Source: an uncultured Clostridia bacterium | Lineage (GTDB): Bacteria; Bacillota; Clostridia; Christensenellales; Borkfalkiaceae | Reading direction: 5' to 3' | NCBI GenBank assembly: GCA_944368155.1 | Contig: CALVWW010000005.1 | Location: forward strand, 1 to 64,000 | Length of the DNA stretch: 64,000 nucleotides | Shown here: piece by piece, positions 1 to 64,000 of the stretch | How the letters are laid out: the number at the start of each line of letters is the position of its first letter | How positions within the stretch are numbered: the first letter of the stretch is position 1 | Made by a program: the position numbers and the translations under genes | The notes under the pieces: model-generated | Databases searched by the model: none | What the model was told of the DNA's origin: nothing | What the model saw: the letters and a program-made list of their open reading frames with translations, nothing else

Positions 1-205
1 TTGCAGAGCAAAATCTTTTCTCCGAGTGCTGTTGTCGAAAATATTATTGCAAACTACGCTCTAAGCAAGCCGTGCACAGCGCGACTTGCAACTGCGCTCC
101 GTTGCCTCTCCTCTTCGGAGAAAATCTTTTGCAGAGCAAAATCTTTTCTCCGAGTGCTGTTGTCGAAAATATTATTGCAAACTACGCTCTAAGCAAGCCG
201 TGCAC
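1..205. repeat. Tandem repeat, 77-bp unit at 128-bp spacing, cut by the window edge
   Basis: Bases 1-77 recur almost unchanged at 129-205. Each unit runs from TTGCAGAGCAAAATC to AAGCAAGCCGTGCAC. Between the copies, around 115-150, lies an imperfect palindrome with arms CGGAGAAAATCTTTTGC and GCAAAATCTTTTCTCCG. The array lies downstream of the leftward yraN gene and probably continues outside the window. No convincing gene is seen in it; the short open frames here follow the repeat and have no ribosome-binding site. Confidence 0.8.
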
Positions 206-242
206 GGCGCACGTCACGTTTGCCGCAGGCAAAACTAATCGT

Positions 243-629
243 TCAATTTGCCTCAAACGCCGAAATTATATGGTTTATGTTCTTGCCCTCCACTTCGATT
301 ATGTCAAAGCGGACGGTGCTGTCCATATCCCTGCCCGCAAAAAAGTAGCGCGCGGCGTTTATGTAACGCGCCATGCGCCGCCTGTCTACCGCCTCGCACG
401 GCGTACCGAAGCTGTGCGTCGAACGCGCCTTCACCTCCACAAACGCTACAATATCGCCCTTCCGCGCTATTATATCCACTTCGCCTAAGGGACACTTGAA
501 ATTGCGCGAAATTATTTTATAACCGCCGCGCTTTAAAAATTTTGCGGCAAGCTTTTCGCCCTGCATGCCCTTTCTTCGGTTGAGGCGCTTTATACTACCG
601 TTTTCTCCGCCGTGCGGTTTTATATCCAT
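243..629 (-). CDS. yraN: YraN/UPF0102 family endonuclease-like protein
   Basis: A small protein of the YraN (UPF0102) family, which has a restriction-endonuclease-like fold and an unsettled function in DNA metabolism. The family core is clear: NRRKGMQGEKLAAKFLKRGG, then GEVDIIARKGDIVAFVEVKAR with the conserved D, E and VEVK residues of the nuclease-like site. I place the start at the ATG giving MDIKPHGG, preceded by CAGGAG with a longish spacing; an upstream ATG at 662 is possible. The gene overlaps the 3' end of rnhB by a few bases, so the two are translated from one message. This rnhB-yraN order is common in Bacillota. Confidence 0.88.
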   Translation of the reverse strand: MDIKPHGGENGSIKRLNRRKGMQGEKLAAKFLKRGGYKIISRNFKCPLGEVDIIARKGDIVAFVEVKARSTHSFGTPCEAVDRRRMARYINAARYFFAGRDMDSTVRFDIIEVEGKNINHIISAFEAN

Positions 630-1216
630 TTCTTTGTAAAACTCCTGCGGTGAATGGGGCACAGTCCCCTCTCCTCTATGGCGGCAATATGAGCGGCCGT
701 GCCGTAACCCTTATTTCTTTCAAAGCCATAGCCGGGGTATTCTGCGGCGTATCCGTTCATGAGCTCATCCCTGTACACCTTTGCAAGTACCGAGGCGGCG
801 CCTATAGAATAACAAACCGCGTCGCCGCCGATTATGTGCCGCTGGGGAAGGGATATATCAAGCGTCATATTGCCGTCGGTGAGCACAAATGAGGGCGTTG
901 TTTTAAGGCTTTCCACGGCGTTTTTCATACACAGTTTTGTCGCTTCAAGTATATTTATTTTGTCGATAATTTGCGGTTCGACGCGGCATATTGCAATATC
1001 AATTGCCTTTTCCCTTATGAGAACGGAGAGCTTTTCGCGGCGTTTTGCCGTCAGTTTTTTGCTGTCGTCGACTCCTTCTATAACGGCGTCGAGCGGCATT
1101 ATTACCGCCGCGCACACTACAGGTCCGGCAAGAGGGCCGCGCCCCACCTCGTCGACGCCGCAGATATAATTATAACCCTCGCTTAAAAGCTGTTTTTCGT
1201 AAAACAATTTATCCAT
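620..1216 (-). CDS. rnhB: Ribonuclease HII
   Basis: RNase HII cleaves RNA in RNA-DNA hybrids and removes single misincorporated ribonucleotides. The signature GVDEVGRGPLAGPVV is present near residues 20-34, with catalytic Asp22 and Glu23; further acidic sites lie in LTDGN and in the segment after AKVYRDELM. The length of 198 residues is normal. The start ATG has only a weak Shine-Dalgarno. It is the next-to-last gene of the leftward cluster, between rbgA and yraN, a conserved arrangement in Bacillota. There is an AT-rich gap of about 95 bp between it and rbgA. Confidence 0.95.
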   Translation of the reverse strand: MDKLFYEKQLLSEGYNYICGVDEVGRGPLAGPVVCAAVIMPLDAVIEGVDDSKKLTAKRREKLSVLIREKAIDIAICRVEPQIIDKINILEATKLCMKNAVESLKTTPSFVLTDGNMTLDISLPQRHIIGGDAVCYSIGAASVLAKVYRDELMNGYAAEYPGYGFERNKGYGTAAHIAAIEERGLCPIHRRSFTKKWI

Positions 1217-1310
1217 GGTAAAAAAAAGCCGTTTGCGGCATATTGAGCGGCAAAAAAATAAATTAAATTTGTTTAGCGTGAAAAATAAATTATTTTTTAT
1301 TTGAATTATT

Positions 1311-2165
1311 TTAAAACTTTATGTTGCGCATATCATCCATGCTGTCCAAAAGCACGGCGCCAAGGCGCCCCTTGCGCAAATCATCGACAACGGCACGGCA
1401 GGCGCGGTCGTAATCGAACTCCCCTCCGCGAAGCATGAAACCGCGGCGCAGGCATACCTGCTCAAGCATAGAAAGCGGCGCAAGATCCCCTTCTATGCCG
1501 TACCTTTCGGCAAGTCTTTCAGGATACTGCGCCGCCATATCCGAAAGGAGCGCAAGAGCGATATCGTCGAAATCGAGAATGTCATCGTTTATGCTGCCTA
1601 CATAGGCAAGCCTGCGGGCAAACGTCTGATTCTCGAATGCGGGAGGCATTGTGCCGGGGGTATCCAGAAGTTCAAATCCCTCAAGTCTTATCCACTGCTT
1701 GCCGCGCGTAACACCCGCCTTGTCGCCCGTAACGGTACGTCTGGAGCCGGAAAGAAGATTTATTACCGTACTCTTGCCCGTATTCGGCACGCCGAGCACC
1801 ATAAAACGGAAAGTGCGCGCGTACCCCTTTCCCATGGCGCGTTCGCGCTTATCCCTGACTACCGCCTCGCAGGCCGATAAAAGCTGCCTGCGGCACCCGC
1901 TCACGGTTGCATTCAATGCTATGGCCGCGGCACCCGAAGATTTAATTATTTTTAAACACTCATCGCTTTTTTCAGCAAGGTCCGATTTGTTGAGCACGTA
2001 TAAAACCGGCTTGCCCTGAAACACCTTTTTAAGTTTTGAATTGAACGAAGATGCGGGGCAACGCGCGTCGAGCACTATTATAGCGCCGTCGCAGAGGGAG
2101 GCGTTCTCCTCCATCATTCGCATAGCCTTGGTCATGTGACCGGGAAACCATTGAATAATACGCAT
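1311..2165 (-). CDS. rbgA: Ribosome biogenesis GTPase RbgA (YlqF)
   Basis: A circularly permuted GTPase required for late assembly of the 50S subunit. The permuted order of motifs is visible: the N-terminal WFPGHMTKAM typical of the family, then G4 NKSD, then the P-loop GVPNTGKST, then G3 DTPG. A C-terminal helical RbgA domain follows. The length of 284 residues is as expected. The start ATG has GAAGGAG upstream. It lies 250 bp downstream of trmD, behind a terminator, so it may have its own promoter. Confidence 0.95.
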   Translation of the reverse strand: MRIIQWFPGHMTKAMRMMEENASLCDGAIIVLDARCPASSFNSKLKKVFQGKPVLYVLNKSDLAEKSDECLKIIKSSGAAAIALNATVSGCRRQLLSACEAVVRDKRERAMGKGYARTFRFMVLGVPNTGKSTVINLLSGSRRTVTGDKAGVTRGKQWIRLEGFELLDTPGTMPPAFENQTFARRLAYVGSINDDILDFDDIALALLSDMAAQYPERLAERYGIEGDLAPLSMLEQVCLRRGFMLRGGEFDYDRACRAVVDDLRKGRLGAVLLDSMDDMRNIKF

Positions 2166-2176
2166 ACAAATACTCC

Positions 2177-2219
2177 TTCACGAAAATTCCCGCCTTGAGG
2201 CGTCGGGAATTTTCCGTGA
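2177..2219. other. Inverted repeat in the rbgA upstream region
   Basis: CACGAAAATTCCCG and CGGGAATTTTCCGTG form a stem of about 13 bp with a short loop, just upstream of the rbgA Shine-Dalgarno. It could be a 5' leader stem. No T-run follows on the minus strand, so I do not call it a terminator. Confidence 0.45.
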
Positions 2220-2376
2220 GTTCTATGGGCCAGCCCCTCTTTGCGCAATTTTAAGCGCCCTCATTTTATATAATTGCGCAAATTCACCCTGCTCAGGCGC
2301 AAGTATGCGCAAATTGAGTCCTGCTGCGGCGGGAAACCCGCCTTGCGACGTAATTTGTTTTAGAATATAATGGCGG

Positions 2377-2400
2377 AAAACTATGCTTGCGCATAGTATT
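2377..2400 (-). terminator. Rho-independent terminator after trmD
   Basis: Read on the minus strand, ACTATGC-GCAA-GCATAGT is a 7-bp stem with a GCAA loop followed by TTTT. It sits 16-40 bp after the trmD stop and would separate the rpsP-trmD message from rbgA. Confidence 0.7.
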
Positions 2401-2415
2401 TATCTTTAAATTTAA

Positions 2416-3081
2416 TCACTTCAGCAAATCCGGGCGGTTTTTACGCGTGATTTCAAGCGACTTTTCGCGCCGCCACTTTTCTACTTCACCATGGTTGCCC
2501 GAAAGTAACACTTCGGGCACGGCCGCGCCGCGGTAAACGGCGGGGCGCGTGTATTGCGGGTATTCCAGAAGTCCGTCGGCAAAACTTTCGTCTTTCAAAC
2601 TTTCGCCGGAGATTACCCCGTCGACGTAGCGCGCTACGCAGTCGCACACGACCATGGCGGGCAGTTCTCCGCCCGTTAAAACATAGTCGCCTATTGAGAG
2701 CTCCTCGTCGATAAACATATCTATTACGCGCTGGTCTACCCCCTCGTAGTGTCCGCATAGAATGAGCAGACTTTCCTTACCGGCAAGTTCAACCGCCCTC
2801 TTCTGGGTGAAAACGCCGCCGCGGGGAGACATGAAAATGCGGTACGCCCTGTGACCAGGGTCGACAGCGTCTATCGCAGAGCCTATCGGCTGGGGCATCA
2901 TCACCATTCCCGCGCCGCCGCCGAACGGATAATCGTCGCACTTGAAGTGTTTATTTTCGGCATAATCACGTATGTTAACAATTTTTATATTGAGTTTTCC
3001 GCCGTCTACCGCCCTGCCAATCACGCTCTCTTTCAAGGGTGCGAACATCTCGGGAAACAGCGTTAAAACAGTTATATCCAT
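2416..3081 (-). CDS. trmD: tRNA (guanine-N1-)-methyltransferase
   Basis: TrmD methylates G37 of tRNAs from S-adenosylmethionine, preventing frameshifting. It is a trefoil-knot SPOUT enzyme. Seen here: the N-terminus MDITVLTLFPEMF, the segment DYPFGGGAGMVM, the knot strand LILCGHYEGVDQRV, and SIGDYVLTGGELPAMV. The C-terminal helical part is slightly short (about 221 residues in all). I chose the ATG that aligns with the family; a GTG three codons earlier (3090) has the better-placed AAGGA and is an alternative. It follows rimM in the operon. The rplS gene that usually follows is absent. Confidence 0.95.
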   Translation of the reverse strand: MDITVLTLFPEMFAPLKESVIGRAVDGGKLNIKIVNIRDYAENKHFKCDDYPFGGGAGMVMMPQPIGSAIDAVDPGHRAYRIFMSPRGGVFTQKRAVELAGKESLLILCGHYEGVDQRVIDMFIDEELSIGDYVLTGGELPAMVVCDCVARYVDGVISGESLKDESFADGLLEYPQYTRPAVYRGAAVPEVLLSGNHGEVEKWRREKSLEITRKNRPDLLK

Positions 3082-3155
3082 AATTTTCACTCACAAAATT
3101 TTCCTTGTTTTACATACATGGTGGAGCAAACACTGTGATTAAGGCGCAGGTGCGC

Positions 3156-3656
3156 TTACAGCAGGGCTACCTCTTCGAACCGCTTTTTGTTCACTGTAAC
3201 TTTACCGCCTTCGGCATCGATATTAGAAATCACCCCGTCCGCGGCGGGAAACATGACCTCTTTCCCCGCGATGAGAGCGGTGTATATATCGGTGCGCGCA
3301 GGCGTTATCGCCGTGATTTCGCCCAGCTCCCCGCCCTCCTCCGTGACGAGTTTGCACCCGATAACGTCGGCAATATACACCCTGTCTTCAGGCAACTCGG
3401 GGGCTTCGTCGCGGTCGACGAGCACCTCTTTGCCGCGGAGAAGTTCGGCGGCGTTCCTGTCTGCAATGCCGCGCAGGGTAAGATACGCAAATCCGCCCCC
3501 CGCCCTGCATGCGAGAATTTTATATTCTGTGCCTTCTATTACCACCGAAGAAAAATTTTTTAAATCTTCGGCGCTGTCGGTCTGGGGCATAACTTTAATT
3601 TCGCCGCGTATGCCCTGCGGCTTTAAAACGGTTGCAACCGTAAGATATTTCTGCAT
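3156..3656 (-). CDS. rimM: 16S rRNA processing protein RimM
   Basis: RimM helps 30S head maturation by binding ribosomal protein S19. The N-terminal RimM barrel begins with MQKYLTVATVLKPQGIRGEIKV, and the C-terminal PRC-barrel half contains YIADVIGCKLVTEEGGELGEI. I start at the ATG with GGGGAA six bases upstream (3656), seven codons inside the longest open frame. The result, 166 residues, is normal. It lies between khpA and trmD, its usual place. Confidence 0.93.
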   Translation of the reverse strand: MQKYLTVATVLKPQGIRGEIKVMPQTDSAEDLKNFSSVVIEGTEYKILACRAGGGFAYLTLRGIADRNAAELLRGKEVLVDRDEAPELPEDRVYIADVIGCKLVTEEGGELGEITAITPARTDIYTALIAGKEVMFPAADGVISNIDAEGGKVTVNKKRFEEVALL

Positions 3657-3758
3657 TATAATTTCCCCGGACAACAAATGTTGCGGCGCGCATACACTCC
3701 GCCCTTTTGCATTTTATCGACAGAGAGCCGTGCACAAGGCACGGCCCACTGTAAAATT

Positions 3759-3995
3759 TTATTCTTTGCTCTTTATTTCAACTACGTACTTCTTGGCGCC
3801 CTTTGGAGTGGCGGCCTTGACGAGCGTACGGAGGGCCTTTGCTATCTTGCCCTGCTTGCCTATCACCTTGCCCATATCGGAGTCTTCGAGAAAGACTGTT
3901 ATCTCTATGCTGCTGTCCTTCTCCTCTTCCTTATATTCAATGGCGTCCTTGTGCTCGGCAAATTGCTCAACGACGTATTTAACAAGTTCCAACAT
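3759..3995 (-). CDS. khpA: KH-domain RNA-binding protein KhpA (YlqC)
   Basis: A 78-residue single-KH protein. The RNA-binding loop GKQGKIAKALRTLVKAA carries the GxxG motif as GKQG. In Bacillota and streptococci KhpA acts with KhpB/Jag and affects RNA and cell elongation. The start has GAAGGAG upstream. Its place between rpsP and rimM is the standard one. Confidence 0.93.
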   Translation of the reverse strand: MLELVKYVVEQFAEHKDAIEYKEEEKDSSIEITVFLEDSDMGKVIGKQGKIAKALRTLVKAATPKGAKKYVVEIKSKE

Positions 3996-4071
3996 AATTT
4001 TATGCTCCTTCTGTATTGAGGGCGTGCAGTCATGCAGACAGACCGCCCCGCATTCGGGCAGAGCCCTTTAA

Positions 4072-4371
4072 TCAGTCCTTCTTCTTTTTCTTATCGTTGG
4101 TCTTTGGTGCGGAGAGTTTTTCGCTCTTTTCGATTACGCCAGCGCCTACGAGATAGCTCTTGACCGTCTCGGTGGGCTGAACACCCTTGGAGAGCCAGTC
4201 CTTGGCCTTTTCAATGTCGATATTAACTTCAGCGGGAGTCTTTAAAGGGTTTACATAGCCGATTTTATCGATATATTCGCCCGAACGCGCCTTTCTGCTG
4301 TCGATAACGACGATGCGGTAGAAGGGAGACTTTTTGTCGCCCATTCTGGTAAGTCTCATTTTAACTGCCAT
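4072..4371 (-). CDS. rpsP: 30S ribosomal protein S16
   Basis: S16 is a small-subunit protein important in 30S assembly. The sequence begins MAVKMRLTRMGDKKSPFYRIVV and continues with the conserved DSRKARSGEYIDKIGYVNP. It is 99 residues with a Lys-rich tail (KKKKKD). AAGGAGA precedes the ATG. It is separated from ffh by 281 bp that contain a dispersed structured repeat. Confidence 0.97.
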   Translation of the reverse strand: MAVKMRLTRMGDKKSPFYRIVVIDSRKARSGEYIDKIGYVNPLKTPAEVNIDIEKAKDWLSKGVQPTETVKSYLVGAGVIEKSEKLSAPKTNDKKKKKD

Positions 4372-4523
4372 TGTGATATTCTCCTTAATAATATATAAAA
4401 AATTTATTTTTTAATTTAACCTTATTTTTTGCCAATCAAAACTTTTAAGAAGCGAGCGGAAGATATGATGTAATACCCCTCTCCCACAATCGAAACCTCG
4501 GAGATACGAGCCCTCGCCAATTT

Positions 4524-4643
4524 AAACTTCAGAGAAGCGAGCAGTACAAGGAGCGTGCGGAAGATGTGAGGGAGTGTACAAAGACGTACATGACCGAACA
4601 TACCCGCAAGCGCGACACAGTAATGCGACGCTTACATGAAGTT
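4524..4643 (-). repeat. Dispersed structured repeat, copy A, at the 3' end of ffh
   Basis: A 120-bp element starting ten bases after the ffh stop codon. Its ends are inverted repeats (AAACTTCA..GAAGCG against the complement of CGCTTA..TGAAGTTT). Inside is the hairpin TGTAC-AAAGAC-GTACA, and the string GACACAGTAATGCG near the end. A second copy with the same architecture lies at 8186-8310; the hairpin stem differs there but still pairs. See findings. Confidence 0.7.
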
Positions 4644-4652
4644 TTTGTTTGT

Positions 4653-5963
4653 TTAGAACGGGAGTCTCCTCTTACCGCTCTTAAGCTGCCTCATGAGCGT
4701 TTTAACCTGCTCAAACTGTTTTAAAAGCTGGTTTATCTCCTGGACGGACGTGCCCGAACCGGCCGCGATTCTGCGCTTACGCGAGGCGTTTATTATGACC
4801 GGGTCCTCACGCTCTTTTTTTGTCATCGATAAGATTATGGCCTTGGTGCGCTCCATCTTCTTTTCGTCGATTTCAGCGCCCTTGAGTTTGCTGCCCATGC
4901 CGGGAATCATTGACATAACCGACTGAATTCCGCCCATCTTCTTCATGCTCTCGAACTGCTCCAAATAGTCCTCCAGCGTGAAGGAATTTTCGCGCAGTTT
5001 TTGCTGCATTTTTTTTGCGTCCTCTTCGGTTACCGCCTGCTGAGCCTTTTCGATGAGAGTTAAAACGTCGCCCATGCCGAGTATGCGCGAAGCCATTCTG
5101 TCCGGATAGAAGGGCTCAAGGTCGGTGAGCTTTTCGCCCGTGACGATAAACTTTATCGGTTTGCCGGTTACGGCCTTAATGGAAAGGCAGGCACCGCCGC
5201 GCGTGTCGCCGTCGAGCTTGGTGAGTATTACGCCGGTAATCTCCAGACGCTCATTGAATGTCTTCGCCACGTTTACCGCGACCTGACCCATCATGGAATC
5301 GACTGTGAGCAGAATTTCAGACACTTCTACAGCGGCGCATATATCCTCAAGCTCCTGCATGAGCTTTTCATCTATTTCAAGCCTGCCGGCAGTATCGATT
5401 ATAACTGTGTCGTAGCCCTGCGAACGGGCATATTCAACCGCCTCTTTTGCCGTTTTTACGGGATTTTGCGTACCCTTTTCAAACACCTCGACAGCGGCGT
5501 TTTTTCCTACTACCTTAAGCTGATTTATCGCCGCGGGGCGGTAGATATCGCACGCAACAAGCAAGGGGCGCTTTCCGTTCTTTTTGAGATGGACGCCGAG
5601 TTTCCCGCACAGCGTCGTTTTGCCCGCGCCCTGAAGGCCGCACATCATAATCACCGTGGGCGGCTTGCTTGCCACAATCAGCTTGGAGTTAGACGAACCC
5701 ATAAGCGCTATAAGTTCATCATTGACAATCTTTATAACCTGCTGCGCGGGATTGAGGCTCTTTAATATCTCCTGTCCGAGCGCCTTTTCCGAGACGTCGG
5801 CACAGAATTTTTTCGCAACCTGTATATTTACGTCGGCCTCTAAAAGAGCTACGCGCACCTCGCGCATGGCGGTTTTTATCTCAAGCTCGGTCAGCCTGCC
5901 GCGCTTGGTGAGTTTGGAAAATATATGGTTTAATCTCTCCGAGAGAGAGGAAAATGCTCCCAT
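4653..5963 (-). CDS. ffh: Signal recognition particle GTPase Ffh
   Basis: Ffh (SRP54) binds signal sequences of membrane and exported proteins and, with SRP RNA and FtsY, brings ribosomes to the membrane. The NG domain contains the P-loop GLQGAGKTT, DTAGR and TKLDGDTRGG; the C-terminal M domain is methionine-rich (MKKMGGIQSVMSMIPGM) and ends KQLKSGKRR-like. I start at MGAFSSLSERLN, 436 residues. The open frame extends 41 codons further up, but that part overlaps ylxM and is Arg-rich nonsense. The ylxM stop and this ATG are one base apart and a GGAG lies in between. Confidence 0.96.
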   Translation of the reverse strand: MGAFSSLSERLNHIFSKLTKRGRLTELEIKTAMREVRVALLEADVNIQVAKKFCADVSEKALGQEILKSLNPAQQVIKIVNDELIALMGSSNSKLIVASKPPTVIMMCGLQGAGKTTLCGKLGVHLKKNGKRPLLVACDIYRPAAINQLKVVGKNAAVEVFEKGTQNPVKTAKEAVEYARSQGYDTVIIDTAGRLEIDEKLMQELEDICAAVEVSEILLTVDSMMGQVAVNVAKTFNERLEITGVILTKLDGDTRGGACLSIKAVTGKPIKFIVTGEKLTDLEPFYPDRMASRILGMGDVLTLIEKAQQAVTEEDAKKMQQKLRENSFTLEDYLEQFESMKKMGGIQSVMSMIPGMGSKLKGAEIDEKKMERTKAIILSMTKKEREDPVIINASRKRRIAAGSGTSVQEINQLLKQFEQVKTLMRQLKSGKRRLPF

Positions 5964-5964
5964 G

Positions 5965-6357
5965 CTACTCCTTATCAGTTTTATTAATAAGTTCCTCGGC
6001 CTCCGCGGAATAATCGGCCGAAAGGATGTTCTCAAGCGCCTTCGCCTCGGCATGAAGTTCGGGATGCGCCTTTGAAAAGTTTTCAAGCCACTTTTCCGCT
6101 CCCTCCCGTAAAAGCGAAAGAGAAAGTGTGAGGTTCTGCGTTATATGCGAAAGTTTTAATTTGCTTTCATACTCAGTAAGCTGCCTCTTTGCCGAAGCGA
6201 GGCATTCAGATACGCCCTGCCGCGAAATTCCCTTCTGCTCGGCTATCTCCGAGACTGTCAAATCGAGGTTGAAGAACATATCGGTTATCTCGCGCTGGGT
6301 GGGCGTGAGCAAAGGGGAATATATATCCCAAAGCCGCAAGAATCTGATATCGGCCAC
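5965..6357 (-). CDS. ylxM: YlxM family DNA-binding protein, SRP operon
   Basis: A small sigma-70-region-4-like helix-turn-helix protein (UPF0122) usually encoded just before ffh, as here. The HTH is seen in YSPLLTPTQREITDMFFNLDLTVSEIAEQKGISRQGV. The start is GTG with AGGAGG six bases upstream. It is the first gene of the operon, right after the promoter at 6386-6414. The tail of about 30 residues is longer than the core and Glu/Ala-rich. Confidence 0.92.
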   Translation of the reverse strand: MADIRFLRLWDIYSPLLTPTQREITDMFFNLDLTVSEIAEQKGISRQGVSECLASAKRQLTEYESKLKLSHITQNLTLSLSLLREGAEKWLENFSKAHPELHAEAKALENILSADYSAEAEELINKTDKE

Positions 6358-6385
6358 ACGGAGCCTCCTGTGCTTTTCTTTAATA

Positions 6386-6414
6386 ATTATACCTTGGATT
6401 TACACGTGTGTCAA
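6386..6414 (-). promoter_or_regulatory. SigA-type promoter of the ylxM-ffh operon
   Basis: On the minus strand TTGACA (6414-6409), a 17-base spacer and TATAAT (6391-6386): a perfect consensus promoter about 30 bp upstream of the ylxM GTG start. Confidence 0.88.
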
Positions 6415-6562
6415 GCATTTTTACTTGACAATACAAATTCAGCACTATGACAGTTTCGGCACCGGTAAATCAGGAACCGGCGGAGGAAATTGTGTTAAAT
6501 TCTTTCAGGTTAGAATATTTTTTAACAATAAGCAGGCAATACAACTAACAATCGGACTACAA

Positions 6563-6591
6563 TTGACATAAAAAGAACGATATGATAGAAT
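6563..6591 (+). promoter_or_regulatory. SigA-type promoter of the 76-residue orphan
   Basis: TTGACA (6563-6568), 17-base spacer, TAGAAT (6586-6591). The start codon of the next gene lies about 70 bp downstream. Confidence 0.75.
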
Positions 6592-6661
6592 AATAATCGC
6601 ATGCGGCAAAATATGCGGACGCCGCGCACTAAATAAAAAAATAATAAGGTAGTGAATAATT

Positions 6662-6892
6662 ATGCGTAAAGTAATCGACGGAGTCATATACGACACCTTG
6701 ATTTCTACTGTCGATAAGAAATTCACCTACGGTGCACCCGGCGATCCAAATGGCTACGAAGAAACTCTTTACATAACCGGAGAAGGAAAGTATTTCGTGT
6801 ACACGTACGGCGGCAAAAATTCAAAATATCCGAACGAGGATATAAGACCAATCGAGCGTGAAGAGGTCAAAAACTGGATGCTCTCTCGCTGA
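6662..6892 (+). CDS. Small protein of unknown function, 76 residues
   Basis: Not recognised as a named family. The sequence starts MRKVIDGVIYDTLISTVDKK and contains an aromatic stretch, YGGKNSKYPNEDIRPIE; it is soluble, with no signal peptide and no Cys. Short proteins starting M-R-K-x-I-x-G-x-x-Y-D-T are, from memory, frequent in Clostridia, but I cannot name one. The gene is supported by a near-consensus promoter, an AAGGTAGTG ribosome site, and a strong terminator 28 bp after the stop, so it is a one-gene transcription unit. Confidence 0.72.
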   Translation: MRKVIDGVIYDTLISTVDKKFTYGAPGDPNGYEETLYITGEGKYFVYTYGGKNSKYPNEDIRPIEREEVKNWMLSR

Positions 6893-6919
6893 AACAAGAA
6901 ATATCACGGCACAGAATAT

Positions 6920-6956
6920 GCCGGGCGCGGAAATTGGCTTCCGCGCCCGGCTTTTA
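6920..6956 (+). terminator. Rho-independent terminator of the 76-residue orphan
   Basis: GCCGGGCGCGGAA-ATTGGC-TTCCGCGCCCGGC followed by TTTT: a very stable stem with a T-run. Confidence 0.88.
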
Positions 6957-7284
6957 TCTATGGAGGAATTGCAACTGCCGGATAGCAGTTATGCGTTAAA
7001 TTCGCAGGCGTACACTCGCCCGCGAACGGGCGGCCCGCTGAAGTTGCGCCCCTTTGCACAACAATCAAAAGCGCCCTCCGCGTGCCGCCTCGCCCCTGAA
7101 AGCAAATATATTTTAATACCGTGAATACCATATTGTCAAATAAATTAACTTAGGTTAATAAATTATTTTTTAATTTGCAGGAGCGCCGCGGAAATTATAT
7201 CGTACTTTCCGCGGCGCTCCGGTTTTTCCCAACGCAAAAATATATTTAACGGTTTGATGAATATATACTACTTAAAAAGAAAAA
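6957..7284. other. Intergenic region with a second strong hairpin
   Basis: No credible gene. A plus-strand open frame through 7124 has no ribosome site, crosses the terminator stem and has no protein-like pattern. The only clear structure is the hairpin at 7180-7227. Confidence 0.6.
7180..7227 (+). terminator. Hairpin with T-run, likely terminator
   Basis: GGAGCGCCGCGGAAA and TTTCCGCGGCGCTCC form a 15-bp perfect stem with an 11-base loop, then GGTTTTT on the plus strand. No plus-strand gene directly precedes it, so it may stop read-through or act on an unrecognised short RNA. Confidence 0.6.
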
Positions 7285-7452
7285 TTATTTATCTTCTTTG
7301 CCCCCGGCCTGCCCGTCTTTCTTGCCCTCTCCGCAATCCTTGCCGGGCTTTGAAGAAAGCAGTTCCGCCATCTTCTTCAATCTATCTTCAGAAAATTTTT
7401 CGGAAAGATTGTCGAGCTTGCCGTAGGCCATTTTGTCGTGATGAATGGTCAT
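7285..7452 (-). CDS. Small charged protein of unknown function, 55 residues
   Basis: Start MTIHHDKMAYGKLDNLSEKF, chosen because GGGGAA lies six bases before that ATG; the longest frame starts six codons earlier without a good site. The first half is predicted helical with acidic and basic residues; the tail is Lys/Gly-rich (GEGKKDGQAGGKEDK), probably disordered. No signal peptide. I do not know the family. It follows niaR by 65 bp on the same strand and could be cotranscribed with it. Confidence 0.6.
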   Translation of the reverse strand: MTIHHDKMAYGKLDNLSEKFSEDRLKKMAELLSSKPGKDCGEGKKDGQAGGKEDK

Positions 7453-7517
7453 AAATTCCCCGTGATACACAATATCCGACGGTAAACTGCCGCCTTAAGG
7501 TTTGTTTTGTAAAACTT

Positions 7518-8030
7518 TCAGATTTCGATGAGATATCCGGCGCCGCGCAGAGCGACCTCGATTTTATCCAGCGTCTCCTCGTCGGGCGCGGTCACCGTGT
7601 GGTAATGATAGCCGTCGGTCACGGCCATGAGCGGTTTTGAAGCCCCGCTCACGAGCGAGCGGTAGAGTTCCTCTACGTGGGTATTGTTATAAAGTTCAAG
7701 CCTTGCCGTTATTCTGCCGTATACGCGGTGGTTTACAAACACATCCTCCACTCTGCCGCCCATACCTATTATAAGATATCCCTCGTCGACTATCTGCTCG
7801 AAAGAGTGCCTGCACTTGAACACGCGCGATGAGGCGCTCTTGGGAGCGGTCAGTATATAGCCGCGGTTGGTGGAAATAATGTCGTACCCGTTGGCGCGGA
7901 GCATTGCAATGTCCTGCACAATTACCTGGCGGGAAACGCCGAGCTTTTCGGCGAGCAGAGCAGCGGGAAGAGCGTTATCGCTGTTGCCGACTATCGCCAG
8001 TATTTCCTTTCTTCTCTCTTCAGCTTTCAT
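7518..8030 (-). CDS. niaR: NAD biosynthesis transcriptional repressor NiaR
   Basis: NiaR (YrxA) represses NAD synthesis and niacin uptake genes when nicotinic acid is abundant. An N-terminal winged helix (HTH_11 type, about residues 5-58: LLAEKLGVSRQVIVQDIAMLRANGYDI) is followed by the 3H domain, named for three His and seen here at His75 (FKCRHSF), His101 (VNHRVYG) and around 142-144 (GYHYHTVT). The 3H domain binds a metal and nicotinate. Its place next to nadB-nadC supports the function; the half-site array at 10809-10892 is the obvious target. Confidence 0.92.
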   Translation of the reverse strand: MKAEERRKEILAIVGNSDNALPAALLAEKLGVSRQVIVQDIAMLRANGYDIISTNRGYILTAPKSASSRVFKCRHSFEQIVDEGYLIIGMGGRVEDVFVNHRVYGRITARLELYNNTHVEELYRSLVSGASKPLMAVTDGYHYHTVTAPDEETLDKIEVALRGAGYLIEI

Positions 8031-8185
8031 CTTTTACCTTATCATAATCTTAATAAAACATTTCTGTGCAACGTATGTGCTATAAAATGCAACTAAATTT
8101 CAATAAACAACTCTGCGCAAGCAGGGTGTCACGGCGGCAATACGCGCCGCCTTCCGGATAATAGTTGCAAACCAAAACACATTGC

Positions 8186-8310
8186 GATTAAGCGTTAGTT
8201 GCAAGCAAGACAAGGCGCGGGCGCAAACGACAAGGGAGCTTACTGAGACGTAAGTGACCGCAGGAGTGCGTAACCGCAACACAGTATTGCGCCGCAAATA
8301 ACGTTTAATC
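8186..8310 (-). repeat. Dispersed structured repeat, copy B, overlapping the nadC stop codon
   Basis: A 125-bp element whose ends are inverted repeats: GATTAAGCGTTAGTTGCAAGC against the complement of GCCGCAAATAACGTTTAATC. The right end contains the last codon and the TAA stop of nadC. Shared with copy A (4524-4643): ACAAGG..CG, GGGAG, a hairpin (here CTTAC-TGAGAC-GTAAG), GTGACCG, then ACACAGTATTGCG. Confidence 0.75.
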
Positions 8311-9162
8311 TACAGGGTGGAGATTTTTTAACGACAAATCAAGTATCGGCGCCGAATGGGTGAGCGCTCCGCTGGAGACGTAGTCCACCCCCGTGCGCTT
8401 TATATCGGGAATGCTTTCCTCTGTTACATTGCCGCTGCACTCGGTAACGGCGCGGCCGTCTATTAGTTTTACGGCGGCAATCATATCGTCCACGCTCATA
8501 TTGTCGAGCATGATGATGTCTGCGCCCGCCTCGACCGCCTCGCGGCACATATCGAGGTTTTCCACCTCCACCTCAATCTTGCGGACAAAGGGAGCATATT
8601 CGCGGGCGGCTTTTACCGCGGCGGCGACGCTGCCCGCCGCGCCTATGTGGTTGTCCTTTAGGAGTATTCCGTCGGAAAGGTTATAGCGGTGATTTACCCC
8701 GCCGCCCACCTTTACGGCATACTTTTCGAATACGCGCATATTTGGCGTAGTTTTGCGCGTATCAAGAAGCTTTGTTTTGCAGCCCTCCAAAAGTTTTACC
8801 ACCCTGCGCGTGTAAGTGGCTATACCGCTCATGCGCTGAAGGTAATTGAGCGCCGTGCGTTCGCCGGATAAAAGCACGCGTATGTCGCCGGTAACTTTTG
8901 CTATATGCTCGCCCTTTTTCACCTCGTCGCCGTCGACCTTATAGAGCTCTACAACGGTATTTTCGTCGAGCAGGGTGAATGTGCGGGCAAATACATGCAG
9001 GCCGCATATAATGCCGTCCTGCTTGGCAAGCAGGTCTACCGTACCCTTTCTGCAGGCGGGCATTACGGCGTTCGTGCTTATATCCTCGTTGGAAATATCC
9101 TCTTTAAGCGCAAGCTTAATCAGCTCGTCGGCATGAAGTTTTTCAGTTATGGGGTTGTTCAC
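8305..9162 (-). CDS. nadC: Nicotinate-nucleotide pyrophosphorylase (quinolinate phosphoribosyltransferase)
   Basis: NadC turns quinolinate and PRPP into nicotinate mononucleotide, CO2 and PPi. Conserved pieces: SGERTALNYLQRMSGIAT, DTRKTTPNMRVFEKYAVKVGGG, HRYNLSDGILLKDNHI, and EVEVENLDMCREAVEAGADIIMLDNM, which hold the PRPP and quinolinate contacts. The start is GTG with GAGGAGG upstream, inside the end of nadB (20-bp overlap), so translation is coupled. Length 285 is normal. The stop codon lies in the end of a dispersed repeat. Confidence 0.96.
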   Translation of the reverse strand: MNNPITEKLHADELIKLALKEDISNEDISTNAVMPACRKGTVDLLAKQDGIICGLHVFARTFTLLDENTVVELYKVDGDEVKKGEHIAKVTGDIRVLLSGERTALNYLQRMSGIATYTRRVVKLLEGCKTKLLDTRKTTPNMRVFEKYAVKVGGGVNHRYNLSDGILLKDNHIGAAGSVAAAVKAAREYAPFVRKIEVEVENLDMCREAVEAGADIIMLDNMSVDDMIAAVKLIDGRAVTECSGNVTEESIPDIKRTGVDYVSSGALTHSAPILDLSLKNLHPVD

Positions 9163-10465
9163 GTTCGGCCTCCTCTATCGCATTTAAAACTATGCCCTTA
9201 TAACTTTTCAGAAGGGCGGGGACATTGTCATATTTTGATAAATCAAGCGCATTTTCGGCGCGTTCAGCGCGCTCGAGGCTGATTCCGGCGTAGCCGCTTT
9301 CGATGTCCTTTGCGGCACGCTTTGCAAAAATCAGACTCTCTAAAAGAGAGTTAGAGGCCAGCCTGTTTGCGCCATGCACGCCGTTGCAACACGTTTCACC
9401 CACGGCGTACAGTCTGTTCATGGTGGTTTTCCCCTCTAAATCTGAGCGGATGCCGCCCATGAAGTAGTGCTGGGAGGGAACGACGGGTATACATTCGCGG
9501 AATACATCGTAGCCCTCCTCGAGGCACCGCTGAACTATAGTAGGGAAGTGGCTTATCACCTCCTCCCTCGGTATGGGGCGCATATCCAGCCATACGTGCT
9601 TTGTGCCGTCCTTCTTCATTTGAGCGAGAATGTTTTTTGTCACCACGTCGCGGGGCTGAAGCTCGTCGCAGAAGCGGTTGAAATTTTTATCGAGAAGCAC
9701 GGCGCCCTCGCCGCGCACGCTTTCGGAGATTAAAAATCTCCTGCCCTTTGTTTTGCAATACAGCGTGGTGGGGTGAATCTGAATGTAGTTTATATGGTCG
9801 ACGGCGACATTGTGGTTGAGGCAGATTGCCAGCGCGTCGCCGGTTAAAATGCGGAAATTGGTTGAGTTTTCAAATACCCCGCCGAGGCCGCCCGAGGCGA
9901 GCACGGTGTAATCGGCATACAGCCTGTACAGTTTTCCGTTTTTGCTGTCCTTTGCGACTATGCCGTAGCACTCGTTGTTATCCTCGATTATGTCGACCAT
10001 GGTAACATAGGGAGCTATGAATATGTTCTGGCATGCGCGCACCTTCTTCATCAGGTGAGTGGTTATCTCCCTGCCCGTGCAGTCCTCGTGGAAGCAAATG
10101 CGCGGACGGGAATGACCGCCCTCGCGCGTGTACGCGAGCGAACCGTCGGCATTCCGCGCAAAGCGCACGCCGCAGTTAATCAAATCGTCGATAAGCTCCT
10201 GCGAGTTGCGTATCATGCACTCAACGGTTGCAGGATTGTTTTCGTAGTGCCCCGCGCGCATTGTGTCTTCAAAGTAGCCCTCATAGTCGGCGTCGTCAAC
10301 AAGGCGGCATATTCCGCCCTGCGCAAGATAGCTGTCCGATTTGTCGGGCGTGTCCTTGCAGATAATTAAAATTTTTCTTTCGCGCGGAAGGTTGAGGGCG
10401 CAGTTTAACCCCGCTACTCCCGCGCCTACGATTATAACATCGTAATATTTATCAAGCGCTATCAA
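9143..10465 (-). CDS. nadB: L-aspartate oxidase
   Basis: NadB is a flavoprotein that oxidises aspartate to iminoaspartate, the first step of quinolinate synthesis. The FAD-binding site is DVIIVGAGVAGLNCALNL; further family motifs are YLAQGGI, REGGHSRPRICFHEDCTG, QIHPTTLY, and the FAD-contacting GETCCNGVHGANRLASNSLLE. I start at a TTG at 10465 (protein MIALDKYYDVII), since AGAGG lies six bases upstream and the family begins here; the 96-codon in-frame stretch above it is leader. The protein is 440 residues. The partner quinolinate synthase gene nadA is not in the window. Confidence 0.93.
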   Translation of the reverse strand: MIALDKYYDVIIVGAGVAGLNCALNLPRERKILIICKDTPDKSDSYLAQGGICRLVDDADYEGYFEDTMRAGHYENNPATVECMIRNSQELIDDLINCGVRFARNADGSLAYTREGGHSRPRICFHEDCTGREITTHLMKKVRACQNIFIAPYVTMVDIIEDNNECYGIVAKDSKNGKLYRLYADYTVLASGGLGGVFENSTNFRILTGDALAICLNHNVAVDHINYIQIHPTTLYCKTKGRRFLISESVRGEGAVLLDKNFNRFCDELQPRDVVTKNILAQMKKDGTKHVWLDMRPIPREEVISHFPTIVQRCLEEGYDVFRECIPVVPSQHYFMGGIRSDLEGKTTMNRLYAVGETCCNGVHGANRLASNSLLESLIFAKRAAKDIESGYAGISLERAERAENALDLSKYDNVPALLKSYKGIVLNAIEEAEREQPHN

Positions 10466-10848
10466 TTTTAACCTCTGTGTTCTCCCTCCGAAGCAAAGCG
10501 GAAGAATTTTATAATTGGCGTTAAAAGCAAGCCGCGGCGGGAGATACCGCCGCGGCATACATTTGCTGTCAGGCGGGTAATGCGCCCAAACTTGCGGAAA
10601 TGCCGCAAGGTCTGAGCTGAGCGGTCGGAAATACACCGTCCCCGCGAGCCTGCCCATAGTGAACAAAGACTTACGCGGCGGAAATACACCGACTCCGCAT
10701 AGCGTCTTGCTCTTTGGCCGAGGAAGGCAGAACGTTTGCCCTGCCTCGCGCAACGCACCGGCAATACACCGTCGTGTGAACGCGTCCTTCGAACCTCTCT
10801 TTAAAGGTTATGTGCAAACCTGCACTCCCCTTCCTTGAGATTGCACAT
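10466..10848 (-). promoter_or_regulatory. Long nadB leader with three CGGNAATACACCG boxes
   Basis: About 375 bases separate the predicted transcription start from the nadB start. On the plus strand the box CGGAAATACACCG occurs at 10626-10638 and 10679-10691, and CGGCAATACACCG at 10759-10771. The leader is GC-rich and can fold, but I do not recognise a known riboswitch class. An in-frame open stretch through it has no ribosome site. Confidence 0.5.
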
Positions 10849-10892
10849 AGTTTACACTAAAAGTTTACACCTGTCAAGTTATGTGTAAACTT
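10809..10892 (-). promoter_or_regulatory. nadB promoter inside a probable NiaR operator array
   Basis: Minus-strand promoter: TTGACA (10877-10872), 17-base spacer, TAAACT (10854-10849). It is embedded in five TGTGYAAAC-like half-sites: plus strand at 10809 and 10880, minus strand ending near 10839, 10849 and 10862. Two inverted pairs stand out: TATGTGCAA with TTGCACATA (10809-10817, 10841-10849) and AAGTTTACAC with GTGTAAACTT (10861-10870, 10883-10892). That NiaR binds here is inference from context. Confidence 0.7.
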
Positions 10893-11106
10893 TTTTGACG
10901 ACACATAAAAATGAAATTTTTTAACAATTTTGTTGCTTTTGACACAAACGCGGCCCGACCTGAAAATAAAAAGAGCAAACAGCCGCATATTCGGCATTAT
11001 TCGTCAAAAATTGCCGTTGTGCCCGCATACACTTTTAAATATTATATTCTTACAGGTGTAAAAGTGCGCCGATTGGCGCAAAATTGCTGCCAAGGGGGAG
11101 GAAATT
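10893..11106. other. Remainder of the nadB/PRC-barrel divergent region
   Basis: AT-rich in its left part. No gene seen. It probably contains the plus-strand promoter for the PRC-barrel gene; no consensus pair is convincing. GGGGGAGG at the right end is that gene's ribosome site. Confidence 0.5.
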
Positions 11107-11619
11107 ATGAAACTTTCGGAAATTTACGGGAAGGAAGCTGTAAGCCGCGACGGGAAACACAGGGGCTGGGTACGAGGAGTGCTGGGAAACGGAAGCACTC
11201 CGCAGTTTTTGCAATGTTTCGACGGCGATGAAAAGGAATTTGACATCGACATTAAAGACGTGACATATGTAGGGGAAAAGATTGTGTTTGACGACAGAAC
11301 GGAGATTAAGCGGGGTTGCAGAAACATGCGGCTCGGCCTGCCCGCTTACGATGAGGCGGGCAAATTTTTAGGGCACCTGAGCGATTTGGAGAGCGGCAAA
11401 GACGGGCTGTTTTATTACCTGATAGGCAAAAAGAAATACCGTCCCGAATTTGTAGCCGTCGGCGACGCCGTCATAGTGCGCGCGCCGCGCACCCTCAAAG
11501 AGAATGTGACTTCGGGCGGGGCGGTGATACTGAAGAAGGGAACTCCGCTCACGCCGGAGGCTTTAAAAAAGGCCGAAGAGGCGGGCGAATATTTTCAGGC
11601 GCAGTTCAAATCGATATGA
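11107..11619 (+). CDS. PRC-barrel domain protein
   Basis: A soluble protein of 170 residues with two PRC-barrel-like halves: KLSEIYGKEAVSRDGKHRGWVRGVL at the start, and LGLPAYDEAGKFLGHLSDLE from about residue 77. PRC barrels occur in RimM and in sporulation and photosynthetic proteins and usually bind protein partners; the exact job here is unknown. The C-terminus (VILKKGTPLTPEALKKAEEAG) recalls a short lipoyl-like or AFP-like turn. GGGGGAGG precedes the ATG, and the gene ends before a bidirectional terminator. Confidence 0.75.
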   Translation: MKLSEIYGKEAVSRDGKHRGWVRGVLGNGSTPQFLQCFDGDEKEFDIDIKDVTYVGEKIVFDDRTEIKRGCRNMRLGLPAYDEAGKFLGHLSDLESGKDGLFYYLIGKKKYRPEFVAVGDAVIVRAPRTLKENVTSGGAVILKKGTPLTPEALKKAEEAGEYFQAQFKSI

Positions 11620-11664
11620 AATAATTTATGGCTTTGCGAAGAAAAAAAATTGAACTTAAGTCAG

Positions 11665-11696
11665 GCGGCGGACATACCTGCACGTATGTCCGCCGC
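11665..11696. terminator. Bidirectional terminator
   Basis: GCGGCGGACATAC-CTGCAC-GTATGTCCGCCGC: a 13-bp perfect stem between two converging genes. On the minus side it is followed further down by a T-rich stretch. Confidence 0.75.
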
Positions 11697-11699
11697 TGT

Positions 11700-12296
11700 T
11701 TACATCTTATATTTAGCCATAAGTTTTAAAAGAGTGTTGAAGTTGTCGTTCAACCTTTCGTTGTCCTCGGGCGTGAGGCTGCCCTTCGCCTGCATGAACG
11801 ATAAAAATGACTTTATGCGCTCCGCCTCCTGCCTGTCTCCCCTGCCAAGCTCCTTTGAAAGCAGTTTTTCAGTAACTGAGAGAGCGTGTTCGGTGCGCAC
11901 ATTTGCGTTTGCGGGGGCGGCTGAACTTTTAAAATGAAGCGCGGGCGGAGGAAATTCGGGCATCGCAACGTTTTGCGCCGCCCTTGTTTTACGCCGTGAG
12001 AGCAGCACGATGAGGCCGTAAGTAAGATACCCCGCGCACCAGAATACAGCCGCAACCAGAACGGAAAAATCAAGCTCCCTTTCGGTAAGCGCGAGAGCAA
12101 ATGTAACGGCTGTAAATATGTTTACAAACGCGAGGTAGGGGCGCTTATTCGCCGCGCGCACGCCGCTGTTGAATATGGTAAGCAACGTTGCACAAACAAA
12201 CACGAGCGCGAACGCGCCCCAGCAGATATACAGAGCTGTTTCGAACGTGAGCGAAGCGACCACCGAGTAAATACCGTTAAAAAAATCTGTCAGCAT
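11700..12296 (-). CDS. Membrane protein of unknown function
   Basis: 198 residues. Three hydrophobic segments, about 18-42, 53-70 and 77-100, are followed by RRKTR (positive-inside) and a cytoplasmic tail of about 95 residues. The tail is Pro/Ala-rich, then helical (SVTEKLLSKELGRGDRQEAERIKSFLSFMQAKG..DNERLNDNFNTLLKLMAKYKM). I know no family for it. AAAGGAA precedes the ATG. It stands alone, with converging and diverging neighbours. Confidence 0.68.
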   Translation of the reverse strand: MLTDFFNGIYSVVASLTFETALYICWGAFALVFVCATLLTIFNSGVRAANKRPYLAFVNIFTAVTFALALTERELDFSVLVAAVFWCAGYLTYGLIVLLSRRKTRAAQNVAMPEFPPPALHFKSSAAPANANVRTEHALSVTEKLLSKELGRGDRQEAERIKSFLSFMQAKGSLTPEDNERLNDNFNTLLKLMAKYKM

Positions 12297-12423
12297 AAAA
12301 AATTTTCCTTTTTTTAATTATACAAAGATTATAGCCGGGCAAACAAAAAATACGGCGCATTTATTGCCGAACGGGCGCGAAAATTGGCACCGGCGGCTGC
12401 GTGCACAAAACTGACGCAAACAA

Positions 12424-12452
12424 TTGCAGTTTTTCGCCCGTTCTGATATAAT
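12424..12452 (+). promoter_or_regulatory. SigA-type promoter of the HAD phosphatase gene
   Basis: TTGCAG (12424-12429), 17-base spacer, TATAAT (12447-12452); the start codon at 12471 follows after a very short leader carrying GAGGTAA. Confidence 0.8.
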
Positions 12453-12470
12453 ATATGCGAGGTAATCGCT

Positions 12471-13349
12471 ATGAAATATGAAAGGCTTGAAAAGGGCGAA
12501 AAGCCTGTGCTTGCCATATGCTATGATTTCGACAGAACGCTGTCTCCTGGCGACATGCAGGCGCAGGGCTTCATACAGTCGGTGGGCGAGGACGTGAACG
12601 AATTCTGGCGGCAATCGAACGAGCTCGCCGAGAAAAACGACATGGATATGAACCTTGCCTATATGCTCACCATGGTGAAGAAGGCAAGGGGAAAATTTTA
12701 CGTTACTAAAAAGGCTCTCTCGGAATACGGTGCAAAAATCAAGCTCTACGACGGCGTGGAGGACTGGTTCGGGCGCATAAACAGCTACGGCGGGGAGCGC
12801 GGCATCGCCGTTGAACACTACATAATTTCCTCCGGCCTGAAGGAGATGATTGAGGGTACCGCAATTGCGAGGCATTTTAAAAAGATATACGCGAGTTCCT
12901 TCCTCTTCGACGAATACGGAACACCGGAATGGCCGGCTCAGACAATAAACTACACGAACAAAACACAGTTTTTATTCAGAATAGAGAAAGGCTGCCTCAA
13001 TATAAACGACCATGCGGGCGTGAACGAATATATTCCGCCAGAAAAGATAAGGGTGCCGCTGAGAAATATTGTATATCTCGGCGACAGCGACACAGACATA
13101 CCGTGCATGAAACTTGTAAACTCGTACGGCGGACACTCGATAGGCGTATACGACGGAAAGAGCGGCGACAGACAGAAGGTTTACCGTCTGTTAAAGCACA
13201 ACCGCATACGCTACTTTGCCGCCGCAGACTACACCGAGGGCGGAGAGATAGATTTGCTTGTTAAGGAAATTATAGACAAGACCGCCGCCTTTGAAAAGCT
13301 TGAGGCCAGGCACGTTGAAAACCTTATTGAAACGAGGAAGAATATTTAA
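12471..13349 (+). CDS. HAD-family phosphatase
   Basis: A haloacid-dehalogenase-type hydrolase of 292 residues, phosphoserine-phosphatase-like in layout. Motif I is DFDRT at residues 19-23 (nucleophile Asp19, acid Asp21; Arg in place of the more usual Gly). Motif II is SSG at 120-122, the motif III Lys is probably Lys164, and motif IV is GDSDTD at 204-209. An inserted helical cap covers about residues 30-100. The substrate is unknown. It has its own promoter and a strong terminator. Confidence 0.85.
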   Translation: MKYERLEKGEKPVLAICYDFDRTLSPGDMQAQGFIQSVGEDVNEFWRQSNELAEKNDMDMNLAYMLTMVKKARGKFYVTKKALSEYGAKIKLYDGVEDWFGRINSYGGERGIAVEHYIISSGLKEMIEGTAIARHFKKIYASSFLFDEYGTPEWPAQTINYTNKTQFLFRIEKGCLNINDHAGVNEYIPPEKIRVPLRNIVYLGDSDTDIPCMKLVNSYGGHSIGVYDGKSGDRQKVYRLLKHNRIRYFAAADYTEGGEIDLLVKEIIDKTAAFEKLEARHVENLIETRKNI

Positions 13350-13474
13350 AAATAATTAAATAATATTAATTCAATATTAATTCAATTTGATTTTTCAACA
13401 TATGTATAGCAGCGCATAATTGCCGTATAAAACATACATGCACCTGAAAACATTTCGGTTTGAGCGCATAAACA

Positions 13475-13511
13475 GGCACGGGAGCCGCAGATAATCTGCG
13501 GCTCCCGTGCC
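13475..13511. terminator. Bidirectional terminator between the HAD gene and addA
   Basis: GGCACGGGAGCCGCAGA-TAA-TCTGCGGCTCCCGTGCC: a 17-bp perfect stem with a 3-base loop, with T-rich sequence on both sides. Confidence 0.88.
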
Positions 13512-13519
13512 GTTTAAAT

Positions 13520-16500
13520 TTAATTTAATTTAATTTCTTTAAGAGTACGAATATTTACTATATACGCGCCTATCTCCTCCTTCGGCACGCCGAGAATTTT
13601 TTCGACGGCGAGGCGGTACAGCCCGAGCTGGCGCGCATACCTTGCAACTATCGCCTGCTCTGTGAGAGTTGAAAATTTGTAGTCTATAATGGTGTATACA
13701 CCGTCCTTTTCGCACAACAGGTCGATTGCGCCCTGCACCAGAACGTCGTCCGCGGAGGATGTGTCCATAAAGCTGTTTGCAGGCAGAGCGCACAAAAATT
13801 CGCGCTCGCGGAAGGTATTTGCCCCCTGAACTCTTTCAAAGCAGGGCATTGATAAAATTTTTGCAAGCGAAGCGCAGCTTAAGAGGGCGGCCTCCTCCCC
13901 CGTCATATCCCCGCAGGCGACAAAGCCGTTCAGCTCATGCGCGATGCCATCTTCGTCCTTTATCGAAAAGTCGCACAGCTGCAAAAAGCGGTGATATGCC
14001 GTGCCTCGCGCCGCTGCGTCGGCCCCGTCGTCCTCCTCCGGGAAGAGTACGTGTTCGGCATAGTACTCGCCCTGCGGGTCGGCCTTCAAAAGGGCGGAAG
14101 CCGAGCTCTTTACAGGCAGGCCTACGCTCGCCTCATATGCATACGGACGCATAAAACGGGCGGCTATAGCCTCTTCGGCTTTGCTGTCGGGTTTCGATAT
14201 GAGGGCGGGCGAAGGCTCTTCAAAGAAGAATTCAGCGTCCTCCGAATTTTCCCGTTTAAAGCAGGAAAAATCGAGCATCTGGGCGTAATTTGCGGCATTT
14301 GACACGCGGAATTTATTGAACTGCCCGCTCTCCGCCGACATTATGTGCAGCCTGTATTTTGCGCGCGTGCAGGCGACGTACAAAAGGTTCATCTCGCCGC
14401 GCACTTCCTCGCGCGCTGTTTTTAGCTTTATATATTTGCCGAGCACCGTGGGCGCAGACACGCGCCGCTCCACATCGAACGCCCTGTGGGCGAAACCGTA
14501 CTCTTCGTCAAACGGCAGCGCACGCTCGCCCTGTCCGCGATATGGTTTGCACACATCGGCAAGAATGACTACAGGGAATTCCAGCCCCTTGGAGGAGTGC
14601 ATGGTCATCATTGTTATGCTGTCGCCTCCTCCGCTTTCGGCGACAGGCAGATTATAGCCCCCCGCCTTCAGTTTGGCCAGAAATTCGCCGAGGGAGAGCT
14701 CACCCGAGGGCGTATATGCCGCCTCAGACAGCCGCCGGAGATTTTTAAGCTTTTTGCCGCCGTCCTGATAATACTTTGCCTCCAGCGCGGTGTCCTTTAA
14801 AATATTATCTATGACCGTGCCGGCGCCGAAAAGACGGGAAAGCGTGCGGTATTCTTCTATTTTTTTATCGAAATTTTTAAGCTTTGACGCAATCTTGTCG
14901 CCGGCTTCCCGTCCGTATTTTTCGCAGCAGGCGCGGAATGTAAGTTCCTTCTGTTCACGGTACCTTATCTTTACGGCGGCCAGTTCATCCTCGGAGAGCC
15001 CTCCCACCGGCGAGAGAAGGGCAGAGGCAAGCGGAATATCCTGTTCGCCGTTATCGATAAAGGAAAGAATATCTGTAAGCTGCTTTACCTCGGAATAGTC
15101 GCAGGCGTTGCCGCCCTGCCCGCCCGACACGGTAAACCCGGCGGCCGTAAGCGCGCGCATTATACCTGCAGACGAAGAATTGTCGCGCTTTCTTGTGAGT
15201 ATGCATATGTCCCCCGGCTCCACCGCGCGCACGCTTCCTGTCTCTATATCGTAAAAGGTGCTCGAAAGTTCGCGGCGCACAACGTCGAGCACGGCCAGCC
15301 CCTCGCGCGGGAGCGGCTGCTTTTTGAGTTCCTCGCGCTCGACGGAATACACGCCGTCGGCAACCGATTTACTCTTTTCTTCCCTGCCGAATATGTGCAC
15401 GTACGCGCCTCCGCAGGAAGGCGGATAGGCGCCGCCGGCAAGCATAACAGAGTCTGATTTATAGTCTATCCCGCAGGTATCCGCGCGCATGAGCCGCGAA
15501 AAATTGGCGTTTACCGCGTCGATTACCCCGGGCGCGCTGCGGAAATTGTGCGAGAGCACAAGCCCTCCGCCGTGCGAGGCAAACTCGCGCTCCTTTTTTG
15601 TAAAGTATTCCGAACGCGAACCGCGGAAGCCGTATATAGCCTGCTTTACATCGCCGACGAGAAAGAGATTTTCGCCGCTCACCAGCGAAATTATGCGCTC
15701 CTGAACGGGATTTACGTCCTGATACTCGTCGACGAAAACCTGCTTGAAGCGCGAACGCACCTCTTTAACCATTCCGTCGAGGCTTAAAAGCTTTAACGTC
15801 AGATGCTCGAGGTCGCCGTAGTCGAGCTTGCCCTCCTCTCGTTTGAGCCGTGAATACTCGCCGTCGAACTCAGAGAGCAGCCATGCAAAGGCGCGGGCCG
15901 TGCGGTCGGTGGAGAGATAGGAGGCGAGCTCCTCCTCCCTTGTGCCAAGCCCCTCATACAGCTTATCATACCTGCCCTTTACATAGTCGCGCAATTCGAA
16001 GAATGCCCTGCTTACCTCATCCTCGCCGCTCTTCGGCGGCTTGCGCGAGGTGGAAAACTTTGGCAGCAGCTGAAAAATATCGCGCTGTTCCATGGCCGAG
16101 CGCAGGATGGCAGTCATCTCGCCCGCAATCTTTTTGCAGGCGTCATTCAGATTATTTTCGGCGCAGAAGGACTCTATTTCAGCTATAAGCTCGCCGCACT
16201 TTGTGCGGCCGTCGTCATATATCCTCCGGCAAATACTGTTGAACACCTCCTCGTCCGCACGGACCGGGCAATTTAAGAACTGCCCGTAATCGGGAGTGTT
16301 GCGCACGGCGTCGTACGCCGAGAGAATTACGGCCCTGAGACTGTTGTCGCCGCGTTTTCTGCCATATCGGGCGAGAAGGTATATAAAGTCGTCGTTCTCC
16401 TCTTCATACAGTCTTGCAAACAGACTGTCGAGCGCGCGACCCCTCATTTGCGCCTCGGCGCCGCCGTCCTCCGAAATTATTTCGAACGAACCGTCGATAT

Positions 16501-16846
16501 CGAGAAGATAAAAATACACGCGCAGAAGATATGCACAGAACGAATGTATGGTGCTGATATTTGCAAGCGATATTTTTGAAAGCTGCTGTTTGAGACGGGC
16601 GCGTTCATTTTCGCCCGCGGAGGCCACGCTCTTTATGAGTGCGGAGCGCAGTTTATCCTTCATCTGCGCGGCAGCTTTTTTTGTAAAAGTTACGGCAAGA
16701 ACGTCTTCAATATCGCCGCCGCCGGTCACATATGCAACCAACCGCTCTATCATTACGAAAGTCTTGCCGCTGCCTGCCGAGGCCGACACGATTATCCGCC
16801 CCTTCTTTTCTATTGCGGCGGTCTGCTGAGGAGTAGGCGTTGCCAT
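13520..16846 (-). CDS. addA: ATP-dependent helicase/nuclease AddA
   Basis: AddA is the UvrD-type helicase and 5'/3' nuclease subunit of AddAB, the Gram-positive counterpart of RecBCD for double-strand-break repair. Seen: Walker A SAGSGKT with Lys28, Walker B VDEYQDVN, the helicase motif GDVKQAIYGFRGS, MTMHSSKGLEFPVV, and a C-terminal nuclease core around IIDYKFS. I start at MATPTPQQTAAI, 1108 residues. Its ATG shares an A with the addB stop (TAATG), so translation is coupled. The longer open frame runs back into addB. It is slightly short for the family (often 1150-1250). Confidence 0.95.
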   Translation of the reverse strand: MATPTPQQTAAIEKKGRIIVSASAGSGKTFVMIERLVAYVTGGGDIEDVLAVTFTKKAAAQMKDKLRSALIKSVASAGENERARLKQQLSKISLANISTIHSFCAYLLRVYFYLLDIDGSFEIISEDGGAEAQMRGRALDSLFARLYEEENDDFIYLLARYGRKRGDNSLRAVILSAYDAVRNTPDYGQFLNCPVRADEEVFNSICRRIYDDGRTKCGELIAEIESFCAENNLNDACKKIAGEMTAILRSAMEQRDIFQLLPKFSTSRKPPKSGEDEVSRAFFELRDYVKGRYDKLYEGLGTREEELASYLSTDRTARAFAWLLSEFDGEYSRLKREEGKLDYGDLEHLTLKLLSLDGMVKEVRSRFKQVFVDEYQDVNPVQERIISLVSGENLFLVGDVKQAIYGFRGSRSEYFTKKEREFASHGGGLVLSHNFRSAPGVIDAVNANFSRLMRADTCGIDYKSDSVMLAGGAYPPSCGGAYVHIFGREEKSKSVADGVYSVEREELKKQPLPREGLAVLDVVRRELSSTFYDIETGSVRAVEPGDICILTRKRDNSSSAGIMRALTAAGFTVSGGQGGNACDYSEVKQLTDILSFIDNGEQDIPLASALLSPVGGLSEDELAAVKIRYREQKELTFRACCEKYGREAGDKIASKLKNFDKKIEEYRTLSRLFGAGTVIDNILKDTALEAKYYQDGGKKLKNLRRLSEAAYTPSGELSLGEFLAKLKAGGYNLPVAESGGGDSITMMTMHSSKGLEFPVVILADVCKPYRGQGERALPFDEEYGFAHRAFDVERRVSAPTVLGKYIKLKTAREEVRGEMNLLYVACTRAKYRLHIMSAESGQFNKFRVSNAANYAQMLDFSCFKRENSEDAEFFFEEPSPALISKPDSKAEEAIAARFMRPYAYEASVGLPVKSSASALLKADPQGEYYAEHVLFPEEDDGADAAARGTAYHRFLQLCDFSIKDEDGIAHELNGFVACGDMTGEEAALLSCASLAKILSMPCFERVQGANTFREREFLCALPANSFMDTSSADDVLVQGAIDLLCEKDGVYTIIDYKFSTLTEQAIVARYARQLGLYRLAVEKILGVPKEEIGAYIVNIRTLKEIKLN

Positions 16847-19800
16847 TATACATCCCCCCTTATTTTTTTGACTATGTTCGCCACATCGGCGCAGGTTATG
16901 CCTTCTACCGAGCGCGGAACGCTCTCCCCGTCGGGAGAAAAGCCGCACATGCCGCCCATTTTGCAGTAATCGCACGCGCCGATATAGGGCGAAGGCACAA
17001 TATTGCCGCCGAACATCTCGCTTGCCCCGCGGCGGGCGATGAGCGAAGAATATGCTATGAATGCAGAGAAGTCCTCTTCGTCAAGATTGCCCGAAAGCTT
17101 TCTGCCGTTTAAGTACGCGTCGAAAAAGGCACTGCGCTCCTTATCCTTTACGGTGGTATCAGAGTTTTTAACTACATCCTCTCCGCAGTCCATAAAGCCC
17201 TTTAAAGTAAAGTCGCCTACCGGCTTATCCGAATATTCGATATTGGCGGGGAAGTAGTACGCCCCCGCGGGACGCTTGCCCCTGGAGGCCGCGAGGAGAT
17301 AGAGCGGCAACTGAAGTTTTATGCCGGCGTAATATTCCTCCGCCGTATAGCTTATATTTCCCGTTTTATAGTCGATTACGCGCACCATTCCGTCGCATTC
17401 GTCCACCCTGTCGACCTTGCCGCCGGCAGACGTGTTGTCGCCTATGGGGAGATAATACCACTTCTCGACGTCGCGAATTCTGAATCTGGACGCCGAAAGC
17501 TGGCGGTAGACGCCCGCGGAGACCGCTGCAGCCTCCCGGCACAGCCCTGCCGCGGCAAATTTACCCGAAATCCCCTCTGCCAGCGAAGAAAACGGGGCGT
17601 TTTCAAGAAGCTGCGCCGCGGTATTCAGGCCCCAGGAGCGCGCCTCGTCCTCGCTGTGAATTTTAGAGATATCGGCGGCGAGCGCCTTTAACACCTCGTG
17701 AATGAAGTTACCCGTCTCGCGCGGCTGAACGCTGCCCTCGGGGCGCTCCGAAAGTTTAAGGCCCTGCACGGCAAAATTCTGGTAGGGGCAGGCAAAATAA
17801 CGCTCTAAAAGCGTTGCCGAAACGCTGCCCGTGCGCGAAGCAAAAAGTGCCCTGCCGTCCTTTATTCTGGCCTTTTTGACCGGGCGGAGCAGCACGCCTT
17901 CGGCAAGGTCTCCAAATCCGCGCCCGCTTAAAACAGAAAAGAGTGCGGAATTAATTGCAGGCGGAAGCGTGCCGCCTGCAAGCGCCTTTAAAGCGGGCGT
18001 AAGCTCGCTGCAGAAGTACGCAAGTCCCCTGCCCGAAAGCTCCAGAGCGCGCTGGGTGACTACACTCAGCCGCTTGTTTTCAGACTGCATGAACATGGCG
18101 GTAATATACGATATTATCTCGCTGCGCACCGTTTCGCTTCCGCCCGACTGTACGGGATAACTTAAATACAGATGCTCTTTAAACGCGCAGAGATTGAGGG
18201 CTACAGTCTCCCTCCGCCGCCTGTTGACCTGCGAAATCTTGGGGGATACCTTTACGTTGAGCCGCTCGAGCGAAGTCAGCTCGCGGTCGGTTAAAAGGGC
18301 GGTATCCGAACCGGAGGGAGGCACGTCGCCGACAAGCCCCGCGGCAAACACCACGTCGGAACCGCTGTTGGCAGTCTCCGAAATATTGCCGACGAACACG
18401 GCGTCGGCCTTTGGCGGAATGAGCGATATTTCAGCCGCGGCAAAGCCGCTTGCAAGCAATTTTTTATACTCCCTTGCAGTATACGGCGCCCCGAGCCCGA
18501 GTTCGCCTGCTTCGTCTATGACGGAAAGCGCGAGCGTATACGCCCTTGCATTGAACTGTGCGCGTGCGGGGAACTCTTCCGCCCTGCCTTTGGAGAGTTC
18601 TTCAAGCTGTTTTTCACAGCCGAAATATTCGAGCAGTTTTTTTATACCCTCTCCCCACTTTTCGGCGGACGCCCTGCCCGAAGGCAACATGGACAGTCCT
18701 TTTAAAAATCTTTCGCGCACGCGCCTGACTACATCGTAATCAAAGCCGAGCGCTTCGCAGATATCGGCGCGCGGCTCGCGCTTTACACCGCCGCGGAAGC
18801 AGGCGCAGCGCAGCACGAAATTGCGGTAAATGCTCCTCTCCCTGTCAGAAAGGCCGAAGAGGTAATCTGAAAGAACGCTGTCGACGTCGTCGGGAGCGCA
18901 GCCGCCCGCGGCGCACTCCAGATAGGCGCAGATGAAGGATGCGAGGGAGTGTTCTGCAAGCGAACGGCGTTCGTCGATGTAAAAAGGTATGTTATACTGC
19001 GAAAACACGCGCGAAATTATAGGGCGGTATGCCTCTGCGTCGGCCAGCATCACCGAAATCCGGTAATACCTCTCCCCCCCGTCTATAATGAATTTTTTTA
19101 TGGAAGCCGCTATAAACTCCATTTCGCGCTCCGGGTCTGCCGCCTCGAATACATGAACGCGGTCGGAAATAATGCCGTTTTTGTGGAAACACGAAGGGTC
19201 GAAAAGATTGCGCCTTATATGCTCGGCAGCGGGCGCGAGGTCGGATTTGACCGTGACCGTACGGCAGCCGCCGAGGCCTGAAGAAAAACTTTCAAACCGG
19301 GCAGGCGCCTCGTTGGCATAGATATCGGGCGCTCCGCCGACAAATATACCGCAGGAATTTTCCGCGGCGCGCATACATGCCTTAACGCACTCCGAAACGG
19401 TGCCCGTAAACGCCTGAAAACCCAGAAAGACGACGTCGGCGCCGGCAAGCCTGCGGCTTTTTGCGGCAACTTCCGGCAGCAGGCGCAGATACATGTTTCT
19501 GTCCAGCCTGCCGCTCTCCTTTAAAAACGCCGTATACTCGCCGTAGATGAGCGCAATATCCTTGAGCTTATCTGAGAGCATGCCCTGCGCCGGCGCGGAA
19601 AGAATATCTTCGGGCGAAACTCCCGAGGAATACAAAAGGGCTATCGTATCGTAAACGGAGCGGGCGGCGGCAGCGGCCGAAAGGCGGCGGAACAGGCGCA
19701 GGTTTTGCCTGTTGCGCTCTATTATTCCGCGTATGACGATTGCCGAACCCTGACTGGAGATTATCTTCTGTTCCACGCCGCGCTCTAAAGAGAGGAACCG

Positions 19801-19989
19801 GGCGAAGGTAAACACCGACGTATTGAAGGTGCCGCCCACCGCGGCGCACACTGCGCGCTCGGCCACGAGAGTGAGCCTGTCCTCGCAGAATATGACCGTT
19901 CTGCGGCCGAGAGCCTCGTTATTTTTAACATATTTTCCCAGCTCGCCGAGCGCCATATTCAGCGTGGGAGCTATTATTGAAAGATTCAT
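16846..19989 (-). CDS. addB: ATP-dependent nuclease subunit AddB
   Basis: AddB is the second AddAB subunit, with an inactive helicase fold, a second nuclease and an iron-sulfur staple. The nuclease core is VIDYKTG near the C-terminus. The four staple cysteines are probably the Cys of FACPYQNF and the group CDYCKMGGMC. The N-terminus MNLSIIAPTLNMALGEL lacks the Walker A found in many AddB proteins. I start at that ATG, 1047 residues. A TATAAT lies only six bases before it, suggesting a near-leaderless message; see findings. Confidence 0.93.
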   Translation of the reverse strand: MNLSIIAPTLNMALGELGKYVKNNEALGRRTVIFCEDRLTLVAERAVCAAVGGTFNTSVFTFARFLSLERGVEQKIISSQGSAIVIRGIIERNRQNLRLFRRLSAAAAARSVYDTIALLYSSGVSPEDILSAPAQGMLSDKLKDIALIYGEYTAFLKESGRLDRNMYLRLLPEVAAKSRRLAGADVVFLGFQAFTGTVSECVKACMRAAENSCGIFVGGAPDIYANEAPARFESFSSGLGGCRTVTVKSDLAPAAEHIRRNLFDPSCFHKNGIISDRVHVFEAADPEREMEFIAASIKKFIIDGGERYYRISVMLADAEAYRPIISRVFSQYNIPFYIDERRSLAEHSLASFICAYLECAAGGCAPDDVDSVLSDYLFGLSDRERSIYRNFVLRCACFRGGVKREPRADICEALGFDYDVVRRVRERFLKGLSMLPSGRASAEKWGEGIKKLLEYFGCEKQLEELSKGRAEEFPARAQFNARAYTLALSVIDEAGELGLGAPYTAREYKKLLASGFAAAEISLIPPKADAVFVGNISETANSGSDVVFAAGLVGDVPPSGSDTALLTDRELTSLERLNVKVSPKISQVNRRRRETVALNLCAFKEHLYLSYPVQSGGSETVRSEIISYITAMFMQSENKRLSVVTQRALELSGRGLAYFCSELTPALKALAGGTLPPAINSALFSVLSGRGFGDLAEGVLLRPVKKARIKDGRALFASRTGSVSATLLERYFACPYQNFAVQGLKLSERPEGSVQPRETGNFIHEVLKALAADISKIHSEDEARSWGLNTAAQLLENAPFSSLAEGISGKFAAAGLCREAAAVSAGVYRQLSASRFRIRDVEKWYYLPIGDNTSAGGKVDRVDECDGMVRVIDYKTGNISYTAEEYYAGIKLQLPLYLLAASRGKRPAGAYYFPANIEYSDKPVGDFTLKGFMDCGEDVVKNSDTTVKDKERSAFFDAYLNGRKLSGNLDEEDFSAFIAYSSLIARRGASEMFGGNIVPSPYIGACDYCKMGGMCGFSPDGESVPRSVEGITCADVANIVKKIRGDV

Positions 19990-20001
19990 GGCACCATTAT
20001 A
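19960..20001 (-). promoter_or_regulatory. addB promoter, -10 box almost touching the start codon
   Basis: Minus strand: TATAAT about six bases before the addB ATG, with TTAAAA 17 bases further upstream as a 4/6 match to the -35 box. There is no Shine-Dalgarno between the TATAAT and the ATG. The -35 box lies just to the right of the interval given here. Confidence 0.5.
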
Positions 20002-20054
20002 GCACACGGCGCAGGGAATTTTAATTATTTTAATGCTAACAAGCTGCAAAAGTT

Positions 20055-20083
20055 TTTACAATCGCGAAAATATATGTTATAAT
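20055..20083 (+). promoter_or_regulatory. SigA-type promoter of the lipoprotein gene
   Basis: TTTACA (20055-20060), 17-base spacer, TATAAT (20078-20083), 42 bp before the start codon at 20126; divergent from addB. Confidence 0.82.
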
Positions 20084-20125
20084 TGATTGCGTTTAAACAG
20101 CAAAAAACTTTTTCCGGTAACAATT

Positions 20126-21385
20126 ATGAAGAAATCTGTAAAGATAATAGCAGTTGCCGCCGCCTGCGCCTGCCTTCTCGGCGCCTCGGGCTGCGCCTCG
20201 GCAAACAACACGCTCACCGTCGACTCCTACTGGTATATCGACAGTTTCGAGGGCATTCAGCGCACTTCAGTGCTCGACAATGAAGAAAATGCAAACCGCA
20301 CTCCTGAAGTGCTTTTATATGAACTTCTGTTCGACGAAACTTCGGGCGGAAACTCGGCATTCCACATCAACTACTTCACCGACGGCGAAGATTATGTGAA
20401 CGGCGAAAATCCGCACTACTTCAAAACCACCTTCTATGCCGCACATTTCGACTGGAACGGCGACCTCGTGCACGACAACTACCGGCTGACCACCGGAGAC
20501 GTTTCACGCCTGCCGGAGGAGGACCAGAACAGAATCGTAGGCACGAGCGAAGTAGTTTACGTGCTCGAAACGGAGATGTATGTGAACGGGCAGTATGTGC
20601 TCGGCAACTCCGATACCGAGGCTACAGACGAAAACAGCGTTGAATTCGACGACTACATGATAACCACCACCTACTTCCGCTCGGCGCGCAACACGCTTGA
20701 ACCCGTCTACAGCAAACAGGAGGTCCATACCACTACCCCCGCCTCCATGGCGCCCGCCAACGTTGAGGATATGTGCCTCGAGATAGAATATGTATATGAG
20801 GTATTCTACAATTTTGACTGCACCGAGGCGACATATACCTACACCGAAATCAGCCGCAACGGTGACGAGGGCGAACCTGCCGAGGAATATGTGGTCAGCG
20901 GCCTGAAATCTTCCGGCTATACACTGTTCGACAATAACACACTGTACACAGCTGTGCGCGGCATGAGCCTTTCAGAGAATTTTTCGGCGACAATCAGCCT
21001 GTTTGTCCCCGCTAACTTCGGCATATTCAACGTTAATATAACGGGCGGCGCACAGGGAGAGCTTGACAGCGAGAATGACGCCGACATAGTTTCCGCACTA
21101 ACTTCAGCCTACGGCCTGCCCGCCGATTCGACGGAATCTGAAGGCGAGGAAGAGGACACCGGAAGCGGCATCTATTATAATCCTGTGAGCATGACCTCAT
21201 CCGCCACCCTGCACGGGACTACGCAGACAGCATGGTTTGCCGCAGTAAACGACGAGGACAACAATACCTACCGTGCCACGATGCTGCGCCTCCTTGTGCC
21301 CTTAAGCTACGGCCTCGGCACCATAGAATACAGGCTGAAGGAAGTTGAAAGCGTTTTGGGTGCCGTTGAACAGACGGCCGAATAA
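20126..21385 (+). CDS. Lipoprotein of unknown function
   Basis: A 419-residue exported lipoprotein. The signal peptide MKKSVKIIAVAAACACLL is followed by the lipobox LGASGC, and the mature chain begins with Cys. I start at this ATG; the frame is open for 13 codons more, but the signal peptide begins here. The body is acidic and rich in Tyr, Thr and Asn, looks beta-rich, and has a disordered acidic segment (TESEGEEEDTGSG) near residue 345. I do not recognise a domain. It is monocistronic, with its own promoter and terminator. Confidence 0.75.
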   Translation: MKKSVKIIAVAAACACLLGASGCASANNTLTVDSYWYIDSFEGIQRTSVLDNEENANRTPEVLLYELLFDETSGGNSAFHINYFTDGEDYVNGENPHYFKTTFYAAHFDWNGDLVHDNYRLTTGDVSRLPEEDQNRIVGTSEVVYVLETEMYVNGQYVLGNSDTEATDENSVEFDDYMITTTYFRSARNTLEPVYSKQEVHTTTPASMAPANVEDMCLEIEYVYEVFYNFDCTEATYTYTEISRNGDEGEPAEEYVVSGLKSSGYTLFDNNTLYTAVRGMSLSENFSATISLFVPANFGIFNVNITGGAQGELDSENDADIVSALTSAYGLPADSTESEGEEEDTGSGIYYNPVSMTSSATLHGTTQTAWFAAVNDEDNNTYRATMLRLLVPLSYGLGTIEYRLKEVESVLGAVEQTAE

Positions 21386-21418
21386 AAAACGCGGCATTAA
21401 CGACATAAAAACCAAAGG

Positions 21419-21444
21419 CGCCCCGCGGGAAATTCGCGGGGCGC
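21419..21444. terminator. Bidirectional terminator
   Basis: GCGCCCCGCG-GGAAATT-CGCGGGGCGC stem between the lipoprotein gene and the converging dehydrogenase gene. Confidence 0.7.
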
Positions 21445-21461
21445 TTCGTTATGCAAATAGT

Positions 21462-22418
21462 TTAAGCTATTCTGTTCTGCGGGGTACCATTCAAAAAGGC
21501 TTTTATATTTTCGGCGACCATCTCCACAAGGCGTTCGCGCGTCTCCTTCGGGCCCCACGCTATGTGCGGCGTTATCACACAGTTTTTTGCGCCGTAAAGC
21601 GGGCAGTCGGCACGCATCGGCTCGGCCGATAAAACGTCGAGACAGGCGCCGGCAATCTTGCCCGAATTGAGTGCCGACGCAAGCGCCTCCTCATCGGCGA
21701 GGGCACCGCGCGCCGTATTTATTATCACCGCCGAAGGCTTCATGAGCGCAACGGTGCGCGCGTTGATAATTCCGCGCGTATGCTCGTTTAGCGGACAATG
21801 GAACGACAGAAAATCGCTGCGCGCGAATACGTCGTCGGCGCTTACAAGCTCGTAAGGGCAGTTTACGGGAACTGTGCGTGTATGAACTATCACATTCATG
21901 CCGAATGCTTTTGCAACGTCCGCCACGGCGCGGCCGATGTTTCCGTAACCGTATATGCCCATTGTTTTGCCGTATATTTCACTCATGGCCCACGGAAAGT
22001 AGCAGAAAGTGCCGCTCTTTATCCAATCGCCCGAAGAGACCGAAGCTGAATATTTATCGGTTTTACCGGCAAACATGAGCATGAGCGCGAACACATGCTG
22101 GCACACGGCGCTTGTGGAGTAGCCGGGCACATTGCTTGCAACTATGCCCCTCTCCTTAAGCGCGGTCACATCCACATTATTGAATCCGGTGGAATAGGTG
22201 CCTACATATTTTAAATGAAGGCATTTTTCAACCAGCGCCCGCGTTACCTCCGCTTTGTTTACAAGCAGAATATCGGCGTCCTTTGCCGCTTCCTCCAGCT
22301 CTTCCGGGGTCAATACGTCGTAAAACGTCACGTCGCCGAGCGCCTCTACAGGGGCGAAGCCTATATCGCCGTAAGACACGGTGTTAGTATCGACGGAAAC
22401 TATCTTCGTTCTGTTCAT
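21462..22418 (-). CDS. D-isomer-specific 2-hydroxyacid dehydrogenase
   Basis: An NAD(P)-dependent dehydrogenase reducing a 2-keto acid to its D-2-hydroxy acid. The dinucleotide site is GIYGYGNIGRAVADVAKAFGM; the catalytic Arg lies in NTARGALADEEAL, the acidic partner follows in LDVLSAEP, and the His is in ITPHIAWGP. I start at MNRTKIVSVDTN, giving 318 residues. That ATG overlaps the stop of the upstream YjbR-like gene by 4 bp (ATGA). The particular substrate (glycerate, lactate or phosphoglycerate type) cannot be told. Confidence 0.88.
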   Translation of the reverse strand: MNRTKIVSVDTNTVSYGDIGFAPVEALGDVTFYDVLTPEELEEAAKDADILLVNKAEVTRALVEKCLHLKYVGTYSTGFNNVDVTALKERGIVASNVPGYSTSAVCQHVFALMLMFAGKTDKYSASVSSGDWIKSGTFCYFPWAMSEIYGKTMGIYGYGNIGRAVADVAKAFGMNVIVHTRTVPVNCPYELVSADDVFARSDFLSFHCPLNEHTRGIINARTVALMKPSAVIINTARGALADEEALASALNSGKIAGACLDVLSAEPMRADCPLYGAKNCVITPHIAWGPKETRERLVEMVAENIKAFLNGTPQNRIA

Positions 22419-22858
22419 TTCGGCCAAGCCTCCTTGCGTGCGCGTCTGCCGCCTGCACGCGGCGCGGTGATATCGTAGCTGAGCGTTATCAGCTGCTCTG
22501 TCTGCCCGTCGGGCACGTCTGCGCATAACACCACCGATATCCAATGCCGTTTATTCATATGGTAGGCGGGAATAATGCCGGCATAATTTTGTTGAAGAAC
22601 GGTTGACAATTCGGGGTCGCACTTCAGGCAAACTACAAATGCGCGCTTCCTGTCGCCCAGAAAGTGCATGAGGGCGGCGCGCTTACTATCGCAGCAATCG
22701 CGCAAAAGGCTCGCCGAGGGCGCCGAAATATACACGCCGAACCATTTTTTATTCACGCCGTGGCGCATTACGAACGTTTCGAAGTCGTCCTCAAACGGAT
22801 AATCGCACACTGCGCCGTCGAGCGAGCGCACAAATTTTTTAATATCTTCATCATCCAT
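22415..22858 (-). CDS. MmcQ/YjbR family protein
   Basis: A 147-residue protein of the MmcQ/YjbR family, which has a CyaY-like fold; some members bind DNA. Seen: DGAVCDYPFEDDFETFVMRHG near the start, LKCDPELSTVLQQNYAGIIPAYHMNKRHWISVVL in the middle, and the ending LITLSYDITAPRAG. The C-terminal tail is basic (GGRRARKEAWPK). It is coupled to the dehydrogenase by a 4-bp overlap and is 15 bp from the next gene upstream. Confidence 0.85.
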   Translation of the reverse strand: MDDEDIKKFVRSLDGAVCDYPFEDDFETFVMRHGVNKKWFGVYISAPSASLLRDCCDSKRAALMHFLGDRKRAFVVCLKCDPELSTVLQQNYAGIIPAYHMNKRHWISVVLCADVPDGQTEQLITLSYDITAPRAGGRRARKEAWPK

Positions 22859-22873
22859 AAGCGCGCACCAACG

Positions 22874-23152
22874 CTAAATCAGCGTAAACCTGAAATAATC
22901 TGTCTCCACAGGCGTTTCGCGCTCGAAAGTTGCACTGTCGCCCCCGCCCTCGAGAACAAAATAGTGAGCGTCAGCCCCTTCCATCAGGCGGAAACACAGC
23001 GCGTCGCCTATTATATCGTCGATTATTATGCGGAAAAAATTCAGTTTGAATATTTCGTCAAGGATAAATTCGCCGCGCACGGCCTCCATTACCTGTGTGC
23101 CGCCGAACTCCTTACCGTCTGCCTCAGAGGTTACTTCTATCTTGAGTTTCAT
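22874..23152 (-). CDS. Protein of unknown function, 92 residues
   Basis: A small soluble protein starting MKLKIEVTSEADGKEFGGTQ, with alternating hydrophobic strands and a hydrophobic helix-like segment (LNFFRIIIDDIIGDALCF). No known family comes to mind. It is the first gene of a three-gene leftward operon with the YjbR-like gene and the dehydrogenase. The ribosome site is weak. Confidence 0.6.
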   Translation of the reverse strand: MKLKIEVTSEADGKEFGGTQVMEAVRGEFILDEIFKLNFFRIIIDDIIGDALCFRLMEGADAHYFVLEGGGDSATFERETPVETDYFRFTLI

Positions 23153-23226
23153 AAAAATATTCTATCATGGCGCGCGGCATTTTGCAATTATTTTGCAATT
23201 GCAGAAAAAAAATTACAAATTGGGTA

Positions 23227-23255
23227 TGTACAAATCGGAAATCGGGTGGTATAAT
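23227..23255 (+). promoter_or_regulatory. Promoter of the KdgK-like kinase gene
   Basis: TGTACA (23227-23232), 17-base spacer, TATAAT (23250-23255); AAGGGGAA precedes the start codon at 23290. Confidence 0.65.
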
Positions 23256-23289
23256 AGGTGTAGCGACTAAATTATAAGGGGAATGTTTT

Positions 23290-24324
23290 ATGGCTGATAA
23301 ATCAAATGTGCGTTTTATAACCTTGGGCGAACTGCTTTTAAGGCTTGCGCCTCCCAACTACGAAAAAATAAGGATGGCAAACCAGTTCAACGTTACATAC
23401 GGCGGCGCCGAAGCAAACGTTGCCGTTTCGCTGTCCAACCTCGGCATAGACTCTTCGTATTTTACCGTCGTGCCCGACAGCTCGATAGGCAAGGCGGCAA
23501 TACGCTATCTGCGCGCGAACGACGTGCACTGCTCGCCCTGCATACGTGCAAAGGGCGGCAGAATGGGTCTGTATTATCTTGAAGAAGGCTTCGGCGTGCG
23601 CGCGTCGAAAGTTACATACGACAGGGCCAATTCCGCATTTGCCACATACGACTTCAACACAATAGATTTCAAGGAGAAATTCAAAGGATTCACATGGCTG
23701 CATACCAGCGGCATCACCCCCGCCCTTTCGCAGAACTGCCGCGACCTTACCATGATGGCGCTTAAAACTGCGAAAGAAATGGGCATGACCGTGAGCTTCG
23801 ACTGCAACTTCCGCTCTGCGCTGTGGGGTTTCCAGGAGGCGCGCGACTGCCTGACCGATTACATGCCCTATATCGACGTGCTCATAGGCATCGAACCCAT
23901 AAACCTCATAGGTCCCGACGGCAAAGACCTTAAGGAAGGCCTCTCCATGACGCCCACCTTTGAGGAACAGGACAGAATATTTAAGGCATTGCACGAGAAG
24001 TGGAACTTCAAGGCAATCGGCCGCACGGTGCGCTATGTGCACTCCGGCAGCGAAAATTCACTAAAGGCCTTCCTGTGGTACGACGGCAAGACCTACGAGA
24101 GCAAGACTTTCCGCTTTACCATCCTCGACCGCGTCGGCGGCGGAGACGCATTTGCAAGCGGACTGTTCTACGCAATGATGGACGGCATGGAGCCTCAGGA
24201 CATAGTAAACTTTGCCGTTGCAAGCTCAGTGATGAAGCACACCATGCACGGCGACTTCAATATAACCGACGACGTCGACTCCATAAAGAACCTCATGAAC
24301 CAGAGCTTTGAAATAAGAAGATAA
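23290..24324 (+). CDS. PfkB-family sugar kinase, 2-keto-3-deoxygluconate kinase-like
   Basis: A ribokinase-fold kinase of 344 residues. The N-terminal signature TYGGAEANVAVSLSNLG binds the sugar; the C-terminal anion-hole motif is DRVGGGDAFASG with the catalytic Asp in GGGDAF. The replacement of the usual DTTGAGD by DRVGGGD is typical of KdgK. KdgK phosphorylates 2-keto-3-deoxygluconate to KDPG, which KDPG aldolase then splits. No aldolase gene is adjacent, so the substrate is a prediction. Confidence 0.85.
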   Translation: MADKSNVRFITLGELLLRLAPPNYEKIRMANQFNVTYGGAEANVAVSLSNLGIDSSYFTVVPDSSIGKAAIRYLRANDVHCSPCIRAKGGRMGLYYLEEGFGVRASKVTYDRANSAFATYDFNTIDFKEKFKGFTWLHTSGITPALSQNCRDLTMMALKTAKEMGMTVSFDCNFRSALWGFQEARDCLTDYMPYIDVLIGIEPINLIGPDGKDLKEGLSMTPTFEEQDRIFKALHEKWNFKAIGRTVRYVHSGSENSLKAFLWYDGKTYESKTFRFTILDRVGGGDAFASGLFYAMMDGMEPQDIVNFAVASSVMKHTMHGDFNITDDVDSIKNLMNQSFEIRR

Positions 24325-24334
24325 AAATTGCTAA

Positions 24335-24367
24335 AAAGTGCGCCGCGGGCTTTGCGCGGCGCACTTT
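24335..24367 (+). terminator. Terminator after the sugar kinase gene
   Basis: AAGTGCGCCGCG-GGCTTTG-CGCGGCGCACTT with T's following. Confidence 0.75.
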
Positions 24368-24388
24368 ATATATGTCATACAAACGCAG

Positions 24389-24422
24389 GCGTCCGCGCAA
24401 AATTTTGCGCGGACGCATTTTT
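24389..24422 (+). terminator. Second terminator hairpin
   Basis: GCGTCCGCGCAAA-AT-TTTGCGCGGACGC followed by ATTTTTA: tandem with the previous hairpin and able to serve the converging hppA from the other side. Confidence 0.75.
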
Positions 24423-24471
24423 ATGAGTGTTATGAAAACACTATGCGATTTTTTATCGTTAAATACGGTCT

Positions 24472-26640
24472 TTATCCGATACCTATTGCACTGAACAGAT
24501 TGTATTCAGAGAATATTGCAACCGCGACGAGGGAAATCGTCGACATTATTTTTATGAGAATATCGAGCGACGGACCCACGGTATCCTTAAGAGGGTCGCC
24601 AACGGTGTCGCCGACTACGGCGGCATCGTGCGCGGGAGAATTTTTGCCGCAGCCCTCTACCCCGCCGGATTCTATATACTTTTTGCCGTTATCCCATGCA
24701 CCGCCCGCGTTGCCCGTATAGAGCGCGAGCATTATCGCGCTTATTGTCGCGCCGATGAGCAGTCCGCCTACAAACTCCGCACCGAAGATAAAGCCCGTAA
24801 CCAAGGGGAACAGAATGGAGATTATGCAGGGAAGGCGCATCTCCTTGAGCGCTCCGCGCGAGGATATCTCTATGCACTTTTTATAGTCGGGTTTTGCCTC
24901 GCCGGTGAGTATGCCCTGTATTTCACGGAACTGTCTGCGCACTTCATCGACCATCTTCCTGGCCGCCTTGGCAACCGCCTCAATGAGCATGCCTGAGAAC
25001 ATGAATGGCAGCGCCGCGCCGACGAGCGCACCGCACAGCGTGAGCGGGTTTACAAAATTCAGAATAAGCTCCTCTCCCTCCGGAAGATATCCGTATAAAT
25101 AGGATATCATAAGCGAAGTTGCGGCGAGCGCCGCCGAACCAATGCAGAACCCCTTGCCTATGGCGGCCGTGGTGTTGCCGACGCTGTCGAGCTTATCGGT
25201 TATTTCTCTCACGCCTGAATCGAGCCCGCTCATTTCTGCAATGCCGCCTGCATTATCCGATATGGGGCCGTATGTATCGACTGAAACAGTCGCAGCGACG
25301 AATGAGAGCATGCCCATGGCGACGCAGGATATGCCGTAAAAACCTGCAAGGGCGTATGAACCAAAGAGCGCTATGGCAAGAATTACTACTGGTATCATAC
25401 AGCTTATCATGCCGTTCGCCATGCCCTGCGTCACCGTGAGCGCCGGCCCCTCCTTAGAGGCCTCTGCAATCTTTTTCGTAGGTTTATAATCGTAGCTTGT
25501 GTAATACTCGGTTATCATGCCGATAGCTATGCCCGCGGCAATGCCGAGCACTGCGGCAAGCCATGGTGAAAACGCGCCGGCCACAAAATTGAGGCTTTCA
25601 AAATTTTCGGCGCAGTCTTTAAACAGGAAATAGCTTAGGATACAGCCGAACGCAACTGCAAGGCCGGCCGATATCCATGTCGCCGCGTTCAATTCGCGGT
25701 GAGGCTCTGACGAAAGCTTGGGTTTTAAGAGTATGAATAACAGTCCGCCGACGCAGCCGATAAGGCCGCAGGCAGAGAAAACTATCGGGAAGAGCATTAG
25801 CCGCGTAAGCATCTCAGTCGAAGCGTAAACATTGTGCAAAAACTGCTCGCAGGCGAGAATTACGCCGGAGAGCATGGCGCCGACATAGCTTTCGAGAAGG
25901 TCGCTGCCGAGGCCCGCAACGTCGCCGACATTGTCGCCCACGTTATCTGCTATGGTTGCCGGATTACGGGGGTCGTCCTCCGGAATGTGTTCCTCGGTCT
26001 TGCCGACAAGGTCAGCGCCCATATCTGCGGCTTTTGTATATATGCCGCCTCCCACGCGGTTGAATAACGCTATTACAGAGCAGCCGAGCGCATAGCCCGA
26101 GAGCGTCATGGTGAAGCCGGAAGAAAGCCCCATCCAGTTTGCGACCTCTTCATGCGCAACCACTTCATCTATCTGCCCGAGCGCCATGCCGAACACGAGG
26201 TAAACTATAAGCGCACCTACAAGCGCAAAACCCGCCACGCACAGCCCCATGACCGAGCCGCCCTTTAAGGCAACTTTCAGCGTTTTGCGTAGGTCTTTGG
26301 TAGTTCTGGCGCGGTTTGCCACGCGCACATTGGCATATGTAGCTATTTTAAGCCCCACATAACCCGCCGAAGCGCTCATAACGTTGCCCAAAATGAAGGC
26401 AAGCATGGTCTGCCAGCTGATTACAACGCCGAGAACGACGGCGATAACCGCACAGATTATCGCAACTATTTTGAGCTCATACCTTATGAACGCATTGGCG
26501 CCGGTACGGATTGAGCCGGCGATATCCTGCATCTCTTCCGTCCCCTCCTCCAGCTTTTTGACGCTGAAGTAGTTGAAGAATGCATACCCGCACGCAAGGA
26601 CGCCGGCGGCCGCCACGACAATAAGCAAAAGTTCCGACAC
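24472..26640 (-). CDS. hppA: K+-dependent ion-translocating membrane pyrophosphatase
   Basis: A polytopic pump that uses pyrophosphate hydrolysis to move Na+ and/or H+ out of the cell. The pyrophosphate site is EEHIPEDDPRNPATIADNVGDNVGD with preceding KAADMGADLVGK; the second Asp cluster is near the C-terminus (HDAAVVGDTVGDPLKDTVGP). The motif GNTTAAIGKG has Ala where K+-independent pumps carry Lys, so this is the K+-dependent class, which includes the Na+ pumps. I start at GTG 26640, eight bases after GGGAGG, 722 residues. Many transmembrane helices are visible. It is monocistronic. Confidence 0.95.
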   Translation of the reverse strand: MSELLLIVVAAAGVLACGYAFFNYFSVKKLEEGTEEMQDIAGSIRTGANAFIRYELKIVAIICAVIAVVLGVVISWQTMLAFILGNVMSASAGYVGLKIATYANVRVANRARTTKDLRKTLKVALKGGSVMGLCVAGFALVGALIVYLVFGMALGQIDEVVAHEEVANWMGLSSGFTMTLSGYALGCSVIALFNRVGGGIYTKAADMGADLVGKTEEHIPEDDPRNPATIADNVGDNVGDVAGLGSDLLESYVGAMLSGVILACEQFLHNVYASTEMLTRLMLFPIVFSACGLIGCVGGLLFILLKPKLSSEPHRELNAATWISAGLAVAFGCILSYFLFKDCAENFESLNFVAGAFSPWLAAVLGIAAGIAIGMITEYYTSYDYKPTKKIAEASKEGPALTVTQGMANGMISCMIPVVILAIALFGSYALAGFYGISCVAMGMLSFVAATVSVDTYGPISDNAGGIAEMSGLDSGVREITDKLDSVGNTTAAIGKGFCIGSAALAATSLMISYLYGYLPEGEELILNFVNPLTLCGALVGAALPFMFSGMLIEAVAKAARKMVDEVRRQFREIQGILTGEAKPDYKKCIEISSRGALKEMRLPCIISILFPLVTGFIFGAEFVGGLLIGATISAIMLALYTGNAGGAWDNGKKYIESGGVEGCGKNSPAHDAAVVGDTVGDPLKDTVGPSLDILIKIMSTISLVAVAIFSEYNLFSAIGIG

Positions 26641-26805
26641 AATCAATCCCTCCCAATATAAATAAGTGTTTATATATTTCAAAAAGTGAAAAATATTTAC
26701 AGTATCATAATACCATGAATGCTTGCAAATTGCAATAGGTGAAGTTAAATTTCAAATAAGTAGTTTTTTATCTAAAAAATCGCAGCAAATAATTTTGATT
26801 TGCTA

Positions 26806-26834
26806 TTGAATATTGAAAAACGGTATGGTATAAT
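26806..26834 (+). promoter_or_regulatory. SigA-type promoter of the HIT-gltD pair
   Basis: TTGAAT (26806-26811), 17-base spacer, TATAAT (26829-26834), about 36 bp before the HIT start codon. Confidence 0.82.
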
Positions 26835-26870
26835 ATTAAAGGTAAATTTTTATAAAGGGGGAAAGTTTAT

Positions 26871-27299
26871 ATGGAACACATCAAGGACCCCGGCTGCGGC
26901 TATTGCATGCGCGGGGAACTTTTGGAAAAGTTCGGAATTTATATATGCGACCTCGACGTGAGCACGCTCATACTCTTCAAAGAGCAGAGCCACCCGGGGC
27001 GCTGCATAGTGGCCTATAAAGACCACGTCAGTGAAATGGTAGATATTTCCGACGACGAGAGGAACAGGTTTTTTGCCGACGTGAACAGAGCGGCAAAGGC
27101 CATACACAAGGCGTTCAAACCCGACAAGGTCAACTACGGCGCCTACGGCGATACGGGATGCCACCTGCACGTTCACCTCTGCCCGAAATATAAAGACGGT
27201 TTCGAATGGGGCGGCGTGTTTGAAATGAATCCGCAGAAGACATTCCTTTCGGACGAGAAGTACGCCGAAATGATTGAAAAAATAAAAGCTGCACTTTAA
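26871..27299 (+). CDS. HIT-family nucleotide hydrolase/transferase
   Basis: A histidine-triad protein of 142 residues. The catalytic triad is HLHVHLCP with His98, His100 and His102; residues 9-12 (CGYC) are a Cys pair that could join a zinc site. HIT proteins cleave nucleoside phosphoramidates or dinucleotides such as Ap4A. AAGGGGGAAAG precedes the start. It lies 17 bp before the GltD-like gene and shares its promoter. Confidence 0.9.
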   Translation: MEHIKDPGCGYCMRGELLEKFGIYICDLDVSTLILFKEQSHPGRCIVAYKDHVSEMVDISDDERNRFFADVNRAAKAIHKAFKPDKVNYGAYGDTGCHLHVHLCPKYKDGFEWGGVFEMNPQKTFLSDEKYAEMIEKIKAAL

Positions 27300-27316
27300 A
27301 ATGGAGGTAATTTTAA

Positions 27317-28552
27317 GTGGCTCATAACGTAATAGCTGAAGCAAAAAGATGTTTGAACTGCAAAAAGCCGTTGTGCAGAACGGGTTGCCCTATAAACACG
27401 CCCATTCCGCAGATGATACAGGCATTTCTGAACGGCGACATTAACGGCGCAGGCAAGATGCTCTTCGATAACAACCCCCTTTCCGTAATTTGCTCAATCG
27501 TATGCGACCACGGCAGGCAGTGCCAGGGCCACTGCGTGCGCGGAATAAAGGGCGAACCCGTGGAAGTGGGCACTATTGAAAACTTTATTTCAGAGCGCTA
27601 TCTGGACGTGCTGGAAATTGACTGTGCTCCCGCAAACGGCATAAAGGTTGCCGTGATAGGCTCCGGCCCCGCGGGAATCACCACCGCAATCAAAATGGCA
27701 CAGCTGGGGTATGACGTAACGGTGTTCGAGTCAAAAGCCAAAATAGGCGGCGTGCTCCGCTTCGGCATACCCGAGTTCAGACTTCCCAAGAGCTTTGTCG
27801 ACCGCTATGACCAGCTCATGAGAAAGCTGGGAATTAAGATAAAGCCCAACATAACCATCGGCACGAAGTCCTTCGGCATTGAAGAGCTGTTCCGCGACGG
27901 ATTCAAGGCGATATCCATAGGCACGGGCGTTACCTGGCCCAATAAGCTCAACATAAAGGGCGAAACTTTGGGACACGTTCATTACGGCGTGCACTACCTC
28001 GAATCGCCCGAAGTATATGATTTGGGAAAGAGCCTTATTGTAATCGGCGCAGGCAACGTGGCAATGGACGTTGCCCGCACGGCAATGAGGCAGGGCGTGC
28101 GCAGCGTTAAGATAGTTGTACGTTCCGACCGCTACACCGCGAACAAGGAAGAGGTTGAATACGCGCTCATCGAAGGCGCCGAAATGATTTACAACAAGGC
28201 GCCCGTGGAAATAACCGACGAGGGCGTATACTTCAAAACCACCGTGTGCGACGAGAACCACAAGGTTATATCCATGTCGGAGGAAACGGAATTTATGCAG
28301 GCGGACTCGGTGATAATAGCCGTTTCGCAGAAGCCCTCCAACGTCATCCTTACAGAAACCGAGGGACTGGAACTCACCGAACGCGGCCTTGCCAAGATAG
28401 ACGAAAACGGAATGACCACCCGCCCCGGACTGTTTGCCTCGGGCGACGTCGTTAAGGGCGCCAAAACAGTTGTTGAAGCAGTTGAACAGGCAAAGAGAGT
28501 GGCACTTTCAATGGACGCTTACCTGAAGAGCCTGCCCAAGGAAGAGACTTAA
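27317..28552 (+). CDS. NAD(P)H-dependent flavin oxidoreductase, glutamate synthase small-subunit type
   Basis: A 411-residue GltD-type electron-transfer flavoprotein. The N-terminal cysteines CLNCKKPLCRTGCP and a later CDHGRQCQGHC ligate two [4Fe-4S] clusters. The FAD site is VIGSGPAGITTAIKMAQLG and the NAD(P)H site VIGAGNVAMDVARTAMRQG; the end SGDVVKGAKTVVEAVEQAKR contacts FAD. The start is GTG with GGAGGT upstream. No large glutamate synthase subunit is adjacent, so it may serve another partner, like the stand-alone GltD/NfnB/SudA proteins of anaerobes. Confidence 0.88.
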   Translation: MAHNVIAEAKRCLNCKKPLCRTGCPINTPIPQMIQAFLNGDINGAGKMLFDNNPLSVICSIVCDHGRQCQGHCVRGIKGEPVEVGTIENFISERYLDVLEIDCAPANGIKVAVIGSGPAGITTAIKMAQLGYDVTVFESKAKIGGVLRFGIPEFRLPKSFVDRYDQLMRKLGIKIKPNITIGTKSFGIEELFRDGFKAISIGTGVTWPNKLNIKGETLGHVHYGVHYLESPEVYDLGKSLIVIGAGNVAMDVARTAMRQGVRSVKIVVRSDRYTANKEEVEYALIEGAEMIYNKAPVEITDEGVYFKTTVCDENHKVISMSEETEFMQADSVIIAVSQKPSNVILTETEGLELTERGLAKIDENGMTTRPGLFASGDVVKGAKTVVEAVEQAKRVALSMDAYLKSLPKEET

Positions 28553-28653
28553 GCTGCGCCGCATATGAGCCGGTGCACAATAGTTTACCGGCCTAAACAT
28601 GTCTTCACGTGTCTTCATATGCATAAAATCACATTTTTAAAATCCAAATAAAA

Positions 28654-28692
28654 ACTGCGCGCCGCAGAATTTTTCTGCGGCGCGCAGTTTTT
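28654..28692 (+). terminator. Terminator of the HIT-gltD operon
   Basis: AAAACTGCGCGCCGCAG and CTGCGGCGCGCAGTTTTTT: a strong stem with a run of six T's. Confidence 0.88.
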
Positions 28693-28823
28693 TGCGGCGG
28701 CAATCTGCCACAGAAAACAGCATTGAAAAATTTTTGCTCCCCACTCCCTCTATTGCATTGACTTTATTTTATGGTAGTGATAAGATATCCTGCGGTGTCA
28801 TTATTGTGTTTTGAGAGAGTGCT

Positions 28824-30239
28824 ATGAAGGCGATAAATTTAGGCAGCAGGCGCGTGCTTTCCACCGTTTTAAAACTCATCATTCCGGCAATGATAGCGCA
28901 GTTTATAAACGTGCTGTATTCCATTGTAGACAGAATGTATGTCGGCAATATAGAGGGCATAGGCGATACGGCGCTGGCCGCTGTCGGCGTCTGCGCGCCC
29001 ATAACCACGCTTATCTCCTCATTCGCCTTTCTCATAGGCACCGGCGGCGCGCCGCTGTTTGCCATGTCGCTCGGGGAAGGGCGCGAGGACAATGCAAAAA
29101 AGATACTTTCCAACGCGGCTTATGCGCTGTTTGTGCTGGCAGTGTTTGTTGCGGCAATATTTCTCGTTTTCGAAAGACCGGTGCTTTTCACATTCGGCGC
29201 CAGCGAAGCCACCTACGGTTTTGCGCGGCAGTACCTGATGATTTACGCCGCAGGCTCGATATTTTCTATAACCGCGACGGGTTTGAACCAGTACATAACC
29301 GCGCAGGGTTATTCGGGCATCGGCATGCTGACTACAGTAATAGGCGCCGTTGCAAATATTGCGCTCGACCCTCTTTTTATATTCACTTTTAAAATGAACG
29401 TTGCGGGCGCGGCGATAGCCACGGTAATTTCGCAATTTCTGTCATTTCTGTTCGTTATAATTTTTCTGCGGCTGAAGGGCACAAAGATAAGGCTTGCCTT
29501 TTCAAAACCCGACATGCGCATAATATGGAACATAGTAAAACTGGGTATTTCGCCGTTCATAATCATGGCGTCCGACAGTCTTATAATCATAGTGCAGAAC
29601 GCAATCCTGCAATCGCGCGGAGGCGCCGACGGCGACATGTGGATAACCGTTTCCACGGTCGTCCAGGCATTTTTCTCGCTGACGTCAATGCCCATGCTCG
29701 GTATTTCGACCGGCTCGCAGCCCGTGCTGAGCTATGCCTACGGAGCGAAAAACGGGCCGCTGATGAAGCGGGCGGAGATTTGCATAGCCTCGGCCTGCGT
29801 TGTGTTTACCGTGACAATGACAATTGTTTCTATATTTGCAGCCGCACCGTTCGTAAGCCTGTTCACTTCTAACGCAGAGATTGCCGAACATTCCGTATGG
29901 GGAATACGGGTATTTATGATAGGCGTTATTCCGCTCTCGTTCCAGTATGCATTCATCGACAGTTTCACCGCGCTGGGTCAGCCGAAATACGCCATAACCT
30001 TTTCACTGATAAGAAAGGTCGTCTTCTTCCTCGGCGCAATAATCGCATTCCCTTATATCTGGGACGTGAGCGCGGTCTTCTATGCAGAGCCGTTTGCCGA
30101 CATTGCCGCCTCCGTTCTCTCAAGTATAGCATTCCTGATTCTCTTCCCCAAGATTATACGCAGAAGGCTGAACGGCGAGGACAACTTAAAACACCGCAAA
30201 TTCCACCACCGCAGGCAGAGCGCGGCGGAAAACAACTGA
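28824..30239 (+). CDS. MATE-family multidrug/cation antiporter
   Basis: An integral membrane exporter of 471 residues with about twelve transmembrane helices in two homologous halves. The N-terminal half begins KLIIPAMIAQFINVLYSIVDRMYVGNI, typical of the MepA/NorM-like MATE branch, with the half-repeat LGISPFIIMASDSLIIIVQNAIL from about residue 236. Substrates are usually drugs or dyes, exchanged for Na+ or H+. A GAGAG site precedes the start. The tail is basic and hydrophilic. Confidence 0.92.
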   Translation: MKAINLGSRRVLSTVLKLIIPAMIAQFINVLYSIVDRMYVGNIEGIGDTALAAVGVCAPITTLISSFAFLIGTGGAPLFAMSLGEGREDNAKKILSNAAYALFVLAVFVAAIFLVFERPVLFTFGASEATYGFARQYLMIYAAGSIFSITATGLNQYITAQGYSGIGMLTTVIGAVANIALDPLFIFTFKMNVAGAAIATVISQFLSFLFVIIFLRLKGTKIRLAFSKPDMRIIWNIVKLGISPFIIMASDSLIIIVQNAILQSRGGADGDMWITVSTVVQAFFSLTSMPMLGISTGSQPVLSYAYGAKNGPLMKRAEICIASACVVFTVTMTIVSIFAAAPFVSLFTSNAEIAEHSVWGIRVFMIGVIPLSFQYAFIDSFTALGQPKYAITFSLIRKVVFFLGAIIAFPYIWDVSAVFYAEPFADIAASVLSSIAFLILFPKIIRRRLNGEDNLKHRKFHHRRQSAAENN

Positions 30240-30257
30240 ATATATCATTTTTATATG

Positions 30258-30307
30258 AAAATATCCCGGCGGTGCAGACATTTGTCTGCACCGCCGGGAT
30301 ATTTTCA
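30258..30307. terminator. Bidirectional terminator between the MATE gene and hydA
   Basis: GAAAATATCCCGGCGGTGCAGAC and its complement around a 4-base loop: a 23-bp perfect stem with T-rich flanks on both strands. Confidence 0.92.
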
Positions 30308-30369
30308 TTTTGTAAAACTTTACACTCGCAAAATATTTTGCCGCAGTTAAAGATTCTTTTAAATATTTT

Positions 30370-32085
30370 TTAATACTTGGGTCTTTCCACATATGTGGTA
30401 TGAAGAAGTTCGTGCGCCCTGTGGCTGTTGGGCTCTCCGAGGAACTCCTCGTACAGCTTTTTAATGGCGGGAGGTTCGCTGGAGATGCGGTATTTATTGT
30501 ACCTGTCGGAGTCATACAGAGCGGTGGCACGCAATGTTTTTAAATCCATATTGTTGCGTACCTCGTCATGAATATAGGGCTGGCCGCCGCCGTTAATACA
30601 GCCGCCGGGGCAGGCCATTATCTCGACAAACGTATAATTCTTTTTGCCGCTCTTTATGTCATCCATTACCTTGCGGGCATTGCCGAGGCCGCTTGCCACG
30701 GCAACATTTACAGTTACTCCGCCCAAAGTATAGGTGGCCTCCTTTATGCCCTTCGTGCCGCGCACTTCGTCGAATACTATGGGTTCATCCTCGTCGCCCA
30801 AGGTACGGGCGGCAAGGCGGAGAGCCGCCTCCATAACTCCGCCGGTGGCGCCGAATATCGCACCGCCGCCCGAAGCCTGGCCGAAGGGGTCGTCAAACTC
30901 GCTCTCGGGCAGGTTTGCAAAGTCGAGCCCTGCCTCCTTTATCATCTTGGCCAGCTCACGCGTGGTAAGCGCTGCGTCGGTATAGTGTCCGAGTTCGTCG
31001 CGTGAAACTTCGAACTTCTTTGCCGTGCAGGGAATTACCGAAACGACATACAAATCTTCGGGCTTTATTCCCTCCTTCATGCAGTAATATGTCTTTAAAA
31101 CTGCGCTGAACATCTCTTGCGGAGATTTGCACGAAGAAAGATTGGGGATGAATTCGGGATAGTAATGTTCTACAAACTTTACCCATGCAGGGCAGCAGCT
31201 GGTAAACATGGGAATGGTACCGCCGCTCTTCACGCGGTCAATGAGCTCGGTTGCCTCCTCCATTATCGTGAGGTCGGCCGTAATATCCATATTGAAGCAC
31301 TTTACGTCGCCGAGCTGTTTGATTGCGGTGACCATCTTGCCCTCTACATTGGTACCTACGGGAAGGCCGAAGGCCTCGCCGAGCGTTGCGCGCACCGAGG
31401 GTGCGGTGAAGAATACCACTTTCTTTTTATCGTCAACTATGGCGCCCCATACGTCGGCCACGGCAGACTTTTCATAGAGCGCGCCTACGGGGCAGGCAAC
31501 AATGCACTGGCCGCAGTTTACACAGGGAGTGAAGGCGAGCGACACATCATACGGCGAGCCTATAACCTTTGCATATCCCCTGTTTTTGGGGCCTATCGCG
31601 CCTATTGTCTGATGTTCGCACGCGGCCACGCAGCGCGTGCAGAGTATGCACTTGGAATTGTCCCTCACCACCGAGGGAGAGAGGTCGTCTATCGGCTGAA
31701 TATCGTGGTCGGTGCCGTATTCGTCCTCTTCCGCGTTGTATTCGAGCGCCAGCTTCTGCAGCTCGCAGTTCATCGAGCGCACGCATGAAAGGCACTTCTT
31801 TTTGTGTGTGGAGAGAATGAGCTCCACCGTCATTTTTCTCGATTTTCTCACCTTGGGCGTGTTGGTGCGCACCTCCATACCCTCGGATACGGGATATACG
31901 CACGCGGCAACCAGACCGCGGGCGCCGGTGGCTTCAACGAGGCACATGCGGCAGGAACCAACGCACTGCACGTCTTTTAAGTAGCACAGCGTGGGTATGC
32001 GTATGTTGGCGAGCTTTGCCGCCTGCATTATGGTGGAGCCTTCGGGAACAGATACGGGAATGCCGTTAATTTTAAGATTTACCAT
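30370..32085 (-). CDS. hydA: [FeFe]-hydrogenase catalytic subunit (HydA/HndD type)
   Basis: The hydrogen-activating subunit of a multimeric NADH- (and probably ferredoxin-) linked hydrogenase. The order of domains is an N-terminal [2Fe-2S] domain (CYLKDVQCVGSCRMC), a His-Cys [4Fe-4S] loop (HKKKCLSCVRSMNC), two [4Fe-4S] motifs (CILCTRCVAAC, CVNCGQCIVAC) and the H-cluster domain with L1 TSCCPAW, L2 IPCTAKKFE and L3 MACPGGCINGGGQP. 571 residues is normal for group A3. It is the last gene of hydC-hydB-hydA. The maturases HydEFG are not in the window. Confidence 0.95.
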   Translation of the reverse strand: MVNLKINGIPVSVPEGSTIMQAAKLANIRIPTLCYLKDVQCVGSCRMCLVEATGARGLVAACVYPVSEGMEVRTNTPKVRKSRKMTVELILSTHKKKCLSCVRSMNCELQKLALEYNAEEDEYGTDHDIQPIDDLSPSVVRDNSKCILCTRCVAACEHQTIGAIGPKNRGYAKVIGSPYDVSLAFTPCVNCGQCIVACPVGALYEKSAVADVWGAIVDDKKKVVFFTAPSVRATLGEAFGLPVGTNVEGKMVTAIKQLGDVKCFNMDITADLTIMEEATELIDRVKSGGTIPMFTSCCPAWVKFVEHYYPEFIPNLSSCKSPQEMFSAVLKTYYCMKEGIKPEDLYVVSVIPCTAKKFEVSRDELGHYTDAALTTRELAKMIKEAGLDFANLPESEFDDPFGQASGGGAIFGATGGVMEAALRLAARTLGDEDEPIVFDEVRGTKGIKEATYTLGGVTVNVAVASGLGNARKVMDDIKSGKKNYTFVEIMACPGGCINGGGQPYIHDEVRNNMDLKTLRATALYDSDRYNKYRISSEPPAIKKLYEEFLGEPNSHRAHELLHTTYVERPKY

Positions 32086-32102
32086 TTTTAGCTCCTCCTT
32101 AC

Positions 32103-33995
32103 TTACTTTTTGATAATAGCGCCGAACTTACAATGCGCTATGCACTGGCCGCACTTTATGCACTTTGTCGTATCGATGATGTGAGGCGACTTTACAGAGC
32201 CGCTTATCGCCTGCACGGGGCAATTGCGCGCGCACAGCGTGCAACCGCGGCACTTATCTGTAAGTATGTAGTAGTTGAGGAGCGATTTGCACACGCCCGC
32301 AGGGCAGCGCTTTTCGTTTATGTGCGCTTCGTACTCGTCGAGGAAGTGATTCATCGTCGAAAGTATAGGGTTGGGCGCCGACTGGCCGAGCGCGCACAGA
32401 GAGGATGACTGCATATACTCCGCAAGGTCGCGTATGCGCCGGATATCCTCAGGCCTGCCCTTGCCCTCGGTGATTCTTGTAAGAATTTCCAGAAGGCGCT
32501 TGGTGCCGATTCTGCAGGGATTGCACTTGCCGCAGCTTTCGTCGGCGGTAAATTCGAGGTAGAATTTTGCAATGTCCACCATACAGGTGTCCTCATCCAT
32601 TACGATAAGTCCGCCCGAGCCCATCATGGAGCCTATTGCCTTGAGGCTGTCGAAATCCATGGGGGTATCTATATATTTTGCGGGAATGCAGCCGCCCGAG
32701 GGACCGCCCGTCTGCGCCGCCTTGAAGGCCTTATTTCCCGGAATACCTCCGCCGATATCGTATATTATCGTGCGCAAAGTTGTGCCCATAGGCACTTCCA
32801 CGAGGCCGACGTTGTGAATTTTGCCGCCTACGGCAAATACCTTGGTGCCCTTGCTCTTTTCGGTGCCGATTGAGGCAAACCACTTGGAGCCGTACAGAAG
32901 AATGGGCGCAACGTTCGCCCACGTTTCAACATTGTTTAAAACGGTGGGCTTACCGAACACGCCGCTCGTTGCAGAGAACGGGGGACGGGGACGGGGCTCG
33001 CCGCGGAAACCTTCGATGGACTTCATGAGCGCAGTTTCCTCGCCGCAGACGAACGCGCCCGCGCCGAGACGGATCTCTATATCGAAATCAAAGCCGCTGC
33101 CCAGAATATTTTTGCCTAAAAGGCCATATTCGCGGGCCTGCCTGATGGCTATTTCCAACCTTTCAACGGCTATGGGGTATTCTGCGCGCACATAGATGAA
33201 GCCCGTATGCGCTCCGACGCAGTAACCGGCTATCGTCATGGCCTCCAGCACGCAGTGAGGGTCGCCCTCGAGAACGGAGCGGTCCATGAACGCGCCGGGG
33301 TCGCCCTCGTCGGCATTGCACACGACGTACTTCTCATCGCCGGGAGCCGCCTTGGATGTAGCCCACTTGATGCCTGTGGGGAAGCCCGCGCCTCCGCGGC
33401 CGCGCAGGCCGGAAGCTTTGAGTTCCTCTATAACGTCGTCGCCCGACATCGATGAGAGCACCTTGGCAAGCGCCATATAATCGCCTGCGGCGATAGCCTC
33501 GTCGATGCTTTCGGCGGCGATAACGCCGCAGTTTCTGAGCGCAATTCGCATCTGATGCTTATAGAAGGGGATTTCGGCGAAGGGAATTATCGAACCGTCC
33601 TCATGCACGGTGCCCTCGTAAAGAAGTTCCTTTACTATGTCGCCGCCCTTTACAAGGTGCCGCTCCGCCACGGTTTTTGCGTGTTCGGGCGTCATGTGGG
33701 GATAGAAAGCACCTTCGGGATAAACTATCATTATAGGGCCGAGAGCGCAGAGGCCGAAACAGCCCGTTTTGACTATAAGGACATCGCTTATCCCCAGCTC
33801 TTCAAAGCTCTTTTCAAGCTGTTCAATTACCTTTAAGGAGTGGCTGGACGTACAGCCGGTGCCGCCGCAGACGAGCACCTGCTTTCTGTAACCCGTTACG
33901 GGCGCAAGCTTTTCGGCCTGTTCACGCACAAGCCTTCTGACTTTAATAAGGTCGGCAAGCACTTCCGACTTTTTCTTCAATTCTTCGATAGTCAT
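32103..33995 (-). CDS. hydB: NADH-binding hydrogenase subunit (HydB/HndC, NuoF-like)
   Basis: A 630-residue flavoprotein subunit. The N-terminal thioredoxin-like [2Fe-2S] part has VCGGTGCTSSHS and CFGLCALGP; the NADH/FMN core has LRGRGGAGFPTGIKW and CNADEGDPGAFMDRSVLEGDPH; SCGKCNPCRIGTKRL ligates a [4Fe-4S] cluster; the C-terminus carries two ferredoxin motifs (CRGCTLCARNCP, CIKCGQCIAHC). In HydABC enzymes this subunit holds the FMN at the bifurcation site. It lies 7 bp after hydC and 17 bp before hydA. Confidence 0.95.
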   Translation of the reverse strand: MTIEELKKKSEVLADLIKVRRLVREQAEKLAPVTGYRKQVLVCGGTGCTSSHSLKVIEQLEKSFEELGISDVLIVKTGCFGLCALGPIMIVYPEGAFYPHMTPEHAKTVAERHLVKGGDIVKELLYEGTVHEDGSIIPFAEIPFYKHQMRIALRNCGVIAAESIDEAIAAGDYMALAKVLSSMSGDDVIEELKASGLRGRGGAGFPTGIKWATSKAAPGDEKYVVCNADEGDPGAFMDRSVLEGDPHCVLEAMTIAGYCVGAHTGFIYVRAEYPIAVERLEIAIRQAREYGLLGKNILGSGFDFDIEIRLGAGAFVCGEETALMKSIEGFRGEPRPRPPFSATSGVFGKPTVLNNVETWANVAPILLYGSKWFASIGTEKSKGTKVFAVGGKIHNVGLVEVPMGTTLRTIIYDIGGGIPGNKAFKAAQTGGPSGGCIPAKYIDTPMDFDSLKAIGSMMGSGGLIVMDEDTCMVDIAKFYLEFTADESCGKCNPCRIGTKRLLEILTRITEGKGRPEDIRRIRDLAEYMQSSSLCALGQSAPNPILSTMNHFLDEYEAHINEKRCPAGVCKSLLNYYILTDKCRGCTLCARNCPVQAISGSVKSPHIIDTTKCIKCGQCIAHCKFGAIIKK

Positions 33996-34002
33996 CTCAC
34001 GC

Positions 34003-34491
34003 TCACTCCTTTATGTATTTATCGAGCACAGCCTTTACCTCTTTTTCGGTAAGCCTGCCATACACCTCGTCGTCGACAATCATGACGGGCGCAAGTCCGC
34101 ACGCGCCGACGCAGCGGCAGCTGTCTAAAGAAAACTTCCTGTCGGGCGTGAGCTCGCCGCAGCTTATTCTTAGCTCCTTTTCGACGGCGTCGAGAACCTT
34201 ATCGGCGCCCTTAACGTAGCACGCTGTGCCAAGGCATACGCTTATGCGGTGTTTGCCCTTGGGCTTCAATGAAAACTGCGAATAGAAGGTCGCCACGCCG
34301 TACACTTCGGCGAGCGGAATATCCAGCTCGTCGGCAATCATCGTCTGAACCTCTGCGGGCAGGTAGCCGTAAATCTGGTTCGCCTTGTGCATTATGGGCA
34401 TAAGGCAACCTTTTTCGCCCTTTTCTTCGGCGATAAATTCTTTCAGCTGTCTTTCCTGCTCTTCGGTTCCCTCAAAAGTGAACTGTGCCAT
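34003..34491 (-). CDS. hydC: NuoE-like [2Fe-2S] hydrogenase subunit (HydC/HndA)
   Basis: The small 162-residue thioredoxin-fold subunit of the HydABC complex. The [2Fe-2S] ligands are in CLGTACYVKG and, some 40 residues on, in DSCRCVGACGLAPV. The helical N-terminus and GVATFYSQFSLKPKGKH are typical of NuoE. It is the first gene of the operon, with AGGAG before the ATG and a good promoter at 34564-34592. Confidence 0.95.
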   Translation of the reverse strand: MAQFTFEGTEEQERQLKEFIAEEKGEKGCLMPIMHKANQIYGYLPAEVQTMIADELDIPLAEVYGVATFYSQFSLKPKGKHRISVCLGTACYVKGADKVLDAVEKELRISCGELTPDRKFSLDSCRCVGACGLAPVMIVDDEVYGRLTEKEVKAVLDKYIKE

Positions 34492-34563
34492 ATAATACTC
34501 CTGATTAATTTACGTTTAGCTCGCGCGCGGCACGCGCGCATTTCGATAAAAAAATACTTTTAT

Positions 34564-34592
34564 ATTATATCATTTATTTTTATAATTTACAA
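34564..34592 (-). promoter_or_regulatory. SigA-type promoter of hydCBA
   Basis: Minus strand TTGTAA (34592-34587), 17-base spacer, TATAAT (34569-34564); a leader of about 65 bases precedes hydC. Confidence 0.78.
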
Positions 34593-34634
34593 ACAATATA
34601 CCGCCTTTAAATTGTTAAAGTTGCACAAAATATG

Positions 34635-34666
34635 TGCGGCGGCGCAAGTAAATTGCGCCGCCGCTT
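34635..34666 (-). terminator. Terminator after the ABC exporter operon
   Basis: GCGGCGGCGCAA-TTTAC-TTGCGCCGCCGC read on the minus strand, followed by a T-containing stretch; it lies about 40 bp after the last ABC gene. Confidence 0.65.
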
Positions 34667-34706
34667 ACAACTGCTGTAAATTATGCCGGATTTTGCCATT
34701 GATTTT

Positions 34707-36503
34707 CTATTCTGCCGTATCGAACTGCGAATAGTAAAGTCGGGAATAATAACCGTTTTTTGCCATAAGCTCGTCGTGCGTACCCTGCTCCACTACGTCG
34801 CCGTGGTCCATCACGATTATCGTCTTTGCGTGTTTTATAGTGGAAAGTCTGTGAGCTATCACAAAGCACGTTCTGCCGCGCATCAGCTCCTCCATTGCCT
34901 GCTGTATGTACTGTTCCGTGCGCGTATCGACGTTGGAAGTCGCCTCGTCCAGAATGAGCATGGGCGAAGAGAGCAACATTGCACGCGCAATGGTCAGAAG
35001 CTGTTTCTGCCCCTTTGAAATATTAACGGCGTTATCGGTGAGCACGGTATCGTACCCTTCGGGTAGTTTTGTTATGAAGGAATGAATTTTGGCCGCACGG
35101 CACACCCGCTCAACGTCCTCGCGCGAAACGTTTTCGCTGCCGTAGGCTACGTTTTCGTAGATAGTGCCAGAAAACAGCCACGTATCCTGCAGCACCATGG
35201 TGAACGAGCGGCGGAGCGACGCGCGCGTTACCTTGGTTATATCCCTGCCGTCAATCTTTATCGTGCCGGAATCGGCGTCGTAAAAACGCATCAGAAGATT
35301 GATTATCGTCGTCTTGCCCGCGCCTGTGTGGCCGACTATCGCCACCACGTCCCCCTTTTCCGCTTTGAGAGAAAAATCTTTGATTACCACTTTATCGGGA
35401 GTGTAGCCGAAACGAAGGTGCTCAATCTCAACATTGCCCTCAACGTCCTTCAGTTCCTCGGCGCCGTCCGCGTCGGGCGGTTCGGGCTGCTCCTCAAGCA
35501 CGCGGAACGCGCGCTCGGCCGCTGCGAGAGCGGACTGAAATTCGCTTAAAACATTGGCAATTTCGTTTATCGGGCCTGAGAACTTGCGTGAATAGAGCAC
35601 AAAGGAAGCAATTTTGCCGACAGTGGGAATTACGCCCGTCATATACATTATCGCACCGAAAACGCTGATGAGCGCAAGCGAGAGGTTGTTCATGAAGTTG
35701 ACGGCGGGACCGGAAATTGTGCCGTAGCTCTCTGCAACGGTATAGGCCTCTATCGCGTCCTTATTTTTATCCTCAAAGCGCGAAATGACCGACTCTTCGC
35801 AATTATACGCTTTCGTGGTCTTCTGCCCCGTTATTATCTCCTCGATGAAGCCGTTGAGTTCGCCGAGTTTTCTCGACCTCTTTCTGAACAGCGGCTGTAC
35901 TTTTTTTGTCAGCCACCATGTAAACAGCGCGGAGAGCGGAATGGTGACCGCGAAAACGGCGACGAGCACGGGCGCGGTGACGAGCATCATCACGAGCGAA
36001 CCGACTATCGTAACCGCGCTGGTGAGCACCATCATAACGTCGTTGGCGAGCGATTCGCCGAGGGTGTCCAAATCGTATGAAAGAACGGAGATGATGTCGC
36101 CCGCCTGGCGCGTATCGAAGTAAGATACCGGCAGCGACATGAGCCGTGAAAAAATATCGGCGCGTATGCGCTTAACTACACAGCGCGAAAGGTATGAAAG
36201 ACCTATGGACGAGAGGTATGTGAGCACGCCCGAGGCTATGTACACCGCTACGAGCACGGCGGCATACATCCATATAGCGCCGAAATCGGTCGAGCCGTCG
36301 AGCTTTATTTCGTCGATTGCCATGCCGCACAGCTGCGGCCCGAGAAGAGAGAGCGCCGTGCCGGCAAGCGAGGCAAAAAAGATGAGCGCAAACAGCGCGG
36401 CGTACGGCCGCAAATATCTGCCGAGGTTGGCTGCTATATACCTTAAATTGACTTTGCGTCGCTCGAATGAGCGCGTATCCCTTACATTGCCTTCGCGTCT
36501 CAT
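34707..36503 (-). CDS. ABC exporter half-transporter with the intact ATPase site residues
   Basis: A membrane domain of six helices plus a nucleotide-binding domain, 598 residues. Walker A is GHTGAGKTT and Walker B MLILDEATSNVD with the catalytic Glu. The signature is ISKGQKQLL, which differs from LSGGQ. It overlaps the partner gene by 4 bp. The pair forms a heterodimeric exporter of the TM287/288-BmrCD type. The charged N-terminus (RRKVNLRYIAANLGRYLRPY) is cytoplasmic. The substrate is unknown; the MarR regulator suggests drugs or toxic compounds. Confidence 0.92.
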   Translation of the reverse strand: MRREGNVRDTRSFERRKVNLRYIAANLGRYLRPYAALFALIFFASLAGTALSLLGPQLCGMAIDEIKLDGSTDFGAIWMYAAVLVAVYIASGVLTYLSSIGLSYLSRCVVKRIRADIFSRLMSLPVSYFDTRQAGDIISVLSYDLDTLGESLANDVMMVLTSAVTIVGSLVMMLVTAPVLVAVFAVTIPLSALFTWWLTKKVQPLFRKRSRKLGELNGFIEEIITGQKTTKAYNCEESVISRFEDKNKDAIEAYTVAESYGTISGPAVNFMNNLSLALISVFGAIMYMTGVIPTVGKIASFVLYSRKFSGPINEIANVLSEFQSALAAAERAFRVLEEQPEPPDADGAEELKDVEGNVEIEHLRFGYTPDKVVIKDFSLKAEKGDVVAIVGHTGAGKTTIINLLMRFYDADSGTIKIDGRDITKVTRASLRRSFTMVLQDTWLFSGTIYENVAYGSENVSREDVERVCRAAKIHSFITKLPEGYDTVLTDNAVNISKGQKQLLTIARAMLLSSPMLILDEATSNVDTRTEQYIQQAMEELMRGRTCFVIAHRLSTIKHAKTIIVMDHGDVVEQGTHDELMAKNGYYSRLYYSQFDTAE

Positions 36504-38197
36504 ACCGCCACCCCCATCTGCGTGCGCGCTATGGCGCGGTATTCTTCACAGCTTTCAAGCAGCTCCTCATGCGTGCCCATACCAGACACCCTTCCGTCGT
36601 CGAGCACTATGATAAGGTCGCAGTTTTTAACCGAACTGACGCGCTGTGCCACAATTACCTTTGTTGCCGAGGAATAATCGCGCGCAAGCGCCCGCCTGAG
36701 GGATGAATCGGTTGCGTAGTCGAGCGCCGAAGAACTGTCGTCAAGCACGATATATTCCGGGTCGCCGGCGAGGGCTCGAGCAATAAGCAGGCGCTGTTTC
36801 TGTCCGCCCGAAAGGTTACCGGCCTTCTGCGCGAGGTCGTAATCGAGTCCGCCCTTCAGTCCGTCGATAAATTCCTTTGCCTGCGCGCACTCCACGGCGC
36901 GCTCAATCCGGCTTTCGGAAAGATTTCTGCCGTAATCGATGTTTTCGCGGACGGAGGCCGCCATAAGAAAGTCGTTCTGAAACACGACGCCGAACTTTTT
37001 GCGCAGTTCAGCCGGGGGCAGAGAGCGCACGTCTTTGCCCCCTACATACACGGCGCCGCCGTCCGCGTCGTAGAAGCGCATTAAAAGATTGATTATCGTC
37101 GACTTGCCGCAACCCGTCGCACCGATTATTCCGAGCGACTGCCCGCTCTTTAAGGCAAAAGAGATATCGTACAGATTATCCTCTTTGCCGTTATAAGAAA
37201 AGCTTACGTTTTTGAATTGCAGGGCGTAATCTGCGTCGCCGTCCGGCCGCTCTTCAATCTCCTCCCTTTCATCAAGGGAAAGCACGCGCTCGATTCTCTC
37301 CGACGAGGCCGCACCGCGCGAGATTATTACGAATATCTTGGATATGCCGAGCATGGCGTTTAAAACAATGGTAAAGTAAGTCAAAAAACCCGTGATATCG
37401 CCGGGTTCGCTTGAGAGAAATGCGCCCGCAACTATTACGCCCACAAGCCCGAGATTTAAGATGAGCGAAGTGAGCGGATTTGTGAGCGACATTATACGCT
37501 GGGCCTTGAATTCGGTAGAGGCGAGGTCGTTCGCGACAGATTCAAATTTTTTATCCTCATACTCTGTTTTGGAGAGCGCCTTTATCACCCTTATGCCCGT
37601 AATATCTTCCTGCACGGAGCGCACCATGTTGTCGCCCCGCCGCTGCACGGCGATGTACATGGGCACGCTCTTCCGGGTGATAAAAAAGAGGGGAACCGCC
37701 ACTACCGGCACTACGGCAAGCAGGACGAGAGCCAGCTGAACGTTTAAAAGAAAGCAGAACACCAGCCCGCCGAGAAGAAGTATGGGCGCGCGCACACCCA
37801 TGCGCATGGTGCGCGCTACCATCTGATTTACATAATATGTATCCGAAGTGAGCCTTGATATGAGCGAGGGCACCGTCACTTCGTCGACCTGTCTGCACTT
37901 TAAGTAACTCGTCTTTTTGAACAGGTCGTAGCGGATGTCGTGCGTCATGGCACCCGCTACCTTTGCGGAAAGTCTGTTGGCCCATATGTTTCCGCCGAGC
38001 GCAACGAGCGCAAAAAGAAGCATGACCCCGCCCATTATATATATTCTGCCCCAATCTTTCAGAGGAGTGAGGTCGTCAATTATGTATGAAAGTATATACG
38101 GCAGCACAAGTTCTGCGGCGCTGCCGACTGTTTTTGTCGTAAGGGCGAGAGCAAGTCCGCCCGAATACGGCTTTATGTATGAAAGAGTCTTTTTCAT
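36500..38197 (-). CDS. ABC exporter half-transporter with a degenerate ATPase site
   Basis: The partner subunit, 565 residues, six predicted helices then the ATPase domain. Walker A is GATGCGKST and the signature is LSGGQKQRL. Walker B is YIVLDDSSSALD, with Asp where the catalytic Glu should be. That change is the mark of the degenerate site in heterodimeric ABC exporters. It lies 12 bp after the MarR gene and overlaps the next ABC gene, so the three form one operon. Confidence 0.92.
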   Translation of the reverse strand: MKKTLSYIKPYSGGLALALTTKTVGSAAELVLPYILSYIIDDLTPLKDWGRIYIMGGVMLLFALVALGGNIWANRLSAKVAGAMTHDIRYDLFKKTSYLKCRQVDEVTVPSLISRLTSDTYYVNQMVARTMRMGVRAPILLLGGLVFCFLLNVQLALVLLAVVPVVAVPLFFITRKSVPMYIAVQRRGDNMVRSVQEDITGIRVIKALSKTEYEDKKFESVANDLASTEFKAQRIMSLTNPLTSLILNLGLVGVIVAGAFLSSEPGDITGFLTYFTIVLNAMLGISKIFVIISRGAASSERIERVLSLDEREEIEERPDGDADYALQFKNVSFSYNGKEDNLYDISFALKSGQSLGIIGATGCGKSTIINLLMRFYDADGGAVYVGGKDVRSLPPAELRKKFGVVFQNDFLMAASVRENIDYGRNLSESRIERAVECAQAKEFIDGLKGGLDYDLAQKAGNLSGGQKQRLLIARALAGDPEYIVLDDSSSALDYATDSSLRRALARDYSSATKVIVAQRVSSVKNCDLIIVLDDGRVSGMGTHEELLESCEEYRAIARTQMGVAV

Positions 38198-38209
38198 ACC
38201 CGCGGCACC

Positions 38210-38641
38210 TCAGTCCTGCCCCGCCATAAAGCGGCCGGCGTTTTCAACCATCTTTTCGCTGAGGCGCTGCAGCTCGGCTTTCTCCTCCTCGGTAAACCCC
38301 TCTGTGACCAGCGTGCGCCACTCGGCAAGTACCTCTCTTACACGGGGAAGGATATCCATAAGCTTTTGCGTGGGATATAAAAGGACGGCGCGCCTGTCCT
38401 TATCGTTTTCAACCTTTTTCACAAACCCTTTTTGCTCGAGATTGCTTATCTGCCGCGCTACATTGCTCTTGTTAACAAACAGACTGCGCGAAATATCTTC
38501 CTGCGAAACGCCCGGGGTGTTTGCTATCATGAGTACGTATTTAGACTGGCACCCGCGTATTCCGCAGTCTTTAAGCTTCTCCTCCCTGAATACCTCTGCG
38601 CTGCGCGAAACAAGATTTATATTTTTCATGAACTTTGCCAT
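38210..38641 (-). CDS. MarR-family transcriptional regulator
   Basis: A 143-residue winged-helix regulator. The DNA-reading part is GVSQEDISRSLFVNKSNVARQISNLEQKGFVKKVENDKDRRAVLLYPTQK, with the DRR wing typical of MarR. I start at MAKFMKNINLV, which has GGAGGAGGGAG upstream; the open frame extends much further only by chance. It is the first gene of the exporter operon and probably represses it by binding the palindromes at 38665-38713. Confidence 0.9.
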   Translation of the reverse strand: MAKFMKNINLVSRSAEVFREEKLKDCGIRGCQSKYVLMIANTPGVSQEDISRSLFVNKSNVARQISNLEQKGFVKKVENDKDRRAVLLYPTQKLMDILPRVREVLAEWRTLVTEGFTEEEKAELQRLSEKMVENAGRFMAGQD

Positions 38642-38664
38642 ATTTCTCCCTCCTCCTGCGCATG

Positions 38665-38748
38665 TTACTTGTTTAAGTAAATTAGTTGCCGCCGCAACAG
38701 TTGCGCACGCAACAAATATAGTATAATACAATATATGCAGTTTGTCAA
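38665..38748 (-). promoter_or_regulatory. Promoter and palindromic operators of the marR-ABC operon
   Basis: Minus-strand TTGACA (38748-38743), 17-base spacer, TATACT (38725-38720). Between the start point and marR lie three palindromes: GTTGCG-CA-CGCAAC (38700-38713), GTTGC-CGCC-GCAAC (38685-38698) and TTACTT-GTTT-AAGTAA (38665-38680). The last resembles a MarR operator. Which one is bound is not known. Confidence 0.78.
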
Positions 38749-38876
38749 CAACAGGCCGCCAAAGGGCGGGACGAAAAACAAGGCAAAGCGCGAAAAACAG
38801 ATGCGCAGAGCCGCAAACTGCGGCTCTGCGCATAATATTTCAAGTGAATTTTTACGCATATGCGGATTAACACAGT

Positions 38877-39983
38877 TCAACCGGGCAGACGGACAACAAA
38901 AGTTGAACCGACGTTTTCCCTGCTCTCGACAAAGACATCCCCGCCCGAGAGCGTTACAATGCGCTTGACAATGGCAAGCCCCAGCCCGTTGCCGCGCGTG
39001 GAATGAGACGAGTCGCCCTGATAATACTTTTCGAAAACATGAGAGGCGACCTCTTTGCTCATGCCGATGCCCGTATCGGCAACTCGCACTTCGAAAAAGC
39101 CGTCGAACCGTGCAAAGGTAAGATTTATTTCGCCGCCCTTGGGCGTAAATTTTATGGCGTTTGACAGAAGGTTGAGCCACACCTGCTGCATAAGGGAAGA
39201 GTTTCCCTCGAACGTTATTGCCGGCAGCTCAGCCGATATAGACAGGTTTTTTGCCGACCAGTCGCGCTCTAAAAGTATGACGCATTCCTTTATCTGCAAA
39301 TCGAGGCGGTACGGTTTTACCTCGCCGACAAACTGCTGGTTTTCCAGCCTGTTCAGCATCAGGGTCCGCTCGGAAAGATGTGAAAGACGGGATGATTCGT
39401 CGGCAATTATCTTTAAATACTGCCTCTGCTCCTCCTCTGTAAGCCCGCCCTCCAAAAGCAGGTTTGCAAAGCCGTTAATGGAGGCTATCGGTGTTTTGAA
39501 CTCATGTGAAAAGTCGTGGATAAACTCGTCCTTTAAAGTCTGGATACTCTTTAATTCCTTGCTCATCTTATTGAAGTTCTCAAACAGAGATTTAAACTGC
39601 CCCTTCTGCGGCACATCGAGCTGGTATCCGAATTCGCCGTGCGAAAGCCTTTCGAATGCGTCGGCAAACTTGTTTGCAAGTTTATTGTTTTCGTTATTTA
39701 TCCATATGATTATGCCTGTAAGCGCAATTGCTATCACGGGCATTACCGCTATGGGCACGACAAACGACCCCACGCTCTGCGAATCCCAGAAAAAGAAATT
39801 TATTATTGCGAGCGTAGTTTCCGAAACCATGACGAGCGCGATAAAGACGAGAAGAAACATGAGCAAAAAATGCCCCGTTTTGCGCTTTTTACGCGGACTG
39901 AGCGGCCTCAGGGCTGGCGTAACTGTTTTTTCCTTCTCCTGCCCGCCTGTAAAAATGCCCTTTATATTGCTCCAAAGGCTCAT
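38877..39983 (-). CDS. Sensor histidine kinase
   Basis: A 368-residue membrane kinase. Two transmembrane helices (about 38-64 and 72-95) leave only a tiny loop outside, so it probably senses the membrane or a partner. A HAMP linker follows (about 95-148), then the H-box FIHDFSHEFKTPIASING with His160, and the ATPase domain with NAIKFTPKGG (N box), DTGIGM and GNGLGLAIVKRI. It overlaps the response-regulator gene by 4 bp. Membrane-stress sensors (BceS/LiaS-like intramembrane type) have a comparable layout. Confidence 0.92.
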   Translation of the reverse strand: MSLWSNIKGIFTGGQEKEKTVTPALRPLSPRKKRKTGHFLLMFLLVFIALVMVSETTLAIINFFFWDSQSVGSFVVPIAVMPVIAIALTGIIIWINNENNKLANKFADAFERLSHGEFGYQLDVPQKGQFKSLFENFNKMSKELKSIQTLKDEFIHDFSHEFKTPIASINGFANLLLEGGLTEEEQRQYLKIIADESSRLSHLSERTLMLNRLENQQFVGEVKPYRLDLQIKECVILLERDWSAKNLSISAELPAITFEGNSSLMQQVWLNLLSNAIKFTPKGGEINLTFARFDGFFEVRVADTGIGMSKEVASHVFEKYYQGDSSHSTRGNGLGLAIVKRIVTLSGGDVFVESRENVGSTFVVRLPG

Positions 39984-40651
39984 TTTTTTATCACCGCCTT
40001 ATATCCTATGCCGCGCATGGTGACTATTTCGAATTCGGGGTAATTTTCGAATTTATTGCGAAGACGGTTTATGTGCGTGCGCACGGTGTTTTCGTCGCTC
40101 TCTGAAGAATAACCCCAAACAGTATCTAAAATGTTTTCCTTGGTGAGTATTTTGTTGGGATAAGACAAGAGCAGGAACAACAGCTGGAATTCTTTTAAAG
40201 GAAGTTCTGTTACCTCTTCGCCGCGCGTGACGGAATAGGTCTCCCTGTCCACCACAACGTCGCCTATGGTTATTTTGCCTTCGTTGGCGATTTTACTGCG
40301 CCGAAGGAGCGCGTCTATGCGCCATGTGAGCTCTTCGAAGTTTATGGGCTTTGTCATGTAGTCGTCCGTGCCGACCGAAAAGCCGCGGCACTTGTCAGAC
40401 ATGCCGTCCTTTGCCGTGAGCATGATTACAGGCACGGTCTCCCCCCTGCCCCGCAAAATCTCAACCAGAGTGTAGCCGTCGATTGAAGGCATCATTATAT
40501 CTGTTATGATGAGGTTGATATTTCCGCCTTCAAAGACTTCGAGCGCCTCCTTCCCGTCCTTTGCGAGCACAACATTGTATTTGCTCTTCAAGCGCGCGTT
40601 TAAAAGGATACGCATGTTTTCATCGTCTTCAACTACGAGTATGTTTGCCAT
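39980..40651 (-). CDS. Response regulator, OmpR/PhoB family
   Basis: A 223-residue two-domain regulator. The receiver has the acidic pair VEDDE, phosphoacceptor Asp51 in LIITDIMMPSIDG, Thr/Ser in MLTAKDG and Lys in TKPINFEEL. The winged-helix output domain begins near residue 130 (EGKITIGDVVVDRETY) and contains KILTKENILDTVWGYSSESDENTVRTHINRLRNKFE. CAGGAG precedes the ATG. Its target may be the neighbouring ABC exporter or its own operon. Confidence 0.94.
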   Translation of the reverse strand: MANILVVEDDENMRILLNARLKSKYNVVLAKDGKEALEVFEGGNINLIITDIMMPSIDGYTLVEILRGRGETVPVIMLTAKDGMSDKCRGFSVGTDDYMTKPINFEELTWRIDALLRRSKIANEGKITIGDVVVDRETYSVTRGEEVTELPLKEFQLLFLLLSYPNKILTKENILDTVWGYSSESDENTVRTHINRLRNKFENYPEFEIVTMRGIGYKAVIKK

Positions 40652-40668
40652 TTTATGCTCCTGAATGT

Positions 40669-40710
40669 GTTAAACGCGGAGCGCCGCGCCTGCGGCGCTC
40701 CGCGTTTAAC
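40669..40710. repeat. 19-bp perfect inverted repeat upstream of the response regulator
   Basis: GTTAAACGCGGAGCGCCGC-GCCT-GCGGCGCTCCGCGTTTAAC. It lies just before the ribosome site of the response-regulator gene, so it is either a leader stem of that message or a terminator of an unseen plus-strand RNA. Neither side has a proper T-run. Confidence 0.6.
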
Positions 40711-41020
40711 AATATTGTAGCAAAGAGGCGGATAAATTGCAATATGCGGACCGAAAAAACAGCAAAATATGGAAAAGTTGACATTGAGTTTATGTTGCAG
40801 TTATGAAAGATTTATATTGCATGCATAAAATTAAGGCGTAAAGTAAATAGTGAGAAGGAGCACTCTCTTTACCCGCACGGCACAGCGCGCCCGCAAAAAG
40901 CTATGCCGTGCGTGCAGCTCCGCAAACGGTGCACCGCCCGGCCGTAACATAATATTTACATAATTTTGCAAATATATTAACTATATGCTTACAAAAGACA
41001 AATGTTACGGCGCTATACTA

Positions 41021-41056
41021 AAGCCTGTTCAGGACAGAAGAACCTGAACACGGCTT
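41021..41056 (+). other. 5'-leader stem-loop of the glycosyltransferase gene
   Basis: AAGCC-TGTTCAGG and CCTGAACA-C-GGCTT pair with one bulged C around the loop ACAGAAGAA. It starts two bases after TATACT, so it would form close to the 5' end of the message. Confidence 0.5.
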
Positions 41057-41096
41057 GAAAATTGCCCCGGGAGGGCGCCTTCAAAGGAGAAATTTT

Positions 41097-42272
41097 ATGA
41101 CAATAGCGATAGTTATCGACCTTATCGACTGCCTTACCAACGGTTCGGTTATGACGGCCCGCCGTTTCGCAGACGGATTGCGCGCAAAGGGACACGAGGT
41201 GCGCCTTGTGGCCGTGGGCGCCGACGGCGAAAACGACTGTGCCGTAAAAGAGAGGTACGTGCCGGTGCTTACCGAAGTTTCGGCAAAAAATCAGATAAAA
41301 TTCGGAAAGTTTGAAGAGGAAAAGATACGCAAGGCGTTTGACGGAGCAGACATTGTCCACTTTATTTTCCCCTTCAAACTGGAAAAGAAATGCAAAAAGC
41401 TCGCCGACGAGATGGGCATACCCACCACCGCCGCGTTCCACGTTCAGCCCGAAAACGTTTCATTTAACGCACATCTGGGCTGGTGCAAACCGTTCAACAA
41501 TCTGATTTACGCTTACTTTAAAAACACATTCTACGGGCAGTTTGACAGAATACACTGCCCCACGGCGTTCATCGCGCAGCAGCTTGCCGACCACGGCTAC
41601 AAAGGCGAACTGTATGTTATTTCCAACGGTTACGACCCGGCCTTCGTTCCCCCGGAAAAAAGGGTGAATAACCAAAAGTTTGAGATAGTAATGACGGGCA
41701 GACTTTCCCCCGAAAAGAACCAGCAGGTAATTATACGCGCCATAGCGCAGTCGCGGTATAAGGACAGAATACACCTCACACTGCTCGGCAACGGACCTTT
41801 GAAAGACAAGCTGAGAGAGCTTGCAAAAAAGCTGGACGTAGACGTAAGTTTCGACTTTTTGCCAAAGGAAAAGCTAATAGCCAAACTACAGCGCAGCGAC
41901 CTCTATGTGCACTCCGCGACGGTGGAGATAGAGGCTATTGCCGCAATAGAAGCGATAGCCTGCGGTCTGGTGCCCGTGATTGCAGAGAGCGACCTTTCGG
42001 CAACCAAGCAGTTTGCGCTGGGTGAAAAGTCGCTGTTCAAAGACGGAGACTTTAAGGAGCTGGCGGGAAAGATAGACTATTGGTACGAGCACCCGCAGGA
42101 GAGGGCGAACATGGGCGGAAGGTATGCAACCTTCGCAAAGAAGTTCAGTCTGGAAAATTCTTTATCGCTCGCCGAGCAGATGTTTGCAGACGAGATATGC
42201 GCCCATTCCGCAAAGAAAATCAAGAGAAGCGAAGCGCTTTTGCCCCGCTTTTCACTCTTTTCAAAGTTTTAA
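41097..42272 (+). CDS. Family 4 glycosyltransferase
   Basis: A GT-B-fold retaining glycosyltransferase of 391 residues. The donor-site half has MTGRLSPEKNQQVIIRAIAQ and LLGNGPLKDKL, followed by the E-x7-E-type stretch EIEAIAAIEAIACGLVPVIAESDLSA. It resembles the diacylglycerol glucosyltransferase-like enzymes common in Clostridia, so a glycolipid product is possible but not proven. I start at MTIAIVIDLIDC, with AAAGGAG upstream; the frame is open 14 codons more without support. Confidence 0.88.
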   Translation: MTIAIVIDLIDCLTNGSVMTARRFADGLRAKGHEVRLVAVGADGENDCAVKERYVPVLTEVSAKNQIKFGKFEEEKIRKAFDGADIVHFIFPFKLEKKCKKLADEMGIPTTAAFHVQPENVSFNAHLGWCKPFNNLIYAYFKNTFYGQFDRIHCPTAFIAQQLADHGYKGELYVISNGYDPAFVPPEKRVNNQKFEIVMTGRLSPEKNQQVIIRAIAQSRYKDRIHLTLLGNGPLKDKLRELAKKLDVDVSFDFLPKEKLIAKLQRSDLYVHSATVEIEAIAAIEAIACGLVPVIAESDLSATKQFALGEKSLFKDGDFKELAGKIDYWYEHPQERANMGGRYATFAKKFSLENSLSLAEQMFADEICAHSAKKIKRSEALLPRFSLFSKF

Positions 42273-42308
42273 AACAGCACACACTACACACACATAAACC
42301 TCATAAGA

Positions 42309-42342
42309 GAACGGCGGCGCGCAAATTTTGCGCGCCGCCGTT
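42309..42342. terminator. Bidirectional terminator
   Basis: AACGGCGGCGCGCAAA-TT-TTGCGCGCCGCCGTT: a long stem between the glycosyltransferase gene and the converging Sel1-repeat gene. Confidence 0.8.
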
Positions 42343-42411
42343 CCGCATATGCAGTCTGCCGCAAATAAATTTTACGGCGGAACCATATTTATGTTTTATT
42401 TGCGGCCGTTC

Positions 42412-42786
42412 TCATTTGCGGCACAGCTCATTCAGAACGCGTGCAGAACGTTCGTCGCCCTTGCCCGCCGCCTGCCCGAGCCAGTAAAGGGCCCTCTCCC
42501 TTTCGGCGGGGACGAAAATTCCGTTTGAATAGTAGAGGCCGAGCACCTGCTGCGCCTCGGTATCTCCCGCCGCGGCATATGCCTCTATGCGCGGCAGATA
42601 GCCGTCTATGAGCTGTTTTGCACTCGACTTATCCACGAACATCCCGTTGCCGAAATACATGCACAGAGCAAGTCCGTAGGCGCAGCGTTCGTTGCCGAGT
42701 TCAAGCGCATTGCGGAAGGAAGAGAGGGCGTGCACATAGTCCCCTTGTTCATATAGCCGCATGGCAGTGCTGTAGACTGTAGACAT
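42412..42786 (-). CDS. Sel1/TPR-repeat protein
   Basis: A 124-residue helical-repeat protein. Two to three Sel1-like units are visible, for example RCAYGLALCMYFGNGMFVDKSSAKQLIDGYL and EAQQVLGLYYSNGIFVPAERERALYWLGQAAGKGD. Such proteins hold partners together; the partner here is unknown. There is no signal peptide, so it is cytoplasmic. I start at MSTVYSTAMRLYEQ, with GAGGAGG upstream. Confidence 0.82.
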   Translation of the reverse strand: MSTVYSTAMRLYEQGDYVHALSSFRNALELGNERCAYGLALCMYFGNGMFVDKSSAKQLIDGYLPRIEAYAAAGDTEAQQVLGLYYSNGIFVPAERERALYWLGQAAGKGDERSARVLNELCRK

Positions 42787-42829
42787 AATAACCTCCTCAA
42801 AAGCAAAATACAATTTTCCGCTCTTTTTT

Positions 42830-42859
42830 ATCTTACTATATGCGGAAGCGGACTGTCAA
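42830..42859 (-). promoter_or_regulatory. Promoter of the Sel1-repeat gene
   Basis: Minus strand TTGACA (42859-42854), 18-base spacer, TAAGAT (42835-42830). Confidence 0.7.
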
Positions 42860-42898
42860 CAGCGGCAGACAATTTTTTTAAATAAAGAAAACGAGTTC

Positions 42899-42931
42899 GG
42901 GCGCGCCGCATAAACTTATTGCGGCGCGCCC
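42899..42931. terminator. Terminator after the sucrose-PTS operon
   Basis: GGGCGCGCCGC-ATAAACTTATT-GCGGCGCGCCC: an 11-bp GC stem about 60 bp beyond the ptsI stop. T's follow on the plus side and a looser T-rich stretch on the minus side. Confidence 0.65.
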
Positions 42932-42992
42932 TGTTTTGCGCAACGGCCGCCGGGCAACGGCGGCGTATATAAAATAAATAAAGCGTCGGAAA

Positions 42993-44639
42993 TCAGATGT
43001 ATTTTGAAATATCCACCTCAGCGGTATTGACCTGCATGAGCTTTTCGCGCACCTTTAAGACATAGGGTGCGGAAACGGAAACTTCGTCCAGCCCGATGGC
43101 CGCGAAAAAACCGGTCAGTTCGGTATTCTTGCCAAGTTCTCCGCACAGTCCCACCCATTTACCCTTTTTGTGCGCGTTTTCAACTACGGTTTTAATCAGG
43201 CGGAGCACGGCCTTATGTTTTGCGTCGAACATATTTTCAAGGCGGCTGTTCTGCCTGTCGATTGCGAGGGTATATTGCGTAAGGTCGTTTGAACCTATGG
43301 AGAAAAAGTCGGCGATATCGGCAAGGTCGTCGGAAATGACGGCAGCCGCGGGAGTCTCTATCATAATACCTATCTCCACCTTGTCGTCGAAGGGCACACC
43401 TTCGGCCTTGAGCTCATTGCGCACATCGAACGCCATCTTTTTTACCCACTTTACTTCATCGACGGAGATTATCATGGGTACCATGATTTTAAGCTTGCCG
43501 TAGACAGACGCGCGGTAGAGCGCGCGGAGCTGGGTCTTCATTATTTCGGGCCGTTCCAGACATATTCTGAGCGACCTTAAGCCCATGGCCGGGTTCTCCT
43601 CTTCAGGCAGATTGAAGTAGCTCACTTTTTTATCCGCGCCGATATCCATGGTGCGTATTATCACCGTTCTGCCGCCCATGGCCTCCAGAGTCTGGCGGTA
43701 TTCGTTGAACTGGTAGTCCTCGGCGGGGTAGTCGGAAGAATCGAGATACAGAAATTCACTGCGCATCAGGCCTATGCCGTGCGCGTCGTTTTCGAGCGCG
43801 GCGGCGACGTCCTTCGACTTGCCTATATTGCAGTATATTTCCATTGTTCTGCCGTCGGCCGTGGTATTGGGGCGGCCGATAAGGCTCCTTCGGAACGCCT
43901 CCTCCTCAATGAGTTTGTTGAGCCGGGCGGTATACTCTTGCAACTGCGCGGGGGTAGGGTCGATAATTATTTTGCCGCTGAAGCCGTCGATAATGCCCGT
44001 CTTACCCTCGTAGCTCTTGTCCATTTTAACGCCTGTTGCCACTACGCAGGGCAGCGACATGGAACGCGCGATAATGGCCATGTGCGAGGAAACCGAACCT
44101 TTTGAAGTTACAAGGCCCAGAAGCTTGCTCTTTTCAAAGCCTACAATCTCGGAAGGATTGACGTCGTCCGCAACGACAATGGCGCTGTCTTCGAGACGGA
44201 TTGTGCGCGCCGAACCGCAGATGTGGTCGGTTATGCGCCCCGAGATGTCCTTTACGTCGTTTGCGCGCCCCTGCATATACTCGTCGTCCATGGCGGCAAA
44301 CATTGCCGCAAGCTCCTCCGCGGCGCTCTGAACGGCATAGGCGGCGTTATAGCCTTCGTTTATCTTGGCCATCACGAGGTCCTCAAAGTCGAGGTCGTCC
44401 ACCATCATCATGTGAATGGAAAAAATCTCCGCCTGAGAGACGCCCGCGCGTGCGAGGGTCCTCTCGTACAGCTGCTGTAAGTCTGCCTTGGCGCTCTCCC
44501 TCGCTGAATTGAACTTGGCTGTTTCGGCAGAAATATCCCCGCTCTTTTCGTCGGTTATGTGTTTTGCGTGCCTTTCCATGAGGTGCACCGGGCCGATTGC
44601 GATGCTTTCATACACCGCCTTGCCATAATATTCTATCAT
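42993..44639 (-). CDS. ptsI: Phosphoenolpyruvate-protein phosphotransferase (Enzyme I)
   Basis: Enzyme I takes phosphate from PEP and passes it to HPr. The phosphohistidine domain has GSVSSHMAIIARSMSLPCVV (His in SSHMA). The PEP-binding barrel has GIGLMRSEFLYLD, PAMGLRSLRICLERPE, VEIGIMIETPAA, FFSIGSNDLTQYTLAIDRQN and VGLCGELG. 548 residues is slightly shorter than usual (about 570). It lies 19 bp after ptsH as the last gene of the sucrose operon. Confidence 0.96.
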   Translation of the reverse strand: MIEYYGKAVYESIAIGPVHLMERHAKHITDEKSGDISAETAKFNSARESAKADLQQLYERTLARAGVSQAEIFSIHMMMVDDLDFEDLVMAKINEGYNAAYAVQSAAEELAAMFAAMDDEYMQGRANDVKDISGRITDHICGSARTIRLEDSAIVVADDVNPSEIVGFEKSKLLGLVTSKGSVSSHMAIIARSMSLPCVVATGVKMDKSYEGKTGIIDGFSGKIIIDPTPAQLQEYTARLNKLIEEEAFRRSLIGRPNTTADGRTMEIYCNIGKSKDVAAALENDAHGIGLMRSEFLYLDSSDYPAEDYQFNEYRQTLEAMGGRTVIIRTMDIGADKKVSYFNLPEEENPAMGLRSLRICLERPEIMKTQLRALYRASVYGKLKIMVPMIISVDEVKWVKKMAFDVRNELKAEGVPFDDKVEIGIMIETPAAAVISDDLADIADFFSIGSNDLTQYTLAIDRQNSRLENMFDAKHKAVLRLIKTVVENAHKKGKWVGLCGELGKNTELTGFFAAIGLDEVSVSAPYVLKVREKLMQVNTAEVDISKYI

Positions 44640-44658
44640 TTTGCCCCGCCTGTAAAAA

Positions 44659-44919
44659 TTAAAGATTTTCTTTAAACGTCTCTTCGAGCTTTAAAATCGC
44701 CGCGTCCTCATCGGCGCCGTCGCAACGCACGGTCACCTCTTCGCCGCTCTTTATGCCGAGACCCATAAGACCGAATATACGCTTGGCGTCCGCAGGCGCC
44801 TTGCCTGCCTTTTCGACCATAACTTTGCAGGCAAACGTTTTGGCAACGTTTACGATTACTCCTGCAGGACGGGCATGCACGCCCACGGGGTCAGTTATGA
44901 CATACTTGAACTCTTTCAT
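44659..44919 (-). CDS. ptsH: Phosphocarrier protein HPr, without the Ser46 site
   Basis: HPr carries phosphate from Enzyme I to the sugar permease. The active site GVHARPAG holds His15 and Arg17. The second conserved region reads AKRIFGLMGLG where classic Gram-positive HPr has KSIMGVMSLG. Arg47 therefore stands in place of the regulatory Ser46, and the segment has one extra residue. HPr kinase could not phosphorylate it there, so it would not act as CcpA co-repressor. 86 residues. It is cotranscribed with scrK and ptsI. Confidence 0.94.
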   Translation of the reverse strand: MKEFKYVITDPVGVHARPAGVIVNVAKTFACKVMVEKAGKAPADAKRIFGLMGLGIKSGEEVTVRCDGADEDAAILKLEETFKENL

Positions 44920-44937
44920 TTTTAATCTCCTTGATAA

Positions 44938-45900
44938 TTAATTTTTTATATTCATTTCTTCTGCGGTGGGATAAGAAGCGATTGCGCCCTCCCTCTCCAC
45001 CGATTTTGCGCAGTACAGATTTGAAAAGTTCAGATACTTTAAAAGCTTGCGCGAATCGATTTCTTCAAGTTCGTCGGCACGGACGTGGTCGGAATACAGC
45101 GAATGGAGAAACGAGCCGATAAAGGCGTCGCCCGCGCCCGTCGTGTCCACCACCTTTGCCTCGACGGCAAGCGAGGAGGCTGAACCGCGCCTGTTGAACG
45201 CCATGGCGCCGCTGTTGCCCTTTGTGTATACCAAAAGCTTCACATTGCCTTTCAAAAGCCCGTCGGCAGCGTCGTAGATGTCCGTTTTGCCCGTTATGAA
45301 CTCAAGCTCCTCGTCGGATATCTTGAGTATGTCGCACCGGGGGATAAATTCGTCGACGGCACGCTTTAATCGTGCGGGACTGTCCCAGAGGTTGAGGCGG
45401 AGATTTGGGTCGAAGGAAATTATGGCGCCTGCGCGCTTTGCATGCTCTATCGCCCTTTTATGCGCGCACTTCATGGGGAAGTCGCCGAGTGACACCGAGC
45501 AGAAGTGCAGCGCGTAGCAGTCGTCGAACCAGCTCTCCTCTATATCGTTCTCGCAAAGGAGCATATCGGCACCCGGGTTGCGGTAGAAGGAGAACGAGCG
45601 GTTGCCCGACTTATCGCGCGAGACGAAGGCGAGCGATGTATTTGCCTGCGGAGTGCGCATGACATGTGAACAGTCTATGCCGTTTGACGACAGGTATTCA
45701 TAAATCTTATCGCCGAAGGCGTCCTGTCCGAGCATAGTAATAAGGCTTGCCGCGCCGCCGAGACGGACAAACGCGCCGCATACATTTGCCGGCGCGCCGC
45801 CCACCTTGGGAATAAAGCTTGCGGCGTCCTTTACCTCGCAGCCCTGCTCGGAGGCTATCATATCGATGAGCGCCTCACCTATCGCAATAAGCTTCTTCAT
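44938..45900 (-). CDS. scrK: Fructokinase, PfkB family
   Basis: A 320-residue ribokinase-fold kinase that phosphorylates the fructose released from sucrose-6-phosphate. The N-terminal motif is PKVGGAPANVCGAFVRLGG, and the C-terminal motif DTTGAGDAFIGSF holds the catalytic Asp. The start lies inside the end of scrB (26-bp overlap), and ptsH follows 18 bp later. The operon context is the main reason for choosing fructokinase over other PfkB sugar kinases. Confidence 0.9.
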   Translation of the reverse strand: MKKLIAIGEALIDMIASEQGCEVKDAASFIPKVGGAPANVCGAFVRLGGAASLITMLGQDAFGDKIYEYLSSNGIDCSHVMRTPQANTSLAFVSRDKSGNRSFSFYRNPGADMLLCENDIEESWFDDCYALHFCSVSLGDFPMKCAHKRAIEHAKRAGAIISFDPNLRLNLWDSPARLKRAVDEFIPRCDILKISDEELEFITGKTDIYDAADGLLKGNVKLLVYTKGNSGAMAFNRRGSASSLAVEAKVVDTTGAGDAFIGSFLHSLYSDHVRADELEEIDSRKLLKYLNFSNLYCAKSVEREGAIASYPTAEEMNIKN

Positions 45901-47197
45901 ACGAAAACTCCCCGACCGCGCTCACTTCGCAGTCCTCAACCCCCTCGGCTTCTATGCCGCTGCCGCCGAACACCCGGGCGGTGAACACCTCTTCGCCGCC
46001 GTTGATAAATATTTCGGCTATCGTATCGTCAAAGAATATGAACAGCTCGCGCGGCTGTATGCTCAGGGTGCGCTCCGCGCGCCCGCAACCCCCGCTGATA
46101 AAGTAAAATTTTAAGTTTCTCTCCGCCGCCTCGATAACAAAACAGCCGCCTAGGGTTATCTTTGTGCCGGGCAGAGGTTTAACCTTTGCAAAAAATGTTT
46201 TAAGCGCGCTCTTTGCCGTGCGTTCGTACCCCTTTGCGAGCGAAAGTATTTCAGCTATGGGGAAACTGTATATCCTGCCGCCGCACTCCTTCAGTTCGCG
46301 GAAGGTCGTCAGGCAGTGTATCCATCCGTCGGGCAGAGTTTTATCGTAGGTATAGGGCAACGCGGCGTCGGCTATGCCCGCCCAGCCGACGAGTATTCTT
46401 CTGTTGCCGTCGGCATATGTCTGGGGAGCGTAAAAATCGTAACCCTTGTCCCATTCATGGTAAGTCTGTCTGCCGATTTTTTGTACGCAGTAGCCCGAGG
46501 AGAAGAGATTGCGGAAGTTTTCGCCCTCAGCCTCTACGCCCTGCGGACAGAAGGAATATACCTTTTTGCCGCCGAGGGTAAATATATCGGGGCACTCGAG
46601 CATATAGCCGAAATCAACGAATATACAGTCCTTATAAAAACTCCAGCTTTCAAGGTCGGGCGAACTGTAGATTAGCAAGGCGCCGCGGCTGTCCCTTGTT
46701 CTGCCGCCGAGCACCATGAAGTATCTGCCGTCCTCTTCCCACACTTTGGGGTCGCGCACGTGGCAGGAATAGTATTCGGGGTAGTCGGCATTCGTGAGAA
46801 TAATTCTCTTCTCCGAAAAGTGCACTCCGTCGTCAGTCGTGACAGAGAATACGGTGGCAAGCCTGCCCGAATTTATATAGTCGAAGTCGCCCGCCTGCTT
46901 TACGTTGCCCGTATAGAACAGGTAGAGCGTACCCCCGCGCTCTATGGCGCTGCCCGAATATACGCCGTCCCTGTCGAGCGGGTTATCGGGCGCAAGCGCC
47001 ATTCCACGGAAGATATAATTTTTAAAATCTGTCGTCGTATAGTGTCCCCAGCCCTTCGGCCCTGCCGCAGGATATTCGGGCGCCGACTGAAAGAATATGT
47101 GGCGCTCGCCTTTATAAAGGCACAGGCCGTTGGGGTCGTTAAGCCAGCCGCGGCGGGGCATAAGATGTGCAGAGCACTTATAATTTATTTTACGCAT
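45875..47197 (-). CDS. scrB: Sucrose-6-phosphate hydrolase, GH32
   Basis: An invertase-type hydrolase that splits sucrose-6-phosphate into glucose-6-phosphate and fructose. The five-bladed-propeller signature WLNDPNG contains the nucleophile Asp; VRDPKV is the transition-state motif, and LECPDIF carries the acid-base Glu. A shorter C-terminal beta-sandwich follows. About 440 residues, at the short end for GH32. I start at the ATG of MRKINYKC; a GTG three codons earlier is an alternative. The start overlaps the end of the permease gene. Confidence 0.93.
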   Translation of the reverse strand: MRKINYKCSAHLMPRRGWLNDPNGLCLYKGERHIFFQSAPEYPAAGPKGWGHYTTTDFKNYIFRGMALAPDNPLDRDGVYSGSAIERGGTLYLFYTGNVKQAGDFDYINSGRLATVFSVTTDDGVHFSEKRIILTNADYPEYYSCHVRDPKVWEEDGRYFMVLGGRTRDSRGALLIYSSPDLESWSFYKDCIFVDFGYMLECPDIFTLGGKKVYSFCPQGVEAEGENFRNLFSSGYCVQKIGRQTYHEWDKGYDFYAPQTYADGNRRILVGWAGIADAALPYTYDKTLPDGWIHCLTTFRELKECGGRIYSFPIAEILSLAKGYERTAKSALKTFFAKVKPLPGTKITLGGCFVIEAAERNLKFYFISGGCGRAERTLSIQPRELFIFFDDTIAEIFINGGEEVFTARVFGGSGIEAEGVEDCEVSAVGEFSYEEAYCDR

Positions 47198-49041
47198 ATC
47201 AAACACTTTGTTTCAAGATGAGTATAGGGTTTTTGCTGCATGTTTACTTCCGTATAATCGTCGGAATTGGTGACGATTACGGGAGTGGTTATATCATAGC
47301 CTGCCTTTTTGATTTTACGGGCGTTGAATCTGATGAGCGGCTGTCCGCGCACCACCTTGTCGCCCTCCTTTACGAGAGGAGTAAAGTGTTTCCCGTCGAG
47401 CTCGACTGTGTTAATGCCGATGTGAATGAGCACCTCGGCGCCGTTGCCCGTGAGGCCTATGGCGTGATGCGTTTCAAACAGCGTGGAAACCTCTCCGTCG
47501 AAGGGAGCATAGACCACCGCATTGCCCGTAAATATGTTCATGCGGGGAATTACCGCCATGCCGCGGCCGAGAACGCCCTGCGAGAATGTGGCGTCATTCA
47601 CCTTGGAGAGGGGAATGGCCCTGCCCTTTACAGGGGCGGCTATCTCGTTTTCGGCGAGCGCCTCGAGGTCGTGGTGCAAAAAGAATGATACCACAAAGGC
47701 CACTGCAGACGCAACAACTATGCCGAGAAGGTATAACAGAAGATTCCTCAGATTGAACATGGTGATGAGTATGCCGAATATGCCCGTAACGCCGTATGCG
47801 TTGGCCTCTACGCCGAGGAGGGCAACCAGCCAGCCGCCTACCGCTCCGCCTATACATCCGGCGATGAGCGGCCTTTTAAAGCGCAGGTTTACGCCGAAGA
47901 TTGCGGGCTCGGTTATGCCGAGATAGGCCGAGAGCGCGGCGGGATAGGCAACCGAACGGAGCTTTTTGTCTTTGGTTTTAACGGCAACCGCAAGGCAGGC
48001 GGCGCCCTGCGCGGTGTTTACGCAGGTAGCTATAGGCATCCACGGGTTGAAACCTGTAGCCGAAATGAGGCCCGCTTCGATTGCGTTATACATGTGGTGC
48101 AGGCCGCATACGACAGTGAGAGCATACACTGCGCCGATGATGAGGCCGCCGAAACCGTAAGGAATGTGGATAAACCATTCGCAGGCGTCGAGCACGCAGT
48201 TTTCAACCGTGCTGAAGACGGGGCCGATGACAAGCATAGTTGCCGTTGCCGTTACGAGAAGAGTTACGAGCGGAGTTACGAACAGGTCGATTACCGCGGG
48301 AACTACTTTGTGCAGGCGCCTTTCAAGAAGGGACATTATCCAGATAGAGAGGACGACAGGTATTACGTGTCCCTGCAGGCCCATTAATTTCACCTCGAAA
48401 TCGCCTATCGCAAACAAAATATATTCCGAGGCGTTTTCAGCGCCTGCGTTCCATGCATTGAGAAAGTCGGGATGAACCATAATTATGCCCATCACCGCGG
48501 CAAGAAGGGTATTGCATTTGAACACCTTGCTGGCCGATACCGCAATTAGCACGGGCAGGAAGGCAAACGCCGCATTGGAGATTGCGTGGAAGAGCACATA
48601 GAAGTTGTTCTCCGTCATGCCCGAAAGAGCGGGTATCTGCGTGAGTCCCTCCAAAAGTCCCATCAGAATGCCGCACGCAACGATTGCGGGGATTATGGGT
48701 ACAAACACGTCGCCCAGCGTTTTTATCAGTCTTATAAATATGTTCTGCTTGTTAGCGGCGGCCTGCTTTACTTCCTCTTTGGTGGCCGCCTCTATGCCTC
48801 CCTCCTTTAAAAACTCGTCGTAAACTTTGTTTACCGTGCCCGTCCCTATGATGACCTGAAGCTGACCGCTGGCCTCGAACACGCCCTTTACGCCGTCGAT
48901 ATTCTCAAGCTTTGATTTGTTGACAAGCTTGTTATCTGCGATGACAAGGCGCAGCCTTGTGGCGCAGTGTGCCGCCGAGACAACGTTCTTCCCGCCGCCG
49001 ATATTTTCCAGAATATCTATGGCAACCTTGTTGTAGTCCAT
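47185..49041 (-). CDS. scrA: Sucrose-specific PTS permease, EIIBCA
   Basis: A three-domain permease of the glucose-sucrose PTS family. EIIB comes first, with phosphocysteine Cys26 in AAHCATRLRL. EIIC has about ten membrane segments, beginning near LIKTLGDVFVPIIPAIVACGILMG and including GGAVGGWLVALLGVEANAYGV. EIIA comes last, with the phospho-His motif AEVLIHIGINTVELDG. I start at MDYNKVAIDI, 618 residues, with AGGAGGGAAAG upstream. Sucrose specificity rests on the adjacent GH32 hydrolase and fructokinase; trehalose or beta-glucoside is less likely. Confidence 0.92.
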   Translation of the reverse strand: MDYNKVAIDILENIGGGKNVVSAAHCATRLRLVIADNKLVNKSKLENIDGVKGVFEASGQLQVIIGTGTVNKVYDEFLKEGGIEAATKEEVKQAAANKQNIFIRLIKTLGDVFVPIIPAIVACGILMGLLEGLTQIPALSGMTENNFYVLFHAISNAAFAFLPVLIAVSASKVFKCNTLLAAVMGIIMVHPDFLNAWNAGAENASEYILFAIGDFEVKLMGLQGHVIPVVLSIWIMSLLERRLHKVVPAVIDLFVTPLVTLLVTATATMLVIGPVFSTVENCVLDACEWFIHIPYGFGGLIIGAVYALTVVCGLHHMYNAIEAGLISATGFNPWMPIATCVNTAQGAACLAVAVKTKDKKLRSVAYPAALSAYLGITEPAIFGVNLRFKRPLIAGCIGGAVGGWLVALLGVEANAYGVTGIFGILITMFNLRNLLLYLLGIVVASAVAFVVSFFLHHDLEALAENEIAAPVKGRAIPLSKVNDATFSQGVLGRGMAVIPRMNIFTGNAVVYAPFDGEVSTLFETHHAIGLTGNGAEVLIHIGINTVELDGKHFTPLVKEGDKVVRGQPLIRFNARKIKKAGYDITTPVIVTNSDDYTEVNMQQKPYTHLETKCLICVK

Positions 49042-49073
49042 CTTTCCCTCCTGACGCTCATTTTTCGCTGTAT

Positions 49074-49152
49074 ATGGTATCGTTCCCATTTAAATTTATG
49101 GTATCGTTCCCATATCCGCAAACATTGTAACACTATCACATTTGCTTGTCAA
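49074..49152 (-). promoter_or_regulatory. Promoter and double LacI-type operator of the sucrose operon
   Basis: Minus strand TTGACA (49152-49147), 17-base spacer, TACAAT (49129-49124). The same 16-bp operator, ATGGTATCGTTCCCAT on the plus strand, occurs twice just downstream, at 49098-49113 and 49074-49089 (24 bp apart). It is a near-palindrome centred on CG, as LacI-family regulators prefer. Binding would block the polymerase at or just after the start point. Confidence 0.88.
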
Positions 49153-49264
49153 TAGTTTTGATAAAAAAAATCAAAAAATTTTATATAGTAACATTTTTGT
49201 GCTTTCAGGCAAAAATAATGCGCCTTGGGGCAAAATATTTCAAATGTTACGCATTTTTCAGCGC

Positions 49265-49296
49265 AAAAGAAAAGAGCCGCTTTTGCACGGCTCTTA
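49265..49296 (-). terminator. Terminator of the LacI-type regulator gene
   Basis: Minus strand AAGAGCCG-TGCAAAAG-CGGCTCTT followed by TTCTTTT, 45 bp after the regulator's stop. Confidence 0.8.
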
Positions 49297-49340
49297 AAGA
49301 CGGGGGCCCCATGCTTTGCGCATTAAACGCTTCAAAAAAT

Positions 49341-50312
49341 TCACGTCGTCTGTTTGCGCTGGATGATAAAGTCCGTCTGAATATGCTTTATTTCGGTCGC
49401 CCCCTTGATTTTTTCGAGCAGAAGCGACGCGGCTATCTTTCCTCCGCCGAAGTAATCGAGATTGGCGCACGATATCTTGGGAGAACATACGTCGATTATC
49501 TCTGTTCCCCCCACGCAGCCGAGTGTAACATCCTCCGGTACGCGGCGGCCGGCCGACTTCAGATACTCAAGCGCGCCCGCGGCAATATGGTCGGTGGCGC
49601 AGAATATCGCGTCCGTTTCCGGATGAGCTTCAATAAGGCGCATGCATGCCTCATGCCCGCCCGACATATTGTAGCTGCTTATCTCCTCACAGTATCCGTC
49701 TATGCCGACGGCGCCAAGCGCTTTTAAAAAACCCTGCTTCCTGTCGCGTCCCGTCGAAAGGTCGTCCGGCCTTGTACCTATGACCGCCGGATGACGGCGC
49801 CCCTCCGCCACTATTTTTGCAATGCTCTCGGCTGCGGCGACATTGTTGTGATAGACGCACGAATATTTCTCGTGGTACTGGGCGAGTATCACAAACGGAA
49901 GTTTTATGTTCTCCATAACGCGCTCATGCTTAGGCGTAAACACCGAACCTATTAAAATTATGCCGTCTACAATACCCGCGTTGTTGAACAGCTCGAGATA
50001 ATTTATCTCTCTGTTTTCATCGTTATCTACGTTGGCAAGGAGAAGATAGTAGCCCTCGCCGTTGAGCACCGACGATATGCCGGAAACCATCTGGGAGATG
50101 GAATCTGAGTTTATTTTGGGAATGATTACGCCTATCTGCCTTGTCACTTTGCTTCGCAGCGACTTGGCCTGCTGTGACGGCACATAGCCCGTCTCTTCTA
50201 TCACTTTTCTTATCTTTTCGCGCTTTTCTTCGCTGACGTAGCCGCCGTTAAGATATCTCGAAACGGTGCTGTGCCCGACGCCTGCGAGCGCGGCGATGTC
50301 CTTTATCTGCAT
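49341..50312 (-). CDS. scrR: LacI-family sucrose operon repressor
   Basis: A 323-residue LacI/GalR regulator. The HTH is IKDIAALAGVGHSTVSRYLNGGYVSEEKREKIRKVIEETGYVPSQQAKSLRS, with the hinge helix at its end. The effector domain is periplasmic-binding-protein-like (IGVIIPKINSDSISQMVSGI ... DAIFCATDHIAAGALEYLK). It is divergent in function but not in direction from the operon it sits beside. Matching operators occur at its own promoter and twice before the permease gene, so it controls both. Confidence 0.92.
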   Translation of the reverse strand: MQIKDIAALAGVGHSTVSRYLNGGYVSEEKREKIRKVIEETGYVPSQQAKSLRSKVTRQIGVIIPKINSDSISQMVSGISSVLNGEGYYLLLANVDNDENREINYLELFNNAGIVDGIILIGSVFTPKHERVMENIKLPFVILAQYHEKYSCVYHNNVAAAESIAKIVAEGRRHPAVIGTRPDDLSTGRDRKQGFLKALGAVGIDGYCEEISSYNMSGGHEACMRLIEAHPETDAIFCATDHIAAGALEYLKSAGRRVPEDVTLGCVGGTEIIDVCSPKISCANLDYFGGGKIAASLLLEKIKGATEIKHIQTDFIIQRKQTT

Positions 50313-50318
50313 AACAAT

Positions 50319-50366
50319 ATGGTATCCTTACCATATTATTTTAGCACCGCTTTATCCATCTGTCAA
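50319..50366 (-). promoter_or_regulatory. Promoter and operator of the scrR-like gene (autoregulation)
   Basis: Minus strand TTGACA (50366-50361), 17-base spacer, TAAAAT (50343-50338). The operator ATGGTATCCTTACCAT lies at 50319-50334, on the start point and seven bases before the ATG. It matches the two operators at the permease promoter and is more symmetric than they are. Confidence 0.87.
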
Positions 50367-50510
50367 TAATAGTTTACAAAACTGTTATATGTAAAAATGC
50401 CCGAAATTTTATTGAAACGGGAAAAGTAACCGCCTCTGATAAAACTGGTGGTCAAAAATAGGCTGCGCCGTTAAACAAAGAAAAACTCCGTGCTATAATT
50501 TGAGTGTCAG

Positions 50511-50627
50511 ATGCAAATTAAAAACACGGAGAAACTCATAGAAGATTTTGAAAACAACTTATCACATTGCAGATGGAATTTCAAGTATCACATAGTTTTT
50601 GCGCTGAAATACAAACGCAAAACATAA
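50511..50627 (+). pseudogene. IS200/IS605-family transposase TnpA, N-terminal fragment
   Basis: An ATG opens a 38-codon frame whose second half reads HCRWNFKYHIVFALKYKRKT before a TAA. That is the N-terminal pattern of IS200-type TnpA (W-N-x-K-Y-H-I-V-F-x-x-K-Y-R-R-K). The catalytic HUH and Tyr parts are missing. Upstream, CTCCGTG and CACGGAG (about 50486-50533) form an IS-end-like hairpin. The element is dead. Confidence 0.8.
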
Positions 50628-50699
50628 AAGGTTACACATTGCACTTGTTTTTAATATTAAAAAATATACAAAAAAATATTAACTTTTTTATATCGGCAC

Positions 50700-50729
50700 T
50701 TGAATTATACTTTTAATTAATGTTATAAT
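50700..50729 (+). promoter_or_regulatory. Promoter of the repeat lipoprotein gene
   Basis: TTGAAT (50700-50705), 18-base spacer, TATAAT (50724-50729). Confidence 0.65.
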
Positions 50730-50740
50730 TGATATGCTGT

Positions 50741-50796
50741 GCACATGCTTTTGCGGCCGGGGCGTGGGTATGCGTAAGCATGTGCGGATATTTTTT
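50741..50796 (+). terminator. Terminator-like hairpin in the 5' leader of the repeat lipoprotein gene
   Basis: GCACATGCTT (50741-50750) pairs perfectly with AAGCATGTGC (50776-50785), followed by GGATATTTTTT. It begins a few bases after the predicted start point and ends before AAAGGAG and the ATG. It could act as an attenuator or as a protective 5' stem. Confidence 0.6.
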
Positions 50797-50813
50797 ACAA
50801 AGGAGAAACCCAC

Positions 50814-53729
50814 ATGCGAATTAAACTGATTTTAATTTTGTTGCTGTCCGTCGTGATTTGCGGGCTGGTTGCCTTTCTGGCTTCATGTGAAGAGGGTGAT
50901 TCGGCTGACACAGGTGCGACGGATATTGTTTTGCCGGGAACGGGAGAGCGTCCGTCAGAGCCTGTATCAGGCAACGATGACGACGATGAAGTTCTTGATG
51001 ACGGCGAAGTCCCGGACAACGGCGATGACCCCGAGCCGCCTGAAGACGACAACCCGTCCGACGATGAACCCTCGGAAGATATTCCTCCCGAAGACGGTTC
51101 GTCTGAAGACAAACACGAACATACTCTTGTATATGTGCCGGAAACTGCCGCCGCTTGCGAAAACGGCGGCAATATTGCGTATTGGCAATGCACAGACTGC
51201 AGAAAATTGTTTTCAGACAATTCTGCCTTAGAAGAACTTACCGCACAAGAAGTATTAACTGAGGCTGCCGGACACGAATATGTGAGCAGCACCGTGTCCG
51301 CTGACTGCACACGCCCGGGGTACACGCTCTTTACCTGCGCGGTGTGCGGGAATTCGTATATCGACGAGAGTTCATACACTCCGTCATACGGCCATGATAT
51401 GGGCGATTGGACGGTAGTGACCGAAGCCACATGTGAGCGCGAAGGCGAACTTATACGCCGCTGCCTTGTCTGCGACTACATGGAAAGCATTGTTATACCC
51501 GCTGGCGACCATAACTTTATGCCGGCTGTTTCCGAAGCTACCTGTGAGGAGGACGGATATATTCAATATACCTGCGCAGATTGCGGTTACAGTTACATAG
51601 ACGGTCAGATTGTTCCTGCATTTGGACATAATTACGGCGATTGGGAGACTACAACCGAACCTTCCTGTGATGCCGAAGGCGAGCAGTCCCGCAGCTGTGA
51701 GCGCTGCGGCAAAATTGAATATGAAAAAATTTCCCCGCTGGGACATTCATATATAGCAACCATAAAGCCGCCTTCATGTACTGAGGGCGGCTTTACCTTA
51801 TACAAATGCGAAAATTGCAAAGACAGTTATATCAGCGACTATACTGCGCAATCGGAGCATGAATATGCCGCGACTATCGTGCCGGCGACATGTACTTCCG
51901 AAGGGTATACGCTGCTCGTTTGCGCAGGTTGCGGTCATCAGCAAGTGGAGGACGGTTCATATACTCCGAAAGCCGGACACTCGTTCGGCGACTGGCAGAC
52001 GGCAACGCCCGCCGGCTGTACGTCCGGCGGACTGAAGGTGCGTGAGTGTTCGGTATGCGGCGCAAATGAACAACAGGAAGTGCCTGCTTCGGGACATAGT
52101 TATGAATGCGTTGTGCAAGCGCCTTCATGTACGGAGGGAGGATACAACGAATATATCTGTTCAGTATGCAAAGATTCCTATAAGACCGACTTTACAGAAC
52201 AATTGGGGCATGACTATGTTCAAACTATCGTGCCTGCCACCTGTCAGACGGAGGGGTATGCGCTCAATGTGTGCACCCGTTGCAAAGATGAATATATTGT
52301 AGAAAATTCATTAATACCTCCCTCCGGGCACAGTTACGGGGAATGGGAAACGACGCTTGAACCTTCCTGTACCGACAGCGGACTTCAGACGGCAAGGTGC
52401 GATACGTGCGGCGATGAACAATACAGGGAGCTGGCTCCGCTCGGACACAGTTACGGCGGGTGGTATATTGTGGCAGAAGTTTCCTGCACTCAGGACGGAC
52501 TGCGCGAGCGCGTCTGTTCGCATTGCGGCGGTTATGAGCGGGAAACTGTAGTAAGTACAGGGCACAGCTATACGGAAACTGTAGTTGCGCCCGACTGTGA
52601 AAACGGCGGATATACCCTGCACGAGTGTTCGGCCTGCGGGGATGCATATTCCGATAATCCTGTCGAAAGTCTGGGCCACGATTTCGGAGAATGGAAAGTT
52701 TTAACTCCGTCTGCATGTGAGAAAGGCGGAGAGGAAATAAGCTATTGCGGGCGTTGCAATGAGAATACCACGCGAGAAACTTCGCCTGCCGGGCACAGGT
52801 ATGAATCGTATGTGCATGAGCCGACGTGCACGGAGGGCGGCTACACCGAACACCGCTGTCAGGATTGCGGCGCTTGCTTTACCGACGGCGAAACTTCTTC
52901 GCTCGGCCACAATTATGAAGTGAGCGGAACTGTAGAACCTACGGAGTCGGAAAGCGGATATACTGAATATACCTGTACCCGTTGCGGCGACAGTTACAGA
53001 GTCGAACTCGAACCGGTGGAACCTACTCCGACAGAAGGGATAAAGTATGAGTTAAATGACGACGGTTATTATTCCGTAACGGGTATTGAAGCGGGAATAT
53101 GCGTGAATGAACTGATAATTCCAGCTGAGTACGAAGGTATTGCAGTTACAGAGATTTCCGACGGCGCTTTTGCGGGCAACACAGATATAACTGAAGCGCG
53201 GCTCGGCCAGAATATAGTGCGGATAGGCAGCCGCGCTTTTGAAAGCTGCGTTGTTTTAAAAAGCGTCAATATCCCCGCTTCGGTAAAAGAAATCGGCGAA
53301 GAAGCCTTCCGAGCATGCTCATCGCTTGAAAATATTGACTATGAAGCTGTATCTGCAGAAGATTGTGTGGTCGGGATATTTGCAGGCGCGGGAAGCGGGG
53401 GCGAAGGTATAAAAGTAACGTTCGGCGCAGATGTCGAACGCATACCGTCAGGCTTATTCTATTGTCTGATTGCCTCACAGAGCCCGAAAATTACAGCTGT
53501 CGGGTTTGAAGAGGGCGCAGTTCTGCGCGAAATAGGCGACAGTGCGTTTGCGAACTGCGCTGACCTTACCTCGGTGAGCCTGCCTGCCACTGTCGAAGAA
53601 ATCGGTACGGAAGCTTTCTATTGTTGCACATCGCTTGCTTATGTTGCAGTTCCGTCAGCCGCGCATGTCGGCAGCGGAGCTTTCGAAGGGACAGCAATAA
53701 ATTTCGAAATTGACTATTTTATGCTTTAA
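50814..53729 (+). CDS. Large surface lipoprotein: sixteen His/Cys repeats and a BspA-like leucine-rich C-terminus
   Basis: 971 residues. A lipoprotein signal (lipobox LASC, Cys25) is followed by an acidic Asp/Glu/Pro-rich spacer (about 28-100). About sixteen repeats of 36-42 residues cover about 103-730, each of the pattern GH-x(8-14)-C-x3-G-x5-6-C-x2-C. Only the last has lost its first Cys. The C-terminal 240 residues are BspA-type LRR_5 repeats (DGAFAGNTDITEARLG, RAFESCVVLKSVNIP, SAFANCADLTSVSLP, EAFYCCTSLAYVAVP). Such repeats occur on clostridial surface proteins; metal binding is plausible but unproven. AAAGGAG precedes the start. Confidence 0.88.
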   Translation: MRIKLILILLLSVVICGLVAFLASCEEGDSADTGATDIVLPGTGERPSEPVSGNDDDDEVLDDGEVPDNGDDPEPPEDDNPSDDEPSEDIPPEDGSSEDKHEHTLVYVPETAAACENGGNIAYWQCTDCRKLFSDNSALEELTAQEVLTEAAGHEYVSSTVSADCTRPGYTLFTCAVCGNSYIDESSYTPSYGHDMGDWTVVTEATCEREGELIRRCLVCDYMESIVIPAGDHNFMPAVSEATCEEDGYIQYTCADCGYSYIDGQIVPAFGHNYGDWETTTEPSCDAEGEQSRSCERCGKIEYEKISPLGHSYIATIKPPSCTEGGFTLYKCENCKDSYISDYTAQSEHEYAATIVPATCTSEGYTLLVCAGCGHQQVEDGSYTPKAGHSFGDWQTATPAGCTSGGLKVRECSVCGANEQQEVPASGHSYECVVQAPSCTEGGYNEYICSVCKDSYKTDFTEQLGHDYVQTIVPATCQTEGYALNVCTRCKDEYIVENSLIPPSGHSYGEWETTLEPSCTDSGLQTARCDTCGDEQYRELAPLGHSYGGWYIVAEVSCTQDGLRERVCSHCGGYERETVVSTGHSYTETVVAPDCENGGYTLHECSACGDAYSDNPVESLGHDFGEWKVLTPSACEKGGEEISYCGRCNENTTRETSPAGHRYESYVHEPTCTEGGYTEHRCQDCGACFTDGETSSLGHNYEVSGTVEPTESESGYTEYTCTRCGDSYRVELEPVEPTPTEGIKYELNDDGYYSVTGIEAGICVNELIIPAEYEGIAVTEISDGAFAGNTDITEARLGQNIVRIGSRAFESCVVLKSVNIPASVKEIGEEAFRACSSLENIDYEAVSAEDCVVGIFAGAGSGGEGIKVTFGADVERIPSGLFYCLIASQSPKITAVGFEEGAVLREIGDSAFANCADLTSVSLPATVEEIGTEAFYCCTSLAYVAVPSAAHVGSGAFEGTAINFEIDYFML

Positions 53730-53886
53730 ATCATGTCAATATATATTAATGTATTGCGCGCGCAAGTAAAAATCAACTGTAAGTTGTGAACAAATTGTAA
53801 AAAAATATTCATACAACTTAATAGAATTCATAGGGGCGAATTGTGCCCCGCCTGTCAGCGTTAAATAGCCGTTTATATCACGCCCT

Positions 53887-53920
53887 CCCGCCGCGCATTT
53901 TGCAAAAATGCGCGGCGGGT
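53887..53920 (+). terminator. Terminator after the repeat lipoprotein gene
   Basis: CCCGCCGCGCATTTT-GC-AAAAATGCGCGGCGGG: a very stable stem followed by TTATT. Confidence 0.72.
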
Positions 53921-53959
53921 TATTAAAAAACCGGAGATTTTTTAATCTAAAGCACAAAG

Positions 53960-54001
53960 AATCTCCCGGGTTGCGCATTGTATGCGCCGCCCGGGAGATT
54001 T
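53960..54001. terminator. Second hairpin, candidate terminator for the minus-strand glycan cluster
   Basis: AATCTCCCGGG...CCCGGGAGATT with inner pairing around TTG, about 195 bp beyond the last gene of the leftward cluster. On the minus side it is followed by CTTTGTGCTTTAG. Confidence 0.5.
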
Positions 54002-54195
54002 ATGCATAGATATCTTATTTTTACCTGTTATGAAACAAATGCACCTTATTCCCGCACCCCTTTGATGCATAGTCATATAAGAGTCGATTAAAAATTCAAT
54101 GCAGCTTCCATCACACTGTGAAAAATAAAATATAGAAATCTCTTTTTATTTTAATCGGAACCCCTATATTTTATTATTAACTTGCTCTTAATTTT

Positions 54196-56130
54196 TTAAC
54201 ATTTAAATTTATTAACCAAATACTCAAACGTAGTACCCGGCACAAGTTGTTTTATTGAAGTAAAATCGTTAACTTTAAGAAGTTCTCTAACACGACTAGC
54301 GCTGATAACTTTGTTGTCAAATTCTTTACGAGGCACAACGATAACTTTTATGCCGTACTTCGGCAGAACGATTTTCATCTGCTCATTGTATTGTCTTGTA
54401 ACATTATCCAGCGGCTCTTCGCGCAAAAAGCGTATATTAATGTCCAAGGCGGGCGCAATATTTCTACCAAAAATTTCAAGGTCAAGCGTGGCATCTATCG
54501 TTTTGTCCTGCAGTTCGGCCTTACCAAAATAATCAGTGAAAGTCAAGGATGAAATAATAAATTTGCCGCTTGGTAAAACAGTAACATTTGGAATATCGGC
54601 AGTACCACTTCGTACAAGTTCAATTCTGTCCTCAAAAGTAAAGAACGACTTATCCTCTTCAACCACAAAAATAAATAGATGCTCTACTCTTGATGCGGCA
54701 TATTCAACAAGGTATCTATGCCCGAGAGTAAACGGGTTGCAGTTCATTACAATCGCGCCTATATTCCTCTTATAAACCAATATTTTATCAAGATATTTTT
54801 TTAACCCTTCGGTATCTTCTTCACGATTTAAACTATAGGCATTATTACCAGACGCTGCATCTGCAAAGGGCGGAACACCAAAAATTTTAGGCCTGCACAG
54901 CTTAATTTCCGAAGTTTGTGGTATATCGTTTAAATAATTATTTTCTTTAAAAAAATTAAATAAATTTTCCGCATAAATTTTAAGACCCGGTTCACTTGGA
55001 TGCCACATATCGTTAAATATTTCCACATTATCACGTGCCGTAACATCTGCATACCTTATGGCGGGAATATTTTTATAATATCGTTGAGCCCACTTCTGAT
55101 TGTATGGGATAACAACAATATCGCCGACATTATAAGCGACTGCGTTTATCATATACCACATGGCATCATGTTGTCCCCAAATAAAACTTCCGTGATTTAC
55201 AACCTTGACTGCCTGTTGCGGAGCATTTATGTTGAACAAATCTTGCAGCCTTGAGGCAAAAGTTGAACTATCCGGAACACCCACTCCGAAAAAACCGCAG
55301 CCGCCAAATATATGAATTGTTCTCTTAAATACAGAAGGCTGTCCGCAAGTGACACGTACGCCTCCCGAAGTATTAACATATTCTGATGAATAATCTTTAA
55401 TTGCAAAAACACCACGGGAATCTATAACTCTATCAGGCACAACATGCATTGAGAGTAATTCCTGTGTACTGTATCTCTGAGAATACATTCCCTCCGGATA
55501 TGGGTCCTCGCCGTTTTTTAATTTTTCTGTCATATTCTCCCGCATAAGTTTGTTGTCAAATAAATATTTTTCCCAAGCTGTTAAATTTTCATAGTCTGGA
55601 GTAAAATTATCTATAAGCACAACATTAACGCCAGGATTAAGTGCAACAAAATTTTTAAGCGGCCTTATTTTGAACACATAGTACACTAATGACCCTATAA
55701 AAGCCTTCCTAAAAACTTCCACGGTTAATTTTTTAATGTTTTGATTCATTACCCAATCAATAACAGATTTGCGGCAATTTAAATCAAAGGCAAAAAACAT
55801 ATCGCCAGGCAAGAAATTAATATTTTTCAATTCATAAAATTTTTCAGTCCACTCATATTCTCCACCGGAAAAAACAAAATTCTCATCAGAACAAAAAATG
55901 ATACTTTCTTTATAATAGAAAAGAAATGCGTTAATCAAATGTATAAAACGACGGCATAACGGTTCGGACGAATAGAAAACAATTCTGCGCGCTCCATAAA
56001 GCTCTTTGAAAATTAACGGTAAAGGAGTGCAATTATTATCTAATTTTGACAGTATCGCTCCAGCTTCTTGTTCGCTATATCTGTCATTTTTATCAATATA
56101 TTCCTCGCACTTATCGCTCATTATTTTCAC
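54196..56130 (-). CDS. Three-part fusion: N-terminal unknown, SGNH-hydrolase-like, CitC-like nucleotidyltransferase
   Basis: 644 residues. Residues 1-260 are not recognised. Residues about 271-395 look like an SGNH/GDSL domain: HIFGGCGFFGVGVPDSS replaces the usual FGDS block, with Cys278 where the nucleophile Ser would be, and DMWHPSEPG supplies Asp374 and His377. Residues about 455-644 match the citrate-lyase ligase (CitC) cytidylyltransferase-like fold: GAIVMNCNPFTLGHRYL with TLGH at 468-471, TRQYNEQMKIVLPKYGI and ISASRVRELL. No citrate lyase genes are near. It is the last gene of an AT-rich glycan cluster. Function is unknown; acyl or nucleotidyl activation of a glycan substituent is a guess. 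Confidence 0.72.
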   Translation of the reverse strand: MKIMSDKCEEYIDKNDRYSEQEAGAILSKLDNNCTPLPLIFKELYGARRIVFYSSEPLCRRFIHLINAFLFYYKESIIFCSDENFVFSGGEYEWTEKFYELKNINFLPGDMFFAFDLNCRKSVIDWVMNQNIKKLTVEVFRKAFIGSLVYYVFKIRPLKNFVALNPGVNVVLIDNFTPDYENLTAWEKYLFDNKLMRENMTEKLKNGEDPYPEGMYSQRYSTQELLSMHVVPDRVIDSRGVFAIKDYSSEYVNTSGGVRVTCGQPSVFKRTIHIFGGCGFFGVGVPDSSTFASRLQDLFNINAPQQAVKVVNHGSFIWGQHDAMWYMINAVAYNVGDIVVIPYNQKWAQRYYKNIPAIRYADVTARDNVEIFNDMWHPSEPGLKIYAENLFNFFKENNYLNDIPQTSEIKLCRPKIFGVPPFADAASGNNAYSLNREEDTEGLKKYLDKILVYKRNIGAIVMNCNPFTLGHRYLVEYAASRVEHLFIFVVEEDKSFFTFEDRIELVRSGTADIPNVTVLPSGKFIISSLTFTDYFGKAELQDKTIDATLDLEIFGRNIAPALDINIRFLREEPLDNVTRQYNEQMKIVLPKYGIKVIVVPRKEFDNKVISASRVRELLKVNDFTSIKQLVPGTTFEYLVNKFKC

Positions 56131-56132
56131 CC

Positions 56133-57377
56133 CTAAACTTGCTCAAGCATTATATTTTTAAATGAAATAATATCTTTACAGTCGACGCCGCATACATTCA
56201 AAAGGTAATTTTCAATTGCTTGCGCAAGTGTTCCGTCACCTTCAGCATAATATTCCATAAACAGTGAATACATCTCTCCCCATGAGACAAAATTATCTCT
56301 GTCTGCCTGCATAATGCCATCTGGTGTAAATTTACCGTCAACTATATTGCTGCGCCAGCGCTTACCATAGTAGGTAAATGACGTTGTCTCGAAATCCCGT
56401 GTAATATCATCATATGAAACGCCCAATAGTCCCAATATTAAAAAAGTCAAAGTGCCAGTTCTGTCAGCGCCAGAATTACAATGAAAATATATGGGATAAT
56501 TACTTTCATCGCTTAGAAAATTAAATATTTTTTTAATTGCCGAAGGCGATTCCTTTACAAAGCCGGCATTTATACCATCATACCCATCATATTCCGGAAT
56601 AATACATGAATACTGCGAAAAAGCTATTTTTTCATAGTTGCATTGTTCATTCCACCAGCAGGAAGTTTGTCCTGCGTCGTCGCGGCCGGATGTGCGCAAG
56701 TCGAGCTCCGACTTTATATCAAGCACATCGTTAAATATATATTTACCATTTTCAGTCATAGCAGACATTCCCGCATATCCGTTGAGCTGCCCTCCGCGAT
56801 ACAACATTCCATATTTTACCTTTTCACCGGCCGCAGTCTGCCATCCACCTACATCTCTTATATTATGCGACCCTTCAGCCTCGATAAATCGCAGCGGCTC
56901 ATCGAGCGTGGTAAAATTATCGGTTAAAGAAAGGCCACTATCACCTTCGACCCTCCAGTAATATGTCTTCCCTGGAATAAAAAAGCCGGCATCTTCCAGT
57001 ACCTCATCTTGCGAAACTATCGCAACGGCGTCTTCAAATTGTACATTATCGGCAAAATACACCGTATAACTCTGACTGCCATCGTCGCTCCAGCAAAAAA
57101 CAGGGGCCTGACCGTCCTGTCCCACATATAAATTGTCATAGAGAAATGCCGCTTGCTCGTTCTCGTCTTCCAGTTCAAGATATTCTCTCAGCGTGCCCAT
57201 GCACAAATCAACTGTCGCTCCACTGTATGTTTGCAGTACAATACCACTCTCATCCCCAGAAGAATTTGAAGAACCTGTATCATTACCCGGGATTGTCTCA
57301 TCGGCCATGCAACCTGAATAGGCAAATATAAGTATAGGCACGCATAAGCATAGCGCCACTCGTTTGCAAATTTTCAT
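56133..57377 (-). CDS. Exported lipoprotein with a tyrosine-phosphatase-like domain
   Basis: About 414 residues. The start MKICKRVALCLCVPILIFAYSGC gives a lipoprotein signal, with Tyr at the -3 position of the lipobox. A Thr/Ser-rich linker and a fibronectin-like region (about 95-160) come next. The phosphatase domain starts at HNIRDVGGWQTAAGEKVKYGMLYRGG and contains the catalytic loop HCNSGADRTG (residues 301-310 counted from the frame start two codons earlier), with the Cys nucleophile, the Arg and a general-acid Asp in front. The family (Y_phosphatase3) acts on phosphotyrosine or phosphoinositides. Being outside the cell, it may act on a phosphorylated glycan. The start has a weak ribosome site. 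Confidence 0.82.
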   Translation of the reverse strand: MKICKRVALCLCVPILIFAYSGCMADETIPGNDTGSSNSSGDESGIVLQTYSGATVDLCMGTLREYLELEDENEQAAFLYDNLYVGQDGQAPVFCWSDDGSQSYTVYFADNVQFEDAVAIVSQDEVLEDAGFFIPGKTYYWRVEGDSGLSLTDNFTTLDEPLRFIEAEGSHNIRDVGGWQTAAGEKVKYGMLYRGGQLNGYAGMSAMTENGKYIFNDVLDIKSELDLRTSGRDDAGQTSCWWNEQCNYEKIAFSQYSCIIPEYDGYDGINAGFVKESPSAIKKIFNFLSDESNYPIYFHCNSGADRTGTLTFLILGLLGVSYDDITRDFETTSFTYYGKRWRSNIVDGKFTPDGIMQADRDNFVSWGEMYSLFMEYYAEGDGTLAQAIENYLLNVCGVDCKDIISFKNIMLEQV

Positions 57378-57388
57378 ACACATTTAGT

Positions 57389-58987
57389 TTAAAATTTATA
57401 ATTATTTAATTTGTTCATTAATTCCTCAAGGCGGGCTATGCTCGCCGGCGACATTCTATCGGTATGCCTGTGCGACACTATATCGTTCGGCAGCGTATAC
57501 GGCGCAGTATAATTTTTTACTAACACTTCATCGCTATTCTTAAATGCAGGATGTTCTTCGCCATTAAATTTAATATTTTCAAATGGCTGTACTTCTTTCA
57601 AATCAAATACTTGCAACCAATCAGATAAAAATACACTGTCGTAGCCATACACGATTTTTTCAGTCTTACACTCAACAATGCCTAAAAGTTTTTTAGATTT
57701 TTGGCCAAAATCTTCAAACAGGGCATCTACCTCCTTCATTTGCTGTTGCGGGATATAAAATGTTTTACGGAACCTGTTACCGGTACGTTCTTCGTATTCA
57801 CGGAATGTACGCACCATTTCTCCCTTGATTTTTTTTAAATTGTGCCAAATCTCCGCTGAATCGCCGCGGCAATAATCAAAAGGAAACAAATCGACATATA
57901 CAGGCAGATAATCTCCCTTAAAGCGGAATTTATAAACCCTATCAGCCCATTCAGTATTATACAGCACATCTACAGAAAAATAATTATCATCCTTAAGATA
58001 GCTGGCCAGCCTGTAAATATCCGCACGCATAAGCCCAACATCTATGTCGTCATCCCACGGAATAAAGGCGCCGTGCCTTTTTGCTCCAAGCAATGTGCCG
58101 TAATACAGCCAATACTTTATCCCAAGTTTTACGCATATTTCCTTTAACTTTGAAAGCAAAAAATTGCTGCCGCACTGCGTATACGAGAGAGCTCCTGAAG
58201 AGGCAGACATTTCGCGAAAAAAAAGTTTCCTTTCACTTAAAGTGAGCGGGTCATCACCGTTATACATTTGATTAAACAATTCAACGGAACGTTTATCGAG
58301 AATTTTAAGTCCTTCCGTGGGGGTAATATATTCGGCTAACGTGCACACAAAATCTCCAAGCATCCGCTTATTTTTAAAGAACGTTGCTGCGTAATTGCCG
58401 CTCGTAAATAAGAAATATTCATACGGACTTACAACTTTGTAGGAAAGAATGCAGTCGCAATCACCGAACTTTACACACCCCTGTAAAGCAGAGGCTGATA
58501 TAAGCGCATGTTTATTCTTGGTATAAAACATGCTAAAGGCAATTTTTTCCGTACCGTTTATATTATATACAAACTCATAAATTACAGTGTTTAATAGTAA
58601 TGCCTCGCCGACGAGATAAACAGCATACATGATATCTGCATCACATATATAAAAATACTGCTCTTCAGAACTATCTAAAAGGCGCACAGTTACCGTACCG
58701 TTAGGGTCGCCGTCTGCAACAGGCATATCACCTATCAGAAGTACTCCGGAATCATTAAAACTACTTGGCGAACACCATAAACTTTCACTCACACCAGCAC
58801 CAGAACTAAGCACATATTTACGCACGAAGTCGTTGTTAACTTTATAATGCCGATGTCTTATATCTTTTGCCAAACAATTTTTATATAGATTGAAATATAA
58901 GTAGTACGGAATAATATCCGCTTCCGACATTTTATATTTTTTCACATCAATGTCATTAAAGAGAAAGTCTTGGTTCTCCATACGCAA
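57389..58987 (-). CDS. LicD-family phosphotransferase with an N-terminal extension
   Basis: 532 residues. The LicD domain (about 278-440) has GTLLGAKRHG at 297-306 and PWDDDID at 310-316, the metal-binding DDDID of this nucleotidyltransferase fold. LicD proteins put phosphocholine or related groups from CDP-activated donors onto surface glycans. The first 275 residues are unlike a classical LicD and are not recognised; they contain beta-rich stretches. The start is a TTG at 58987 eight bases after AAGGA; an ATG at 58981 is the alternative. Three bases separate it from the glycosyltransferase gene. Confidence 0.85.
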   Translation of the reverse strand: MRMENQDFLFNDIDVKKYKMSEADIIPYYLYFNLYKNCLAKDIRHRHYKVNNDFVRKYVLSSGAGVSESLWCSPSSFNDSGVLLIGDMPVADGDPNGTVTVRLLDSSEEQYFYICDADIMYAVYLVGEALLLNTVIYEFVYNINGTEKIAFSMFYTKNKHALISASALQGCVKFGDCDCILSYKVVSPYEYFLFTSGNYAATFFKNKRMLGDFVCTLAEYITPTEGLKILDKRSVELFNQMYNGDDPLTLSERKLFFREMSASSGALSYTQCGSNFLLSKLKEICVKLGIKYWLYYGTLLGAKRHGAFIPWDDDIDVGLMRADIYRLASYLKDDNYFSVDVLYNTEWADRVYKFRFKGDYLPVYVDLFPFDYCRGDSAEIWHNLKKIKGEMVRTFREYEERTGNRFRKTFYIPQQQMKEVDALFEDFGQKSKKLLGIVECKTEKIVYGYDSVFLSDWLQVFDLKEVQPFENIKFNGEEHPAFKNSDEVLVKNYTAPYTLPNDIVSHRHTDRMSPASIARLEELMNKLNNYKF

Positions 58988-58990
58988 CTT

Positions 58991-61900
58991 TTATTTCCTT
59001 TTATTGATATGTAATTTATTTTTAAGTTTTTTAATAAATGTTTTCCTGTCGTATAGTAAGTAAAAAACAGCTCGGCCAATCATTGACTTTGCAATTAGCT
59101 GAGAAGTTTTACTTGCAACCGCTTTATTATTGCTTGGAGTCTCCCTCGAATACCACAGTAAAGTCTGATATAAACTCCGTTTATCATATCCGCCGAATAA
59201 TTTATCTTCAATCCAAGTATTGCTGAAAGCAGCAAAATCAAAATCTGTAGCGTTAATAAAAAAGTTTTCAAAGGCCACCGAAACTTCCGTGTGGCGGCAA
59301 CTAAATTTTTGCATACTACGGCCGAAAAATTTTGTCATATCTGCACAGAAGTCTAATGTCCCGCGCTGCAATTCATTTATTGCATATCTTTCGCCATAGC
59401 TTACCGGATGATTTTTATCATAAATATATGATAGCTCTCCGTCTTTCACACAATATCCCACACACGACGGCGTCTGTTCAGAGAGGAATATCTCACGCAC
59501 TACGCCGGAAACATATGGTGAAAAATTATAAAAACAATGTTTATTGTAATGATGTGCCGTAGCAATTTTATCCGTACGGTAACCGTTATCATGAATAAAG
59601 AACACATCTACCGGTCTGCCTGCGAGATTAGAGATTATTGCCTGTAATCTGCCGCTGTAACCGATATCGAAAGTTGCGCACCTACCCGAAAATTTTTTGG
59701 CAAACGCCGCGGCAACCTCAGCTCTGTGTGCTTCATTTTTTTTAAGGTTAAGCGATAGATGCGCCATCTTTTCAAGAAATCTTACAAAGTCGGCAAGAGA
59801 TGAAAATTTCTGTTCAAGTTCTATGCCGCTGTTTAAATATTCTTCCGCAATCTCCGGCGTAATATCATCGCAACAATCAGCAAACCAATCGAGTATCTCT
59901 GCAGGCGTCTGATTGCGGTAATCTGTCATTTCCACCAAATTTAAAAGATCTTCGGGTTTATTAATTGCAAACGGGAAGAGCGCCCGCCGTGTGGCGCAAA
60001 AGTATTCACTGGCGATAAACTGCCCGCCAGTTGCCGCCGCCGTTGCGGAAATAGTATCGAATGCATGCTTTATGATATACCCATCGCGGGCGAGGAAGAT
60101 TATCGTACTGTAGCCGTTTTGGACGGCGCTATCATAAATCCACTTAGCCACTCCCCAAACATGCATTCCCAGCGCCATATATCCAACATAATAAGGGTCG
60201 GCATTATACATAGATTTATGATTAAATGAGCGGAAAGGATTATCAAACATTTTTGTCGCAACCACTGCAGCAGCACAGCGCAGAGGCAACTGTTTTATAA
60301 ATTCACGGCTGTCAAACAAAAAGTTATTTCCGCAATATATATCCTTAAAAGCATCTCCCGTATAAATACTGCTTATCCTGTTGCAAAATACATCTGTTGC
60401 TTTAGGCAGATAAGCGGTATCAAAGCCGGCCGCACGCGCCATTTCTACATCATTTTGCAAACTATCGCCGATATGCAGTATATGTGAAGAAGATGTATTA
60501 AGGGCATCTGTAACTGCGTTATAAAGCGATTTTGTTGCCTTAAGTTTCTTATAATCAGAGGAAACAAACAACTTTTCATATTTAAGATAGCCACACCTGC
60601 TTAATATTGCCGCAATCACATCGCTGCCGAGATACATATCTGATATCAGAATAATTTTTTTCCCTGCGGCAATAGCAAGCTGATATAGTTCCTGCCCGGC
60701 ATTTCTCGAATAACATAAATTCAATTCAAAATCGAGTTCTTTTGCCATCAGCATTTCGGCAGTCTGTTCTGATATATTAAACTCTTTTACCATATAAGCG
60801 TATATATCAGAAAGAGTTATATCTTCTACCTTTCTATCAGCAATATGCTTAAGCTTCCTACAATTGTGTTCACTCAATTTTCTCACTTCAGAAAACCACG
60901 CCGGTATTTCCAAACACTCATTTTCCATTAATAAGAAAATATCTGAAGGCTCCCAAATGGGGCGCTGAATCAAAGTATCAAATACATCAAAACTTATATA
61001 CTCCGCATATTCTGAAAGTATCGAATTCTTAATTTTTTCAAGTCCGTCGTCCCATGCGGTAGAGGCTTCATAAAAATAAAACTCCTCCTCTGAAGGTACA
61101 GCAAGAGTTGCTTTGCCGAATCCTTCAAAAAACAGCCGTTTTACATCGCCATCATTAGCACAACCGGCAGCCTGAATATTCCCTGACCATATAATATAGT
61201 ACTTATTTTTAAACTTTTCATAATCTGCCTGTAAATCGGCAAATTTATTGATATCAACAAGAAATTTTTTTATAAAATTAAAAACCCGAACTATATCGGA
61301 AAGGTTTTTAACTATTTTATTTTTAGGTAAAGTTACGCTCGTAGATGCTTCACTATGGCGAAAATAAAAATAGCAGTCATTATCACAGAAAGCGAGGGAG
61401 TTTGCAAGAGAATAAAATACCGAGGAAAAAGCTATATCCTCTCCCATTACAAGAGGTTCCGGCATTGCTTCAAAGTATGGCAGTGCACGCTCGATAAGTT
61501 CTGCAGAATAAACTTTATTCCATACTGTATGCCATATAAAACATTCCCCTGCCTGTGCGAAAAAATCTGAAGCGAGTTCCGGACTATACAAAGTTTTTCT
61601 GTTGCGATTGAAACTACGGTAATAGTTATAATAAGTTTTTTCGCCTTTTTCGTTCACATTTACAGTATTGCCGAGGCACATGTCGGCCCCCTGTTCTTCA
61701 AGCTTTAAAATAAGTGGCCTGAACCAATCGCATGAAAGATAATCGTCGCTGTCGACAAAGGCAATATACCTTCCGCTGGCAGCAAGCATACCGGTCACTC
61801 TTGCCCGAAAAAGCCCTCTGTTGTGTTCATGTTTTAATACAGTAATACGGCTGTCTTTCTTTTTATACTCCTGCAATATCAGAGCGCAACCATCCAGACT

Positions 61901-62026
61901 GCCATCATCAACACATATAATTTCCATGTCTTTATAGCTTTGACAAAGTATGCTGTCAAGGCATCGGCGAAGCCATTTTTCTGTATTATAAACCGGAATG
62001 ATAACCGACAACACTTTTTCGGACAT
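58991..62026 (-). CDS. Bifunctional GT2 glycosyltransferase and HAD hydrolase with a third unknown domain
   Basis: 1011 residues. Residues 1-240 are a GT2 glycosyltransferase (SVIIPVYNTEKWL; VDDGS at 39-43; VDSDDY at 91-96, the DXD-like metal site). Residues about 343-545 are a HAD domain (FDVFDT at 346-351, ISDMYL at 461-466, GDSLQND at 520-526), so it should be catalytic. Residues about 560-1011 are not recognised; the segment STIIFLARDGYIIKHAFD resembles a second Rossmann-type strand-loop. AAGGAGAAGG precedes the ATG. It is the first gene of the cluster. The GT2-HAD pairing is known in capsule and cell-wall loci. Confidence 0.85.
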   Translation of the reverse strand: MSEKVLSVIIPVYNTEKWLRRCLDSILCQSYKDMEIICVDDGSLDGCALILQEYKKKDSRITVLKHEHNRGLFRARVTGMLAASGRYIAFVDSDDYLSCDWFRPLILKLEEQGADMCLGNTVNVNEKGEKTYYNYYRSFNRNRKTLYSPELASDFFAQAGECFIWHTVWNKVYSAELIERALPYFEAMPEPLVMGEDIAFSSVFYSLANSLAFCDNDCYFYFRHSEASTSVTLPKNKIVKNLSDIVRVFNFIKKFLVDINKFADLQADYEKFKNKYYIIWSGNIQAAGCANDGDVKRLFFEGFGKATLAVPSEEEFYFYEASTAWDDGLEKIKNSILSEYAEYISFDVFDTLIQRPIWEPSDIFLLMENECLEIPAWFSEVRKLSEHNCRKLKHIADRKVEDITLSDIYAYMVKEFNISEQTAEMLMAKELDFELNLCYSRNAGQELYQLAIAAGKKIILISDMYLGSDVIAAILSRCGYLKYEKLFVSSDYKKLKATKSLYNAVTDALNTSSSHILHIGDSLQNDVEMARAAGFDTAYLPKATDVFCNRISSIYTGDAFKDIYCGNNFLFDSREFIKQLPLRCAAAVVATKMFDNPFRSFNHKSMYNADPYYVGYMALGMHVWGVAKWIYDSAVQNGYSTIIFLARDGYIIKHAFDTISATAAATGGQFIASEYFCATRRALFPFAINKPEDLLNLVEMTDYRNQTPAEILDWFADCCDDITPEIAEEYLNSGIELEQKFSSLADFVRFLEKMAHLSLNLKKNEAHRAEVAAAFAKKFSGRCATFDIGYSGRLQAIISNLAGRPVDVFFIHDNGYRTDKIATAHHYNKHCFYNFSPYVSGVVREIFLSEQTPSCVGYCVKDGELSYIYDKNHPVSYGERYAINELQRGTLDFCADMTKFFGRSMQKFSCRHTEVSVAFENFFINATDFDFAAFSNTWIEDKLFGGYDKRSLYQTLLWYSRETPSNNKAVASKTSQLIAKSMIGRAVFYLLYDRKTFIKKLKNKLHINKRK

Positions 62027-62077
62027 AATTTTGCCTTCTCCTTTATAATTGTTTTTTCAACAAAAAATCTATAAAAG

Positions 62078-62109
62078 GGAGCGGTGCCCGAATTTCGGGC
62101 ACCGCTCCC
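62078..62109 (-). terminator. Terminator of the lipoprotein gene, upstream of the glycan cluster
   Basis: GGGAGCGGTGCCCGAA-TT-TTCGGGCACCGCTCCC-like stem, followed on the minus strand by TTTTATAGATTTTTTG. It separates the lipoprotein transcript from the AT-rich cluster. Confidence 0.85.
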
Positions 62110-62120
62110 GATTTTAGTAC

Positions 62121-62678
62121 TTAATAGCTGTATATGTAAGCTATGGTAACAATATTGCCGTCAGGCGTGCTGTATTCCATGATAAGCGACATGAAATTGT
62201 CGCCGCTTACCTCTATTGTGCAGGCGATATCTCCCGTCACATCTTCGGAACCGAGGTCAAGCACCGACGCCGGCACCGTAGCCGTCATTGTGAGGCCGCC
62301 GTCCGACTCGGTATACGTGATATCTGAAAAGGATGATTCTGAAGGCAGTTCGCCGAAAGACACATCCGATTCAGAAACGGTCTGCGGCTCGCTCTCGGTG
62401 ACGGTGAACATGCCGTCGCCCGAGCCTATTTCATTGCGCACCGTGGTGGTAACGACGAGTGAATAACCGCTTTCTGTCTTTTCGTAGCTCTCCTCTCTGC
62501 TGTTGAGCAGCGAATCGCCCCTTTCGACAGTTATAGTGCTTACAACTTTTGTCGCTTCTGCAACACTCTCGTAAGCTTCGGTAATGGTATCGAAGTTACT
62601 GCTTCCGCATGCAGGGAGTGCAAAAGCCATCGCCGCGCAGGCAAGTGTGCCAATAACTAACGCTATTATTTTTTTCAT
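62121..62678 (-). CDS. Small lipoprotein of unknown function
   Basis: 185 residues. The signal MKKIIALVIGTLACAAMAFALPAC ends in a lipobox LPAC. The mature part is Ser/Thr/Glu-rich with repeated beta-strand-like stretches (SGYSLVVTTTV, GGLTMTATVPASVL, NIVTIAYIYSY). No family recognised. It follows the InlB-repeat gene by 6 bp on the same strand, so the two may form an operon. Confidence 0.72.
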   Translation of the reverse strand: MKKIIALVIGTLACAAMAFALPACGSSNFDTITEAYESVAEATKVVSTITVERGDSLLNSREESYEKTESGYSLVVTTTVRNEIGSGDGMFTVTESEPQTVSESDVSFGELPSESSFSDITYTESDGGLTMTATVPASVLDLGSEDVTGDIACTIEVSGDNFMSLIMEYSTPDGNIVTIAYIYSY

Positions 62679-62684
62679 TTCAGC

Positions 62685-64000
62685 TTACCTCCCTAAGCGG
62701 AATTTAACCACAGCCGCCAAAGCCGCTACTGCCGTCATTGCCGCAAAGAAGTTTGCAGCGGCATTTTCAGCTTTCTGCATATCTTCTTTACCGCTTTCAA
62801 CGGCGCCGTTGTAATCTGCAAGCATATTCTCGTACAAACCGAATGTAAGGCCCTCGGCCTCGGCGTCGGCTATCTCGCGTTCGCTGCATTCCGCCAACAG
62901 ATTGTATACAGCGGTAAGTGCTTCGTACTGTTCGTCGAGCGAACCGTTTTCCGCCGTTTCTACTGCTTCTAACGCCTCGGCGAGCCGTTCGTATCTTTCA
63001 GTATATACGGTCTCAAACGCCGCCTCGAAAGTGGTATCTCCGGTAATCTCCAAATCAGGAGTATATTCTGTGCCGCCGCTGAACCAGCCTGCGAAAACAT
63101 AGCTCTTTATAGTGTTGCCGGCGGGTGCATCAGGGTCTGCGGGTGCATTGACAGTTTCGCCCGAAAGTGCCGTTGTAGTGAACACAACCTCGCCGTCCGC
63201 TACGAACGAAACTGTGTAAACCTGTTCTACAAGCTCAAGGTAGAGCCCGAAGTCGAGGCCTTCCGCTACACAGTCTGCTATCTCCTGCTCGCTCATAGCC
63301 TCATATACCGGCTGAATACGGGCGATTGCCGCGCGCTGAGCCGCAGGTGTACGCGCCGCATCAAGAGCGTTGAGCGCTCGCATAATGGTGTTATATTCGG
63401 AAGTATAGACGGTAGTGAACCTTGCAGAGTATGTGCCGTCGGCCGTCACTTCGCCGGGAACAAACTGGGTAGTGCCGCTGAACCAGCCCGCAAACACGTA
63501 ACTCTTGATGCTGTTGCCTGCAGGTGCCGCGGGAGTTGCGGGAGCCGAAACTGTTTCTCCCTCGTAAACTGTATACGAAGCAACGACTGTCCCGCCGTTT
63601 GTAAACGTTACAGTGTAGAGCTTGCCGAGCATCTCTTCATAAAGTTCGAACGACATTCCTTCGGCCTCGGCGTCGGAAATATTTTCCGCTGTGAGTGTTG
63701 CATACAGTTCAGTCATCCGGTCAACAGCCTGGTGCTTTTCTGAAGGAGTCTGCGCCGACTGTAGCGCACCAAGAAGTCCAGCTATATCGTCATACAACTC
63801 GCTGTATACTTTCTGATAGCTTGCTGTATATGTGACGTCCCCGCTTACAGTTGTTTGTTCTGTTAACTGCTCTTCACCGTTAAACCAGCCAAGGAAGGCA
63901 TACGACTCTACCATAGTACTGTCCGCCGCCTTTACAGGTGCTTCCGGTGCCGCTATTGTATTACCTTCGAGCACTTCCTGTTCAGCTACAGTATCGCCTT
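62685..64000 (-). CDS. Surface protein with InlB-type repeats alternating with helical repeats, 5' end outside the window
   Basis: The 3' 438 codons of a longer gene; reading stays open to the window edge. Units of about 130 residues have an InlB/Listeria-Bacteroides repeat (IKSYVFAGWFSG with surrounding strands, ending FxTVY) followed by a helical segment of about 60 residues (EQEIADCVAEGLDFGLYLELVE). Two full units and one partial are visible. The C-terminus (NGAVESGKEDMQKAENAAANFFAAMTAVAALAAVVKFRLGR) is a membrane helix with a basic tail and no LPXTG sorting motif, so anchoring is by the helix. Likely an adhesin or wall-associated protein. Confidence 0.82.
   Translation of the reverse strand, partial: GDTVAEQEVLEGNTIAAPEAPVKAADSTMVESYAFLGWFNGEEQLTEQTTVSGDVTYTASYQKVYSELYDDIAGLLGALQSAQTPSEKHQAVDRMTELYATLTAENISDAEAEGMSFELYEEMLGKLYTVTFTNGGTVVASYTVYEGETVSAPATPAAPAGNSIKSYVFAGWFSGTTQFVPGEVTADGTYSARFTTVYTSEYNTIMRALNALDAARTPAAQRAAIARIQPVYEAMSEQEIADCVAEGLDFGLYLELVEQVYTVSFVADGEVVFTTTALSGETVNAPADPDAPAGNTIKSYVFAGWFSGGTEYTPDLEITGDTTFEAAFETVYTERYERLAEALEAVETAENGSLDEQYEALTAVYNLLAECSEREIADAEAEGLTFGLYENMLADYNGAVESGKEDMQKAENAAANFFAAMTAVAALAAVVKFRLGR

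Follow-up and report, generated by a model that had tools for sequence, protein, structure and literature searches.

The fused gene and its operon

At the locus studied here, within a window of 64,000 nucleotides (the whole stretch of DNA that was analysed), four genes spaced only 2–5 bases apart form an operon on the minus strand. They encode a family 2 glycosyltransferase (GT2) fused to a HAD domain, a LicD-family protein, a lipoprotein of the tyrosine-phosphatase family and, in last position, a protein in which an SGNH-like domain is joined to a CitC-like domain (Table 1). A sequence-only reading of this DNA had already delimited the last gene; both its boundaries and the minus-strand ORF of 644 aa proved correct. 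The start codon is GTG, and codon 4, ATG, could be the true start. The N-terminal region (residues about 1–230) varies across homologues and is ILEI-like in some of them. Secreted proteins are encoded upstream on the same contig. A 971-aa protein, in which repeated CxxC motifs precede BspA-type leucine-rich repeats, adjoins the operon (50814–53729), and a 2163-aa secreted protein with Listeria-Bacteroides repeats (L098:2686-9177, from window position 62685 on) extends beyond the end of the window.

Table 1. Coordinates of the fused gene, its parts, and the other genes of the operon (window positions).
Feature	Position	Strand	Remark
Whole gene, SGNH-like + CitC-like fusion	54196..56130	-	644 aa
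N-terminal region, residues about 1-230	55441..56130	-	without family match; confident model
SGNH-like domain, residues about 266-402	54925..55335	-	VIA-align structural matches
Cys278 codon, nucleophile position	55297..55299	-	64 Cys/17 Ser in 81
Asp374 codon	55009..55011	-	Asp in 64/81
His377 codon	55000..55002	-	His in 81/81
Inter-domain linker, residues 403-456	54763..54924	-	homologues with poly-G/C tracts, none in window gene
CitC-like nucleotidyltransferase domain, residues 457-638	54217..54762	-	PF08218 E 2e-65
Tyrosine-phosphatase-family lipoprotein, 416 aa	56133..57383	-	PF13350 E 1.7e-29
LicD-family phosphotransferase, 532 aa	57389..58987	-	PF04991 E 2.8e-24
Family 2 glycosyltransferase + HAD domain, 1011 aa	58991..62026	-	PF00535 E 5e-39, HAD matches

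Conservation of the domain pair and of position 278

A single scan covering 84,980 species genomes yielded 79 loci, and column counts were taken from an alignment of 81 fused proteins that represent several phyla. The pairing of the two domains is genuine and conserved, and it is common to many gut bacteria; the family extends across Bacillota, Actinomycetota, Spirochaetota, Campylobacterota, Bacteroidota, and Lentisphaerota, and one copy, of the Ser type, occurs in a marine Vibrio. No description of an SGNH domain fused to a citrate lyase ligase was found in a literature search. P0002 (from L141), a CitC-like protein whose N-terminal part carries an FGDS motif, was considered as a possible independent SGNH pairing but discarded, as profiles confirmed no SGNH domain in it. 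The CitC-like gene of that locus adjoins the sulfate activation genes CysC/CysD (L141:1-10307), and elsewhere a CitC-like domain is fused to ATP-sulfurylase (L046:5101-8460); either could point to a link with sulfation.

The block that usually reads FGDS in SGNH proteins is FGGC here (residues 275–278), which places Cys278 where the Ser is normally found, as the sequence-only reading had proposed. Across the 81 fused homologues, this column contains Cys or Ser and no other residue, which rules out that Cys278 arose by chance. His377 is invariant, together with Asp337, Gln296, and Arg259. Asp374, which like His377 had been recognized in the window protein from the outset, is present in 64 of the 81 and replaced in the others by Asn, Glu, Thr, Ala, or Cys. 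On a quick tree built without columns 275–283, the state of position 278 changed at least six times, two of these changes being forced by well-supported branches, which fits with a role as nucleophile. The earlier reading had regarded a conserved Ser among the homologues as speaking against its thioester relay; instead, Cys is in the majority and Ser forms an interchanging minority. The family can therefore do without a thioester, and some of its members would use an oxyester. Cys as the usual nucleophile is without precedent in a review of the SGNH proteins (PMC9487903) and in the literature search, which returned, on catalytic Cys in this superfamily, only an indirect remark about plant thioesterases.

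The CitC-like domain

The resemblance of the C-terminal part to CitC, likewise noticed from the letters of the DNA, was borne out over the whole length of the domain. It matches the Pfam profile Citrate_ly_lig (PF08218) from end to end with 220 bits, the cut-off being 20.9 (E 1.1e-66 in the genome-wide profile search), and the window protein is 43% identical to Escherichia coli CitC across 212 aa. The score for TIGR00124, the CitC equivalog (EC 6.2.1.22), is 212.6 bits and thus below the cut-off of 262.1; that match begins at profile position 114, which means that the GNAT half of CitC is missing. CitC normally uses acetate to acetylate a thiol (PMC10798043). When the fused proteins were compared with 23 GNAT-type CitC-like proteins, the CitC signatures were found to be kept (NPFTxGH, SASxVR, FxGxEP, YN, and others), and the main residue was identical at most positions conserved in either set. 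As most conserved positions are unchanged, it is economical to suppose that a small acid is activated by adenylylation, and the domain probably activates an acid such as acetate with ATP.

Positions 524, 546, 548, and 575 consistently differ from CitC, however, which leaves room for an acid other than acetate. This deviation would suit a protein whose SGNH-like domain transfers another group (lactyl, glyceryl, or an amino acid) delivered by a CitC-like domain of changed specificity, as would the finding that in L019 and L065 this SGNH subfamily is fused to FkbH, a domain of the glyceryl-loading type. We nevertheless consider a non-acetate group unlikely, given that most conserved CitC positions are unaltered. 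The domain further shares its fold with PPAT/CoaD, and nucleotidyltransferases of this fold can alternatively produce NDP-alcohols. The C-terminal domain might accordingly act as a genuine nucleotidyltransferase with a CDP- or ADP-activated alcohol as its product, for example for the LicD protein encoded in the operon, while the SGNH-like domain acts independently, for example in ester trimming. Such an activity is improbable, because the residues retained include those conserved in CitC beyond the general fold, and because LicD is not a leading neighbour family at other loci.

Fold and predicted active site of the SGNH-like domain

The AlphaFold model of the whole protein (mean pLDDT 87, pTM 0.67) leaves the relative placement of the domains unsure; that of residues 1–430 reached a pLDDT of 87 and a pTM of 0.86. 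A structure prediction had been proposed as a check on the sequence-only reading, and it contains a strand (270–274) followed by a helix from residue 278, which is the arrangement of SGNH block I. Foldseek alone returned no significant PDB match for residues 1–430. With VIA-align, the best structural match was CgnD (8a2n; Z 12.1 over 171 residues, covering residues 208–395), and further matches were the GDSL protein 4rw0 (Z 9.1), TesA structures (7.4–8.1), and many esterase/TesA rows between 7 and 8; values below 8 may reflect common arrangements, and nearly all top rows are SGNH proteins aligned over the same residue range. With a profile of the 81 homologues, Cys278 fell on the catalytic Ser of esterase 9otv (in GDS) and of CgnD (in GGS), and Asp374/His377 fell on the Asp/His of both, the individual scores being weak. 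Judged by this fold alignment, it is unlikely that Cys278 lies distant from Asp374/His377.

The domain thus combines the SGNH fold and the Asp-x-x-His of block V (Asp374, His377) with a Cys in place of the block I Ser, and neither the Gly of block II nor the Asn of block III is conserved among the homologues. In the window protein, Ile317 occupies the block II position, and the Asn at 344 could still serve as an oxyanion residue. The block II Gly is also replaced in the SGNH O-acetyltransferases PatB and Streptococcus pneumoniae OatA, of which PatB keeps the block III Asn (PMC12148441).

These features bear on whether the SGNH-like domain is a deacylase, the CitC-like domain recovering the freed acetate in a form of editing or salvage. 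SGNH proteins are mostly esterases, and the closest solved relatives of this domain are hydrolases; yet the oxyanion residues are not conserved, Cys prevails at position 278, and the neighbouring genes point to glycan assembly rather than breakdown, which together make deacylation quite unlikely.

Genomic context

Among the 336 genes flanking homologues were 19 for polysaccharide pyruvyl transferases, 18 for GT2 enzymes, and 12 for epimerases. For comparison, 61 genomes of the window's order contained 17 pyruvyl transferase matches in total, which is a rough yardstick because the background taxa differ from those of the homologues. Fusion partners among the homologues included GT2, pyruvyl transferase, epimerase, FrhB, and ATP-sulfurylase. 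One near relative (L017) adjoins an initial sugar transferase, the copy of the cultured Sporomusa ovata adjoins a flippase, and another near relative (L018) has non-glycan genes on its flanks. In L019, an FkbH acyl-loading domain and the same SGNH subfamily make up one protein, encoded next to the fused SGNH–CitC gene. Such joining of FkbH (HAD-IIIC type) to this SGNH subfamily was seen at L019:3265-6510 and L065:3481-6708; the SGNH domain of the latter has Pro at the nucleophile position.

A role in citrate metabolism was rejected because the genome, 95% complete, lacks CitF. The absence of citrate lyase genes, which the sequence-only reading had stated for the window, extends for CitF to the genome assembly (no match in a profile search of the 95% complete assembly), in which only one strong Citrate_ly_lig domain is encoded.

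Homopolymer tracts in the linker

In 80 intact homologous genes, 12 G/C runs of at least 8 were counted, whereas codon shuffles gave an expectation of 1.85 and, in 300 shuffles, never more than 7. Nine of them fall in the linker, which makes up 5.9% of the length (binomial p 2e-9); the genes concerned are from L060, L019, L055, L029, L025, L044, L049, L061, and L075. Three further genes (L013:2245, L037:8658, and L044:5116), of which one belongs to the window's genus, lose their reading frame exactly at a linker tract, and by eye, one added C would restore the frame in each. Linker tracts of 8–14 are thus present in at least 12 homologous genes, the three frameshifted ones included; the window gene is without one.

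Judging from the sequences, these tracts probably reflect phase variation that uncouples the SGNH and CitC domains, and if they switch the gene on and off, a variable surface antigen would result. Assembly error is possible but less favoured, because the tract position recurs across phyla and in AT-rich genomes. Apparently separate SGNH and CitC genes (L003/L013, L044, and L037) were rejected as natural unlinked pairs, since the DNA shows poly-C linker frameshifts; L065 is a degraded copy. In Selenomonadaceae, poly-C runs of 9–24 were observed where the fused gene ends, at its very 3′ terminus (L042:5291, L026:7436, L030:7514, and L059:7457), where they might switch the C-terminus or link it to the next gene.

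Proposed function

We favour, at a probability of roughly 55%, the reading that the window protein is a cytosolic, acetyl-CoA-independent acyltransferase decorating a surface-glycan precursor. That the transfer half of CitC is exchanged for an SGNH domain with Cys or Ser suggests the sequence acyl-AMP, acyl-enzyme, glycan. By homology to CitC, the C-terminal domain would convert ATP and a small carboxylate, most likely acetate, to the acyl-AMP; Cys278, aided by His377 and Asp374, would receive the acyl group as a thioester (in Ser-type members, as an oxyester) and would then transfer it to the sugar made by the same operon, at a hydroxyl or an amine.

Counting for such an acyltransferase are the CitC residues kept, the restriction of position 278 to Cys or Ser, the invariant His377, the altered oxyanion positions, the glycan neighbours, the lack of CitF, and the FkbH pairing in L019. 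Counting against it are the replacement of Asp374 in 17 of the 81 homologues, the hydrolase CgnD as best structural match, the non-glycan flanks of L018, the unsure placement of the domains in the full-length model, and the NDP-alcohol chemistry possible for the fold. The thioester relay put forward in the sequence-only reading accordingly stands in part: the Cys/Ser-only column, the CitC signatures, the swap of GNAT for SGNH, the glycan context, and the lack of CitF favour a relay, whereas the thioester itself appears dispensable family-wide. A role other than in citrate metabolism, as a glycan acyltransferase, is probable, and the relay is a hypothesis with good support. The more comprehensive picture, in which a soluble glycan acyltransferase is charged directly from free carboxylate and ATP, carries the acyl group on a Cys of its SGNH fold (S-acyl-Cys) that has traded places with Ser in evolution, and is switched on and off in many gut relatives by homopolymers between the two domains, is tentative, the odds being slightly against it in its entirety.

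Gut bacteria live in high acetate, and known bacterial glycan O-acetylation relies on acetyl-CoA. If the acyltransferase reading is true, an enzyme that runs on free acetate and ATP would let gut bacteria modify their surface sugars without acetyl-CoA, and this would be an SGNH family with Cys as its usual nucleophile.

Comparison with known systems

With CitC, the [citrate (pro-3S)-lyase] ligase, the window protein shares the nucleotidyltransferase domain and most conserved residues; it differs in having SGNH in place of the GNAT half, in scoring under the equivalog cut-off, and in belonging to a genome without CitF. At L019 and L065, FkbH acyl-loading domains (TIGR01686) are coupled to the SGNH subfamily found here, but they are HAD-type, unrelated to CitC, and absent from the window protein. 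CgnD, the SGNH hydrolase of the crocagin pathway, resembles it in GGS-xx-FGVG (here GGC-xx-FGVG) and in Asp-x-x-His; in contrast, CgnD has a Ser-His-Asp triad with Ser as nucleophile, is without a CitC domain, and is reported as a slow hydrolase that releases a peptide, not as a transferase (PMC10070186).

In OatA and PatA/PatB, a donor module charges the SGNH domain, and an acyl donor module is likewise coupled here to an SGNH domain that would acylate a cell-surface glycan, with an oxyanion hole altered as judged by sequence comparison. OatA and PatB differ in drawing on acetyl-CoA via a membrane protein, in acting outside the membrane, in their Ser nucleophile, and in the block III Asn they keep. 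The pairing of a membrane AT3/MBOAT donor with an exported SGNH domain that defines their type is not what the window protein has, and no Pfam match to AT3/MBOAT was obtained for it or its three operon neighbours. The charging of the domain would be similar, but the proposed enzyme is a soluble one that would work without acetyl-CoA.
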